From contig NZ_BJDG01000027.1 in assembly GCF_005404945.1 (NCBI RefSeq), positions 1-44,880 of the forward strand: a stretch of 44,880 bases of DNA, in the 5' to 3' direction. Both the position numbers and the translations under genes were made by a program. Position 1 is the first letter of the stretch, and each line of letters begins with the position of its first letter. The stretch is from Lactiplantibacillus pingfangensis (GTDB taxonomy: Bacteria > Bacillota > Bacilli > Lactobacillales > Lactobacillaceae). Below, piece by piece: positions 1 through 44,880 of this stretch. The notes beneath the pieces were generated by a model. It worked only from the letters and a program-made list of their open reading frames with translations. It did no database searches and was not told the DNA's origin.

Positions 1-24
1 AAGCACATAAAAAATCCGTTGCCA

Positions 25-48
25 GTAATCAAGATTGGTCTTGATTAC
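25..48. terminator. Perfect 10-bp hairpin at left edge
   Basis: GTAATCAAGA and TCTTGATTAC flank a TTGG loop, with further GTTG/CAAC pairing outside. It probably ends or attenuates a transcript from the gene left of the window. There is no clear T tract, so its role as a terminator is uncertain. Confidence 0.4.
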
Positions 49-70
49 CAACAACAGATATTATAGAGCC

Positions 71-113
71 AAATAAAGCTTCCGTTTAAAAATGCGGAAG
101 CTTTATTTGTCGT
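71..113. terminator. Bidirectional intrinsic terminator-like hairpin
   Basis: AAATAAAGCTTCCG and CGGAAGCTTTATTT are a perfect 14-bp inverted repeat around a 10-nt loop. The A-rich and T-rich stem ends would serve as a terminator on either strand, probably for the gene left of the window. Confidence 0.65.
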
Positions 114-120
114 TACTAAA

Positions 121-558
121 AGATTGAAAGTACAAAAAGGATCGTGAACAGAACTATATCAGCAACAGTCGATTCTAAACTCGCCTTGTGATGAATGCTC
201 CGCCAGTCAGAAACGTTGTGCCATGCGAGATAGTCTCAGCCAAACTATGGTCTGCCACTTCGATTCTAAGCCGATAAACTCACATCTTAGAATCGCCCGG
301 CAAGATTAAGCGCCAATCTTACCGACAGGCACAACGTTTCTGCCTAGCTCAGCTATTCAATAGCTGTAGGTTGGGAATGATCACATCGGTCGTGATGGTG
401 GCGTTACATCGGCTGTTTTTTGCCGACGTTACACCACGGACGGGCCGGGACACTTACGATTTTTGTAAGGGTTCTGGGCGAGGACCAAGACGTGCCTGGC
501 TTGGTCCGGTCCCACGACCGCATGTGATCAGTCCCAACCGGAAGTGACAGCTGTTAAT
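121..558 (-). repeat. Two-module structured intergenic repeat, copy 1 (modules A+B)
   Basis: This gene-free stretch is a full copy, in minus orientation, of the element also seen at 17262-17812 and 43131-43583. Module B is bounded by long arms at 204-222 and 328-347 (GAAACGTTGTGCC type). Module A is bounded by arms at 369-394 and 513-539 (GGTTGGGA..TGATCACATC type). Both contain smaller nested hairpins, so each could fold as a multi-branched cruciform or RNA. The short open frames inside are not conserved as proteins. Origin and role are unknown. Confidence 0.85.
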
Positions 559-593
559 TGATTTGTATGGGCTGGTTATTGACACATTGGGGC

Positions 594-1034
594 TTACTTG
601 ATGACATCTTTTTTAGCCTGTTCAACTAAGATATTATCGACGATGTCTTGTAGGCTAGTCTTAGCTAGCCGGGCCTCTGCCGCGGTTTGGGCCTCTTGAT
701 AGTATTGCGTTAAAACGGTCTGAATGTTGCCGCCCACAATACAATCAGGGTTGGTTTTCGTATCCACCGAAAATAGTGCCTTGTCACCTTCTACAGCATA
801 AAAAATGCTTAATAGTGAAATTTCAGTTAACGGTTTGGCTAAAACTGGCTGGGCTGTTCCTGCCGTGGTTGTAATCAGGCCAGCGTGCCGTAACTTACCC
901 ATTAATCGACGAACGACAACGGGACTAGTTTCGATACTACTAGCAATCAAATCACTGGTTAAATGCGATCCGGCATAGATTTTAATGAATGCAAGCAAAT
1001 GAATTGAGTCGCTAAAACGAGTTGAAACACGCAT
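594..1034 (-). CDS. Rrf2 family transcriptional regulator
   Basis: The product has 146 residues, the usual Rrf2 length. An N-terminal winged helix (about residues 1-65) includes a recognition region reading SPVVVRRLMGKLRHAGLI. The three clustered cysteines that bind Fe-S in IscR or NsrR are absent; the only cysteine lies in PDCIVGGN. It is therefore a YwnA-like Rrf2 protein without an obvious Fe-S cluster. The ATG at 1034 is chosen over an upstream GTG because AGGAGTG lies 6 nt before it and would overlap the GTG. It is divergent from the TetR gene at 1219, sharing an AT-rich intergenic region. The signal sensed is not evident. Confidence 0.85.
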   Translation of the reverse strand: MRVSTRFSDSIHLLAFIKIYAGSHLTSDLIASSIETSPVVVRRLMGKLRHAGLITTTAGTAQPVLAKPLTEISLLSIFYAVEGDKALFSVDTKTNPDCIVGGNIQTVLTQYYQEAQTAAEARLAKTSLQDIVDNILVEQAKKDVIK

Positions 1035-1218
1035 GTCAATCACTCCTGTAACTAGATTAATTACCGTGATTATAGCTGATTAAGATAATTAAAGCAATTA
1101 TAGCTATTTATCTAAAGTATCATGTAACTTTTCATCAATAATAATTGCTTATTATCATAAAATCGGTTATCTTAATGATGATGAATTGAGCAGTTACTTC
1201 AAAAAAGGAGCGAGTGAC

Positions 1219-1896
1219 ATGAGTGAAATTGAAACGATTCAGGCGTATTATGCGGCCTCATTGGGGAAGGACGGTCAAATTACGAAGACGCAGCAGCGGA
1301 TATTGGCTGCGGCGTTAGCGTTATTTGCCGAAAAAAGTTATGAGGAAGTGGGAACGCGTGAAATCGCGGATCGTGCTGGCGTGGCAGAGGGAACACTTTT
1401 TCATAATTTTGTTAATAAAAACGGAATTCTCGACGCCATCATGCAACCTATTATGCAGAACATTTTGCCGACAATGTTGAATACTTTAGATCAAGCCGTT
1501 CTCGATGGCGACAGCCAAACGTTAGATGCGTTTATTGTGGCGCTAGTGACTGATCGAGTGGCCTTTGCTGAGCGTAATCAAGAATCACTCGCGGTTATTT
1601 TATCGCAATTTTTTAATAACGAAGCTGATCGGGCAGCCGTGATGGGGATGGTTTCACCAGAAATATTAACGCAAGCGAATGTGGTGATGGACCGCTTGAA
1701 AGCTGCTGGTGAGCTAGTTGATTGGCCGAATCGCATGATTTTGCAATTATTATTCTCGACACTGGGTGGCTACTTGGTTGAAAAAGTGCTGTATCCGGAC
1801 TTGAATCAACTTGATACGAAACAGACCGTTCGTTATCTCAGTGATTTCTTAGTAAATGGGTTAAGTCCACGTCGAATGCCCTTACATGTGGATTAG
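1219..1896 (+). CDS. TetR/AcrR family transcriptional regulator
   Basis: The product has 225 residues. The N-terminal helix-turn-helix is typical of TetR (LAAALALFAEKSYEEVGTRE, then IADRAGVAEGTLFHNFVNK), and the C-terminal ligand domain is unassigned. The ATG at 1219 has AAAAGGAG 8 nt upstream, so a longer TTG-initiated form from 1186 is unlikely. It lies upstream of mntH in the same direction, but mntH has its own strong promoter, so a regulatory link to manganese uptake is only positional. Autoregulation through the shared intergenic region with the Rrf2 gene is plausible. Confidence 0.9.
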   Translation: MSEIETIQAYYAASLGKDGQITKTQQRILAAALALFAEKSYEEVGTREIADRAGVAEGTLFHNFVNKNGILDAIMQPIMQNILPTMLNTLDQAVLDGDSQTLDAFIVALVTDRVAFAERNQESLAVILSQFFNNEADRAAVMGMVSPEILTQANVVMDRLKAAGELVDWPNRMILQLLFSTLGGYLVEKVLYPDLNQLDTKQTVRYLSDFLVNGLSPRRMPLHVD

Positions 1897-1945
1897 ACCG
1901 AAGCCGGCAAAGGTTTAGGACTACCAAAAAATAAAATAAAAACAG

Positions 1946-1973
1946 TTGACTATTATCTCATGGGTGATATACT
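1946..1973 (+). promoter_or_regulatory. Promoter of mntH, extended -10
   Basis: TTGACT (1946-1951) and TATACT (1968-1973) are 16 bp apart, and a TG at 1965-1966 makes an extended -10. This predicts a start near 1980 and a leader of about 105 nt before mntH. Confidence 0.75.
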
Positions 1974-1979
1974 ACCAAT

Positions 1980-2078
1980 TGGAATTGAAGCAAGCGCTCA
2001 ATTAGCAACAACGAGTGTTGGCTGTTGAGGATCACACAGTAGTCCACAACCTGAATTCTAAACCAATAGAAGAGAGGG
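1980..2078 (+). promoter_or_regulatory. Structured 5' leader of mntH
   Basis: The predicted leader can close on itself: GAATT at 1982-1986 pairs with AATTC at 2054-2058. Inside lie CAACGAGTGTTG and a hairpin of GTTG-A-GGA (2024-2031) with TCC-A-CAAC (2043-2050). I do not recognise the conserved loops of the manganese yybP-ykoY riboswitch, and there is no obvious terminator. It may be a metal- or translation-control leader, or merely a structured UTR. Confidence 0.35.
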
Positions 2079-2085
2079 TTTCATA

Positions 2086-3486
2086 ATGAAACTAGCAAAA
2101 ACGAAGGACCGTTCAGCGATGTTAGCCACCAAGGGAAGTACCGGGAGTGGCATTCATTCGACTGGGACCGATAGTAAAAGCTTGGACGAAGTGAATGGGA
2201 GTGTTCGAGTTCCGAAAAATGCGAGCTTTTGGCGCACATTAGTCGCATATACGGGACCGGGGGCTTTAGTCGCAGTCGGGTACATGGATCCAGGTAACTG
2301 GATTACATCGATTGCTGGGGGTTCACAGTATAAGTACGCGTTGCTATCCGTGATCTTACTTTCAAGTTTGATTGCGATGTTATTACAAGCGATGGCAGCG
2401 CGGTTGGGGATTGTCACTGGGAAAGATTTAGCCCAATTGACCCGGGAACGGACGTCAAAAGGGATGGGGATCTTCCTCTGGATTATTACTGAATTAGCCA
2501 TTATGGCGACCGATGTGGCTGAAATCATTGGTTCCGGGATTGCGTTGAAACTGTTATTTGGTTTCCCATTGATCGTCGGAATCTTGATTACCACTGCCGA
2601 TGTTTTGATACTGTTATTATTGATGAAGTTAGGCTTCCGTAAAATTGAAGCCATCGTAGCAACTTTGGTTGCGGTAATCTTATTCGTGTTCTTATACGAA
2701 GTGATTATTTCACAGCCGAACGTGCCACAAATGTTAAAAGGTTATGTCCCAACCACTAAGATTGTCAGCAATCAATCGATGCTGTACTTGGCATTGGGGA
2801 TTGTTGGGGCAACCGTGATGCCACATAACTTGTACTTGGGTTCTTCCATTTCACAAACTCGGGCCGTTGACCGGAGTGATGAAAAAGAAGTTGCCAAGGC
2901 CGTTAAATTTACAACGATTGATTCTAATATTCAATTATCAGTGGCGTTTGTTGTGAACAGTTTACTGTTAATCTTAGGGGCTGCTTTGTTCTTCGGAACT
3001 AAGGGTGATTTAGGCCGATTCGTTGACTTATATAACGCTTTAGGTGATAGCAAGATTGTGGGATCTATTGCGAGTCCTGTCTTGAGCATGTTGTTCGCCG
3101 TGGCGTTGTTATCTTCTGGTCAAAGTTCAACCATTACTGGGACGCTATCTGGTCAGATTATCATGGAAGGCTTTATCCGTTTGAAGATGCCACTATGGGC
3201 ACAACGGTTATTGACTCGGTTGATTTCCGTGGCGCCAGTGTTAGCTTTTGCTATTTACTACCATGGCAACGAAGCTAAGATTGAAAGCCTCCTGACGTTC
3301 TCACAAGTCTTCTTGAGTATCGCGTTACCATTTGCCATGATTCCACTGGTTAAGTTTACGAGTGATGCCAAGTTGATGGGCAAGTTTAAGAGTCGCCGTT
3401 GGGTTGAATGGACTGCTTGGGTGATCACCGCGGTCTTGATTATCTTGAACATTTACTTGATTTTACAAACGGTTGGCTTGGTTTAA
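2086..3486 (+). CDS. mntH: Nramp family Mn2+/divalent metal:H+ symporter
   Basis: This is an integral membrane importer of Mn2+ driven by protons, 466 residues with about 11 membrane helices. Helix 1 carries the metal-site motif DPGNW (D68-N71) and helix 6 carries MPHN (245-248). These are the two Nramp signatures. The first 45 residues are a hydrophilic cytoplasmic extension. The ATG at 2086 follows GAGAGGG. It is monocistronic, with its own promoter, a long leader and a terminator at 3511. L. plantarum-group bacteria accumulate Mn2+ as an oxidative-stress defence and carry several mntH paralogues; which one this is cannot be told from the sequence alone. Confidence 0.95.
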
Positions 3487-3510
3487 GCGATAAGCCAATG
3501 CTGATAAATA

Positions 3511-3549
3511 AAAATGGACGAACAACTGAGGTTGTCTGTCCATTTTTTT
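3511..3549. terminator. Bidirectional terminator between mntH and the 3580 operon
   Basis: AAAATGGACGAACAAC pairs with GTTGTCTGTCCATTTT, and T runs lie on both sides. It serves mntH on the plus strand and the convergent operon on the minus strand. Confidence 0.85.
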
Positions 3550-3579
3550 GTTCTCAGAAGTTAGTGAGGAGGGGGACAA

Positions 3580-4206
3580 TTACCCTGCTGTTGCCAAAGA
3601 AAAGGGGGTTGGGTTAAGCAGGTTTGCGAGTAATGGCAGGATACCCGTCGTTAAATCGTATAAATCACTGATCGTCACCGGCCAATTGTGGGCTGTGACG
3701 GCAGTTAGTAACTCATCTTGTGAAATGACGGTTTGGCTGATGGGGAGGATCAGCGCCGGTGCCGTCGTTGCAGTCGTCAAGGGAACTAAGTCATGGACAA
3801 AATAAGCGAAGTCTGGTGCGGTATTCAGTAGCAGGGTGAGGTGACTGATTTCTTGGGGATCAATTTGCTGCATGAGCTGTAGCGTTTGGGGTGCAGAATA
3901 CACCATTGCCGCATAGCGTTTCAAAGGTAACGCTGGTAATTCAGTCGTTGGCGGGGCCAACGTGACAGTTAAGCCCAATTGCCAACTAGCGAGTAAGAGT
4001 GCTGGAATCGGAGCTGGGTTAGTGGTGCTAATGAGGATGGCTTGACCAGGCTGGACGGCTTGTTGTTGTAAGCTCGTCCGACACAAGGTCAAGTCTTCGA
4101 GGAGATCAGCACCAGTGTACCAGATGCCCTGAGCCTGATTTTGTAGTAGCGGTTGTTGATAGTTTTTTCGCAATTGCGTTTCAATCTTTTTAGTCAAATT
4201 AGACAT
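3580..4206 (-). CDS. Short protein like the N-terminal part of an acyl-CoA synthetase (AMP-binding family)
   Basis: The product has 208 residues. The segment WYTGADLLEDLTLCRTSL through LISTTNPAPIPALLLASWQL matches the opening subdomain of adenylate-forming ligases. The family's P-loop (SSGTTGxPKG), the A5 and A7 motifs and the C-terminal domain are missing; only a faint LTTGILP occurs near the end. Families of this type normally exceed 450 residues, so this is either a truncated relic or a stand-alone non-catalytic fragment. The ATG at 4206 follows AAAGGAGGAGG. It is the last gene of a minus-strand operon (4835 to 3580), 36 nt after the preceding gene. No catalytic activity should be assumed. 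Confidence 0.6.
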   Translation of the reverse strand: MSNLTKKIETQLRKNYQQPLLQNQAQGIWYTGADLLEDLTLCRTSLQQQAVQPGQAILISTTNPAPIPALLLASWQLGLTVTLAPPTTELPALPLKRYAAMVYSAPQTLQLMQQIDPQEISHLTLLLNTAPDFAYFVHDLVPLTTATTAPALILPISQTVISQDELLTAVTAHNWPVTISDLYDLTTGILPLLANLLNPTPFSLATAG

Positions 4207-4242
4207 CTGATTACCTCCTCCTTTCAATGACATTAATACGGG

Positions 4243-4545
4243 CTACTTAGTAGGTTGATAGCGCAACTTGTCAAGATTTTGACTGCTAGTATCAATGGTG
4301 TCGATAACTTGAGTTTGCATTGTTTTAGCAACTAATTTAGCGGCGTGTGGCGTTAAATCGTTGGCAGCTTTTGGTTGGGATGGCCGGGTCGCAATGTTGG
4401 TGCCTTCGTTAACATGACTAACTAAACTAGTTGAAGTTGCGACGGGTTGCGCAGTGGTTGTGTCAGCGAAAGCTGTACCAGTTGTTGCGAATAGGGTGCC
4501 GGCGGCCATTAGGGTAATCGTTAATTTCTTTAAAGTGTTTTTCAT
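4243..4545 (-). CDS. Small secreted protein of unknown function
   Basis: The product has 100 residues. A clear Sec signal peptide (MKNTLKKLTITLMAAGTLFA) ends in a likely cleavage site after AFA, before DTTTAQ. The mature part is about 70 residues, Thr/Ala/Asn-rich, with no cysteine, LPxTG or recognised domain. The ATG at 4545 has AAGGAG 8-9 nt upstream. It is the middle gene of the minus-strand operon. I do not recognise the family; an exported regulator or cell-surface peptide is possible but unsupported. Confidence 0.75.
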   Translation of the reverse strand: MKNTLKKLTITLMAAGTLFATTGTAFADTTTAQPVATSTSLVSHVNEGTNIATRPSQPKAANDLTPHAAKLVAKTMQTQVIDTIDTSSQNLDKLRYQPTK

Positions 4546-4586
4546 GATAATCGAGCTCCTTTTAGTTGAGTGGGTTGTTTTTTTAG

Positions 4587-4835
4587 TTAGGCGACTGGGA
4601 CGAGCCAATCGTTGGAAAGTAGTTGATGGAATTTACGGCCAAGTGGCACCCATAATTCGGACTGGCAGATGTTACGGGCCGTCTCCCAAAACAGCGGATC
4701 GTTGAGTTGGTCATTGCTTAATTTTACTTTGACATACTCGCCTTGTTCCGTTTTCGCAATTACTAGCGGGTAAAAGACTTTTACCAAATGAACTGCGGTA
4801 ATATTTTTAATTTTAGGATCGGTATCTAATAACAT
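4587..4835 (-). CDS. Small conserved protein, paralogue of 20564-20830
   Basis: The product has 82 residues, is soluble and is basic-aromatic. By hand alignment it is about 60% identical to the protein at 20564-20830, sharing the blocks VKVFYP, LFWET, LWVP and FHQLL..DW. That makes it a genuine protein family with two members here. The ATG at 4835 has AAGGAG 8 nt upstream. It is the first gene of a three-gene operon, behind an unusual upstream region with repeated CTTAG boxes (4924-4963). Function is unknown. Confidence 0.8.
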   Translation of the reverse strand: MLLDTDPKIKNITAVHLVKVFYPLVIAKTEQGEYVKVKLSNDQLNDPLFWETARNICQSELWVPLGRKFHQLLSNDWLVPVA

Positions 4836-4871
4836 ATTTCCAGCTCCTTAGTTGCTTGCTTGACTTGAATG

Positions 4872-4877
4872 ACTATA
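4872..4877 (-). promoter_or_regulatory. -10 box for the 4835-3580 operon
   Basis: On the minus strand this reads TATAGT, about 36 nt before the start codon. No good -35 lies 17 bp upstream, which is compatible with an activator acting from the 4924-4963 boxes. Confidence 0.45.
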
Positions 4878-4923
4878 GTTTACCGGCAAATGGCGGGCGT
4901 AACTATCGACTTTTCGTAAATCT

Positions 4924-4963
4924 AATCTAAGAATTTCTTAGAAAGCCGCTTAGATTCATTAAG
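4924..4963. promoter_or_regulatory. Cluster of CTTAG/TTAAG boxes, candidate operator
   Basis: AATCTAAG (4924-4931) and CTTAGATT (4949-4956) form an inverted repeat. Within it lies the palindrome CTAAGAATTTCTTAG (4927-4941), and ATTAAG follows at 4958-4963. The direct spacing of the CTTAG units is near one helical turn, as for response-regulator sites. It lies between the divergent 4835 operon and the P-type ATPase gene and could control either. Confidence 0.45.
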
Positions 4964-5091
4964 AAAGGCGAGCTGTCGCGGTTACTAGCTTAAAAATATG
5001 TTAAATCCAACATTTTTTGAGCGTTAGAATCGTCAAAAAAATGCAAAAATGCTTACAATAGAAGATAAAGCAAACTGAGGGGGCCACCACG

Positions 5092-7431
5092 ATGACTGAA
5101 CGGGACTTACCACCACTAAAACAAGGCTTAACGACCGCCGAGGTGCAACAACGGCTAGCGGCGGGACTGCATAATGAGCCACTGCCACCATTGACGCGGA
5201 GTGTCCAACAGATATTCCGGGACAACTTATTGACATTATTCAATTTAATTAATGTGTTATTAGGTGGATTAGTCTTTATTACCGGGAGCTATAAAAACCT
5301 GCTCTTTTTAGCCGTTGTGATCATGAATACGGCAATCGGTATTTTTCAAGAAATTCGCGCTAAGCGGCAAGTGGATAAATTGACGATACTGTCGGCAGCC
5401 AAGATGAACGTTTGGCGTGATGGGCAGCTAGTTGCGGTGGATCAAGCGGATTTGGTTCAGGATGATTTGATTAGTGTGACGCGTGGTGACCAGTTGCCAG
5501 TCGATGTGGTCGTCCGTGAAACGACAGGCCTAGAAGTCGATGAATCTCAAATTACGGGTGAGTCTGAACCAATTATTAAGGGTAATGGCGATGAGCTGAT
5601 TTCAGGGAGCGTTTTATTAGGTGGTCACGGAACCGTCCAAGCAACCGTGGTTGGTCACGGGAGCTATATCAAACAGTTGGCCCGTTCCGCGAAAACGAGT
5701 CATCGGACGACGAGCCAGCTACTGACGATTATTAATCGGATCATTAAAATATTAACGTTTACCATTATTCCTTTAGGCGCAGCACTGTTTATCTCGACCT
5801 TGATGCGTGGGTCTGGTCAAAATCGGGCCATTTTAGGCACTGTCGCGGCAATGGTTGGCATGATTCCAGAAGGCTTGGTGTTACTAACTTCGGTCGCACT
5901 GGCTGCTGGTGCCTTCACGCTCGGGCGACATCAAGTGTTGGTTCGTGAATTGCCGGCAATTGAGGCCTTAGCCCGAGTGGATATTTTATGTCTCGACAAA
6001 ACGGGGACAATTACGAGCGGCAATCTAAAATTTGAACGGATTGAGCCTTGGGCGGATGTTGCCGCAGCAACGGTGCAGACCACTTTGGCAAAAGTAGTGA
6101 GTGCCATTAATGATGATAACGAAACGGCCCAGGCCATTCAGCAAGGTTTAGGCAAACCAGCAGTCACACCGGACGAAGTGATGCCATTTTCGTCAGGACG
6201 CAAGTGGAGTGGCGCCAGTTTTGCGGGGCAAGCCTATGTGCTCGGCGCACCAGAATTTATTTTTAGAGAAGTTTCACCAGCGTTAAAGCAACGTATCCAT
6301 CAGTTAGCCCAACAAGGTTTTCGGGTGTTAGTTTTGGCAAAAGTGGCCCAGCTAACGACTCCCAAGCCGACAAGCCCCGAAGCATTAGGACTAGTTCTGA
6401 TTACGGATGAATTACGTCCGCATGCACAAGCGACGTTTGGCTTTTTTGCCAAACAAGATGTCGCCTTTAAAGTTATTTCTGGGGATAACCCAGTTACGGT
6501 GGCTAGTATTGCCCAACGTGCTGGGATTGCAGGTGCGGATCAATTGGTTGATATGAGTCAAGTGGGGACTGAGCCCGACTATGATCAGTTAGTCGCGACT
6601 TACAACGTCTTTGGCCGGGTGACGCCGCAACAAAAAGCCGGTCTGATTAAGGCTTATCAAAGGGCCGGGCATACCGTGGCAATGACCGGTGACGGGGTGA
6701 ACGATTTGCTGGCGATGCGCCAATCTGATTGTAGTATTGCGATGGCCAGTGGGAGTGAAGCGACTAAAAGCCTAGCTGACTTTGTCTTGTTAGACTCTAA
6801 TTTTGATGCGATGATTCAAGTTCTGAATGAAGGCCGGCGGGTCATCAATAATATTGAACGCGTGGCTGCGCTGTATTTGATCAAAACCATGTATTCCGTT
6901 GCCTTGACCGTCATCTTTATTTTTATGCGCCACAGTTATCCGTTCGAGCCGATTCAGTTAACGCCAATTTCATCACTGATGGTCGGTATTCCCACGTTCT
7001 TCTTGGCACTGCAACCGGACTATACGCGAATCACCAGTCGTTTCATGAAACAGGTGATGGAAATTGCCGTGCCTGCCGCAATTGCGGTTGTGGGCTATAT
7101 TATGGTCATTGATTTGTTGGGGGCTGAATTTAACTTGAACTTTGCCACGACGTCCACCTTAAATGTGTTGTTGACGGGAATTATTAGTTTGAACGCGCTC
7201 TTAATTGCGGCGCGGCCGTTGAATCGCTTTAAGATTGGGTTAGTCGCACTGATGGCAATCTTGTTCGCACTCGCATTCCTAGTTGGCGGGCAGATTTTCT
7301 CGCTAGTCAATTTGTTGGATTGGCAGTTAGCGATGATCTATTTGCCGTTAATGTTAAGTGCGTACCCCGTATTCGTCTTATTGCAAAACGGCCTCGGCCG
7401 GCGCGTCCTGAGTAAGATTCACTGGAAATAA
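5092..7431 (+). CDS. P-type cation-translocating ATPase, CtpE-like (probable Ca2+)
   Basis: The product is a membrane ATPase of 779 residues. The actuator loop has ITGESEP. The phosphorylation site is CLDKTGTITSG, with D302 as acceptor. The hinge motif is MTGDGVNDLLA. Transmembrane helix 4 carries MIPEGLVLLTSVALAAG, the PEGL signature of the CtpE-type subgroup for which Ca2+ transport has been reported in mycobacteria. There is no N-terminal heavy-metal domain or CPx motif, so it is not a copper or cadmium pump. The ATG at 5092 follows GAGGGGG. It is monocistronic, ending in a shared terminator with the two-component genes. Substrate is inferred from subgroup similarity only. Confidence 0.88.
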   Translation: MTERDLPPLKQGLTTAEVQQRLAAGLHNEPLPPLTRSVQQIFRDNLLTLFNLINVLLGGLVFITGSYKNLLFLAVVIMNTAIGIFQEIRAKRQVDKLTILSAAKMNVWRDGQLVAVDQADLVQDDLISVTRGDQLPVDVVVRETTGLEVDESQITGESEPIIKGNGDELISGSVLLGGHGTVQATVVGHGSYIKQLARSAKTSHRTTSQLLTIINRIIKILTFTIIPLGAALFISTLMRGSGQNRAILGTVAAMVGMIPEGLVLLTSVALAAGAFTLGRHQVLVRELPAIEALARVDILCLDKTGTITSGNLKFERIEPWADVAAATVQTTLAKVVSAINDDNETAQAIQQGLGKPAVTPDEVMPFSSGRKWSGASFAGQAYVLGAPEFIFREVSPALKQRIHQLAQQGFRVLVLAKVAQLTTPKPTSPEALGLVLITDELRPHAQATFGFFAKQDVAFKVISGDNPVTVASIAQRAGIAGADQLVDMSQVGTEPDYDQLVATYNVFGRVTPQQKAGLIKAYQRAGHTVAMTGDGVNDLLAMRQSDCSIAMASGSEATKSLADFVLLDSNFDAMIQVLNEGRRVINNIERVAALYLIKTMYSVALTVIFIFMRHSYPFEPIQLTPISSLMVGIPTFFLALQPDYTRITSRFMKQVMEIAVPAAIAVVGYIMVIDLLGAEFNLNFATTSTLNVLLTGIISLNALLIAARPLNRFKIGLVALMAILFALAFLVGGQIFSLVNLLDWQLAMIYLPLMLSAYPVFVLLQNGLGRRVLSKIHWK

Positions 7432-7447
7432 GGATGTCTTGCATAGT

Positions 7448-7511
7448 AAAAAAACATCGGTCACCCATTACTTGAAGAAGGCCTTCAAATAATGAGTACC
7501 GATGTTTTTGA
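7448..7511. terminator. Long bidirectional terminator
   Basis: AAAAACATCGGT pairs with ACCGATGTTTTT. Inside, ACCCATTACTTGAAG pairs imperfectly with CTTCAAATAATGAGT. It separates the convergent ATPase and histidine-kinase genes and is usable on both strands. Confidence 0.88.
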
Positions 7512-7525
7512 GTTGTTTTTACAGC

Positions 7526-8902
7526 TTATTTTGTCCAAATCAAAGTAAAGACGCTCCCTTGAGGCTGATTGTCCGTAACTTCAATTTTGGCATGATTCAA
7601 ACTGACTAATTGTTGTACGATTGCTAAGCCTAAACCGCTGCCTCCAACTTCTTGTGAACGTGATTGATCGACACGGTAGAATCGTTGGAAGATGGCTGCT
7701 TTTTGGTCATCTGGGATCCCTTCACCACAGTCAGATACGGCTAATCGGACGTCATGGTCGGTCGCGTGTAAACTCAGCGTGATAGGCTGATCGGCTGGTG
7801 AGTATTTATGGGCATTATCCAGTAAAGCCACCACGATTTGTTGGAGCATCTCGGCATTGCCGTTGACGTGAATATCGGCGTCAATGGCTAATTTGAGTGG
7901 TTGCGATAGTGACGGTTGATAGTGTTCGCCAAGCTGTAATAGCAAAAATGATAAGTCCTGATCGACTAGCGTTAATTTAGCGCGATCCGCGCGTGATAAA
8001 TGGAGTAGATTTTCAATTAAATGTTGCATGCGCAAGGATTCTTCATCAATGAAGTTTAGCGATTCCGGGATCACTTCTGGATGAGCATCGCCACGTCGTC
8101 GAATCAAGCTTAAATTACCACGAATGGCGGCGATTGGCGTCCGAAGTTCATGGGAGGCATCTGAAATAAATTGACGCTCATGTTGCAAGCGTTGATTTTG
8201 GGTGACTAACAAATCATTAAAAGCGTGTCCAAGGTCGTTGATTTCTCTTGGACTGGTTGGCACGGTTAACGTTGGCTGGTCGGCGTCCGGTTGATTGGAC
8301 GTATACTTAGTTTCGTGCAACAGACTGATGGTCGGGGCACTTAAACGCGCCGCTAACCGGTGAGCCCACCAAGTTCCAGCCGCCAGTGTGAGCAATGTCA
8401 CTAAAATCGTGAGACAGATTAAAATTAATAAACTATCTAGTAGCCGACGTAGACTAACCCACAATTGATAAGTGTTTTCGCCGTCTTTTTGCGTATACGC
8501 GAGAAAGAAGCCAAACCCACGGACATGAACTAACGCGCCGACAAAATGAGTTTGTTTTTCGGCAAAGAAGGCTTTTGATGATGGGGAGGTTAAAATCGTT
8601 TGCTTCGTTTTGGTGGCCGTCGTCAAGGTCGCCTTGTCAGTTGTCACCCGGATGAAAGCGGCCTGCTTTGAATCGCGGGTCGTATTATTATTCCACCGAA
8701 TGAAGCTAGGGACGTCTTTAATGTTAGCTTGATGCAAACTAGTCATCAATTCGCGGGCTTCGCGGGAAGTGTTGAGAGTCTGCTGCCCACCAACAATGAT
8801 TAAAATAATGGCACTAATCATGAGCGTGATGGTGAGGACGAGGCGCTTGAAAGCTTGGTTAATTAACTGTTCGTATGTTGGAATTGAGTTACTTTTCGGC
8901 AT
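7526..8902 (-). CDS. Two-component sensor histidine kinase
   Basis: The product has 458 residues. TM1 is at about 19-39, an extracytoplasmic sensor loop follows to about 150, and TM2 is at about 157-177. A HAMP linker runs to about 240. The phosphoacceptor helix is FISDASHELRTPIAAIRGN with H251. The ATPase domain has N-box VALLDNAHKYSP, G1 DCGEGIPD and G2 GSGLGLAIV. It overlaps the upstream response-regulator gene by 14 nt, so the two are translationally coupled. The sensor loop matches no domain I recognise, so the stimulus is unknown. Confidence 0.95.
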   Translation of the reverse strand: MPKSNSIPTYEQLINQAFKRLVLTITLMISAIILIIVGGQQTLNTSREARELMTSLHQANIKDVPSFIRWNNNTTRDSKQAAFIRVTTDKATLTTATKTKQTILTSPSSKAFFAEKQTHFVGALVHVRGFGFFLAYTQKDGENTYQLWVSLRRLLDSLLILICLTILVTLLTLAAGTWWAHRLAARLSAPTISLLHETKYTSNQPDADQPTLTVPTSPREINDLGHAFNDLLVTQNQRLQHERQFISDASHELRTPIAAIRGNLSLIRRRGDAHPEVIPESLNFIDEESLRMQHLIENLLHLSRADRAKLTLVDQDLSFLLLQLGEHYQPSLSQPLKLAIDADIHVNGNAEMLQQIVVALLDNAHKYSPADQPITLSLHATDHDVRLAVSDCGEGIPDDQKAAIFQRFYRVDQSRSQEVGGSGLGLAIVQQLVSLNHAKIEVTDNQPQGSVFTLIWTK

Positions 8903-9593
8903 TCACAATCGACTCCCTTAGTTTGTAGCCGACACCACGAACGGTTTTAATCAGTGGTCCGGCGTTTGGCGAGGCTAATTTACTGCGCAAATAGCCGACG
9001 TAAACATCGACGACGTTTTGTTGCCCGAGGAAATCCGCACCCCAGACTTGATCTAGAAGGTCATCACGCGTGAAAACTTCTTCGGGATGGGCTAAGAAAA
9101 ATTGTAGGAGGTCGTATTCACGATGGGTGAGCTGAACTTCAGCGCCAGCATTCGTCACGCGATGGGCCTTCGTATCCAAGATGATGTCATCGAGTTGATA
9201 GACTTGATTAGGGTCAAGTTGATTTTCAACGCGGCGCTGAATCACCCGAATTCGGGCTAACAATTCTTCGATTTCAAACGGTTTCGTAATGTAATCGTCG
9301 GCGCCGTTATCTAAGCCGGCGACCTTATCGCCGATATAATCGCGAGCAGTCATGATGATGACCGGAACCTGATCGTGCTTGCGAATACGCCGGAGCACTT
9401 CCATACCATCTAATTTTGGTAGCATCCAGTCGAGTAAAATTAAGAGCAACTCATTTTGATGTTCAGCATACATCGTCATCGCCGCGAGGCCATCATTGGC
9501 GACCAGCACGTTGAAATCTTCAAATTGGAGTTCTTTAGTGAGATAGCCAGAAAGACTGAGTTCGTCTTCGACAATCAGAATCGTCTTTTTCAT
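8889..9593 (-). CDS. Two-component response regulator, OmpR/PhoB family
   Basis: The product has 234 residues. The receiver domain has the acidic pair near residues 9-10, phosphoacceptor D55 (LLLDWMLPKLDG) and the conserved lysine in YITKPFEIEEL. A C-terminal winged helix follows (LTHREYDLLQFFLAHPEEVF to VRGVGYKL). The partner kinase follows directly. The gene's own promoter region holds TCACAA direct repeats with an 11-bp period (9647-9663), a typical footprint for this class, so autoregulation is likely. Confidence 0.95.
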   Translation of the reverse strand: MKKTILIVEDELSLSGYLTKELQFEDFNVLVANDGLAAMTMYAEHQNELLLILLDWMLPKLDGMEVLRRIRKHDQVPVIIMTARDYIGDKVAGLDNGADDYITKPFEIEELLARIRVIQRRVENQLDPNQVYQLDDIILDTKAHRVTNAGAEVQLTHREYDLLQFFLAHPEEVFTRDDLLDQVWGADFLGQQNVVDVYVGYLRSKLASPNAGPLIKTVRGVGYKLRESIVNAEK

Positions 9594-9632
9594 AACGGAA
9601 ATGATCCCTTCTATATAACATGATTTATGACT

Positions 9633-9684
9633 ATTATAGCCAATAGTTGTGAAAGGGTTGTGATTAAAGGCGTTATTTTCACAA
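9633..9684 (-). promoter_or_regulatory. Promoter and candidate response-regulator box upstream of 9593
   Basis: On the minus strand a TATAAT -10 (9633-9638) is preceded by two TCACAA units (9647-9652 and 9658-9663), 11 bp apart and overlapping the -35 position. An inverted unit lies at 9679-9684. Tandem hexamers one helical turn apart are typical of OmpR-family binding. Confidence 0.5.
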
Positions 9685-9761
9685 ATTTATGCAAGAAATG
9701 TAAGCGCCTCAGCTGGTTATGGTAAACTTGGAATAACAAATTTGAGAAAGTAGGGATAGGC

Positions 9762-10049
9762 ATGGGCATCTTTAATGACGCGATGCAAGCAATGTATCAC
9801 AGTGGCCACTATGGGTATTCAATCAACGTGAAAAAGACGGCGGCGAAAGTGGACCCTAAAGATATACCAGCAATTGTCGCTTTGGGAACCTTAAGTCGGA
9901 CACCGAGCTATCGCACTTGGCACATCGATTCACCATACAAAACCAAAGAATTCACCGAAAAATTTAAGGCGGCATTAGCCGATTGTCCGCTAGAAATGAG
10001 CGATTTAGACCTCAAACCAGAAATGGATGGTCGTTGGGGCGATCGTTAG
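9762..10049 (+). CDS. Hypothetical protein, 95 residues
   Basis: This is a soluble protein with no signal peptide or membrane helix; it is basic in the first half and acidic toward the end (LEMSDLDLKPEMDGRWGDR). The codon pattern looks normal and the frame is intact. The ATG at 9762 has a weak AGTAGGGA upstream and a plausible TAAACT -10 at about 9723-9728. It is 80 nt upstream of the RpiR gene in the same direction with no terminator between, so co-transcription is possible. I do not recognise the family. Confidence 0.65.
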   Translation: MGIFNDAMQAMYHSGHYGYSINVKKTAAKVDPKDIPAIVALGTLSRTPSYRTWHIDSPYKTKEFTEKFKAALADCPLEMSDLDLKPEMDGRWGDR

Positions 10050-10129
10050 TGGAATTTGTTCCTACAAGTTCTAGTTATGGTAATCAATTTGGGATTAGAC
10101 CAATTTGAAAGTTCAGGAGGTGTGGCGTG

Positions 10130-10861
10130 ATGTTTTCATATGATCAAGTACAGCAGCTCAATCGTCTAGAAATTGAGATTTATAAGTATATCATGGGGCA
10201 TCCAGCCGAGGTCAGTACGATGACAATTCGGCAATTGGCCAGTCAAAGTCATGTTTCCGCCACCACGATTTTAAGATTTTTGAAACGGATGGGTTATGAC
10301 GGTTATGCCGAATTCAAATTCACTTTAAAGGAACAATTGCGCAAGGATGCGGCGCAACCAGTCTCACAGACCGTGATTTCCATGCGAACCTTTTTTGATC
10401 GGATGGATGTCCCGACTGTCACGAGTGATATTCGGGCGGCGACGGCACTCATTCGCCAGGCAAAAACCGTGGTTTTAATTGGTGCTGGGACTAGCAAAGG
10501 GCTAGCCAGCTACGGCACTCATTTGTTGGCAAACTTTGGCGTCTATGCGCTACAAGTTAATGAAACCTCACAACCGTTACCAGTCGCAAAAGTGGATCTT
10601 TCAGATGCGGTACTCTTGTTGTTGTCGGCCTCTGGAGAGTCAGAAGACGTCATCCAGCAGGGGATCTTTTATCAGCAAAATGGCGCGAAATTAATCGTCA
10701 TTACGGCTAGCAGTCATTCAACTGCCGCGGGCATTGGCGATGTTGTGCTAACCTATGATACGCCAGAAGTTCAAGCCATCACTGGCGGCAGCACGCTGTC
10801 GCAATTACCAGTGATTTATTTTTTGGAACAGATCACGATGGGTGTTCAAAAAGTGGATTAG
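10130..10861 (+). CDS. RpiR/MurR family regulator (HTH plus SIS domain)
   Basis: The product has 243 residues. The N-terminal RpiR helix-turn-helix (about 1-75) includes MTIRQLASQSHVSATTILRF. The C-terminal SIS phosphosugar-binding domain (about 105-240) has VVLIGAGTSKGLASYG and LLLLSASGESEDV. The effector is expected to be a sugar phosphate. The ATG at 10130 is 9 nt after AGGAGG; a GTG at 10127 is an alternative. It lies just upstream of the PTS EIIC gene, with paired GGAACA(T/N)nTTCC sites in between, so it probably controls that transporter. Confidence 0.92.
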   Translation: MFSYDQVQQLNRLEIEIYKYIMGHPAEVSTMTIRQLASQSHVSATTILRFLKRMGYDGYAEFKFTLKEQLRKDAAQPVSQTVISMRTFFDRMDVPTVTSDIRAATALIRQAKTVVLIGAGTSKGLASYGTHLLANFGVYALQVNETSQPLPVAKVDLSDAVLLLLSASGESEDVIQQGIFYQQNGAKLIVITASSHSTAAGIGDVVLTYDTPEVQAITGGSTLSQLPVIYFLEQITMGVQKVD

Positions 10862-10870
10862 ACCAGTTTA

Positions 10871-10900
10871 GGAACATTTTCCTTAAATGGAACATGTTCC
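10871..10900. promoter_or_regulatory. Tandem palindromes, candidate RpiR operator
   Basis: GGAACATTTTCC (10871-10882) and the perfect palindrome GGAACATGTTCC (10889-10900) have centres 18 bp apart. They lie between the RpiR gene and the promoter of the EIIC gene, about 60 bp upstream of its -10. Confidence 0.55.
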
Positions 10901-10958
10901 TTTATGGGAAACACTACACAATATCTTTTGAAAGGGTATACATTACCGCAATGATAGG

Positions 10959-10987
10959 TATAATAGAATTTGTAGAAAGCGCATTCA
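10959..10987 (+). promoter_or_regulatory. -10 box of EIIC gene and overlapping downstream cre-like site
   Basis: A consensus TATAAT lies at 10959-10964 with no good -35, which suggests an activator. AGAAAGCGCATTCA (10974-10987) matches the CcpA cre consensus except at its first base. It would sit just after the transcription start, a position for catabolite repression. Confidence 0.5.
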
Positions 10988-11134
10988 GTTGTTGTGCTGA
11001 TTGAAACAGTCACGACTGTGAAACATGCTATTATTCAGTCAATTGCAATGGGCCTGATAATTGGCCATTATCGAACCGGTTCGTTGCAGTTGGTCTTGTG
11101 ATATCCAGGACATTAATTTTAAGCAATGCGCTTT
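10976..11134 (+). promoter_or_regulatory. Long structured 5' leader of the PTS EIIC gene
   Basis: AAAGCGCATT (10976-10985) and AATGCGCTTT (11125-11134) are perfectly complementary and close the leader. Inside, CAATTGCAA (11040-11048) pairs with TTGCAGTTG (11084-11092). That stem encloses a GGGCC/GGCC hairpin and the palindrome CGAACCGGTTCG (11072-11083), a three-way junction. ACAGTC/GACTGT also pairs at 11006-11019. No rho-independent terminator is seen. It may be a regulatory RNA, or a set of protein sites. Confidence 0.45.
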
Positions 11135-11159
11135 TAAATTATTCTAGGGGGTCAACGAC

Positions 11160-12488
11160 ATGAGCGAAGACAATAAATCTAGTTTCGTTAATGACCGACT
11201 CGTCCCATTATTTGGTAAGATTGCTGGTTCTCGTCACTTGATTGCATTACGTGATGGGATGACATTAGCCGTACCAATGATTATCATCGGGTCAGTCTTC
11301 ATGATCATTGCTCAATTCCCAATCCAAGGTTATCAAAATTTCATGTTAAATACCTTTGGTAAGAACTGGGCTACTATTGTTCAATATCCAACCAATGCAT
11401 CATTCCATGTCATGGGGTTAATTGCCGTTATTGGGATTTCTTATAACATGGCTAAGAGTTACAAAGTCGATCCAATCTCAGCGTCAATTGTTTCAATGAG
11501 TGCTTGGCTATTAACTATTCCTTTGAATACTGATAAAGCTGGCGCACTTTGGGTACCATTAACACAACTTGATTCGGCTGGTTTGTTTACTGCCCTTTTA
11601 ATTGGTTTATTCATTACCGACTTGTATGTGTTCATGGTTCATCGCAATTGGACAATCAAGATGCCTGACAGTGTGCCACCGGCAGTCAGCAACTCATTTG
11701 CTGCGTTAGTTCCAGGGGCCATTATCTTAGTTTTGATCTGGGTATTACGTTTAATCGTTGAAGCCACACCAATGGGCAGCATTCCAAATGTGATCTCATT
11801 CGTTTTGGCAAAACCATTAGGCTTATTGAGTAACACCTTACCAGGTGCTTTAGTTGCTGAATTCTTGATCTGTTTACTTTGGATCTTCGGGATTCATGGT
11901 GCCAACGTTGTTTCTGGCGTTATGTCACCAATCTGGTTATCAGCAATGTCACAAAATGCCCACGCTGTTAGTGCTGGCAAAGCCATTCCTAACATCGTTA
12001 CGTCACAATTCTTCGATAACTTCATCCACATGGGTGGTTCTGGTGCGACTCTTGGGTTAGCATTTATGATTGCCTTTGTTTCACGGAGTGCTGAATTTAA
12101 GACTTTAGGTAAATTGATTATTGGACCTGCGATCTTTAACATTAACGAACCAATCGTCTTTGGTTTGCCAATTGTTATGAACTACCGGATGGCGATTCCA
12201 TTTATCTTAGCCCCATTAGCTAACGTTGTGACAACTTATGTTGCCATGTCAACAGGTTTAGTGGCTAAGACAATGGGTGTTATGGTTCCTTGGACCACGC
12301 CGCCAATTATCTCTGGTTACCTCGCAACTGGTCACGTTTCTGGTGCGGTAATGCAAATTATCAACATCGTGCTTGACGGTGCCATTTACTACTTCTTCTT
12401 CAAGGCCTTAGATCGTGATAAGGTTAAGGAAGAAAAGACTTTCGCTGCTAAAGAAGCTGCCGCTGCAGCCGAAGCTGCTAAAGCTTAA
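11160..12488 (+). CDS. PTS EIIC component, lactose/cellobiose (CelB) family
   Basis: The product is a membrane permease domain of 442 residues that couples sugar import to phosphorylation. Family features include the N-terminal LIALRDGMTLAVPMIIIGS, the central WIFGIHGANVVSGVM, the substrate-site FNINEPIVFGLPIVMN near residue 330, and about 10 membrane helices. The C-terminus is a charged Lys/Glu-Ala tail. The ATG at 11160 follows AGGGGGTC. No EIIA or EIIB gene is adjacent, so it must use partners encoded elsewhere. Upstream RpiR, cre-like and structured-leader features suggest layered control. The sugar is probably a beta-glucoside, by family only. Confidence 0.93.
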   Translation: MSEDNKSSFVNDRLVPLFGKIAGSRHLIALRDGMTLAVPMIIIGSVFMIIAQFPIQGYQNFMLNTFGKNWATIVQYPTNASFHVMGLIAVIGISYNMAKSYKVDPISASIVSMSAWLLTIPLNTDKAGALWVPLTQLDSAGLFTALLIGLFITDLYVFMVHRNWTIKMPDSVPPAVSNSFAALVPGAIILVLIWVLRLIVEATPMGSIPNVISFVLAKPLGLLSNTLPGALVAEFLICLLWIFGIHGANVVSGVMSPIWLSAMSQNAHAVSAGKAIPNIVTSQFFDNFIHMGGSGATLGLAFMIAFVSRSAEFKTLGKLIIGPAIFNINEPIVFGLPIVMNYRMAIPFILAPLANVVTTYVAMSTGLVAKTMGVMVPWTTPPIISGYLATGHVSGAVMQIINIVLDGAIYYFFFKALDRDKVKEEKTFAAKEAAAAAEAAKA

Positions 12489-12499
12489 GTTGAACTTTA

Positions 12500-12530
12500 A
12501 GAGAACTCACTTCGGTGGGTTCTTTTTTTT
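12500..12530 (+). terminator. Terminator of the EIIC gene
   Basis: AGAACTCAC and GTGGGTTCT flank a TTCG tetraloop, followed by eight Ts. Confidence 0.92.
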
Positions 12531-12752
12531 GCAAATTAGAGATAATTTGGTGATTTCAATTTTTAGCGATGAAAGGATACTCGGCACTTCTTATATCCTA
12601 TACAGTTAACTGTTGAGAGAAAGTAGCACTTTTTTACAGTGAGAACATACGTTTGGCTTTTTCCAGCATCAAGTGTATTATTTAAGTTAATTGAATTGGT
12701 TACTTTTGAGTGATTACTTAAAACTGACTGAGGCTGGAGGAGACTGTGTGGA

Positions 12753-13340
12753 ATGAAAAAAGCAATATTTTTTATGTGTGACCAATATGCAGATTGGGAA
12801 GGCGCCTATCTGTCTAGTCAGCTTAACCAGCAGGATGATTGGCAGATTGTCACGGCTTCTGTGATGCCTGTGGTTACTTCAATTGGTGGGTTTAAGACAC
12901 AAGTTGATGAAAGACTCGACGAACTTTCACAAGATGCTGATCTCTTAATCTTGATTGGCGGCAATTCCTGGGAGCAAGATTATCAGAAATTGACCGTGAC
13001 GATTCAGACTTATTTACAGCTAGGAAAAGTCGTCGGGGCGATTTGTGGCGCTGTCGATTATTTGGCGCGTAATGGGTTATTAACGGGCTATCAGCATACG
13101 GGTAACGCTCAGTTTCTCTGGAAAAATGATAAGCAGTATACAAATCCGCAAGACTTTCGAGAAAAACAAGTTGTTCAGGATCATAATCTAATCACGGCTA
13201 ACGGGACAGCGGCCTTAGACTTCACGGACTTGATTCTAACGAAGTTGTTCACCAAACAATTGGAAATTCATCAGGAGATGAGACTTCAGCGCTTGGGATT
13301 TTATCGTTATGTTGCGTTGTATGGAAATCCATATCAATAA
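12753..13340 (+). CDS. DJ-1/PfpI family protein (class I glutamine amidotransferase-like)
   Basis: The product has 195 residues in a flavodoxin-like fold. The nucleophile elbow is VGAICGA with C98, and the supporting acid is probably E16 in ADWEGAYL. Members include YajL/YdeA-type chaperone-deglycase or stress proteins, and activity cannot be assigned from sequence. The ATG at 12753 has GGAGGAG about 12 nt upstream. The 220 nt before it show no terminator or clear regulatory site, so the gene probably has its own promoter there. It is followed by the AlbA-type regulator in the same direction, 130 nt away. Confidence 0.85.
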   Translation: MKKAIFFMCDQYADWEGAYLSSQLNQQDDWQIVTASVMPVVTSIGGFKTQVDERLDELSQDADLLILIGGNSWEQDYQKLTVTIQTYLQLGKVVGAICGAVDYLARNGLLTGYQHTGNAQFLWKNDKQYTNPQDFREKQVVQDHNLITANGTAALDFTDLILTKLFTKQLEIHQEMRLQRLGFYRYVALYGNPYQ

Positions 13341-13470
13341 AGGAACCTTGTGGTGCATGATTTGAGTGGCAATACGGATTTAAGTATGAATGAGATTAGT
13401 GCGTTATTTGCTAAAAATAATTGTAGTTAAAATGCTTGAAGAACAGGCATTAAGAATAGGGGTGACATAT

Positions 13471-14835
13471 GTGCTGAGTCTTGAAGTGACACAACCATTT
13501 CCGGTAGAAAATGAAGTTATTGAGTATAAGGAAATATTCAATGAGAAGTGTAAAAAAGAAATTGCCGCATTTCTAAACGGTGCGCAAACAGCCTGCATTT
13601 ACTTTGGTGTAAATGATATTAGTCGTAAAGTTACACACATTTATACTGATGATGAAAAACATGAAATTGAAGAACAAGTGGGACGCTGGTTATCGAGCCC
13701 GACTTATTACCCAAGCCCAGTAGGTGTCGTGCATGTACGGACAGAGCGACAGCTTTTCTGTATTGAAATTCAGCCGGGAGATGCGAAGCCATATTTCTTA
13801 GATGGCAGGGCATATGTTAGAAATGGTTCAGAATCGGTCAAGGCCTCTCAAGAGCGGGTCACTAAGATGATGGTGCTTCAGGACTTAAGCTCGTTTGATG
13901 CTTCAGAATCACCAATCCAAGACTTACGACTGGACGAAATTGAAGGCATCTTTAGGCGCGAAAAACTCAACTTTAAAGCTAAGGCCTTAGGGTTCTTAAA
14001 TTCACAAGGTCTATTAACAAATGTGGCTTTTCTTATGAGCAGCCAAAATAATTTTTTGGTTAAGGTTGCTATTTTTGACGGCGTCACGGTTGACCAGTTC
14101 AAGGATCGACGAGCCTTTAGCGGATGTATGCCAAAACAGATTGATGATATTTTGACATATATAAATCTTAATAATCCATTATCGGCACGGATCACCGGGC
14201 AACCAATGAGGGATGAAAAGAGAAGTTATCCGGGAGTTGCTATTCGTGAATCAGTTATTAATGCAATTGTCCATCGCTCTTACTTTAGTAAGTCCCCTAT
14301 TCAAATTGAGATTTTTGATGACCGGTTGACCATTATGTCCCCAGGTCCTTTACCAGGCGGAATGAAACTGAAGGCCGTCTTAGCGGGACAAACTCTCCCT
14401 AGAAATCCTCAAGTGGTTAAAGTTCTTAATAAGCTAAAGTATATTGAGGACTATGGGACAGGCATTAGAAGGATTTTGAATAGCTATGCTGATGAACAAA
14501 AAACACCTAAGTTCAGGACTAGTGAGGATTTTGTAAAAGTTAGTTTACCGAACTTAAATTATAGGGAAAAACTCCCTAAGTCAACCTTTCCGAATATTGT
14601 GGCGACAGATGATCCTGGGCCAGTTAGCGTAATTGTCGATGAACAAGGCCAGATTATTAACTATTTAAAAAATAATTTGTACATTACTAGAGCGATTGTA
14701 GAATTGCTTCTAGGGATAAAGGGGAGTCAGGCAAATAAATATTTAAAGCAATTGGTTGATTCCAATATCTTAAAAAAGGTTGGTTCAGGTTCTGCAACAA
14801 GATATGTACTGGTTCATCAGATTCATAGCAAGTAA
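13471..14835 (+). CDS. AlbA/Schlafen-domain plus HATPase-type putative transcriptional regulator
   Basis: The product is about 454 residues. The N-terminal AlbA_2-type domain starts EVIEYKEIFNEKCKKEIAAF. A central GHKL-like ATP-binding region contains ESVINAIVHRSY and YGTGIRRIL, as in the RecG-like ATP-dependent regulators. A C-terminal winged helix follows (ITRAIVELLLGIKGSQANKY). I prefer the GTG at 13471 (AGGGG, 8 nt spacing), because the AlbA domain begins right after it; an ATG at 13390 would add 27 unlike residues. These proteins occur often in accessory regions, and the target is unknown. A 10-bp tandem repeat starts 7 nt after the stop codon. Confidence 0.8.
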   Translation: MLSLEVTQPFPVENEVIEYKEIFNEKCKKEIAAFLNGAQTACIYFGVNDISRKVTHIYTDDEKHEIEEQVGRWLSSPTYYPSPVGVVHVRTERQLFCIEIQPGDAKPYFLDGRAYVRNGSESVKASQERVTKMMVLQDLSSFDASESPIQDLRLDEIEGIFRREKLNFKAKALGFLNSQGLLTNVAFLMSSQNNFLVKVAIFDGVTVDQFKDRRAFSGCMPKQIDDILTYINLNNPLSARITGQPMRDEKRSYPGVAIRESVINAIVHRSYFSKSPIQIEIFDDRLTIMSPGPLPGGMKLKAVLAGQTLPRNPQVVKVLNKLKYIEDYGTGIRRILNSYADEQKTPKFRTSEDFVKVSLPNLNYREKLPKSTFPNIVATDDPGPVSVIVDEQGQIINYLKNNLYITRAIVELLLGIKGSQANKYLKQLVDSNILKKVGSGSATRYVLVHQIHSK

Positions 14836-14841
14836 ATCTAT

Positions 14842-14881
14842 CCGGGAGATACCGGGAGATACCGGGAGATACCGGGAGATA
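14842..14881 (+). repeat. Four tandem copies of CCGGGAGATA
   Basis: A perfect 10-bp unit is repeated four times, beginning 7 nt after the TAA of the AlbA-type gene. Because 10 leaves remainder 1 when divided by 3, all three frames of one strand encode the same cyclic decapeptide, PGDTGRYREI. Gain or loss of units by slippage is expected. Confidence 0.95.
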
Positions 14882-15141
14882 GAAAAAACTGAACTACGAG
14901 TAGACGCCATCAAGAGGTCTAGTCGTTTTATTAGGAATGGAGATGCCTGAAAGCTTAAGATGCTTAAAAATAATTATTTAGTGAAAGTGTAAATTTTATG
15001 GGTAACTGGCGGTGTGGTAAAAAGGACTCAACATTTGTGGAATCAATGGGATGAGTAGTAGCGGCCACCCCTTTAAGTCCAATAAATCGAGAACGGTTGA
15101 CGTACAGGAAAATCTTGTCTTGTTCGGCTTTTTTATAATAA
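14882..15141. other. Intergenic stretch without a supported gene
   Basis: Between the tandem repeat and the terminator at 15142 I find no supported gene. Short open frames at 14998-15056 lack ribosome sites. The sequence may be remnant DNA. Confidence 0.5.
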
Positions 15142-15170
15142 AAAGGCCCTCAGGTGATGAGTGCCTTGGC
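15142..15170 (-). terminator. Terminator of the 15194-15505 gene
   Basis: On the minus strand AGGC-ACTCA pairs with TGAGG-GCCT and is followed by TTTTTAT. Confidence 0.75.
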
Positions 15171-15193
15171 GATAGTTATGTTTAATAAGCTGC

Positions 15194-15505
15194 TTAGCGC
15201 GTGTGGAAACGCGGATGTAACATGGTTGGATGCTGATGATCCGTGCCGACGTATTGAATGAGCCAATAGTCGTTTTGCGGTAGTGAATACCGGGCAATGA
15301 CGTGTGATACAACGTAACGAATGGTATCTGCATTTTCGTCAGTCCATAGGCGCCAGGTCGGCAATTTAGCGGAATACACGCGTTCCCAGTCACCCAGTTT
15401 TTGCTCATCAGCTGAGAGTGAGACGAGCAAATCAGTATGAATATCACCGGTTAATTCAATTAGGTAGCAGAATTTCTGCCGATGCACTGGTTCAGTCTTA
15501 ATCAT
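15194..15505 (-). CDS. Hypothetical protein, 103 residues
   Basis: This is a soluble protein rich in Trp, Tyr and His, with no recognised motif. The ATG at 15505 is preceded by AAAGGAG 8 nt upstream, which makes the shorter start clear. It has its own terminator at 15142. It is divergent from the small gene at 15739, sharing about 230 nt of AT-rich intergenic DNA. The family is not recognised. Confidence 0.7.
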   Translation of the reverse strand: MIKTEPVHRQKFCYLIELTGDIHTDLLVSLSADEQKLGDWERVYSAKLPTWRLWTDENADTIRYVVSHVIARYSLPQNDYWLIQYVGTDHQHPTMLHPRFHTR

Positions 15506-15673
15506 GGTGGGCAACTCCTTTAACTTGAGATAACTTGCGCGAAAAGGCAAGCCAATGAATTAACGTTTAAATATATAGTACAACCATTTGACTAATAAGC
15601 CTAGTACTTTTAATTAGTGTTATTAAAATGTAACAATTAAAATTTCAGTTTAATCTTTTTTAATTGTTTTTAC

Positions 15674-15704
15674 TTGACCTGAAACGCGTTTCACCCCTTA
15701 TAGT
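15674..15704 (+). promoter_or_regulatory. Promoter with a 14-bp perfect palindrome in the spacer
   Basis: TTGACC (15674-15679) and TATAGT (15699-15704) flank TGAAACGCGTTTCA (15680-15693). The palindrome fills the spacer, as expected for a repressor operator. The central GC (not CG) argues against a canonical cre or LacI-type site. Confidence 0.6.
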
Positions 15705-15738
15705 AAAGCTATAAATAAAATGGTGTGGGGTGAGCATG

Positions 15739-16005
15739 ATGGAAACGGGTATTTTAAAGCAAGTTGATTTGAAAACGGCGTTGACGCAGTACTTTTATGT
15801 GGTGGCTGATCATCGTGCGAATTGGATCAAGGTTCGGTCAACCCAAGCGTTTAAACCATTTGAGTTGACGTTACGGATGAGTGATTTACAAATCGAACAT
15901 GATTCGGCGGTCGCGGCAACGCGCAATAAAAAATATGAGTTTAATGATAACACAGGCGGGCTAATTACCTTATTCGAGAATTGGCAACGCACATTAACAG
16001 CCTAG
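15739..16005 (+). CDS. Hypothetical protein, 88 residues, behind a palindrome-containing promoter
   Basis: This is a soluble, mixed-charge protein with no recognised domain. Adjacent ATGs at 15736 and 15739 both follow GGGGTG, and the second has the better spacing (6 nt). The promoter carries the perfect palindrome TGAAACGCGTTTCA, so expression is probably tightly repressed under some condition. It is followed by a terminator shared with the convergent LCP gene. Confidence 0.7.
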   Translation: METGILKQVDLKTALTQYFYVVADHRANWIKVRSTQAFKPFELTLRMSDLQIEHDSAVAATRNKKYEFNDNTGGLITLFENWQRTLTA

Positions 16006-16021
16006 GATGGTTTAAGCTAAT

Positions 16022-16081
16022 AAAAAATCACGGTTTTGGCATTGTGAGGAACGACAATGCTAAAGCCGTGATTTTTTTTAA
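16022..16081. terminator. Bidirectional terminator
   Basis: AAAAAATCACGG pairs with CCGTGATTTTTT, and inside it GGCATTGT pairs with ACAATGC. It ends both the 15739 gene and the convergent LCP gene. Confidence 0.88.
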
Positions 16082-17116
16082 TTAATAAGTGCCATCGGTA
16101 TAAGTGATGGTATCCAAGCCATTGGTATTGTAATTCTGATTATTGACGCCATCGTAGGTTGGATTGAGCTTGTTGAGCTTGGTTTCCATATTGCTTAAGG
16201 ATTCGGTTGAAAGTCCCAATTGCGTGCGGATTGCATCCGAAGCAGCTTGCAATTTCTTAGTGCTCAGAATTTGATAGGAACTCGTATTGATCCAAGCGCC
16301 GGTCCCGACCACTTGGGTGGATTTGATATTTTTCATATTCGCGCGGTCATGGGTTGCCAGGGCAACGAGATCGTTGAAGCTTAAGTCGGTCTTGAGATTA
16401 CCTTTGAGCGAGCTCAATAGCTCACTGTAATGAGAAACGGTACTGGTTTTAGCCAATTTGGTTAAAACAGCTCGCATAACTTGTTGTTGCCTGAGTTGAC
16501 GGCCGTAATCACCGCGTGGATCTTGATAGCGCATGCGTGTGTAGCTCAAAGCTTGCGTCCCATTCAAATGATGGGTGCCTTTAGTCGTGGTGATATTGTC
16601 AAAGGTGACGTCCATATCACTCGTGATGGTGACACCACCCACGGCATCGACAATCTGTTTGAGACCGCCCATGTTGATGGTGGCGTAATAGTTAATGGGT
16701 ACGTTGAAAAGCTTGCTGACGCTCGCTTTAGCCATTTTAGAACCACCGATATTATACGCGGCGTTTAATTTTTGAACATTCGTTTCCTTAGTCCCGACCA
16801 TCTCAGCCAAAGTGTCACGTGGAATACTCGTGATGACGGTTTTTTCAGTCTTGGGATTAATCGTGACAACCATAATGGTGTCTGAATTTCCCTTGTCAAT
16901 CCGCCCGTCGGCACCGGTATCGACACCTAGCAATAAGATGCTGATGGGCTGCTTGGCGTCAATCGTCTGACTCGCATTGGACCCGGTGTAGACAGATGAT
17001 TGATAGCGTGCTTGTGCTTGGCGAATAATAACGCCCACGGTGATTAGTGCGATTAGGACAATTAAGCCTCCTGCAATTAACCATGGTCGTCGTTTGGAAT
17101 GTCCCATATGTCGCAT
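16082..17116 (-). CDS. LytR-CpsA-Psr (LCP) family protein
   Basis: The product has 344 residues. A short cytoplasmic N-terminus is followed by one membrane anchor (about residues 10-29) and an extracellular LCP domain. Characteristic segments are ISILLLGVDTGADGRIDKGN, TSIPRDT and LSYTRMRYQDPRGDYGRQLR, which supply the acidic and arginine residues that hold the pyrophosphate of the lipid-linked donor. Such enzymes attach teichoic acids or polysaccharides to peptidoglycan. The ATG at 17116 has AAGGAGGG 5 nt upstream. It is monocistronic. Several LCP paralogues are usual per genome, so substrate is not assignable. Confidence 0.93.
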   Translation of the reverse strand: MRHMGHSKRRPWLIAGGLIVLIALITVGVIIRQAQARYQSSVYTGSNASQTIDAKQPISILLLGVDTGADGRIDKGNSDTIMVVTINPKTEKTVITSIPRDTLAEMVGTKETNVQKLNAAYNIGGSKMAKASVSKLFNVPINYYATINMGGLKQIVDAVGGVTITSDMDVTFDNITTTKGTHHLNGTQALSYTRMRYQDPRGDYGRQLRQQQVMRAVLTKLAKTSTVSHYSELLSSLKGNLKTDLSFNDLVALATHDRANMKNIKSTQVVGTGAWINTSSYQILSTKKLQAASDAIRTQLGLSTESLSNMETKLNKLNPTYDGVNNQNYNTNGLDTITYTDGTY

Positions 17117-17261
17117 AGTGCCCTCCTTTTGAAACTACAGTTGTTAGCATACCGTTTTCGCGGTCAACTGAAAAATACCTATTTTGAGTGTACTTAATTC
17201 AAAAAATAGATACCACCAGAGACACTTTGAAAGGAAAGTATGCAAATTGAGTTAGGGGCCT

Positions 17262-17812
17262 AAAGCTTGGAAGATCAAAATTGCTAGTAACTACTGCCAT
17301 GTCAATGAATAATAGGGCATGAAGATTAGTTGACATGACCGCTTCCAGTCACCACTGATAACATGCGGCCGTGGGACCGGATCAAGCCTGAGGAACGTCT
17401 TGACCCTCGCCTGAAACCCTTGCACAACTCGCAAGTGTCCCAGACCGTCCGTGGCGTAACGCCGGCAAGCAACATGCCGACCCAACGCCACTTTCACGAC
17501 CGATGTTATCAGCGGCGACTTCCAGCTAATTTAACTGTTTTTAGGTTAGGTTTAGCGGAGCCAGGCAGAATCGTTGTGCTGTGTCGGTAAGATTGGTCGG
17601 CTGGTCTTGGCCGCCTAATCTTACAGGGAGATTTAAAGACGTGGGTTATCGGCTTTAAATCGAAGTCGCAGACCGCACTATGGCTGGGACTGTCCCACCA
17701 TAGCACAGCGATTTCTGCCTGCCGGAGCGGGATCATCACTGATTTGGAAGTGCCTGTTGCCTATATGACAGTGTTTATGAGTCCTTTTGTCCTTTCAACC
17801 TTCAGATAGGGA
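17262..17812 (+). repeat. Two-module structured intergenic repeat, copy 2 (plus orientation, modules A+B)
   Basis: This is the most complete copy. A degenerate left hairpin (about 17282-17325) is followed by module A with arms near 17342-17373 and 17495-17525. Module B has arms at 17562-17580 and 17701-17720 (CAGGCAGAATCGTTGTGCT type). The right end reads CCTTTTGTCCTTTCAACCTT. Module A is flanked by CTTCCAG on both sides. The element fills the gap between the LCP gene and the FAD oxidase gene. Confidence 0.85.
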
Positions 17813-17887
17813 CAAATAATCAGTCAATTGTAAAAAGTTGGCTTATACTAATCATGGAAAATAATTTTATGAATTGGGGATGTTAAT

Positions 17888-19282
17888 TTGACAACGTTTA
17901 AAGCGTTTTCGGACGCAGATATTTTAGCCGATTTAACCGCACAAGTGCCAGTTGAGCACGTCTTCACCGATAGTGACACGCTAAATAAATTTTCTTTTAG
18001 CAAACGACTCACGGATGATGACAGTGGGTTGGCCTTGGCATATATTGAAGCCCATTCGGTGGCCGATATTCAAGGCACTTTGAAGATTGCACGCAAGTAT
18101 CACTTGCCAGTCATTCCACAGTCGCAAGCGACGAGTACCGTGATTGGTTCGGATGGGATTACTGGCGGCTTGATTTTATCTACGGCCAAGATGAATCATA
18201 TTCTGGAGATCAGTAAGGCTGATTCATTGGCTGTTGTAGAACCCGGTGTCATCAACGGTGATTTGGACAAGGCTGCGCGCGAGCAAGGCATGTTTTATGC
18301 GCCAGATCCTGGCTCGAAGCCGATTTCTGGGATTGGCGGCAACGTCATGACGAACGCCGGCGGGATGAGTACGGTAAAGTACGGTGCAACTAAAGATAAC
18401 GTGCTTGGAATGAAGGTTGTGTTAGCCGATGGTCGCGAGATTAAGCTCGGTGGCCGGACATTGAAGCAAGCATTCGGTTATGATTTGACACAATTGATGG
18501 TTGGTTCTGAAGGTACTTTAGGGATTGTCACGGAAGTCATCGTTAAATTAATGCCAATTCCGCTCGGTACGCCAGTCATGGGCGTGGCCTTCTTCAATAA
18601 TATGACCGCGTTAGCTAAGGCCGTGGCAGCGATTCGCATTTCGGGTGTCTATCCGACAATGTTGGAAGCGCTCGATGGTCAAACAGTTGCGGCTTTGGAC
18701 CGCTATGAAAAGACGCACTACGCCTCAAACAGTGCGGCGATGCTGATCTTTAAGCTCGATAATGGTGGCGCGGCCAGCATGGAACTCGTTCGCAAGTTAT
18801 TAGCCGAAAACGATGCCAGCAATGTCACCATCACGACTAAGCCAGAAGAACAGGCTGACTTGGAAAAATTACGGCGTGATATGTTGCCAGCGGTCTTTGC
18901 CGGTCAGAACCATATCATGGAAGACATGGCAGTGCCGTTGTCACAACTAGCACCGTTGATGGATTACATTTCAGACTTAGCGAAGCGGTTAGACGTTAAA
19001 ATTTATACCGCGGGGCATGCCGGTGACGGTAATGTTCATCCGACGTTAGTTTGGCCAAAAGACGCGACCAAAGTTCCGGATAATATTATTGTGGCGCTGC
19101 AAGAGATGTTCCATAAGACGTTGGCACTTGGTGGGACAATTTCTGGCGAGCATGCGGTCGGTATGTTGAAGAATCAATGGAACAACGCGGAGTTAGGTGA
19201 AGATGTCGATTTATTGCAACATCAAATCAAAGCGCTATTTGATCCAATGGGTATTTTGAATCCAAAACGCAAAATTAATTAA
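17888..19282 (+). CDS. FAD-linked oxidase, GlcD/lactate-glycolate dehydrogenase family
   Basis: The product has 464 residues. The N-terminal PCMH-type FAD domain includes SQATSTVIGSDGITGG, GIGGNVMTNAGGMSTVKYGA and MVGSEGTLGIVTEV. The C-terminal oxidase domain has HAGDGNVHPTLVW and ISGEHAVGMLK. It should oxidise a 2-hydroxy acid such as lactate or glycolate at the membrane or in the cytosol; the acceptor is unknown. Translation starts at a TTG (17888) with GGGGAT 6 nt upstream; no in-frame ATG fits. It has its own terminator. The upstream gene-free region is repeat copy 2. Confidence 0.9.
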   Translation: MTTFKAFSDADILADLTAQVPVEHVFTDSDTLNKFSFSKRLTDDDSGLALAYIEAHSVADIQGTLKIARKYHLPVIPQSQATSTVIGSDGITGGLILSTAKMNHILEISKADSLAVVEPGVINGDLDKAAREQGMFYAPDPGSKPISGIGGNVMTNAGGMSTVKYGATKDNVLGMKVVLADGREIKLGGRTLKQAFGYDLTQLMVGSEGTLGIVTEVIVKLMPIPLGTPVMGVAFFNNMTALAKAVAAIRISGVYPTMLEALDGQTVAALDRYEKTHYASNSAAMLIFKLDNGGAASMELVRKLLAENDASNVTITTKPEEQADLEKLRRDMLPAVFAGQNHIMEDMAVPLSQLAPLMDYISDLAKRLDVKIYTAGHAGDGNVHPTLVWPKDATKVPDNIIVALQEMFHKTLALGGTISGEHAVGMLKNQWNNAELGEDVDLLQHQIKALFDPMGILNPKRKIN

Positions 19283-19290
19283 GCAAACGC

Positions 19291-19327
19291 AGAAGTTCGA
19301 GACTAACCGCTTGAACTTCTTTAATTT
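19291..19327 (+). terminator. Terminator of the FAD oxidase gene
   Basis: AGAAGTTC pairs with GAACTTCT around a 14-nt loop, followed by TTTAATTT. Confidence 0.7.
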
Positions 19328-19422
19328 ACGCTTAAACCCAACGTGATTCACATGTTAATGATTGCGCCACAACCTAATTATGCTTATGATGAATGTATCA
19401 AAAGCAATTGGAGGAAACGCAA

Positions 19423-19710
19423 GTGACACCAAAAAATTCGAATGTGCGGCTTGAATTTGATGCCGAAGTTTTGCGTAATGAAGTCTTTGACGTCGCAGAC
19501 TTCGCAAGCTTTCAACGTTTCTGGCAACGATTTGAGCATTTTTTAGAAGATCGGATGGTTGTGGGGCGTTTAAAGGTGCTTGAAGGTCACGGTTTAATTC
19601 CTAGTGATTTTAAAGACGTTGATGGTCGCCTCGGTTATCAAGCCGGCGAGAAGCAATACCAAATTGATTATGATCAGATTGTCCGTGAATGGATTGTCAC
19701 CACTCAGTAA
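19423..19710 (+). CDS. Hypothetical protein, 95 residues, upstream of the alarmone synthetase
   Basis: This is a small soluble acidic protein (VRLEFDAEVLRNEVFDVADF ...). I choose the GTG at 19423, since GGAGG lies 8 nt upstream; an in-frame ATG at 19393 has no ribosome site. It ends 39 nt before the RelP-like gene with no terminator between, so the two are probably co-transcribed. That points to a role near stringent signalling only by position. Family not recognised. Confidence 0.7.
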   Translation: MTPKNSNVRLEFDAEVLRNEVFDVADFASFQRFWQRFEHFLEDRMVVGRLKVLEGHGLIPSDFKDVDGRLGYQAGEKQYQIDYDQIVREWIVTTQ

Positions 19711-19749
19711 TACAGGTATTAGCCTGGAAGTGAAAGTCATTGGAGCGAT

Positions 19750-20445
19750 ATGTCATTGAGTAAAACAGAACCGCAATCAGATGAACCAGATTTACTATTA
19801 CCAGCCCAACCGGAGCTATTACAGGCGGTCGACCAATTGAGAGCGTATTCATTACGCTATGAGGTCGCAATGAAGCTTGTGTTAGATAAGTTGGATTATA
19901 TTAGTCGGGAATATGAATTACGCTACGGTTATGCCCTGATTGATAGTAAACAGTCCCGAATTAAGTCGCCTGAAAGCATTGTTGGTAAAATGCGGCGTAA
20001 AGAACTGCCACTGACTTTAGAGGCAGTTTTTACAAATTTACACGACATTGCAGGCATTCGGTTGATCGTCCGTTTTTTGAGTGATATCAAAACGGTCGAA
20101 GACTTGTTAGCAACGCAAGCGGATTTAAAAGTGTTGAAAGTAAAGGATTATATTCATCATCCTAAAGCGAACGGCTATCAAAGCTTGCATTTGATTTTAG
20201 GCGTCCCAATCTATACCGTGGATGGCCCAAATATGATTGAAGTCGAATTACAAATTCGAACGATTGCCATGAATTTTTGGGCGTCATTGGAACATGAACT
20301 AAATTATAAAAAGAATGTGCCAAATCAGGCGGCACTACGCCATTCTCTAACAGAAAAAGCCCACTTGATCACACAATTGGATCAAGAAATGGATGATATT
20401 AAGGAACGGATGTACGATCAACAACCACCGAAACATGAGATTTGA
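19750..20445 (+). CDS. relP: Small alarmone synthetase (p)ppGpp synthase, RelP/YwaC-like
   Basis: The product has 231 residues: a synthetase domain without the HD hydrolase, TGS or ACT regions of long RSH enzymes. Motifs are KSPESIVGKM, DIAGIRLIVRF, the substrate-site VKDYIHHPKANGYQSLHLIL, and VELQIRTIAMNFWASLEHEL. It transfers pyrophosphate from ATP to GDP or GTP. The KVKDYI..PK.NGY pattern is nearer to B. subtilis YwaC (RelP) than to YjbM (RelQ) as I recall them; the subclass is less certain than the function. The ATG at 19750 has GGAG 5 nt upstream. A strong terminator follows. Confidence 0.9.
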   Translation: MSLSKTEPQSDEPDLLLPAQPELLQAVDQLRAYSLRYEVAMKLVLDKLDYISREYELRYGYALIDSKQSRIKSPESIVGKMRRKELPLTLEAVFTNLHDIAGIRLIVRFLSDIKTVEDLLATQADLKVLKVKDYIHHPKANGYQSLHLILGVPIYTVDGPNMIEVELQIRTIAMNFWASLEHELNYKKNVPNQAALRHSLTEKAHLITQLDQEMDDIKERMYDQQPPKHEI

Positions 20446-20488
20446 AAAGTCCTGTGAAACCAGTATCGGTTTCACAGGACTTTTTTTG
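20446..20488 (+). terminator. Terminator of the alarmone synthetase gene
   Basis: AGTCCTGTGAAACC and GGTTTCACAGGACT are a perfect 14-bp inverted repeat, followed by seven Ts. Confidence 0.95.
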
Positions 20489-20563
20489 ACTTGACTCAGG
20501 TCAAGTTAAGACTAATTTTTGTTTGTTAGATTAAATGCAGCGGCTGTTTCAGTAAACTTCGGC

Positions 20564-20830
20564 TTAATTAGCCAATAGCGCATCGTGTTGTGGTAACAGC
20601 CAATCGTCGGCTAACAGTTGATGGAAACGACGGCCGATTGGCACCCAGAGCTGTGCCCGCCAAATGTCTTGGACCGTTTCCCAAAAGAGTGAATCAGCTA
20701 ATTCAGCGTTGCTGACATTAACTGGTAAATATTGTCCCGATTCAGTTTTCACAATGATTTGAGGATAGAATACTTTCACTATTTTGGCCGCCATGATATT
20801 TTTAATGCGTGGGTTATTATCCAGTAACAT
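20564..20830 (-). CDS. Small conserved protein, paralogue of 4587-4835
   Basis: The product has 88 residues and aligns end to end with the protein at 4587-4835, about 60% identical by hand count. Shared blocks are VKVFYP, LFWET, LWVP and RRFHQLL. The paralogue alignment fixes the start at the ATG at 20830, although the ribosome site (GAAGTG) is weak; a GTG at 20839 would add three residues. Unlike its paralogue it stands alone. It is soluble, and its function is unknown. Confidence 0.78.
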   Translation of the reverse strand: MLLDNNPRIKNIMAAKIVKVFYPQIIVKTESGQYLPVNVSNAELADSLFWETVQDIWRAQLWVPIGRRFHQLLADDWLLPQHDALLAN

Positions 20831-20979
20831 ATAAAGCACTTCACTTTCAGTATGACCTTATCGATAATACAAGAATTATCATACTGATAAAGTGTGAAAG
20901 CTTTGATCATCATTTCGTGATGATTTTGTTATTTATTGCTTTAGGTGGCTTAAGAAAGGTTGTGATTGGCTAACAATCG

Positions 20980-21564
20980 TTAAGATTTCTTTGGCATATC
21001 AGGGATATCTTTAAAGGGTTTGCCACGATACCACCAGTCATTAATGAAATTTGCAAGTTGTTCTGGGGTTTCTTCCAGACCAGTTTTAAGCCAGTAACGA
21101 ACAACGCCAACGATGCCATTTAGGTAGTATTCGAACATATATTGGCCTTCTCGAGGATTGATATTGGCAATTTTGACGCGGTCATCTTCAAGAATTTCTC
21201 GCTTAGTGATGGCAATGAAGCTCATTAAAAAGTCCTGATCGGTTGTGAGAATGAACGATGTAACCGCATGGCGTTTCTTAACGATTTCAAAAATACCAGT
21301 CAAAATGGCCCGTAATGAATTGGGATCAGTATGTTCATTAATGACCGCCAATAATTCTTTGGTCGCATCTTGTTCCATCGTATGCATGCAATCTTTGACA
21401 TCTTCATAGTGCGCGTAAAAGGTCCCCCGGTTGATGTCTGCTAATTTACAGACGGCAGTCACGGTAATCTCATTAATTGGTTGGCTTTTTAACAGTTCAA
21501 TCAAACTATTTTGAATGAGACGCTCGGTCATTTGGGCGCGCCGATTATTTTTAGTTCCTACCAT
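20980..21564 (-). CDS. TetR family regulator, probable repressor of the MMPL gene
   Basis: The product has 194 residues. The helix-turn-helix (about 12-60) has ITVTAVCKLADINRGTFYAH, and the C-terminal half resembles the DhaS-like TetR subgroup. The ATG at 21564 follows GAGGGG. It is divergent from the giant MMPL exporter gene at 21746. The space between them contains a 13-bp inverted repeat (21579-21615) that nearly abuts the TetR start. Repression of both genes with relief by an exported compound is the usual arrangement for such pairs and is the inference here. Confidence 0.88.
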   Translation of the reverse strand: MVGTKNNRRAQMTERLIQNSLIELLKSQPINEITVTAVCKLADINRGTFYAHYEDVKDCMHTMEQDATKELLAVINEHTDPNSLRAILTGIFEIVKKRHAVTSFILTTDQDFLMSFIAITKREILEDDRVKIANINPREGQYMFEYYLNGIVGVVRYWLKTGLEETPEQLANFINDWWYRGKPFKDIPDMPKKS

Positions 21565-21578
21565 AATTATTTCCCCTC

Positions 21579-21615
21579 ATTAAGTAAACAATTTCGCCAC
21601 TGTTGTTTATTTAAT
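21579..21615. promoter_or_regulatory. Candidate TetR operator (13-bp inverted repeat)
   Basis: ATTAAGTAAACAA (21579-21591) and TTGTTTATTTAAT (21603-21615) match at 12 of 13 positions around an 11-bp spacer, in the TetR/MMPL divergent intergenic region. Confidence 0.6.
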
Positions 21616-21745
21616 GACGAAATTATGAAAATTGTTGCTTGAATTTTTTGTTATTTTCAACTAACATGTTGTTATTATTTAAACACATTGTTGATTAAAT
21701 GTCACGATGTCGTTTTAGAATCTGAATTAGGGAAGGGATATAACA

Positions 21746-24700
21746 TTGAAAGGGAGCCGTAGACAATTTACCATTCAAGCAGTCGTTTGGTTAGTCGTGA
21801 TGGTGGCGGCCATCATCTTCTTACCAAACGTCAGCAGTTTAGTCCGTGATAAGGGCCAGACACAGTTGCCAAGCAGCGCGAAGAGTCAAGTCGCGTCCGT
21901 GATTCAAAACCATTGGGGGCGTAATCAGAATAATACGCGCCAAGTCGTAGTGGTGTTCAGTAATGGTGATAAGCCGTTAACGGATAACCAGAAGCAAGAA
22001 ATCGATGGGACGATTCAACGCTTCAAAGTTCAAAAGTCAAAATATCATGTGAAGTCAATGACGGCGGCGAGCGATAATGCCGCGGCTAAGAAACAATTGA
22101 TTTCTAAAGATAAATCGACACAATTATTACAATTGATGGTCGGTGAAAATCAGACTGTCACCAATATGACCAAAACCATCACTGATGGTGCTAAAACCGC
22201 TGGCGTTAAAACGTACGTCACTGGGAGCGACATTTTAAATGATGATTTCACCCAAGAAACGGAATCTGGCTTACAGAAGACTGAAATTATTACAGTTATC
22301 TTTATTTTCATTGTCTTGACGTTAGTCTTCCGGTCACCGATTACGCCAATTGTGTCATTATTGTCAGTTGGCTTATCATTTATTATTTCGTTGAGTATTG
22401 TGATGAATTTAGTGGAGAAGTTCAATTTTCCACTGTCTAACTTTACGCAAGTCTTTATGGTCGTGGTCCTCTTCGGGATTGGGACTGATTACAACATCTT
22501 AATGTTCGATCAATTCAAAGAAGAACTCAGTCACGGCGATAGTCCAGTTGCCGCGACTGGGCGGGCGTTGAAGATCGCTGGCCGGACGATTCTATATAGT
22601 GGGTCATCACTATTAATTGGGTTTAGTGCCCTAGGATTAGCCAACTTCTCGATTTACCGTTCCGCCGTGGGGGTTGCCATTGCGGTCGCAATTCTCTTGT
22701 TAGTGCTGTTGACATTGAATCCATTTTTCATGGCACTACTTGGACCAAGATTGTTCTGGCCATCTAAAAAGTTCTCAGGTGGCAGTACAAGTAAGATGTG
22801 GCACGGGATTTCCGCCACTTCTGTGCGCTATCCTTTGATTGCCATTGTGGTTGTCTTAGGGGTAGCCGCACCATTTGTCTTTACCTATAGTAATCAATTA
22901 AATTATGACACGTTGGCAGAATTGAATGATTCGATTCCGGCTAAACAAGGCTTCAAAGTAGTTCAATCGCATTTCTCGAAAGGGACGGCGGAACCATCAA
23001 CGCTTTATATCAAATCCGATCATGCGCTAAACAATGAGAAGGATATTAAGGCAATTGACAACTTAACCCGGCAATTGAAGAAGGTTAAGGGTGTCAAAAC
23101 GGTTGCTTCAGTAAGCCAACCAGGCGGCTCAGAAATTAGTGACTTGTACGTTAAGAAACAATTAGGCACAGTCACAACTGGGATGAACTCAGCCAGCAAA
23201 GGTTTGACGAAGATTAGTAGCGGCTTAGATAGCGCCAATAGTCAATTGAAGAGTTCAAACATGTCATCCGGTGTTAGCAGCGCTAAAGAATTAGCGGATG
23301 GGGCCAAGAGCCTGTCAACCGGGTTAGTCACGTACACTAACGGCGTTTACACCGTGAATAACGGTCTGAATACCTTGAATGGCAGTACTGGGACGTTGGC
23401 TAGTGGGGTTAATAAACTAGCGAGTGGCTCACAGCAAGTTACGACTGGGTTGAATACGCTAAATAGTAAGACCGGCGCATTATCAAGTGCTACAAGCCAA
23501 TTGGCAAGTGGCTCTAATACGCTGGCGCAAGGTGTCGTGACTTATACTAATGGTGTTTATACGGTAAATAGTGGCCTGAATGAGCTTAATGGTCAAACTG
23601 GCACGTTAAGTTCTAAAGTTGGCGAACTGTTTGATGGAACTTCTAACCTCTCTTCAAGTTTAGATAGTATAGCAAGTCAGAATGGGACAGTTGCTGACAA
23701 ACAGAATGAATTGATTAGCAGTATTGGTCAACTTCAAAGTGGCTCGTCAGAGATTGCAAAACAATTAACGGCCATGCAGTCAGAAGTTAATGCGGGAAAC
23801 ACGACGCAATCTAAAGCAGAGTTGGCACAGTTGACTGCAGGACTTAATGAGCTCAATTCAAGTATGGCTGAGCTACAACAATTGCCTGCATCAATGGGTT
23901 CTGCAAAGGATGATGTCAATAATTTTAAGAGTGTTCTTACAACGACTAAAACGCCAATCAAGTCAGATATGGGAACAATCCAGAGTGCGCTTGAGAGTGC
24001 ATCTAGTGCAGACAATGCAAAAAACAGTGCAACCAACGCTAGTGTTGATGCAAACACGGTTGCATCAGCAGCAGTTGCAGCGGCAGGTTCTTCAGCAACG
24101 TCTGATCAGAAAGCTGCAATTAGTTCGGCAGTGACTTCACAAGTGAATGCACAAAATAGTGCTAATAGCGGTTCAAATACTGCGACAACTAAAGCAGGAA
24201 GTGCCACCGATGCAAATGCTGGGTTAACCGCACTATCAGATTTACAAACGCAGTTGAATAGCATCACTACTGCTGCTAGCAAGTTGCAGGACTTGAGTGA
24301 CAGTATGGATAAGTTAACTGTTCTTGCTGATAAATCAAAGGGCGTTAATTTGCAGGAAATTGCAGGCGTAATTACCAAATTGGAAGGGTCAATTACTCAG
24401 GTGCAAAATGCACTTAATGGTGATGGAACGGCTGCAAACCCAGGCTTTGTCCCTAGCATGAACAGTTTGACTACTAATTTAAGCAAATTGCAAACTGGTG
24501 CTGCGACGCTTGCATCAAGTATTAATGGCTATACTGGCTACGTTTCACAGGCTGCTACAGGTGCTAATAAGATTAATAATGGTGTAAGTACGTTGAGTGC
24601 ATCAATTCCGACGTTGACTAATGCCATCGGCGCATTGACAGCTGGAACTAATCAGTTGGCGGCTAATTCCGCTTCGTTAAATAACGGTGCCGCTCAGCTT

Positions 24701-25891
24701 GCTTCTGGCAATAGTCAATTGAATGCACAAGTGCCTGCATTGGCTAGTGGCGTGAGTCAGTTGGCTTCTGGTTCTAGCCAAGTTTCATCTGGCTTAACCA
24801 CCTTGCAAGGCCAAGTGCCAACCTTAGTCAGTGCCATCAGCGCCTTGGATGCTGGGACCAACAAGTTAGCTGCAAGTTCAGCAGCCTTAACTTCAGGGGC
24901 GTCACAAGTTGCTGCTGGGAACCAAACGATGTACACGACGTTACAAAGTTTGGTTAAACAAATGGCGACATTACAAAAAGGTTTGGCAACTGCTAGCAAT
25001 GGGACTAAGACCATCAACAAGGGTGTCGGTTCAGCGAATAGTTACCTTACTGGTTTGAAGAAGTCAGATGCGGCGGATACTTACTACGTGCCAAAGAGCA
25101 CGTTGAAAGGTAAAACTTATCAGACTGCTTTGAACAGCTACATGTCCAGCAACTATCATGCCACGAAGTTAACGATTGTCTTGAAAGATAATCCTAGCTC
25201 AAAGGCTGCGATGAACAAGATTGCAGCCATTCAAACGCAAGCACAAAACACGTTGAAAGGGACATCATTAGATGGTTCAACGATCGCGATTGGTGGTCAA
25301 ACATCTGAAACTAACGATACCCAATCAATTGCGTCGAGTGACTTCATTCGAACGGCGGCAATCATGTTGGTCGGGATCTTATTAGCCTTGATGGTCATCA
25401 CTCGCTCTGTTTTACAACCGTTCTACATCTTAGGGACGTTGTTATTGGCTTACATTATGTCCTTGAGTATTACGCGGATGTTGAGTAGCTGGTTGATGGG
25501 TCAAGATATGTTGACTTGGAACACACCATTCTTCGGCTTCATCATGTTAATTGCCCTCGGGGTTGATTATAGTATCTTCTTGATGATGAAGTACCGTGAG
25601 TTTGATAATACGGCGGCAACGCCAAGTACTCGGATTGTCCGAGCGGCTTCGGTTATCGGTGCGGTTGTCTTATCCGCAGCTTTGATCTTAAGTGGGACGT
25701 TCGCGGCCTTGATGCCATCTGGTGTCTTGACCTTGATTCAAGTGGCGATGGTCGTGATTATCGGATTGATTATCCTGGTATTCGCCATTCCAACGGTTAT
25801 TCCAGCCTTGATTCGTTTGACTTATCCTTTGACGGATAGCATGGAAAACGACTCAACTACGGATGAACCAACGAAACGGTCACACAAATAA
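21746..25891 (+). CDS. Giant MMPL/RND-type membrane exporter with a repeat-rich extracellular loop
   Basis: The product has 1381 residues. TM1 is at about 8-26. The first membrane block (about 180-340) contains GTDYNILMFDQFKEEL, and a second (about 1200-1370) contains LGVDYSIFLMMKYREF; both are the proton-relay D-Y motifs of MMPL proteins. Between them lie about 700 residues of extracellular sequence with repeated LASG-type heptad or undecad units, as in YhgE/Pip proteins. A 70-residue unit (VTYTNGVYTVN..) is duplicated. Translation starts at a TTG after AAGGGA. Probable cargo is a lipid, glycolipid or drug. Part of the loop (about 23.6-24.5 kb) has different codon choice from its flanks. Confidence 0.9.
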   Translation: MKGSRRQFTIQAVVWLVVMVAAIIFLPNVSSLVRDKGQTQLPSSAKSQVASVIQNHWGRNQNNTRQVVVVFSNGDKPLTDNQKQEIDGTIQRFKVQKSKYHVKSMTAASDNAAAKKQLISKDKSTQLLQLMVGENQTVTNMTKTITDGAKTAGVKTYVTGSDILNDDFTQETESGLQKTEIITVIFIFIVLTLVFRSPITPIVSLLSVGLSFIISLSIVMNLVEKFNFPLSNFTQVFMVVVLFGIGTDYNILMFDQFKEELSHGDSPVAATGRALKIAGRTILYSGSSLLIGFSALGLANFSIYRSAVGVAIAVAILLLVLLTLNPFFMALLGPRLFWPSKKFSGGSTSKMWHGISATSVRYPLIAIVVVLGVAAPFVFTYSNQLNYDTLAELNDSIPAKQGFKVVQSHFSKGTAEPSTLYIKSDHALNNEKDIKAIDNLTRQLKKVKGVKTVASVSQPGGSEISDLYVKKQLGTVTTGMNSASKGLTKISSGLDSANSQLKSSNMSSGVSSAKELADGAKSLSTGLVTYTNGVYTVNNGLNTLNGSTGTLASGVNKLASGSQQVTTGLNTLNSKTGALSSATSQLASGSNTLAQGVVTYTNGVYTVNSGLNELNGQTGTLSSKVGELFDGTSNLSSSLDSIASQNGTVADKQNELISSIGQLQSGSSEIAKQLTAMQSEVNAGNTTQSKAELAQLTAGLNELNSSMAELQQLPASMGSAKDDVNNFKSVLTTTKTPIKSDMGTIQSALESASSADNAKNSATNASVDANTVASAAVAAAGSSATSDQKAAISSAVTSQVNAQNSANSGSNTATTKAGSATDANAGLTALSDLQTQLNSITTAASKLQDLSDSMDKLTVLADKSKGVNLQEIAGVITKLEGSITQVQNALNGDGTAANPGFVPSMNSLTTNLSKLQTGAATLASSINGYTGYVSQAATGANKINNGVSTLSASIPTLTNAIGALTAGTNQLAANSASLNNGAAQLASGNSQLNAQVPALASGVSQLASGSSQVSSGLTTLQGQVPTLVSAISALDAGTNKLAASSAALTSGASQVAAGNQTMYTTLQSLVKQMATLQKGLATASNGTKTINKGVGSANSYLTGLKKSDAADTYYVPKSTLKGKTYQTALNSYMSSNYHATKLTIVLKDNPSSKAAMNKIAAIQTQAQNTLKGTSLDGSTIAIGGQTSETNDTQSIASSDFIRTAAIMLVGILLALMVITRSVLQPFYILGTLLLAYIMSLSITRMLSSWLMGQDMLTWNTPFFGFIMLIALGVDYSIFLMMKYREFDNTAATPSTRIVRAASVIGAVVLSAALILSGTFAALMPSGVLTLIQVAMVVIIGLIILVFAIPTVIPALIRLTYPLTDSMENDSTTDEPTKRSHK

Positions 25892-25914
25892 TCCCTTAAA
25901 ATGAAGCATGAATT

Positions 25915-25973
25915 GAAATGGCGTCTGTTAGCTTGGTCAATGGACTGAGTTAACCGACGTCGTTTTTTTAATT
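25915..25973 (+). terminator. Terminator of the MMPL gene
   Basis: A hairpin pairs TGGCGTCTGTTAGCT with AGTTAACCGACGTCG through G-U wobbles, followed by seven Ts. Confidence 0.7.
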
Positions 25974-26052
25974 GTAAAAGAACATGTGTTCGTGAACGAC
26001 TTTTTATGTTATGCTAATAGCAAATGAATGAGAAAAATGGAGGGTGGACTGG

Positions 26053-26640
26053 ATGACGCGATGTGATTGGGCGAATTCAACGCCATTAATGCAGCAGTAT
26101 CATGATAATGAATGGGGACGGCCGCAGCATGACCAACAAAAGTTATTTGAATTGTTATGCTTAGAAACTTATCAGGCTGGGTTAAGCTGGCAAACCGTTT
26201 TAAATAAACGGGCCGCTTTTAAAGAAGACTTTTACAATTATGATATTTCCCGTGTCGCTGCAATGACTGATGCTGATATTGACCGTTTGCTAACGGATGC
26301 GCGGATTATTCGTCACCGGCAGAAGTTGGCCGCAACGATTAATAACGCTAAGGTCATCCAAGCTTGGCCAGCGGGATCAACATACGCAGAGTGGCTCTGG
26401 TCGTTTGTCGATGGTCAGCCAATTCGTCAGGCTTGGCAAGCTTCGGCTGAAATGCCAGGTACGAATGACTTAGCCAAGCGGGTCTCCAAAGAATTGAAAA
26501 AACGCGGCTTTAAGTTTGTCGGCCCGACGACGGTCTATTCTTATTTGCAAGGTGCCGGTCTAATTAATGACCACTTGGCTGACTGTGATTGGGCGCCTGA
26601 AAATTTGGTGTCAGGTCTTAATCCTAGTCCTGAAAAATAA
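26053..26640 (+). CDS. tag: DNA-3-methyladenine glycosylase I
   Basis: This enzyme removes 3-methyladenine from alkylated DNA to start base excision repair. It has 195 residues, the usual length. The zinc-binding residues of the family are present: C4 and H17 at the N-terminus and H..C in INDHLADCDW at the C-terminus. Also present are NEWGRP, FELLCLETYQAGLSW and KFVGPTTVYSYLQ. The ATG at 26053 is 9 nt after GGAGG; a GTG at 26044 overlaps that site and is less likely. It is monocistronic, between two terminators. Confidence 0.95.
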   Translation: MTRCDWANSTPLMQQYHDNEWGRPQHDQQKLFELLCLETYQAGLSWQTVLNKRAAFKEDFYNYDISRVAAMTDADIDRLLTDARIIRHRQKLAATINNAKVIQAWPAGSTYAEWLWSFVDGQPIRQAWQASAEMPGTNDLAKRVSKELKKRGFKFVGPTTVYSYLQGAGLINDHLADCDWAPENLVSGLNPSPEK

Positions 26641-26648
26641 GCAACATG

Positions 26649-26680
26649 AAAACCAGCGAGGCAATCTCGCTGGTTTTTTT
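26649..26680 (+). terminator. Terminator of tag
   Basis: AAAACCAGCGAG pairs with CTCGCTGGTTTT and is followed by more Ts. Confidence 0.93.
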
Positions 26681-26846
26681 ACCCACGACCCACCGCATCA
26701 CCGCATTAGTAAATCCTTATCAAAAATATTCGGTAACTAGCCACCGAAAGACCCCAAGAAGTTCATAGTTTAGTCCTTTTTGCCCTGTAAATTGAGGAAT
26801 GTTCAGGACAGAGCAATTTTTAAACTAATTTTGAGGAGGGCAAGGC

Positions 26847-28313
26847 ATGAATTTCTTCAAACGTGCATGGCTTAATTTAACGGCGAAGAAAGGTCGTTCA
26901 ATCTTATTGATTCTGGTCACATCAGCGATTATGTTATTTGTTTTAGCTGGTCTGTTGATTCGGAACGCTGCGGATACCGCGACAAGTAACGCGAAGCAAA
27001 GTGTTGGTGCTACCGTCACTTTAGCCGCGAATCGAGAAGCGGCGTTCAAGAAAATGCGTAGTAGCACGTCAACGAGTAAGACTAGTCGTCCTAAGTTGAC
27101 GACGTCGCCGGTTAAATTGAGTGATGCTAAGAAAATAGCGAAACTCAATAATATCGCTAGTTATACGGCGACCGTTTCGACTTCGGCCAATGCGACAGGT
27201 TTTAGCGCGATTTCGACTTCCGGTAGTAGTGCTGGTGGGATGAAAGGAATGGGTGGTAGCACGACGAGTTCTGGTGACATTGCTATCTCTGGTGTCACTT
27301 CAACGAGTGCAACGGCTGATTTTGAAAATAACACTAGCAAAATTACGAGTGGCCGAGGGATTACGACTGCCGATGAGGGCAGCAATAATGTCGTCATCGA
27401 AAGTGAGTTAGCCAAGGAAGATAGCTTAAAGGTTGGCGATTCGATTAAGTTGAAGGCGACGACTGGGACGAAGACGACTTATACTTTGAAGGTCGTTGGG
27501 ATCTATAAGGCTTCTTCAAGCACCAGCACCCAGCAAGGTCCTGGCGCAACTGATCCGTCGAATAGTGTTTATACGTCTTATACTTTTGCCAATACGGTCA
27601 AAGGGTCGAAGTATAAGAATACCGCTGATTCCGTCACTTTTAATGTTTCTGATCCAGCCAAAGTTAGTGCGGTTAAAAAAGCCGGTAACGCTTTGATCAA
27701 CACATCGAAGTATTCATTGACGACAGATGATAGTAGCTATCAAACGGTGAAAGCTTCAATGGATAACGTTAAGTCCTTTGCGGATAAAATCGTTTGGTTG
27801 GTCGCTATTGCTGGGACGATTATCCTGGCACTGATTGTGATCTTGATGATTCGTGAACGGCGATACGAAATTGGCGTCCTCTTATCACTTGGTGAGGCCC
27901 GTTGGAAGATTGTTGCCCAATTCTTTGTTGAAATGGTGATGGTCTTAGTCGTTTCGATTGCAATCGCGGGTGCCGGTGGCAAATTTGTTGGGAATCAATT
28001 AGGCAAGCAGCTAGTATCACAACAAACGACCACTGCGACAACTGGTTCAACCAGCACCCAGCAAGGCCCTGGTGGCGGTGGCGCGCCTGGTGGGAGTACT
28101 TCTGGCACGAAACCTTCTGGTAATATGCAAGCTGGCGGCGCACTGGGTAGCAGTTCAACGTCGACACAAAAGCAAGCCGAATTGGCGATTAATGTAACGG
28201 TGATGGATTTGGTTGAACTCGGTGGTTTCGGGTTGGCAATCATGTTCTTGTCCATTATGTTAGCGTCGGGCGGTATTTTACGATTACAACCGAAGAAAGT
28301 CTTGATTGAATAG
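26847..28313 (+). CDS. ABC transporter permease, FtsX/MacB type
   Basis: The product has 488 residues. TM1 is at about 18-38. A large extracellular MacB-PCD-like domain runs to about 310, and TM2-TM4 lie at about 315-334, 357-375 and 460-482. RERRYEIGVLLSLGEARWKI between TM2 and TM3 is the coupling helix typical of the FtsX family. Between TM3 and TM4 is an unusual Gly/Ser/Thr/Gln-rich insert of about 70 residues. The tripeptide-rich string STSTQQGPG occurs both in the extracellular domain and in this insert. The ATG at 26847 follows GGAGGG. It is the first gene of a two-gene operon with the ATPase; the stop codon abuts the next ribosome site. Confidence 0.9.
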   Translation: MNFFKRAWLNLTAKKGRSILLILVTSAIMLFVLAGLLIRNAADTATSNAKQSVGATVTLAANREAAFKKMRSSTSTSKTSRPKLTTSPVKLSDAKKIAKLNNIASYTATVSTSANATGFSAISTSGSSAGGMKGMGGSTTSSGDIAISGVTSTSATADFENNTSKITSGRGITTADEGSNNVVIESELAKEDSLKVGDSIKLKATTGTKTTYTLKVVGIYKASSSTSTQQGPGATDPSNSVYTSYTFANTVKGSKYKNTADSVTFNVSDPAKVSAVKKAGNALINTSKYSLTTDDSSYQTVKASMDNVKSFADKIVWLVAIAGTIILALIVILMIRERRYEIGVLLSLGEARWKIVAQFFVEMVMVLVVSIAIAGAGGKFVGNQLGKQLVSQQTTTATTGSTSTQQGPGGGGAPGGSTSGTKPSGNMQAGGALGSSSTSTQKQAELAINVTVMDLVELGGFGLAIMFLSIMLASGGILRLQPKKVLIE

Positions 28314-28326
28314 GAGGAAGTTTGTC

Positions 28327-28986
28327 ATGTTAAAAGCAAATGATATTGGTTATTGGTATGATCGCCAAGAGAATAGTCTGTTTGAGCATGTGAACCTCGA
28401 GTTCAAATCAGGTCATTCTTATGCGATTGTTGGCCAGAGTGGCTCTGGTAAAACGACTTTTCTGTCTTTACTGGCCGGGTTAGACAAGCCACGGGCAGGT
28501 CAAATTGAACTGAACGGTGAACCGATTAATCAATTGGGATTGACCGCTTATCGGCGGTCGCACGTCGCCATTGTGTTCCAAGCGTATAATCTATTTACCT
28601 ACATGTCGCCACTGAATAATTTGTTGACGGCAATGGCGGTGACAAATTCGAGTCATCGTGGTGATAAGGCCTTCGCGATGGAGATGTTACGCAAACTTGG
28701 GATTACCGATGAACAGATGACAAAAAATGTCCAGCGATTATCTGGTGGGCAGCAACAACGAGTCGCCATTGCCCGAACTATGGTTTGCGATGCGAAGCTC
28801 GTGGTGGCGGATGAACCCACTGGGAACTTGGATGAAGAGAACACGAAAGATGTGATTGATCAATTTCAAAAAATTGCTCATGAGCAACATAAATGTGTGA
28901 TTATCGTGACCCATGAACCCGATGTCGCGGCAACTTGTGATTATGCCTATCGACTTGCCAAACACGAATTCACCTTAGAAGCTTAA
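28327..28986 (+). CDS. ABC transporter ATP-binding protein, MacB/LolD type
   Basis: The product has 219 residues: Walker A GQSGSGKTTF, Q-loop VFQAYNLF, signature LSGGQQQRVAIAR, Walker B LVVADEPTGNLD and switch VTHEPD. The ATG at 28327 lies 9 nt after AGGAGG and 14 nt after the permease stop. Upstream in-frame TTG starts would read into the permease gene and are unlikely. With the permease it forms a MacB-like mechanotransmission transporter, often for peptide or antibiotic resistance or for envelope export. No two-component system or lipoprotein gene is adjacent to indicate the substrate. Confidence 0.95.
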   Translation: MLKANDIGYWYDRQENSLFEHVNLEFKSGHSYAIVGQSGSGKTTFLSLLAGLDKPRAGQIELNGEPINQLGLTAYRRSHVAIVFQAYNLFTYMSPLNNLLTAMAVTNSSHRGDKAFAMEMLRKLGITDEQMTKNVQRLSGGQQQRVAIARTMVCDAKLVVADEPTGNLDEENTKDVIDQFQKIAHEQHKCVIIVTHEPDVAATCDYAYRLAKHEFTLEA

Positions 28987-28996
28987 ATTTTAAGTT

Positions 28997-29037
28997 AGCG
29001 CTCACTGCCCAAAATGGCGTCAGTGAGCGCTTTCTTA
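28997..29037 (+). terminator. Terminator of the ABC operon
   Basis: AGCGCTCACTG pairs with CAGTGAGCGCT and is followed by TTCTT. Confidence 0.8.
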
Positions 29038-29078
29038 TACATAAATCTGGAAAAGGTTGGCTGAGACAACCAAATAAT

Positions 29079-29172
29079 ATTACAAAGTATTACGAAATCA
29101 GCCGTTTATTACAACGAACCCGATAAAATGTAACGTCCCATTGATACCAGTGCAATATCCACCCGGTATACT
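29079..29172 (+). promoter_or_regulatory. Triple half-site operator and promoter, LysM gene 1
   Basis: ATTACA (29079-29084), ATTACG (29089-29094) and ATTACA (29108-29113) are spaced 10 and 19 bp apart. An opposite-strand unit TGTAAC lies at 29129-29134, and the -10 TATACT at 29167-29172. The last direct unit ends 54 positions before the -10 start, exactly as at the other two LysM genes. The -35 region is non-consensus. Confidence 0.8.
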
Positions 29173-29263
29173 AGATTTTGTTGATTAGTTATGACTGATC
29201 AAGGGAATCATAGATATTTAACCGATAGAAACCAAGCCAAACTAATAGGAGTGTTTTATTTTA

Positions 29264-29854
29264 ATGAAAGTAAAAAATATTGTTTTATCAACTGTTGCCG
29301 CTTTAGGTTTGTTCACCATCGCTACCACGACTGCTAATGCCGATACTGTTACGGTCAAGGCCGGTGACACGGTTGCCAAAATCGCTAGCGAACATCAAAC
29401 AACGATTAACGCCATCGAAAAAGCTAACAACTTGAAGAACGTTAACTTGATCTTTGTTGGTGATCAACTTGAAGTGAATGGTTCGACGACTGCAACCACT
29501 GCAACTAACACAGCTGCAGCTAGCACGACGGCAACAACTAACAATACGACTAGCGAAAACACTGCTTCAACAACTAGTCAAAATACGACCACGACTAGCA
29601 CTGAAACAACCACGTCAACGACAACTAATGATAGTGATAGTGCTGCTAAAGCTTGGATTGCTAATCAAGAATCAGGTGGCTCATACACTGCCACGAATGG
29701 TCAATATATTGGTAAATATCAATTGAGTTCATCATATTTAAATGGTGATTACTCAGCTGCAAACCAAGAAAAGGTTGCTGACAATTATGTCGCTTCCCGT
29801 TATGGTTCATGGAGCGCTGCAAAGGCTCATTGGTTAGCTAATAACTGGTACTAA
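29264..29854 (+). CDS. Secreted LysM protein with C-terminal transglycosylase-like domain (copy 1)
   Basis: The product has 196 residues. The Sec signal peptide ends at about NANA (residue 27). One LysM domain follows (VKAGDTVAKIASEHQTTINA to LIFVGDQLEV), which binds peptidoglycan. A Thr/Ser-rich linker of about 60 residues leads to a C-terminal domain of about 75 residues: AKAWIANQESGGSY, NGQYIGKYQL and AAKAHWLANNWY. The glutamate in QESGG matches the catalytic position of small lysozyme-like or Apf-type domains. It probably trims or binds cell-wall glycan. AGGAGTG precedes the ATG at 29264. It is controlled by the operator at 29079-29172 and has its own terminator. Confidence 0.93.
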   Translation: MKVKNIVLSTVAALGLFTIATTTANADTVTVKAGDTVAKIASEHQTTINAIEKANNLKNVNLIFVGDQLEVNGSTTATTATNTAAASTTATTNNTTSENTASTTSQNTTTTSTETTTSTTTNDSDSAAKAWIANQESGGSYTATNGQYIGKYQLSSSYLNGDYSAANQEKVADNYVASRYGSWSAAKAHWLANNWY

Positions 29855-29872
29855 AATTTAGATGATTAATGC

Positions 29873-29906
29873 AAGAGTCTGGGACTAAAATTCCAGACTC
29901 TTTTTG
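29873..29906 (+). terminator. Terminator of LysM gene 1
   Basis: AGAGTCTGG pairs with CCAGACTCT, followed by TTTTG. Confidence 0.88.
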
Positions 29907-29932
29907 TAACTCCGAATAGTTATAGCCGAAAC

Positions 29933-30043
29933 GTGGAACAAGAGGCATGGATGCAACAGAGCTACGGAAACCGAACGATTGGAAAGTCCCCAATCACTCG
30001 GCTTCCTAGGCGATGCTCAGTAACAACCCGCCGCTTGTCTCAC
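29933..30043. repeat. Structured intergenic element with nested stems
   Basis: The outer arms GTGGAACAAGAGGC (29933-29946) and GCCGCTTGTCTCAC (30030-30043) enclose a long inner hairpin. Its arms are 29962-29982 and 29989-30008, with core pairs CCGA..GATTGG and CCAATC..TCGG. No copy of it is seen elsewhere in the window. It resembles the A/B repeat modules in design but not in sequence. Confidence 0.5.
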
Positions 30044-30173
30044 TCTTTTGTAATCGTGATGAGGGCAAGTCGCAACCAAGATTGCTCGTGGTAGTTGCGG
30101 GATGCACTTGTGTTTTACTGGTGTCCGCATCGTGAAGATGATATGCTTTTGAAAAATAAGGGAGTGAGTCCGC

Positions 30174-30515
30174 ATGGCAATTCAATTTAAAACGGTGTTG
30201 GTCAGACTACGACGTGACCGACAACTATCACAGGCGCAGTTGGCAGAACAATTGTATGTTTCACGACAGGCAATTTCGAAATGGGAACAAGGTGAAAACA
30301 CACCAGATTTGGAAACCTTGGTGAAGCTAGCTGCCCTTTTCGAAGTTAGTTTAGACGAGTTAGTCTTAGGGGAGCAAGGTGCTGAAACTGCCACAACCCA
30401 ATCGCCAGCGTCAAGGACTCGAGCGATGAACGGCTGGGAATTCTTAAGTCGTTATTGGTGGTTAGTTTTTGGCTTGCTTGGGATGATTGGTTGGTTGATT
30501 TCAGTCACTAGATAA
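30174..30515 (+). CDS. XRE-family helix-turn-helix protein with C-terminal membrane helix
   Basis: The product has 113 residues. An N-terminal Cro/CI-type domain (about 5-65) has SQAQLAEQLYVSRQAISKWE, DLETLVKLAALFEVSLDELV. A short linker leads to one C-terminal membrane helix (YWWLVFGLLGMIGWLI). Membrane-anchored XRE regulators of this shape are common in lactobacilli. The ATG at 30174 follows GGGAGTG. It is monocistronic, with a terminator at 30552. Target genes are unknown; the broken membrane gene downstream is in the same direction but separated by the terminator. Confidence 0.9.
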   Translation: MAIQFKTVLVRLRRDRQLSQAQLAEQLYVSRQAISKWEQGENTPDLETLVKLAALFEVSLDELVLGEQGAETATTQSPASRTRAMNGWEFLSRYWWLVFGLLGMIGWLISVTR

Positions 30516-30551
30516 TATTAGGAATGCTGTTGTTAGTGACAATACGGGTTA

Positions 30552-30598
30552 AAAGCATCGCTACTGAACGTTAAAAAAGGTAGCGATGTTTTTTTGCT
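30552..30598 (+). terminator. Terminator of the XRE gene
   Basis: AGCATCGCTAC pairs with GTAGCGATGT around a long loop, followed by seven Ts. Confidence 0.8.
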
Positions 30599-30713
30599 GT
30601 GGCCCAAAAAAAATCCGTCATACAGTGATATACTAATAATCAATTATTATTAAACTGTTTTAATCAGTCAAGATAAGGTTTGACTAGGGTGATGAGCCAG
30701 AAAGGATTAACAA

Positions 30714-31217
30714 ATGCAATTAATTTTAAGCGTGATTATGTGGGGCCTATTGTTGTGGCTCGTTATCGAAATTCGAATGATTAGCTTACGTCATTTATCA
30801 TGGTTACAACTTCAATCGACAGATCACTCAGCTTTAAAAGCACATCGTGTACGCCGCTATTTCTTATTTGAACCAAGTAAACATCACGCGACTTGGACAC
30901 GGCAACTCATGTTTTGTTGTATGGGCCTAACTGTGGTGGGATTGGGTGGTACGATTGTGGCGACGTGGGTGACGCACGCTTTTTTTGGTTATCTCATTGG
31001 GTAGCTGATTTTCTTTATTGGCTATGCTGGTTGGTTGCGGCAGTATCAACGACTATTAACGGCTGCGGTGACATACTGGCAAAAGCATGATCCGGTGTCA
31101 TTTACATTGCAGTTAAGCGCGACGACACTGCCAGAATTGAGGCGTCAGTTTAACAAACTGAAAATTCTAGGCGTTTTGTTATTGATTGCGATGATTGCGC
31201 TAGTTTTAGCGCCATGA
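30714..31217 (+). pseudogene. Membrane protein gene interrupted by an in-frame amber codon
   Basis: One continuous frame of 167 codons is broken only by TAG at 31002-31004. Before it are 96 residues with two membrane helices, ending ATWVTHAFFGYLIG. After it, in the same frame, are LIFFIGYAGWLRQYQ, a soluble stretch, and a C-terminal helix (LGVLLLIAMIALVLA). The helix around FGYLIG-x-LIFFIGYAGW reads naturally across the stop, which suggests a TGG or CAG codon mutated to TAG. AAAGGA precedes the ATG at 30714. The intact protein would have about four helices; the family is not recognised. A shortened functional product cannot be excluded. Confidence 0.7.
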
Positions 31218-31256
31218 CCGATTTATTTCCCCATTTAGTCACTAGCCGTAGCGACA

Positions 31257-31291
31257 AAATAAAAAAGCACCGCCTAAGCGATGCTTTTAAG
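31257..31291 (-). terminator. Terminator of LysM gene 2
   Basis: On the minus strand AAGCATCGC pairs with GCGGTGCTT, followed by TTTTATT. Confidence 0.8.
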
Positions 31292-31307
31292 GAATAACTG
31301 ATTTAGT

Positions 31308-32048
31308 TTAGTACCAGCCAGTAGCTTGTGAATGTGCTTTGGCTGCGGCCCATGAACCATAACGAGCTGAAACATAGCTATCAGCAACTTTTTCTTGGTT
31401 AGCAGCTGAGTAATCACCGTTCAAGTATGATGAGCTTAATTGATATTTACCAACATATTGACCGTTGGTAACAGTGTATGAACCACCAGATTCACGACCG
31501 GCAATCCAGGCTTTGGCGTCATTTTCGCTTGAACTGTTATTGCTAGTGTAAGTTACAGTAGTTGCTGGTTTAGCAGCGGCAGTAGTCGTCGTTTGCTTTG
31601 GTGCAACGTATGATGAGCTGTTGTTTGAGCTAGCAACAGTTGCTTTAGGTGCTGCGGCAACTGAGTTAGTGTTAGCCGATTCAGTCGTTGTTTGCTTTGG
31701 TGCAACGTATGATGAGCTGTTGCTTGAGCTAGTAACAGTTGCTTTAGGTGCTGCGGCAACTGTTGTGTTAGTAGTAGTTGTGGTTGCAACTGGTGAGCTT
31801 ACAACGGGTGTTGATGCAACGGCAGTGTTGCCGCCGACTTCAAGTTAGTCACCAACGAAAATCAAGTTAACGTTTGATAAGTTGTTCGCATCGCGAATGG
31901 CGTTAACAGTTGTGTTATAAGTGTTAGCAATTTCAGCAACGGTGTCGCCAGCTTTAACGGTAACAGTAGCGGCGTCAGCAGCAGTTGTTGTAACAGCGAA
32001 TAAAGCTAAGGCTGCAGCAGATGATAAGACAAGATTTTTGATTTTCAT
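31308..32048 (-). pseudogene. Secreted LysM/transglycosylase-like gene (copy 2) with a premature ochre codon
   Basis: The frame from ATG 32048 to TAA 31308 is continuous except for TAA at 31845-31847. That position is CAA (Gln) in both paralogues (VGDQLEV and VGQQLEV). Before it lie the signal peptide and a complete LysM domain; after it lie a long linker and the C-terminal domain (RESGGSY, NGQYVGKYQL, SARYGSWAAAKAH). The expected intact protein is about 246 residues. As it stands only a secreted LysM of 67 residues would be made. The linker has a 99-bp tandem repeat. Promoter and operator are intact, so the lesion is probably recent. Confidence 0.85.
31586..31783 (-). repeat. 99-bp tandem duplication in the linker of LysM gene 2
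   Basis: Two copies with a period of exactly 99 bp (33 codons) encode the motif VAAAPKATV..SSS-YVAPKQTTT twice. The in-frame length change would lengthen or shorten the linker without breaking the frame. Confidence 0.85.
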
Positions 32049-32156
32049 AGTGTGTATGCACTCTCCTATAATTGGGTGTTCTGTTTAATTATCTAAAGTT
32101 TTTTCGATTCTGTAGTTAGCGGCAACTAATGCCGCCGTAACTAATTAACAATGACT

Positions 32157-32250
32157 AGTATACCGAGCGAGTGTTGCAACACAATAAACAGGAGGTTACG
32201 TTTTTACCCCAATATTGTAATATAAGTCGATTTTTGTAATGATTTGTAAT
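32157..32250 (-). promoter_or_regulatory. Triple half-site operator and promoter, LysM gene 2
   Basis: In plus-strand terms TGTAAT lies at 32216-32221, 32235-32240 and 32245-32250 (spacing 19 and 10). GTTACG is at 32195-32200, and AGTATA (minus-strand TATACT) at 32157-32162. Offsets are identical to LysM gene 1. Confidence 0.8.
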
Positions 32251-32356
32251 ATTTGGTGCTTATTTTGGGGTAAAACTGTGATAAAACCGTGAATTTGAGT
32301 AAAATTAGCTAGCTAAGCAGCGAAAGCAAGTGATTAAACAATTATCGAAATAACCT

Positions 32357-32398
32357 GAATTTTAGTTTAATTAAGGATTAACTGACTAACTAAAATTC
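32357..32398. other. 11-bp perfect inverted repeat in gene-free DNA
   Basis: GAATTTTAGTT (32357-32367) and AACTAAAATTC (32388-32398) lie between the operator of LysM gene 2 and the terminator of LysM gene 3. No T tract or gene is associated. The role is unknown. Confidence 0.4.
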
Positions 32399-32442
32399 GT
32401 TAAAGCCATTAACTTTTAGTTATAGTCCCTGAACTTTGGCGA

Positions 32443-32476
32443 AAAAAAGCAACCTGCCAATTTAGCAAGTTGCTTG
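32443..32476 (-). terminator. Terminator of LysM gene 3
   Basis: On the minus strand AAGCAACTTGC pairs with GCAGGTTGCTT, followed by a run of Ts. Confidence 0.85.
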
Positions 32477-32496
32477 AAAATAAGTTGTGTTTTAGT

Positions 32497-33069
32497 TTAG
32501 TACCAGTTGTTAGCCAACCAATGTGCTTTAGCATTTGACCATGAACCATAACGTGAAGCGACATAGTTGTCAGCCACGCGTTCTTGGTTAGCTGCTGAGT
32601 AGTCGCCGCCAAGATATGAAGCACTTAATTGATATTTACCAACATATTGGCCGTTGGTTGCTGAGTATGAGCCACCAGATTCTTTGTTGGCAATCCAAGC
32701 TTTAGCGTCACTATCTGAACTGTTGTTACTATAGTTAGAAGTGGTCGTTGAAGTTTGTGCCTGAGCAACTGGTGCACTTTGGGTAGTTTGGCTTGATTGC
32801 GTTGTCGTCGTGCTGGTTGCTTGAGTCGTGGTTGTTGCTGAACTAGCATTGCCATTGACTTCAAGTTGTTGACCAACAAAGATCAAGTTAACATTGTTTA
32901 ATTGGTTAGCCTTTTCAATGGCTGAAATAGTTGTGTTGTTTTGTTGGGCAATCGCTGAAACCGTGTCCCCAGCTTTAACCGTAACAGTGGCTGCATGTGC
33001 AGTTGCACCAATTGCAAAAAGACTAGAAGCGGCTGCTGCAGTAGATAATAAAACGTTCTTCATTTTCAT
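32497..33069 (-). CDS. Secreted LysM protein with C-terminal transglycosylase-like domain (copy 3)
   Basis: The product has 190 residues with the same architecture as 29264-29854. A signal peptide ends at about AHA. The LysM runs from VKAGDTVSAIAQQNNTTISA to LIFVGQQLEV. A Thr/Gln/Ser linker follows, then the C-terminal domain AKAWIANKESGGSY ... NAKAHWLANNWY with the conserved ESGG glutamate. The start is MKMKNVL (33069), with GGGAGTG upstream. It lies head-to-tail with the broken copy 2 and inverted relative to copy 1, so the locus grew by duplication and inversion. It has its own operator and terminator. Confidence 0.93.
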   Translation of the reverse strand: MKMKNVLLSTAAAASSLFAIGATAHAATVTVKAGDTVSAIAQQNNTTISAIEKANQLNNVNLIFVGQQLEVNGNASSATTTTQATSTTTTQSSQTTQSAPVAQAQTSTTTSNYSNNSSDSDAKAWIANKESGGSYSATNGQYVGKYQLSASYLGGDYSAANQERVADNYVASRYGSWSNAKAHWLANNWY

Positions 33070-33145
33070 AAGTAATGTACACTCCCTATTTTTTGTCCGA
33101 ATGGCTTGGTCCCATATCTCATTCCAAGCACCTTAACTAAGCAAT

Positions 33146-33239
33146 AGTATAGCCGTTGATTGTAACAAACGAATAGCAGTTGCTTTACGAAATGACTGTC
33201 AGTTTGTAACATAAGCGGCTTTTTGTAATCTTTTGTAAT
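33146..33239 (-). promoter_or_regulatory. Triple half-site operator and promoter, LysM gene 3
   Basis: In plus-strand terms TGTAAC lies at 33205-33210, with TGTAAT at 33224-33229 and 33234-33239 (spacing 19 and 10). TTTACG is at 33184-33189, and AGTATA (minus-strand TATACT) at 33146-33151. The same offsets occur as at the two other LysM genes. Confidence 0.8.
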
Positions 33240-33335
33240 ATTTTCAAACGAATAAACCAATTCAAAATAGGTTTAGGAAGCGCTACCAATGTGATTGTGT
33301 CGGGACTGATCGGGGGATTTGTAGCGGTGATGAAC

Positions 33336-33391
33336 AAAACTAACCCCGAGTTACCGGGATTAGTTTTCCCTGACTCGAGGTTAGTTGTTTG
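33336..33391 (-). terminator. Terminator-like hairpin downstream of the 37902-33494 operon
   Basis: AACTAACCTCGAG pairs with CTCGGGGTTAGTT on the minus strand, ending in TTTTG. It lies about 100 nt past the last gene, in an otherwise gene-free gap (33240-33493). Confidence 0.55.
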
Positions 33392-33493
33392 TGTTCAATT
33401 CAATTAAAATACCTAGGCCAGTTCATTGCGAGTGCGGTTGGCAATGTTCTAATCATTAAACCGAGCTTACTTTTAGTAATCAATAAAACTGGG

Positions 33494-33868
33494 TTAATCA
33501 GCTTTTACTTTAGCGAGCCAATTATCTTTTTCGGCTTGCTGACCAATTAGTGCCGGTTGGTCGGCCAGGTCCGTGTTGATTTTTTGAACGGTGACGCTGA
33601 ATGGGCTCGCGAGTTGTTTTGTCTCCTGCGTCCCGGTAATCGTGATTAACGTTTCGCCGGCATTGATGTGGACATTATTAGCGGGTGTGGTGATCGTAAG
33701 CACGTCACCAAGGGCCGCTTGCGCGTCAGCAGTTAAACCGAAGACAAACCGTTGTCGTGATTTAGTTTGTACCCAGAGGTCGCCGTAGACCATCGGCGCG
33801 TGAATGGCTTGATGTTCTTCTTTATAATAGTTAAGCATGGTTTTCCAGGCTGATTCGTTTTTGGACAT
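33494..33868 (-). CDS. GcvH-like (lipoyl-domain-like) protein lacking the lipoyl lysine
   Basis: The product has 124 residues. FGLTADAQAALGDVLTI, the INAGE turn and INTDLADQPALI follow the pattern of glycine cleavage H protein. An ungapped alignment of the 39 residues after the AG pair places Q81 where GcvH has the lipoylated lysine of ESVKA; the nearest lysine, K84, is three residues off. It is therefore unlikely to carry lipoate there. The ATG at 33868 follows AGGAGG. It is the last gene of the helicase operon, 35 nt after the preceding stop. No other glycine-cleavage gene is present. Its role is unknown, perhaps as a scaffold or in a lipoate-independent function. Confidence 0.65.
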   Translation of the reverse strand: MSKNESAWKTMLNYYKEEHQAIHAPMVYGDLWVQTKSRQRFVFGLTADAQAALGDVLTITTPANNVHINAGETLITITGTQETKQLASPFSVTVQKINTDLADQPALIGQQAEKDNWLAKVKAD

Positions 33869-33903
33869 ATTAGTGACCTCCTGTAATGGGTTCAAGTATA
33901 GCA

Positions 33904-34821
33904 CTAGTCGTTGAGAGTCAGTAGGCGATGCATGAGTTGAAAATGATGCATCAGTGACAGTTTTTTGATCGTACCGAGTCCTGGAAATTTGTCACCAGCT
34001 TGGTAACGGCATAGTTCCGCCAACGCCGGGGTGAGATTTAGGCCATGAAGCTGTGTCGGCGCCCAGTCGGTTAATTTTTGTAACGCTTCAAAAAATTTTT
34101 GCTTTTGGCCACGCATGCTGTCGTTGCTGTCAGAAACAAAGTGGTGAATTCGCAGCTGGCCGGTGGCGGTGACGTAAATCAGGTGTATCGCAATGGCGCG
34201 TGAAGGCATGCCTTTATCAAAATAAACACTGCCGACCATGGAATAGTCACCGAAACCGTTACTGCCGAAGGGCGGGGTCGCCCAATTAGCGGCCGTGTAA
34301 AATTCATCGGTCAATTCGGCATAGTCAGCAACATGGGCGCGAAATGTTAGCGGATCGGTTAATAAAATAGCCCGATCACCAGCAATTTGTTGCAGTCGTG
34401 CTTCATCAGGAATTAAGATACCACTAACTTGTTTGAGCAATTTAGTCCGTTGATAGGCTTTTAGTAACGGTGCGTTGGGTGCAATTAATAAGCTTTTTTG
34501 ACCAGGCGTGGTGGCTAAAAAGTCTGAACTGAAGTCAGCAGCCAAGATGGCACTTGGCTGGTAAAAAGGCAAGCCGCTAGTGCTAGGCAATGGATACAAC
34601 TTAGTGTTGTTTAAACCGTAAACACTAACTTGAGGATTCGCAACGACGCTGAACCGTTGTTGATGGTCAATCAAAGCCTGAACGGTCTGTTGCAATTCCT
34701 TGGAATCACGCACCGGTTCAATAATTGGAACGATTTTTGGCCCTAATTGTTGTTGCTCAACTAAACTTTTGAGCGCTAATAAGTCATACATGCGACCACG
34801 AAAGTAAGGGTAATAAGTCAT
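33904..34821 (-). CDS. sce7725-like (T4 beta-type) protein of unknown function
   Basis: The product has 305 residues. The N-terminus YYPYFRGRMYDLLALKSL and the early IVPIIEPV are typical of the family annotated as sce7725 or beta-family protein. Such proteins are often found next to a nuclease-like partner, as here. There is no membrane segment. The ATG at 34821 overlaps the TGA of the preceding gene by 4 nt, so the two are translationally coupled and probably work together. A TIM-barrel-like fold has been suggested for relatives, but no activity is established to my knowledge. Confidence 0.7.
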   Translation of the reverse strand: MTYYPYFRGRMYDLLALKSLVEQQQLGPKIVPIIEPVRDSKELQQTVQALIDHQQRFSVVANPQVSVYGLNNTKLYPLPSTSGLPFYQPSAILAADFSSDFLATTPGQKSLLIAPNAPLLKAYQRTKLLKQVSGILIPDEARLQQIAGDRAILLTDPLTFRAHVADYAELTDEFYTAANWATPPFGSNGFGDYSMVGSVYFDKGMPSRAIAIHLIYVTATGQLRIHHFVSDSNDSMRGQKQKFFEALQKLTDWAPTQLHGLNLTPALAELCRYQAGDKFPGLGTIKKLSLMHHFQLMHRLLTLND

Positions 34822-35534
34822 AATTGATCCCTCAAATCAGGTTGTGTGCGGGCCTGATAGGCCAGTTGCAAGGCTTGATATTCAGCGTTACGGGCATCCA
34901 ATTCCGCTTGTAAAGCAGTAATGGCGTCATTTTGACTGTCGGCGAGAAAACGGTCGTATAAATTTTTATCGGGGTCATAAATATCATAACCGGCACGGGC
35001 GCGCTTGCGTAACTCCTTATATAATTGATCATCTGAGTAAAGCTGCAACCCTTTTTTAACCCGTTTCGCTTTATCGACTTCACGGAAGAGGGACGCAATA
35101 AAGTGACTAATCAACGGGGCTTCTTCGACTTGTAACGCTTGATGTTGCGCTTTTTTAGCAACCGTCAAAAATCCAGGGGCTTGCAATGGCCGTGGCGCTT
35201 GGTCGAGGGCGCGTTGATCAAAGGCACGATAAATGAGCACGCCAATGTGGCTCGGAATCTCCTCGGCGATTTCTTCATATAAGGCTTGTGGTAAAACAAA
35301 ATAATTATAGTTACCAATGAAGGAAAGTTTCGCTTTGGAATGAAAATCAGCCTTGGTCACCTTTAATTCATAGCAACGCCACTCGAGCGTGCCATCTGGT
35401 AATTGTTGATAACTCAAGGTATCCACGATGCCTTTTTCGGCTGGCATCGAAACTTCTTCGACGACGTAAGCCCCTTGTTCTAAACAATATTGATAAAGGG
35501 TACTTTCAAGTTGGCGTGTCAGTTTAGTCTTCAT
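34818..35534 (-). CDS. PD-(D/E)XK-like putative nuclease with C-terminal coiled coil
   Basis: The product has 238 residues. After GIVDTLSY (candidate metal-binding D) comes WRCYELKVTKADFHSK, an ExK active-site strand followed by a DF/S motif, then GNYNYFVLP, as in small restriction-like nuclease domains. The last 35 residues form a likely coiled coil (ALQAELDARNAEYQALQLAY). The ATG at 35534 follows GGAGGACA and overlaps the helicase stop by 11 nt; a longer start at 35669 would lie inside the helicase gene. The coupling to the helicase and to the sce7725-like gene suggests one DNA-processing unit. Nuclease activity is inferred from motifs only. Confidence 0.65.
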   Translation of the reverse strand: MKTKLTRQLESTLYQYCLEQGAYVVEEVSMPAEKGIVDTLSYQQLPDGTLEWRCYELKVTKADFHSKAKLSFIGNYNYFVLPQALYEEIAEEIPSHIGVLIYRAFDQRALDQAPRPLQAPGFLTVAKKAQHQALQVEEAPLISHFIASLFREVDKAKRVKKGLQLYSDDQLYKELRKRARAGYDIYDPDKNLYDRFLADSQNDAITALQAELDARNAEYQALQLAYQARTQPDLRDQL

Positions 35535-37902
35535 GACTGTTGTCCTCCGTTTGTTGCCAAAAATTAGCGATGGTTGCTTGTAATTGCGGCACTGAGTAGA
35601 TCGACTGGAAATATTGCCAGTGTGGCGGAAATAGTGTTGTATAACGGCGACTCGCAAAGCGTTGATCAAGTAATAAAATAATGCCGGTATCGTGACTGCT
35701 ACGAATCAGCCGACCAGCTGCTTGTAAGACATTATTCATTCCAGGTAATTGGTAGGCATAGGCAAAGCCTTGACCATTATCGTGGTCGTAATAATCGCGA
35801 ATTAAATTGGTTTCGGGATTAATGCCGGGTAGTCCAACGCTGACGATGGCGACACCAATTAAGCGGTCACCACGCAAATCAATGCCTTCTGAAAAAATAC
35901 CACCCAAGACACAGAAACCAACGAGTGTCTTTTCGGGGTTAGCCTGAAACTGATCCAAAAAGGCTTGGCGCTCGCTCCCGTTCATGGCGTTGACCTGAGT
36001 CGTCGTTTGAATATCTGGATTGGCTAACTCGAAAGCGGCTTTAATTTGGGTTAAATAACCATACGATGGAAAGAAAAATAAATAGTTTCCCGTTTTTGCC
36101 GTCACTAATGCCTTGAGACTGGCGATAATCGCCGCTTCACTGTGCGGTCGTTCGTGATAAGTGGTTTGCACGTATTGGGTCACTAAAATGGCTTGGTGTT
36201 TTGGTGGAAATGGTGACGGCAATTGATAGGCCAAACTGTTGGCTTCGCCACCTAAAACGCGTTGATAGTACGCCATGGGTGACAAGGTTGCGGAAAAGAG
36301 GACGGCGCCAGCACCTAACTTTAGTGACCGATTCAAGAAGTCACTGGGGTCCAAACAGAGTTCCTTAACCGTCACGTGATGGCCGTCTAATACCGTACGC
36401 GTTTGATAGCTGCCGTCATACATGTCACTGATTTTGACAAAGGTTAGACAGTCAAAAAAGTAGTCACGGACGGCGTCCAATAAATCAGAAGGTTGTTGCT
36501 TTTGTAACCAATCGCTGATGAAGTCGTTAAAGTTACGCAAGGTTCGGCTTAGTTTATCAGGTGGGTCAATTGAAAGCTGTTCCGTGACATCGTCGTCAAT
36601 CAAGGCCTGGCTAATTCGACCAAAGTTACGCCGAACTTTTTTGAGCTCGCGTTGTAAGTCGTCACTAGGTTGTGACTTGTCAGGCTTGGCGAGTTTTAAC
36701 AAATGGGCAATTGGTGCGTCGCTTATTTCAGCGGAATACATTGCTCGTGCACGACTAACTAAGTTATGAACCTCATCGACAAGGAAAAAGTTATCCAAAT
36801 CTTCCTCGCTAAAGAAACGCTGTAAATAGACGAGTGGGTCGAATAAATAATTATAATCACAAATAATGACGTCACAAAATAGGGAAATATCCAGCGAAAA
36901 TTCAAATGGATCAAGCGTGTGAACACGGGCGTATTTTTCAATGACGGACCGTGTCAATTGAGTTTCATGGGTCAAAATATCTTTAAGTCCCGGTTTTAAA
37001 CGGTCGTAATAGCCGATCATGAAGGGATTTTCCTCTGGTCGGACGTCTTGTTCTTCTGGAAAGCGAATCTGATCTTTGGCTGTTAACGTGATACTTTTTA
37101 AGCGGAGCCCGTCCTGTCCCATTAGCGTGAGGGCTTCTTCGGCAACGTGCCGGGTACTCTGCTTAGCGGTTAAATAGAAGATTCGTTCAATCTCATCTTC
37201 GCCCATGGCCTTGATGGCTGGAAATAAGGTGGAAATTGTTTTCCCAGTCCCGGTTGGCGCCTCAACAAAGAGTCGTTTTTGAAAATGAATCGTCTTATAA
37301 ACCGCTGCCGCCAGTTCATGTTGACCGGTTCGATAACTGGGAAATGGAAATGGTAAGTCTTTGATTGAGGCGTTCCGTTGCTTTCTTAGATCAGCACGCA
37401 ACGTCAACCAATACTCGTATTCAGTAATCAAGTCCTTGAAGAAGGCTTCAAGTGCCGCGCGGGTGAGTACCCGTTGTGTTTTGGTGATTTTTTCGTTTAA
37501 CACTTGAAAATAAGTCAGTTGTAAGGTGACTTCGTCCAGATCAGGATGATCTTGCAAAATTAAGTAGCCATAAACTTGGACTTGCGCCCAATAAAGGTCG
37601 CGGGTGTTGTCAGTCAGGTCATCAAACGACTGATCAGACGTTTTGATCTCTTCAATTAAAATGCCATCGTCGGTTGTTTGAACGCCATCGGCTCGACCGG
37701 AAATGAGGTAGTCGGTGCCGTTCATGGTGACCGTCGTTTTGAGGTAGACTTCACTTTGATAGGCTTCCGAGCGGCTGCTTTGGAGCTGACGGTGGATTTT
37801 GGCACCAGCTAAAGCCGTATTTTGACTGTTTTTGACTTCGATGAGGTCGCCCTTACGCAGGACGAACTCAACTAGTTGTCGAATCCCGATTTTAGTTGGC
37901 AT
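35524..37902 (-). CDS. Cas4-like nuclease-Rad3/DinG-type helicase fusion
   Basis: The product has about 792 residues. An N-terminal PD-(D/E)XK domain (about 1-170) has GRADG (69-73) and IEEIK (83-87) but no Fe-S cysteine set. An SF2 helicase of the XPD/DinG group follows: Walker A APTGTGKT (215-222), DEVH box (376-379), GIFSEGIDLRGDRL, and motif VI QAAGRLIRSS (about 727). The four helicase Fe-S cysteines are also absent. It should unwind 5'-3' and may cleave DNA. The ATG at 37902 has AAAGGA 8 nt upstream; the in-frame ATG at 37923 is less likely. It is the first gene of a four-gene operon. Confidence 0.9.
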   Translation of the reverse strand: MPTKIGIRQLVEFVLRKGDLIEVKNSQNTALAGAKIHRQLQSSRSEAYQSEVYLKTTVTMNGTDYLISGRADGVQTTDDGILIEEIKTSDQSFDDLTDNTRDLYWAQVQVYGYLILQDHPDLDEVTLQLTYFQVLNEKITKTQRVLTRAALEAFFKDLITEYEYWLTLRADLRKQRNASIKDLPFPFPSYRTGQHELAAAVYKTIHFQKRLFVEAPTGTGKTISTLFPAIKAMGEDEIERIFYLTAKQSTRHVAEEALTLMGQDGLRLKSITLTAKDQIRFPEEQDVRPEENPFMIGYYDRLKPGLKDILTHETQLTRSVIEKYARVHTLDPFEFSLDISLFCDVIICDYNYLFDPLVYLQRFFSEEDLDNFFLVDEVHNLVSRARAMYSAEISDAPIAHLLKLAKPDKSQPSDDLQRELKKVRRNFGRISQALIDDDVTEQLSIDPPDKLSRTLRNFNDFISDWLQKQQPSDLLDAVRDYFFDCLTFVKISDMYDGSYQTRTVLDGHHVTVKELCLDPSDFLNRSLKLGAGAVLFSATLSPMAYYQRVLGGEANSLAYQLPSPFPPKHQAILVTQYVQTTYHERPHSEAAIIASLKALVTAKTGNYLFFFPSYGYLTQIKAAFELANPDIQTTTQVNAMNGSERQAFLDQFQANPEKTLVGFCVLGGIFSEGIDLRGDRLIGVAIVSVGLPGINPETNLIRDYYDHDNGQGFAYAYQLPGMNNVLQAAGRLIRSSHDTGIILLLDQRFASRRYTTLFPPHWQYFQSIYSVPQLQATIANFWQQTEDNSHED

Positions 37903-38021
37903 GCCAAATTCCTTTCTGAACATAGTTAGTGTTCATTATAAAACAGACGTTCGCTTTTGTCTGCTGAAAGTCTTAATTTAGTGTTTTTTCGCAATTGGTG
38001 ACTTAAAAGGTGATCAACTCA

Positions 38022-38216
38022 CCGTTGCCGCTTCCGGTCGCTACTTATTGCATGCGGGCGTGGGACCAGAAAAAGCCTGAGGGGCGGTCTTTTTCTTCGC
38101 CCGGAATCGTTGCCAAAGTCGCAACTATCCCGGACCGTCCGTCCCGTAAAATTGGCAAAAACCGCCGCTCTAACGGGACTTTCACGCCCGATGCAATCAG
38201 CAGCGACCTACAGCTA
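38022..38216 (+). repeat. Structured intergenic repeat, isolated module A
   Basis: Module A stands alone here. The left arm is near 38030-38063 (CTTCCGGTCGCTA..TTGCATGCGGGCGTG) and the right arm near 38181-38213 (CACGCCCGATGCAATCAGCAGCGACC). The arms differ from other copies at matching positions, yet still pair, which indicates compensatory change. No module B is attached. Confidence 0.8.
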
Positions 38217-38242
38217 ACTTGGTGGTTTGAAAAATAATTTGC

Positions 38243-38297
38243 GAATAACTAAAATAGCCCTCATTAGCAGCTTTAACTGTGCTAATGAAGGCTGATT
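38243..38297. other. Hairpin near the small membrane peptide gene
   Basis: AGCC-TCATTAGCA pairs with TGCTAATGA-GGCT. It lies just past the stop codon of the 36-residue peptide gene, on that gene's downstream side, and may act as its terminator, though the T tract is poor. Confidence 0.45.
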
Positions 38298-38317
38298 AGA
38301 TATCAAATAATTGGAAA

Positions 38318-38428
38318 TTAGATTTGGCTCAAAACACTGAAGAATAGCTTTAGCAAAAAATAACAAATTGGAATTAAGATAATTAATTGGAAAATCAGTG
38401 AGAATAAATTATCATCGTTCTTTTTCAT
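38318..38428 (-). CDS. Small membrane peptide, 36 residues
   Basis: The frame reads MKKNDDNLFSLIFQLIILIP, then ICYFLLKLFFSVLSQI and TAA. A short charged N-terminus is followed by one strong membrane helix. The start codon has a good AGGAG 7 nt upstream, and the gene is A+T rich. It lies between two fragments of the intergenic repeat. Shape and size resemble small membrane toxins of type I systems or small membrane regulators, but no antisense RNA is identified and no homology is claimed. Confidence 0.55.
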   Translation of the reverse strand: MKKNDDNLFSLIFQLIILIPICYFLLKLFFSVLSQI

Positions 38429-38454
38429 TGGTCAGCTCCTAGAAATTTTTTGGT

Positions 38455-38815
38455 TACATGACTAAAGGTTGAAAGGACAAAAGGGTTTGTAAACACTGTC
38501 ATATAGGCAACAGACACTTCCAAATTAGTGGTAATTCCGCTTCAGCAGGCAGAAATCGCTGTGCTATGGTGGGACAGTCGCAGCCATAGTGCGGTCTGCA
38601 ACTTCGATTTAAAGCCGATAACCCACGTCTTTAAATCGCCCTGTAAGATTAGGCGGCCAAGAACCGCCGGCCAATCTTACCGACACAGCACAACGATTTC
38701 TGTCTGCTTCCGCTAAACCTAACTTAAGAACAGTTAAATTAGCTGGAAGCGGTCATTTCAACTAATCTTCATACCCTAATCATTGACATGGCGGCAATGA
38801 TTAGGGATTTTGATC
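38455..38815 (-). repeat. Structured intergenic repeat, copy with module B but no module A
   Basis: In minus orientation the order is a left hairpin of 12-bp perfect arms (38774-38785 and 38795-38806, CCCTAATCATTG type), a single CTTCCAG near 38743-38749, then module B (arms 38546-38565 and 38688-38708) and the right end. Copy 2 has CTTCCAG on both sides of module A. Here one CTTCCAG remains and A is absent, like an empty or excised site. Confidence 0.8.
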
Positions 38816-38819
38816 TTAC

Positions 38820-38916
38820 AACCTTTTGGTTACATGACTAAAGGTTGAAAGAGAAAAAGAAATCATGAACAGGACTATGTTATCAGTCCCAACTGGAAGC
38901 GACAACTTTTATTAGA
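38820..38916 (-). repeat. Structured intergenic repeat, internally deleted copy
   Basis: The left arm of module A (CTTCCAGTTGGGACTGATAA in minus sense) is joined directly to the right end (TCCTGTTCATGATTTCT then TTTCAACCTTTAG); the rest of A and all of B are missing. It abuts the preceding copy, giving a tandem arrangement. Confidence 0.7.
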
Positions 38917-38925
38917 ATTAATTAA

Positions 38926-38957
38926 AAAAGTCACTCGTCAGACTCACGAGTGACCTA
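38926..38957 (-). terminator. Terminator of the 39325-38966 gene
   Basis: GTCACTCGT pairs with ACGAGTGAC, followed on the minus strand by TTTTTT. Confidence 0.88.
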
Positions 38958-38965
38958 AGTGACTT

Positions 38966-39325
38966 TTAGTACCATTGGCTATGCCGCCGTTTTAAAGTGC
39001 GTCGTAGACTAAAGCCATAACTAACAATGACAGCGACAATCAAGACAGCCAAGAGACTGGAAATCCAAGAATGTTGCGTACTAAAGTACGTCGCGTAGCC
39101 GGCACTCAGACTGATGAGACCAATTGCTGGTGCCAAGATTGTGAGTGGCGCTGGATGCAAAAATATCAAGCCAACCAGCAACAGAATAAGCGCCGTTGCG
39201 ACTGCTTCAACACTGATATGGGTGCCGAAACTCATCAAGACGGCAACAATCAGGAGGCCAAGGCCTAAGACGAGTAACAAAGTTGCGAATAAATTACTAA
39301 GCGTCCAATTAAATGATTTTTTCAT
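38966..39325 (-). CDS. Small integral membrane protein, 119 residues
   Basis: Four predicted membrane helices are packed closely (about 12-32, 38-58, 62-82 and 88-108), with a basic C-terminus (LRRTLKRRHSQWY). The ATG at 39325 follows GAGGTG; an upstream start would add MLI only. It is divergent from ackA with about 200 nt between, and has its own terminator. No motif is recognised. Confidence 0.78.
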   Translation of the reverse strand: MKKSFNWTLSNLFATLLLVLGLGLLIVAVLMSFGTHISVEAVATALILLLVGLIFLHPAPLTILAPAIGLISLSAGYATYFSTQHSWISSLLAVLIVAVIVSYGFSLRRTLKRRHSQWY

Positions 39326-39463
39326 GATGAGCACCTCACTTTCATTACATTAATTATAGCTTAATCTGGGACAACTAAACGCATCATATGCTTTCTAGTT
39401 AAGCGCAAAAGTGCATAAAGTAAGTTAATTTTCAGACAATATACGGTCTTTTTCAGCGAATCC

Positions 39464-39492
39464 TTGAAAGCGTATTCAATATTGGTTACACT
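39464..39492 (+). promoter_or_regulatory. ackA promoter overlapped by a cre site
   Basis: TTGAAA (39464-39469) and TACACT (39487-39492) are 17 bp apart. TGAAAGCGTATTCA (39465-39478) fits the CcpA cre consensus and overlaps the -35, a position that predicts repression of this promoter by CcpA. Confidence 0.7.
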
Positions 39493-39534
39493 GTGAGTAT
39501 GCACACTTGATGATGGATGGAGGAAATGGACATA

Positions 39535-40749
39535 ATGTCAAAAGTATTAGCAATTAACGCTGGTAGCTCAACTTTAAAGTGGAAGCTATTCAGTTTACCA
39601 GAAGAAACGGTAATCGCCTCAGGGATGGTTGACCGTTTGGGCTTGTCGAACTCTGTGTTTGTTTTAAAGAAGGCAGACGGCGATAAGTACTCGGAGACTC
39701 ATGACAAAATTAACGCTCAAGAAGCGGCGGCGATGGTGCTGACGCGTTTGAAGAGTGATGGCATTGTTGCGCATTTGACCGAGATTACCGGGATTGGCCA
39801 CCGAATCGTCGCTGGTGGCGAAGACTTTCAAGATTCAGTCGTAATTACACCAACGACTTTGAAGCAGATTAAGGATTTATCTGAATATGCGCCGTTACAT
39901 AACCCAACGCAGGCTTACTATATTGAAGTGTTCCAGCAGTTATTGCCAAAAGCCGTTCAGGTTGCAGTTTTCGATACGTCGTTGTATGCAAAAATGCCTG
40001 AAGTAAACTATCTTTACAGTATTCCTTACGATTACTATAAACAGTTTGGAGCGCGCAAATATGGCGCCCATGGGACGAGTCACCGTTACGTGGCCCAGCG
40101 AACGGCCGAATTACTCGGTAAGCCATTAGCTGATCTCAAATTGATCACGTTACATTTAGGGTCTGGGGCATCGATTACTGCTTTTGATCAAGGGAAAGCC
40201 ATTGATACGTCGATGGGCTTCACGCCACTTGCTGGGATTACGATGAGTACGCGTTCTGGTGACATTGATGCGTCCATGATTCCATTCTTGATGCGCCATC
40301 TTGGTATTTCGGACGTCCAAGACTTTATCGATATTTTGAATAATAAATCCGGTCTATTGGGAATTTCTGGCGTATCACCTGATATGCGTGATTTAGATAA
40401 AGCTGCCAATGAAGATCATAATCATCGGGCAGAATTGGCACTAGAAATTTTTGCCAACCGGGTCGTGAAGTATATCGGGAGTTATGTCGCTGAAATGAAT
40501 GGCTTAGACGCGCTCGTCTTTACCGCCGGTGTTGGCGAAAACTCCGTAGCGATGCGGTCACGAATTCTGCATCAATTAAGTTATTTCGGTGTGACGATTG
40601 ATGAAGATAAGAACAACTGTCACGGTGTTGAACAAGTAATCAGTCAACCAAATGAACCAGTGACGGTCATGGTCGTCCCAACAAACGAAGAATTAATGAT
40701 TGTTCGTGACGTTGAACGCTTGACGCACCGGGCACCAATTGGCAACTAA
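39535..40749 (+). CDS. ackA: Acetate kinase
   Basis: This enzyme converts acetyl phosphate and ADP to acetate and ATP, the last step of acetate formation from acetyl phosphate. It has 404 residues. ASKHA-fold motifs are INAGSSTLKWKL, GHRIVAGGEDF, VFDTSLYAKMPE, YGAHGTSHRYV and LHLGSGASITAF. The ATG at 39535 (MSKVLAINAG) follows GGAGG by 11 nt; an earlier start would add EEMDI-type residues with no ribosome site. It is monocistronic, with a promoter overlapped by a cre site. The group usually has more than one ackA. Confidence 0.96.
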   Translation: MSKVLAINAGSSTLKWKLFSLPEETVIASGMVDRLGLSNSVFVLKKADGDKYSETHDKINAQEAAAMVLTRLKSDGIVAHLTEITGIGHRIVAGGEDFQDSVVITPTTLKQIKDLSEYAPLHNPTQAYYIEVFQQLLPKAVQVAVFDTSLYAKMPEVNYLYSIPYDYYKQFGARKYGAHGTSHRYVAQRTAELLGKPLADLKLITLHLGSGASITAFDQGKAIDTSMGFTPLAGITMSTRSGDIDASMIPFLMRHLGISDVQDFIDILNNKSGLLGISGVSPDMRDLDKAANEDHNHRAELALEIFANRVVKYIGSYVAEMNGLDALVFTAGVGENSVAMRSRILHQLSYFGVTIDEDKNNCHGVEQVISQPNEPVTVMVVPTNEELMIVRDVERLTHRAPIGN

Positions 40750-40760
40750 TTTCATCAATA

Positions 40761-40787
40761 AAGACACCTATGAAGGTGTCTTTTTTA
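40761..40787. terminator. Terminator between ackA and the convergent GNAT gene
   Basis: AAAGACACCT pairs with AGGTGTCTTT around ATGA, then Ts. It overlaps the end of the convergent gene. Confidence 0.9.
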
Positions 40788-41210
40788 GTGGACCATTTTA
40801 ATATGGGGCGTGTGATTAAATAAGAACGGTTCGCCGACAGCTTGAAAGCCGAACCGTTCGTAAAAGTGTTGAACCTGGGTCTGGGCTTCGATCTGAATGG
40901 GTTCATGGGCGTACTGGGCACTAATGACAGCTAAGATTTGTTGCACGAGTTGTAAGCCTAAATGTTGGCCGCGTAACTGACGGTCAACCACGACGCGCCC
41001 GAAGGAACAGTGATCAGCTTCTTGAAAAACACGTGCATATGCAACGATTTTTCCATGGTCGAGCTTGAAAATATGGTGGGCCGTCATGTCGATAGCGTCG
41101 ACTTCTTGGTAGACACGGTGTTGCTCGACGACGAACGTTTTGACGCGTAACAGATAGATAGCGTATAATTCAGATGTTGTTAATTCATTAAATGTTTTGA
41201 CAGACCACAT
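40785..41210 (-). CDS. GNAT family N-acetyltransferase, ElaA-like
   Basis: The product has 141 residues, opening MWSVKTFNELTTSELYAIYL and continuing LRVKTFVVEQ..YQEVDAID, the ElaA pattern. The acetyl-CoA loop is VVDRQLRGQHLGLQLVQ, and the C-terminal strand has FYERFGFQAVGEPF. The acceptor is unknown. The ATG at 41210 follows AAGGAGG; an upstream start would run into the operator region. It is divergent from the MarR gene, and the perfect palindrome between them probably links their control. Confidence 0.9.
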   Translation of the reverse strand: MWSVKTFNELTTSELYAIYLLRVKTFVVEQHRVYQEVDAIDMTAHHIFKLDHGKIVAYARVFQEADHCSFGRVVVDRQLRGQHLGLQLVQQILAVISAQYAHEPIQIEAQTQVQHFYERFGFQAVGEPFLFNHTPHIKMVH

Positions 41211-41254
41211 GGGACTAACCTCCTTGAGACTGAAAATAAGTTTACCACCTAATG

Positions 41255-41268
41255 ATTGCATATGCAAT
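41255..41268. promoter_or_regulatory. Perfect 14-bp palindrome, candidate MarR operator
   Basis: ATTGCATATGCAAT lies in the 72-bp divergent gap between the GNAT and MarR genes, 14 bp before the MarR start. Position and symmetry fit autorepression. Confidence 0.55.
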
Positions 41269-41282
41269 AATAAGGAGAAAAT

Positions 41283-41708
41283 ATGATACCAACACTTAGA
41301 TTAATGGGGACTCTTTCACGGATGATCATGAATGAGGGCAACCAGCGTTTTGCCAAGTATGGCTTGAATAATAATCAATTTATTTATTTAATTCGGATTT
41401 GTGAACAACCGGGACTATTTTTTAGCCAGCTCGCGGATCAGATGAAGATGGATCGGACGACGAACTATCGCGCCGTTCAAAATTTAATCAAAAAAGGCTA
41501 TGTGACCAAAACCACGCATCCTGATAACAAAAAGGTACGCTGCCTTTATCCGACGGCGACTGGACAAGCAATTTATCCGGAACTACACGCATATGAAGAC
41601 TGGTGTGCCAAACTGGTTGGCGAAAAATTAACTGCAGGCCAACAGCAATTATTATTCGAAAGCTTGGCGCTCGTTGAGGAAAATGTGCAACAACATTTAG
41701 AAAGCTAG
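41283..41708 (+). CDS. MarR family transcriptional regulator
   Basis: The product has 141 residues with the MarR winged helix. Typical parts are GLFFSQLADQMKMDRTTNYR (recognition), VQNLIKKGYVTKTTHPDNKK (wing) and a helical dimerisation region. The ATG at 41283 follows AAGGAG. It is divergent from the GNAT gene and upstream of ndh in the same direction, with about 180 nt between and no clear terminator. Ligand unknown. Confidence 0.92.
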   Translation: MIPTLRLMGTLSRMIMNEGNQRFAKYGLNNNQFIYLIRICEQPGLFFSQLADQMKMDRTTNYRAVQNLIKKGYVTKTTHPDNKKVRCLYPTATGQAIYPELHAYEDWCAKLVGEKLTAGQQQLLFESLALVEENVQQHLES

Positions 41709-41885
41709 TTGACGAAATTAATATGCCATAATAGCTGATTTTTTCAGGCCAGCAGTGTACCATAGTGATAACTGAAAAGTTATTGCCTGTACAGCTCCGA
41801 TTAACGTGAGCTTGATGACTTTTAGAAACTAGGTAATAACTTTGACTTTAATAAGATTTAGGTTTAGCAAAGGGGATTAACTAAT

Positions 41886-43088
41886 ATGGCAACAACAGTA
41901 GTATTAGGTGGTGGCTATGCAGGAATGCGGGCCGTCAAATTTTTACAAAAATCACTGCCAAGTGGTGATGAGCTGATCTTGGTTGATAAAACCACAGTGC
42001 ATACGGAGAAGACGAATTTGCATGAAGTCGCTGCCGGAACGATTGAGCCTGAGCGGATTACTTACGATATCCGGACGGTCATTGGCAAAGGTGTGCAGTT
42101 CGTCCAGGCTGCTGTAACGAACGTCGATGTGGACAAAAAGGTCATCAGCTTGGCTGATCACGCTGACTTGACTTATGACTATTTAGTCTTGGCGCTTGGG
42201 TTCCAATCAGAAACTTTTGGTGTGACTGGCGCGGAAACTAACGCTTTGGCGATGGATGACTTAGCCAGTTCGCAAGCCGTTTATCAGCACATTGAAGCAA
42301 CAATTAAGGGCTATCGTGAGACTAAAGATCACAATGATTTGAAGATCGCAGTTTGTGGTGCAGGCTTTACTGGGATTGAACTTTTAGGTGAGTTAACCCA
42401 ATCGTTACCAAAGCTACAAGCCAAGTATGGTACGCCAGCAATCAAATTGGTTTGTCTGGAACGGATGCCATCAATTTTACCAATGTTCACCCAAGAGTTG
42501 CGTGATTACGCGTTGAACTTTATGGCGAAGCACCAAGTTGAAATGATGCTTGGTTCGATTATCGAAGAGATTAAACCCGGTGCAGTTGTTTATAAAGATA
42601 GTGATGATCAAAGCCATGAGTTTGCGGCTAATACGATTATCTGGACGGTTGGGGTCAGTGGATCGCAAGTCATTGCGGATTCAGGCTTTGATCAGCGCCG
42701 TAATCGGGTCGTTGTCGAACCAGATTTGTCATTAAAAGATCATCCAGAAGTTTTCATTATTGGGGACGTGGCTGCGGTGATGGACCCTGCCAGTCAGCGA
42801 CCTTATCCAACAACGGCGCAGATTGCGTTAGCTTGTGGTGAACAGGCGGCTAAGAATATTGGTGCGTTACGTCATGAACAATTGACCGAACCGTTCGCGT
42901 ATCATTCCAGTGGGACGGTTGCTTCGTTGAGTGATCGTGATGGTATCGGCGAAATCTTTAGTAATAACAAGCCTGTCCATGGCTATCCAGCATCTGTTTT
43001 GAAAAAAGTCATTACGGATCGATCGTTGGTGGAAAGTGCGCATTTGAGTACGATGTTTAGTAAAGGCCGCTTTGATTTATATCATTAA
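41886..43088 (+). CDS. ndh: Type II NADH dehydrogenase (NADH:quinone oxidoreductase)
   Basis: This peripheral membrane flavoenzyme passes electrons from NADH to menaquinone or oxygen-linked acceptors without pumping protons. It has 400 residues. The FAD Rossmann motif is VVLGGGYAGM, the NAD(H) Rossmann motif is VCGAGFTGIELLGEL, and the C-terminal FAD contact is VFIIGDVAAVMDP with PTTAQIALACGEQA. The ATG at 41886 follows AGGGGAT. In lactobacilli such enzymes serve NADH oxidation under aerobic or quinone-supplemented conditions. The gene lies near ackA, another redox-linked gene, but is transcribed on its own or with marR. Confidence 0.93.
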   Translation: MATTVVLGGGYAGMRAVKFLQKSLPSGDELILVDKTTVHTEKTNLHEVAAGTIEPERITYDIRTVIGKGVQFVQAAVTNVDVDKKVISLADHADLTYDYLVLALGFQSETFGVTGAETNALAMDDLASSQAVYQHIEATIKGYRETKDHNDLKIAVCGAGFTGIELLGELTQSLPKLQAKYGTPAIKLVCLERMPSILPMFTQELRDYALNFMAKHQVEMMLGSIIEEIKPGAVVYKDSDDQSHEFAANTIIWTVGVSGSQVIADSGFDQRRNRVVVEPDLSLKDHPEVFIIGDVAAVMDPASQRPYPTTAQIALACGEQAAKNIGALRHEQLTEPFAYHSSGTVASLSDRDGIGEIFSNNKPVHGYPASVLKKVITDRSLVESAHLSTMFSKGRFDLYH

Positions 43089-43130
43089 GGGTTGAGAGAT
43101 GTAAGTCGGGAGTGATGTCCATCGTGTCAA

Positions 43131-43583
43131 TAAACAACTGTTGCTTCCGGTTGGGACTGATCGCATGAGGTCGTGGGACCGGGCCAAGCCAAGAACGTCT
43201 TGGTCCTCGCCCGGAACCCTTTCAAAATGCGAAAGTGTCCCGAACCGTCCGTGGCGTAAAATCGGTAAAAACGGCCGATTAACGCCACCTTCACGACCGA
43301 TGTGATCAGTCCCAACCTTCAGCTATTGAGTTTAGCGAAGACAGGCAGAAACGTTGTGCTGTGGCGGTAAGATTGGTCGGTGTTCTTGGCCGCCTAATCT
43401 TACGGGGCGATTCAAAGACGTGGGTTATCGGCTTTGAATTGAAGTCGCAGACCGCCCTTTGGCTGGGACTGTCCCACAGAGCACAACGTTTCTGCCTGAC
43501 GGAGCGCTCAAGTTTAGGAACGACTGTTATTGATACAATCCTGTTCACGTTTCTTTTCGTACTTGCAACCTTCAGTTATATCA
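43131..43583 (+). repeat. Two-module structured intergenic repeat, copy with both modules (plus orientation)
   Basis: Module A has arms 43149-43175 (GGTTGGGACTGATCGCATG ...) and 43292-43317, almost perfectly complementary over 26 bp. Module B has perfect 19-bp arms, CAGGCAGAAACGTTGTGCT (43342-43360) and its complement (43480-43498). Inside B, GTAAGATTGG/CTAATCTTAC and GATTCAAAG/CTTTGAATT form further stems. The right end reads TACTTGCAACCTTCAG. It fills the gap between ndh and the small membrane gene. Confidence 0.88.
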
Positions 43584-43624
43584 TTAAAGAACATTAGTTT
43601 TGAGGCTTTTGGGGAGGCTTTGAA

Positions 43625-43894
43625 ATGAAAAAGTTTGAGATTAGAACGCCGGTGACGCCGTTAAAAGCCAGCTTTGTGGTATTGAATGCAGTGCTATTGC
43701 TACTGAGCCTGATATTCAGTCAAGTCTGGTTACTGGCCAGTTTGTCTTTTGGGTCGTTAATCATTTTGAACGGTCAGTTCCTAATATTTCAAGATACCCG
43801 TGATCGACAACCATTGAGCCGCTTGAGTTTAGGTTTAACGTTTGCATTGATTATTGTGACGCTACTTAAATTTGTCGTCATCACGTCGCTTTAA
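43625..43894 (+). CDS. Small integral membrane protein, 89 residues
   Basis: Three hydrophobic segments (about 14-32, 33-52 and 65-86) lie between short charged ends (MKKFEIRTP; QDTRDRQPL). The ATG at 43625 follows GGGGAGG by 7 nt. A bidirectional terminator follows. No family is recognised; it could be a small membrane regulator or accessory protein. Confidence 0.72.
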   Translation: MKKFEIRTPVTPLKASFVVLNAVLLLLSLIFSQVWLLASLSFGSLIILNGQFLIFQDTRDRQPLSRLSLGLTFALIIVTLLKFVVITSL

Positions 43895-43895
43895 C

Positions 43896-43945
43896 AAAAA
43901 AACCTGTCATGACTCATTCAACGAGCCATGACAGGTTTTTTGTCT
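43896..43945. terminator. Bidirectional terminator
   Basis: AAAAAACCTGTCATG pairs with CATGACAGGTTTTTT, with an inner CTCATT/ACGAG pairing. It is shared by the 43625 gene and the convergent CPBP gene. Confidence 0.92.
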
Positions 43946-43966
43946 AACTTTGGCAGTTAAACAAAA

Positions 43967-44737
43967 TTAAATTTCAGTTTTGATGGTGTCATTTTTAGTC
44001 TGACGAGCAACCCAGATAATGGCAAGGATCAGTAGAACCCCATAGAATCCAGCGACAATCAGTGACGTTTGTGCCGGCATATCTAAGTTGTTGGCGTTAG
44101 TCGGATGTTGAATCAATTGGACGATAACGGATAGGTCCGTCAAACTGTGCAAAATAATTGGTAACGTTAAGTTATGCGTTCGGACGTATATGCCAGCGAA
44201 CAAGGTTCCCATTAGCATAGCAAATAAAATTTGTGGGAGCACATAAGTTAGTGAAATGTGGGAACTGTTGATGAGATGTAAGCCGCCAAAGAAGGCGCTG
44301 CTAATTAGAATACTGACGAGTGGCTTACCGTGAAATGAACGGGCGACAATTGGCAGGAGGACGCCACGGAAAACGACTTCTTCCGTGATACCAATCAGTA
44401 GCACATAGCCTGCATAGAAGAGCACGAGTCCGCTAAAAGGGAGCTTGAGCAGTTTACTTAAATTTGCAGCAACGAGTAGGCCAACTAAAATTAATGCCGG
44501 CAAAGTCGTTCGTAATTGACGACCTAATTTTTTCCCTGACCACCATTGAATGGGGACGTGGCCGAACAACCGATTGAAGCCTAAAACACCTAATAAGACG
44601 GCACCATCCTCCAAAATACCGGCCCATTTAACTGGAACGATTTTCAAATGAACGATCCAAGCAGTTGCGAAGAATAGCGCAATCACCCAAACAAATAAGA
44701 TAATAGCGAGTCCCATGCCGCGGCGAAAAGTTTTCAT
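43967..44737 (-). CDS. CPBP family intramembrane metalloprotease (Abi/CAAX-like)
   Basis: The product has 256 residues and about eight membrane helices. The three family motifs are ITEEVVFRG (E119, E120, R124), FFGGLHLI (H154) and a C-terminal ILHSLTDLS; together they form the metal site. Homologues in lactobacilli occur in bacteriocin self-immunity and in protein processing. No bacteriocin gene is adjacent, so the role is open. The ATG at 44737 follows GGGAGGAGAC by 7 nt. Confidence 0.9.
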   Translation of the reverse strand: MKTFRRGMGLAIILFVWVIALFFATAWIVHLKIVPVKWAGILEDGAVLLGVLGFNRLFGHVPIQWWSGKKLGRQLRTTLPALILVGLLVAANLSKLLKLPFSGLVLFYAGYVLLIGITEEVVFRGVLLPIVARSFHGKPLVSILISSAFFGGLHLINSSHISLTYVLPQILFAMLMGTLFAGIYVRTHNLTLPIILHSLTDLSVIVQLIQHPTNANNLDMPAQTSLIVAGFYGVLLILAIIWVARQTKNDTIKTEI

Positions 44738-44827
44738 GTTGTCTCCTCCCAAGTTGTACCTTAACTTTAGTTTACCATGTGATGCACAAAAAAGTGACTG
44801 AGAATGTTATGATCCCTCTATGGTTGT

Positions 44828-44852
44828 CAGATGAAATACTATAATTCATCTG
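44828..44852. promoter_or_regulatory. 8-bp inverted repeat over a -10 box, candidate operator
   Basis: CAGATGAA (44828-44835) and TTCATCTG (44845-44852) flank a 9-bp spacer that contains most of TATAAT (44840-44845). It lies just before the gene that starts at 44875. Confidence 0.5.
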
Positions 44853-44874
44853 ATTATCATGGAGGGATTTTTGT

Positions 44875-44880
44875 ATGTCC
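44875..44880 (+). CDS. Start of a gene running off the right edge
   Basis: An ATG at 44875 follows GGAGGG with suitable spacing and a -10/inverted-repeat region. Only two codons are in the window, so the product cannot be named. Confidence 0.5.

Follow-up and report, generated by a model that had tools for sequence, protein, structure and literature searches.

A positioned hexamer array before Apf-type LysM genes of Lactiplantibacillus pingfangensis suggests a PhoB/OmpR-type activated promoter with WalR as a candidate regulator

The window analysed here comprises positions 1 to 44,880 of contig NZ_BJDG01000027.1 of L. pingfangensis (44,880 nucleotides). It carries three LysM genes, each preceded by a block of short hexamers and a TATACT box, and a two-component system of the OmpR type (Table 1). 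A first-pass annotation of this DNA had placed the three blocks correctly to the base and had called the genes LysM/transglycosylase-like. We found that the products belong to the aggregation-promoting factor (Apf) family NF052398 (cut-off 170), with gene A scoring 245 bits, gene C 230, C3 240, and C43 199. Apf-type proteins have been tied to cell shape and aggregation. Of the three, gene B is disrupted by a premature stop, one TAA lying within its tblastn match (31704-32048). A LysM gene that carries the block in another genome (L278) has a different C-terminal end and scored 56 bits, below the family cut-off of 170.

Table 1. Promoter blocks, genes, and two-component system in the window (-10 distances refer to the TATACT box)
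Feature	Coordinates	Strand	Details
Block A	29079..29172	+	ATTACA 29079, ATTACG 29089, ATTACA 29108, TGTAAC 29129, TATACT 29167
Promoter A distal cluster D1-D3	29079..29113	+	ATTACA, ATTACG, ATTACA at -88, -78, -59 from -10
Promoter A proximal series P1-P3	29129..29156	+	TGTAAC, ATTGAT, TGCAAT; 11-bp period
Promoter A -10	29167..29172	+	TATACT
Block B	32250..32157	-	order ATTACA, ATTACA, ATTACA, CGTAAC, TATACT
Promoter B distal cluster D1-D3	32216..32250	-	
Promoter B proximal series P1-P3	32173..32200	-	CGTAAC, GTTTAT, TGCAAC
Promoter B -10	32157..32162	-	TATACT
Block C	33239..33146	-	order ATTACA, ATTACA, GTTACA, CGTAAA, TATACT
Promoter C distal cluster D1-D3	33205..33239	-	ATTACA, ATTACA, GTTACA
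Promoter C proximal series P1-P3	33162..33189	-	CGTAAA, TGCTAT, TGTTAC
Promoter C -10	33146..33151	-	TATACT
Gene A	29264..29854	+	196 aa, LysM + Apf C-terminal domain
Gene B	31311..32048	-	Apf paralogue, in-frame TAA at 31845-31847
Gene C	32497..33069	-	190 aa, LysM + Apf C-terminal domain
Response regulator	8889..9593	-	OmpR-type
Kinase	7526..8902	-	

As first described, three direct hexamers stand at identical spacings of 10 and 19 in blocks A, B, and C, read from the window sequence. They form a distal cluster whose orientation is opposite to that of a proximal series. The annotation had counted four sites per block, which is too few: there are at least six positioned hexamers, and those at -27 and -16 had been missed. 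Its fourth, "inverted" hexamer was correctly positioned, but in block C it reads CGTAAA rather than NGTAAY, and it is not an isolated site but the first unit (-38) of the proximal series. Likewise, the reported period of 10 rather than 11 holds for the distal pair only; that of the proximal series is 11 bp.

The arrangement is not due to chance. The three-hexamer pattern matched three times in the window and never in 100 dinucleotide shuffles. The annotation had proposed scanning the genome for these spacings and seeing whether the hits front wall hydrolases. With up to one mismatch allowed, we obtained five matches, all exact, versus one for a reversed control pattern, and all five precede the five Apf-type LysM wall-protein genes. 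Across 251 family genomes there were 58 matches versus 2 for the control. Related species carry the layout too, and it also occurs on a plasmid and before an unrelated locus. The 10-bp pair is not a genome-wide marker by itself (RTTACR-N4-RTTACR, 7 matches versus 11 for the control), and its spacing, 10 bp in the window, is 11 bp in one Ligilactobacillus (L036). Variants of the two distal spacings are 11/19, 10/20, and, counted by eye, 10/8; each differs by a single base pair or roughly a full helical turn. All 28 loci inspected from the family scan precede LysM genes of one family, except two chance matches of the pattern (L105 and L126). Such a distribution fits the explanation that the blocks resemble each other only through recent duplication of gene and promoter, their spacing being read by no common regulator.

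From 80 starting loci we left out 16 from outside the Lactobacillaceae, and from the remaining 64 four without a start codon (L028, L052, L060, and L083), which gave 60 upstream regions; some assigned starts fall within the gene (e.g., L056, L067, and L072). TATA[AC]T was present in 37 of the 60. Our set of 36 Apf promoters comprised those with TATACT and enough upstream sequence, plus five from the genome itself, and was not selected by the units at -38, -27, and -16. Anchored on TATACT, these promoters carry TGTWAH-like hexamers at precisely those positions, with a period of 11 bp and the last one ending 10 bp before the -10. They are the best positions of the TGTWAH profile (5.42 of 6 at -16, 5.14 at -38, and 4.50 at -27), and the largest value in 200 shuffles was 3.31; the shuffles used for the profile and for the -35 comparison are mononucleotide and ignore relatedness, which the draws of one promoter per genus address in part. 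The triple ranked first of 1120 combinations of position and period (15.06 versus 11.39), and it did so in 200 of 200 such draws across four genera. At least five of six TGTWAH letters were present in 35, 21, and 35 of the 36 promoters at -38, -27, and -16, versus 16, 2, and 29 for the reverse strand. The counts favor the TGTWAH orientation at -38 and -27, while the -16 unit, TGTNACA, is near-palindromic and fits both orientations in those 29.

Pairwise identity in the 36 promoters was 70% in the -38/-27/-16 columns and 41% in the columns between. Four promoters of the genome itself gave 81% in all boxes and 48% between, but this contrast is inflated, since about half of the box columns were already set by the TATACT anchor and the pattern used in the search. 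The hexamer positions are also kept in other genera, the spacer varies only by the steps given above, and the same layout stands at a non-homologous promoter, described below. Shared descent alone thus seems a poor explanation of box conservation; we disfavor the duplication reading and regard it as quite improbable.

No clear -35 was found in the 36 promoters, in agreement with the poor -35 regions first noted: at the best-matching site, agreement with TTGACA is about 2.8 of 6 letters on average, close to the 2.6 of shuffles. Of the Apf upstream regions, 23 lack TATA[AC]T; 17 of these have a TGTWAH hexamer (at least 5/6) followed by N10-TANNNT, while other spacers reach at most 9; with exact hexamers the N10 peak is only 7, versus 6 and 5. 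The core pattern gave 92 matches versus 1 for the control in 21 genus genomes. Its five matches in the genome itself comprise four Apf promoters and one of a second family; promoter C is missed because its unit is TGTTAC. Three TATAAT-type matches (L256, L264, and L266) precede other genes and were set aside. GTAAY-N(29-35)-TATACT by itself was rejected as a marker (17 matches versus 28 for the control) and is informative only through its N32 excess (6 of 17).

The second promoter family occurs in 12 of the 21 genus genomes and has the Apf layout plus an extra unit at -49. Its 12 loci were gathered by DNA similarity to an RNA-like locus, and 8 of them matched only in the core, away from the promoter. 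YGTAAY-N5-YGTAAY-N32-TATACT is present in 12/12, as is an exact TGTWAH-N5-TGTWAH, although selection partly set the -49/-38 pair and hence both counts. The unselected -27 unit scored 5.5 of 6; the -16 unit scored just 4.0, the same as the shuffled maximum. Rfam gave no match at the gathering threshold for L210, the window, or L218. Elsewhere in the genome, exact 11-bp TGTAAY pairs precede rpoB, the RNA-like locus, and a serine hydrolase.

In PhoB promoters, 11-bp repeats end 10 bp from the -10 and replace the -35. The proximal series has the same geometry, with 11-bp repeats that stop about 10 bp short of the -10. The regulator is probably a PhoB/OmpR-class response regulator, and the single OmpR-type activator first predicted for these wall genes would still be the best reading. 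We regard it as evenly balanced whether the blocks are sigma-A promoters of this type that depend on an activator, most likely WalR. With similarly moderate confidence, we propose that the layout works like a promoter in which such a regulator takes the place of the -35. Monomers would bind in a row to the hexamers at -38, -27, and -16, ending 10 bp before TATACT, occupy the usual -35 place, and recruit RNA polymerase. The distal group at -88, -78, and -59, oppositely oriented and on roughly the same helix face, may bind further copies and aid loading.

Which regulator would this be? The genome encodes nine OmpR-type DNA-binding domains. WalR is among the encoded proteins (L282; NF040534, 439.4 bits, cut-off 340), and its DNA-binding domain aligns closely with the solved YycF/VicR domains 2d1v and 2hwv. 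The published WalR/VicR consensus is TGTWAH-N5-TGTWAH, which has an 11-bp period (PMC4168254), and WalR regulons center on wall enzymes (PMC9210968). The likeness to the WalR half-site noted by the annotation survives as a degenerate 11-bp series averaging 4.5 to 5.4 of 6; an exact pair was found in 0/36 Apf promoters, and an exact hexamer at -27 in none. Because exact pairs are absent, we do not file these promoters in the WalR regulon and treat WalR (YycF) as a candidate only, tentatively the leading one. The Apf-type LysM proteins would thereby follow the WalK/WalR wall-growth signal.

The same architecture and mechanism could instead serve another OmpR/PhoB-type regulator (PhoP, L285 [C13], or the window two-component system), which we consider rather unlikely, given the WalR consensus and regulon theme. 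The L285 gene has an upstream TGTAAC and GTAAT-N32-TATACT, the Apf offset, but by eye lacks recognizable -27 and -16 units. The 207-nt stretch adjoining the window regulator gene (L283, covered by this neighboring stretch only) contains no TGTAAY/RTTACR box. In this check the frame was located at five of nine loci (two being the same gene), with L281, L286, and L288 left out. Autoregulation of walR was also rejected, with no RTTACR/YGTAAY box within 330 nt upstream. The TGTCAC/TGTTAC at -16 resembles CTGTCAT, the core of the PHO box in E. coli (PMC4415409), which favors another regulator, as do Apf-like genes altered in a teichoic-acid mutant. In that tagF1-2 mutant, lp_2845 and lp_3050 went up and lp_0304 down, which counts against our preferred reading (PMC3511166).

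Fur and LexA sites are palindromes, unlike the 11-bp-period hexamers conserved here. Control by Fur and LexA, the published iModulon label, appears very improbable. Drawing on a correlation network and on where the genes lie, the label assigns lp_0302/lp_0304 to Fur and lp_2809/lp_2810 to LexA; its authors term such interactions predicted, not confirmed (PMC10886434).

We think it rather unlikely that Lactobacillaceae WalR acts as a PhoB-like -35 substitute at a compact, dedicated Apf wall-protein regulon, the distal, opposite-facing cluster building a higher-order, phase-dependent complex. Such a regulon would include an RNA left behind by a decayed exoprotein gene, whose promoter and terminator it retains. 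The literature searched yielded no WalR regulon for lactobacilli, and no paper joining Apf with WalR names was among the matches listed. WalR, YycF, and VicR are absent from the main text, as seen in part, of a lactic acid bacterial regulon reconstruction (PMC3616900). The array, with fixed offsets and specific across the genome, offers a direct test of the regulator's activation mode. In food and probiotic strains, Apf-type proteins are relevant to surface display.

We provisionally match the Apf-like genes of G243 to lp_ numbers by gene order. Some of them carry other promoters, and those like lp_3014/lp_3015 were rejected as block carriers, their promoters being related but diverged. In L. 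plantarum, iModulon IM-1 co-expresses lp_0302, lp_0304, lp_2845, lp_3014, and lp_3050 (PMC10886434, in part). It groups extracellular transglycosylase/Apf-like genes as co-expressed; it differs from our reading in its Fur/LexA label, such a site layout is absent from the part of its description consulted, and some members lack the block. Our reading offers an alternative explanation for part of it.

With the WalR/VicR (YycF) promoters of Bacillus, Staphylococcus, and Streptococcus, the Apf promoters share TGTWAH-like hexamers, an 11-bp period, and targets of the wall-enzyme type. In contrast, the Apf units are degenerate, none of the 36 promoters having an exact pair; three to four putative units stand directly before the -10, joined by an oppositely oriented 10/19-bp distal cluster, and the distal direct pair is spaced 10 bp in the window, not 11. 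With PhoB PHO-box promoters they have in common putative direct repeats near the -10, no good -35, and a CTGTCAT-like unit, whereas the regulator and signal would be different and the distal cluster is found here.

The window is contig C27 of a draft genome (G000) that resembles Lactiplantibacillus. The first-pass annotation had placed three direct hexamers, 19 and 10 bp apart, before each of three LysM genes of the window, here called A, B, and C, and this geometry proved exact on rechecking. We searched for this distal cluster as RTTAC-N5-RTTAC-N14-RTTACA and found 3 matches in the window versus 0 in 100 shuffles. With up to one mismatch allowed, the whole genome held 5 matches, all of them exact, versus 1 for the reversed pattern that served as the control. 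All 5 matches precede the five genes for aggregation-promoting factor (Apf)-type proteins. A protein search placed three of these genes in the window, one on contig C3, and one on contig C43; two other LysM genes found by the same search, on C11 and C7, lack the distal pattern. Across 251 genomes of the family there were 58 matches in 24 genomes versus 2 control matches, and every one of the 11 genomes of the genus carried the pattern, with 2 to 6 matches each. We opened 28 loci (L105-L132), and 26 lie before LysM genes of the Apf-type family, among them one gene with a different C-terminal end (L130). The matches at L105 and L126 look like chance.

Proteins A and C both score above the cut-off for the NCBIfam aggregation-promoting factor family (NF052398) and its C-terminal domain (NF052397), and the nearest named Apf relatives are from Lactiplantibacillus. 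One LysM gene that carries the block and differs at its C-terminal end (L278) scored 56 bits, below the Apf cut-off of 170. Gene B, the third paralogue, lies between A and C on the minus strand; it has an in-frame TAA at 31845-31847 (minus strand) in its N-terminal half, behind an undamaged promoter block. Comparable genes in other genomes (L271 and L272) do not have the stop. By eye, a 96-aa frame at 30714-31215 stops at a TAG beyond which coding-looking sequence seems to continue in frame, perhaps a second broken gene next to gene B.

Features of the window and of contig C6 in the same genome (G000)
Feature	Position	Strand	Description
OmpR-type response regulator and histidine kinase pair	7526-9593	-	~20 kb from the Apf genes
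Gene A	29264-29854	+	196 aa, one LysM domain
Gene C	32497-33069	-	190 aa, one LysM domain
RNA-like locus	L210:1210-1530 (G000:C6:44530-44850)	-	TGTWAH series, TATACT, terminator-like hairpin (by eye)

We aligned the promoters on the -10 hexamer, TATACT. Among 45 distinct strict promoters, its offset from the first box is +88 in 27, +87 in 15, and +89 in 2; one lacks TATACT. The 1-bp slack sits between the third box and a GTAA that is fixed at -37 in 14 of 17 Lactiplantibacillus rows and 17 of 20 others. When 36 promoters were profiled for TGTWAH, the three highest-scoring positions were -16, -38, and -27. With position and period varied over 1120 combinations, this triple ranked first (15.06 versus 11.39); it also came first in every one of 200 draws that took a single promoter from each genus. 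Five or six of the six letters fit in 35 of the 36 promoters at -38, 21 at -27, and 35 at -16. Therefore, the fourth, inverted hexamer noticed earlier is the outermost member of an 11-bp series, and the -10 follows 10 bp after the end of that series. An exact consensus pair occurs in 0 of 36, and the unit at -16, being close to a palindrome, could face either way. The -35 regions are as poor as first described, with a match barely above shuffles. Many Apf promoters, in several genera, also have a TGTTGA-like motif ~12 nt after TATACT (e.g., 29179-29186 in the window), close to where the 5' leader probably begins; it may be a leader element.

A core pattern, GTAA-N18-GYMAY-N10-TATAMT, gave 92 matches versus 1 control in 21 genomes of the genus. 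In the present genome it found four Apf promoters and a site on C6, and missed promoter C. Of 30 loci opened, 19 lie before LysM genes (three with another C-terminal end), 1 is an Apf-type promoter for which no frame was found, 5 belong to a second, nonhomologous family that includes the C6 site, 2 show the layout in a third kind of promoter that has no frame, and 3 are TATAAT promoters of other genes.

Our starting point outside the Apf family was the genome's 11-bp TGTAAY pairs. Following the pair on C6 is an RNA-like locus; its TATACT lies 38 bp beyond the second box. This locus has no Rfam match; DNA similarity recovered it in 12 of the 21 genomes, and in 8 of the 12 the similarity was confined to a core of ~40-54 bases lying apart from the promoter. 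All 12 loci carry YGTAAY-N5-YGTAAY-N32-TATACT. This pattern chose the profile rows, which makes the scores at -49 and -38 conditional. The unit at -27 played no part in the selection and fits at 5.5 of 6; the one at -16 fits weakly, at 4.0 of 6. In one genome (L232), a promoter of this kind drives a 143-aa protein that is intact, begins like a signal peptide, ends in sequence similar to the RNA-like locus, and has no Pfam match. The other eleven loci share no long frame of constant length; several contain a short frame starting MG(R/W)(I/V)HD, with differing ends. The genome's other two exact TGTAAY pairs lie just before rpoB (L206) and upstream of a class C beta-lactamase-like serine hydrolase (L218), and their sequence is repeated in further genomes of the genus. 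The promoter architecture is real and conserved, with at least six positioned hexamers, and in this genome it is dedicated to the Apf genes and one RNA-like locus.

The 10/19 distal cluster occurs in Lactiplantibacillus, Liquorilactobacillus, and some Ligilactobacillus-like genomes, part of the genomes being assigned to genus by protein likeness. Ligilactobacillus variants are spaced 11/19 (L036) and 10/20 (L041), and one L. plantarum-like gene has 10/8, by eye about one turn shorter. In Loigolactobacillus, the units at -38 and -16 are retained, and the distal cluster is incomplete. In 23 upstream regions lacking TATACT or TATAAT, TGTWAH (at least 5 of 6)-N10-TANNNT occurs in 17, versus 9 or fewer for other spacers; with exact hexamers, N10 gives 7 versus at most 6. 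Clear N10 cases come from Levilactobacillus, Limosilactobacillus, Paucilactobacillus, Pediococcus, and Secundilactobacillus; three near-identical Apilactobacillus rows look unspecific. A complete promoter block also precedes a LysM gene on plasmid pST-III, flanked by IS30 and IS110 transposase genes. The 3' part of that gene and the following sequence match 117 plasmid records, 110 of them typed mobilizable. The almost identical copies seen in Levilactobacillus koreensis and in one further genus (L074 and L127) may be due to plasmid carriage.

Expression of the L. plantarum relatives is described in the sections of published reports drawn on here. An iModulon groups lp_0302, lp_0304, lp_2845, lp_3014, and lp_3050 with lp_2809 and lp_2810 (PMC10886434); lp_0302, lp_3014, and lp_3015 have been named MltA, MltB, and MltC (PMC3533731). 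At pH 5, lp_0302, lp_0304, lp_3014, lp_3050 (row not significant), and the muropeptidase lp_3421 were up (PMC7645587). According to a review's text, p-coumaric acid lowers lp_0302, lp_3014, lp_3015, and lp_3421; its table marks "+ -" (PMC8772861). In a teichoic-acid mutant, lp_2845 and lp_3050 were up and lp_0304 was down, and these opposite changes disfavor a single common response (PMC3511166).

The best explanation of the architecture is that a response regulator of the PhoB/OmpR type takes the place of the -35. This agrees with the single OmpR-type activator proposed initially; the four sites counted then are too few, there being at least six hexamers. Nine OmpR-type DNA-binding domains are encoded in this genome, one of them in WalR/YycF and close to 2d1v and 2hwv. 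WalR is the foremost of the candidates and so far a putative regulator. The regulator could possibly be PhoP, the window's two-component system, or the OmpR-type regulator encoded at L285 on C13. The L285 promoter (C13:3744-3786) carries GTAAT-N32-TATACT with TGTAAC upstream, so that L285 may be an autoregulated rival, whereas walR has no such box of its own. For WalR, the TGTWAH consensus and its spacer sensitivity are taken from part of one report (PMC4168254), in which adding one base to the spacer abolishes B. subtilis WalR binding at yocH and S. mutans VicR is more tolerant of spacer changes.
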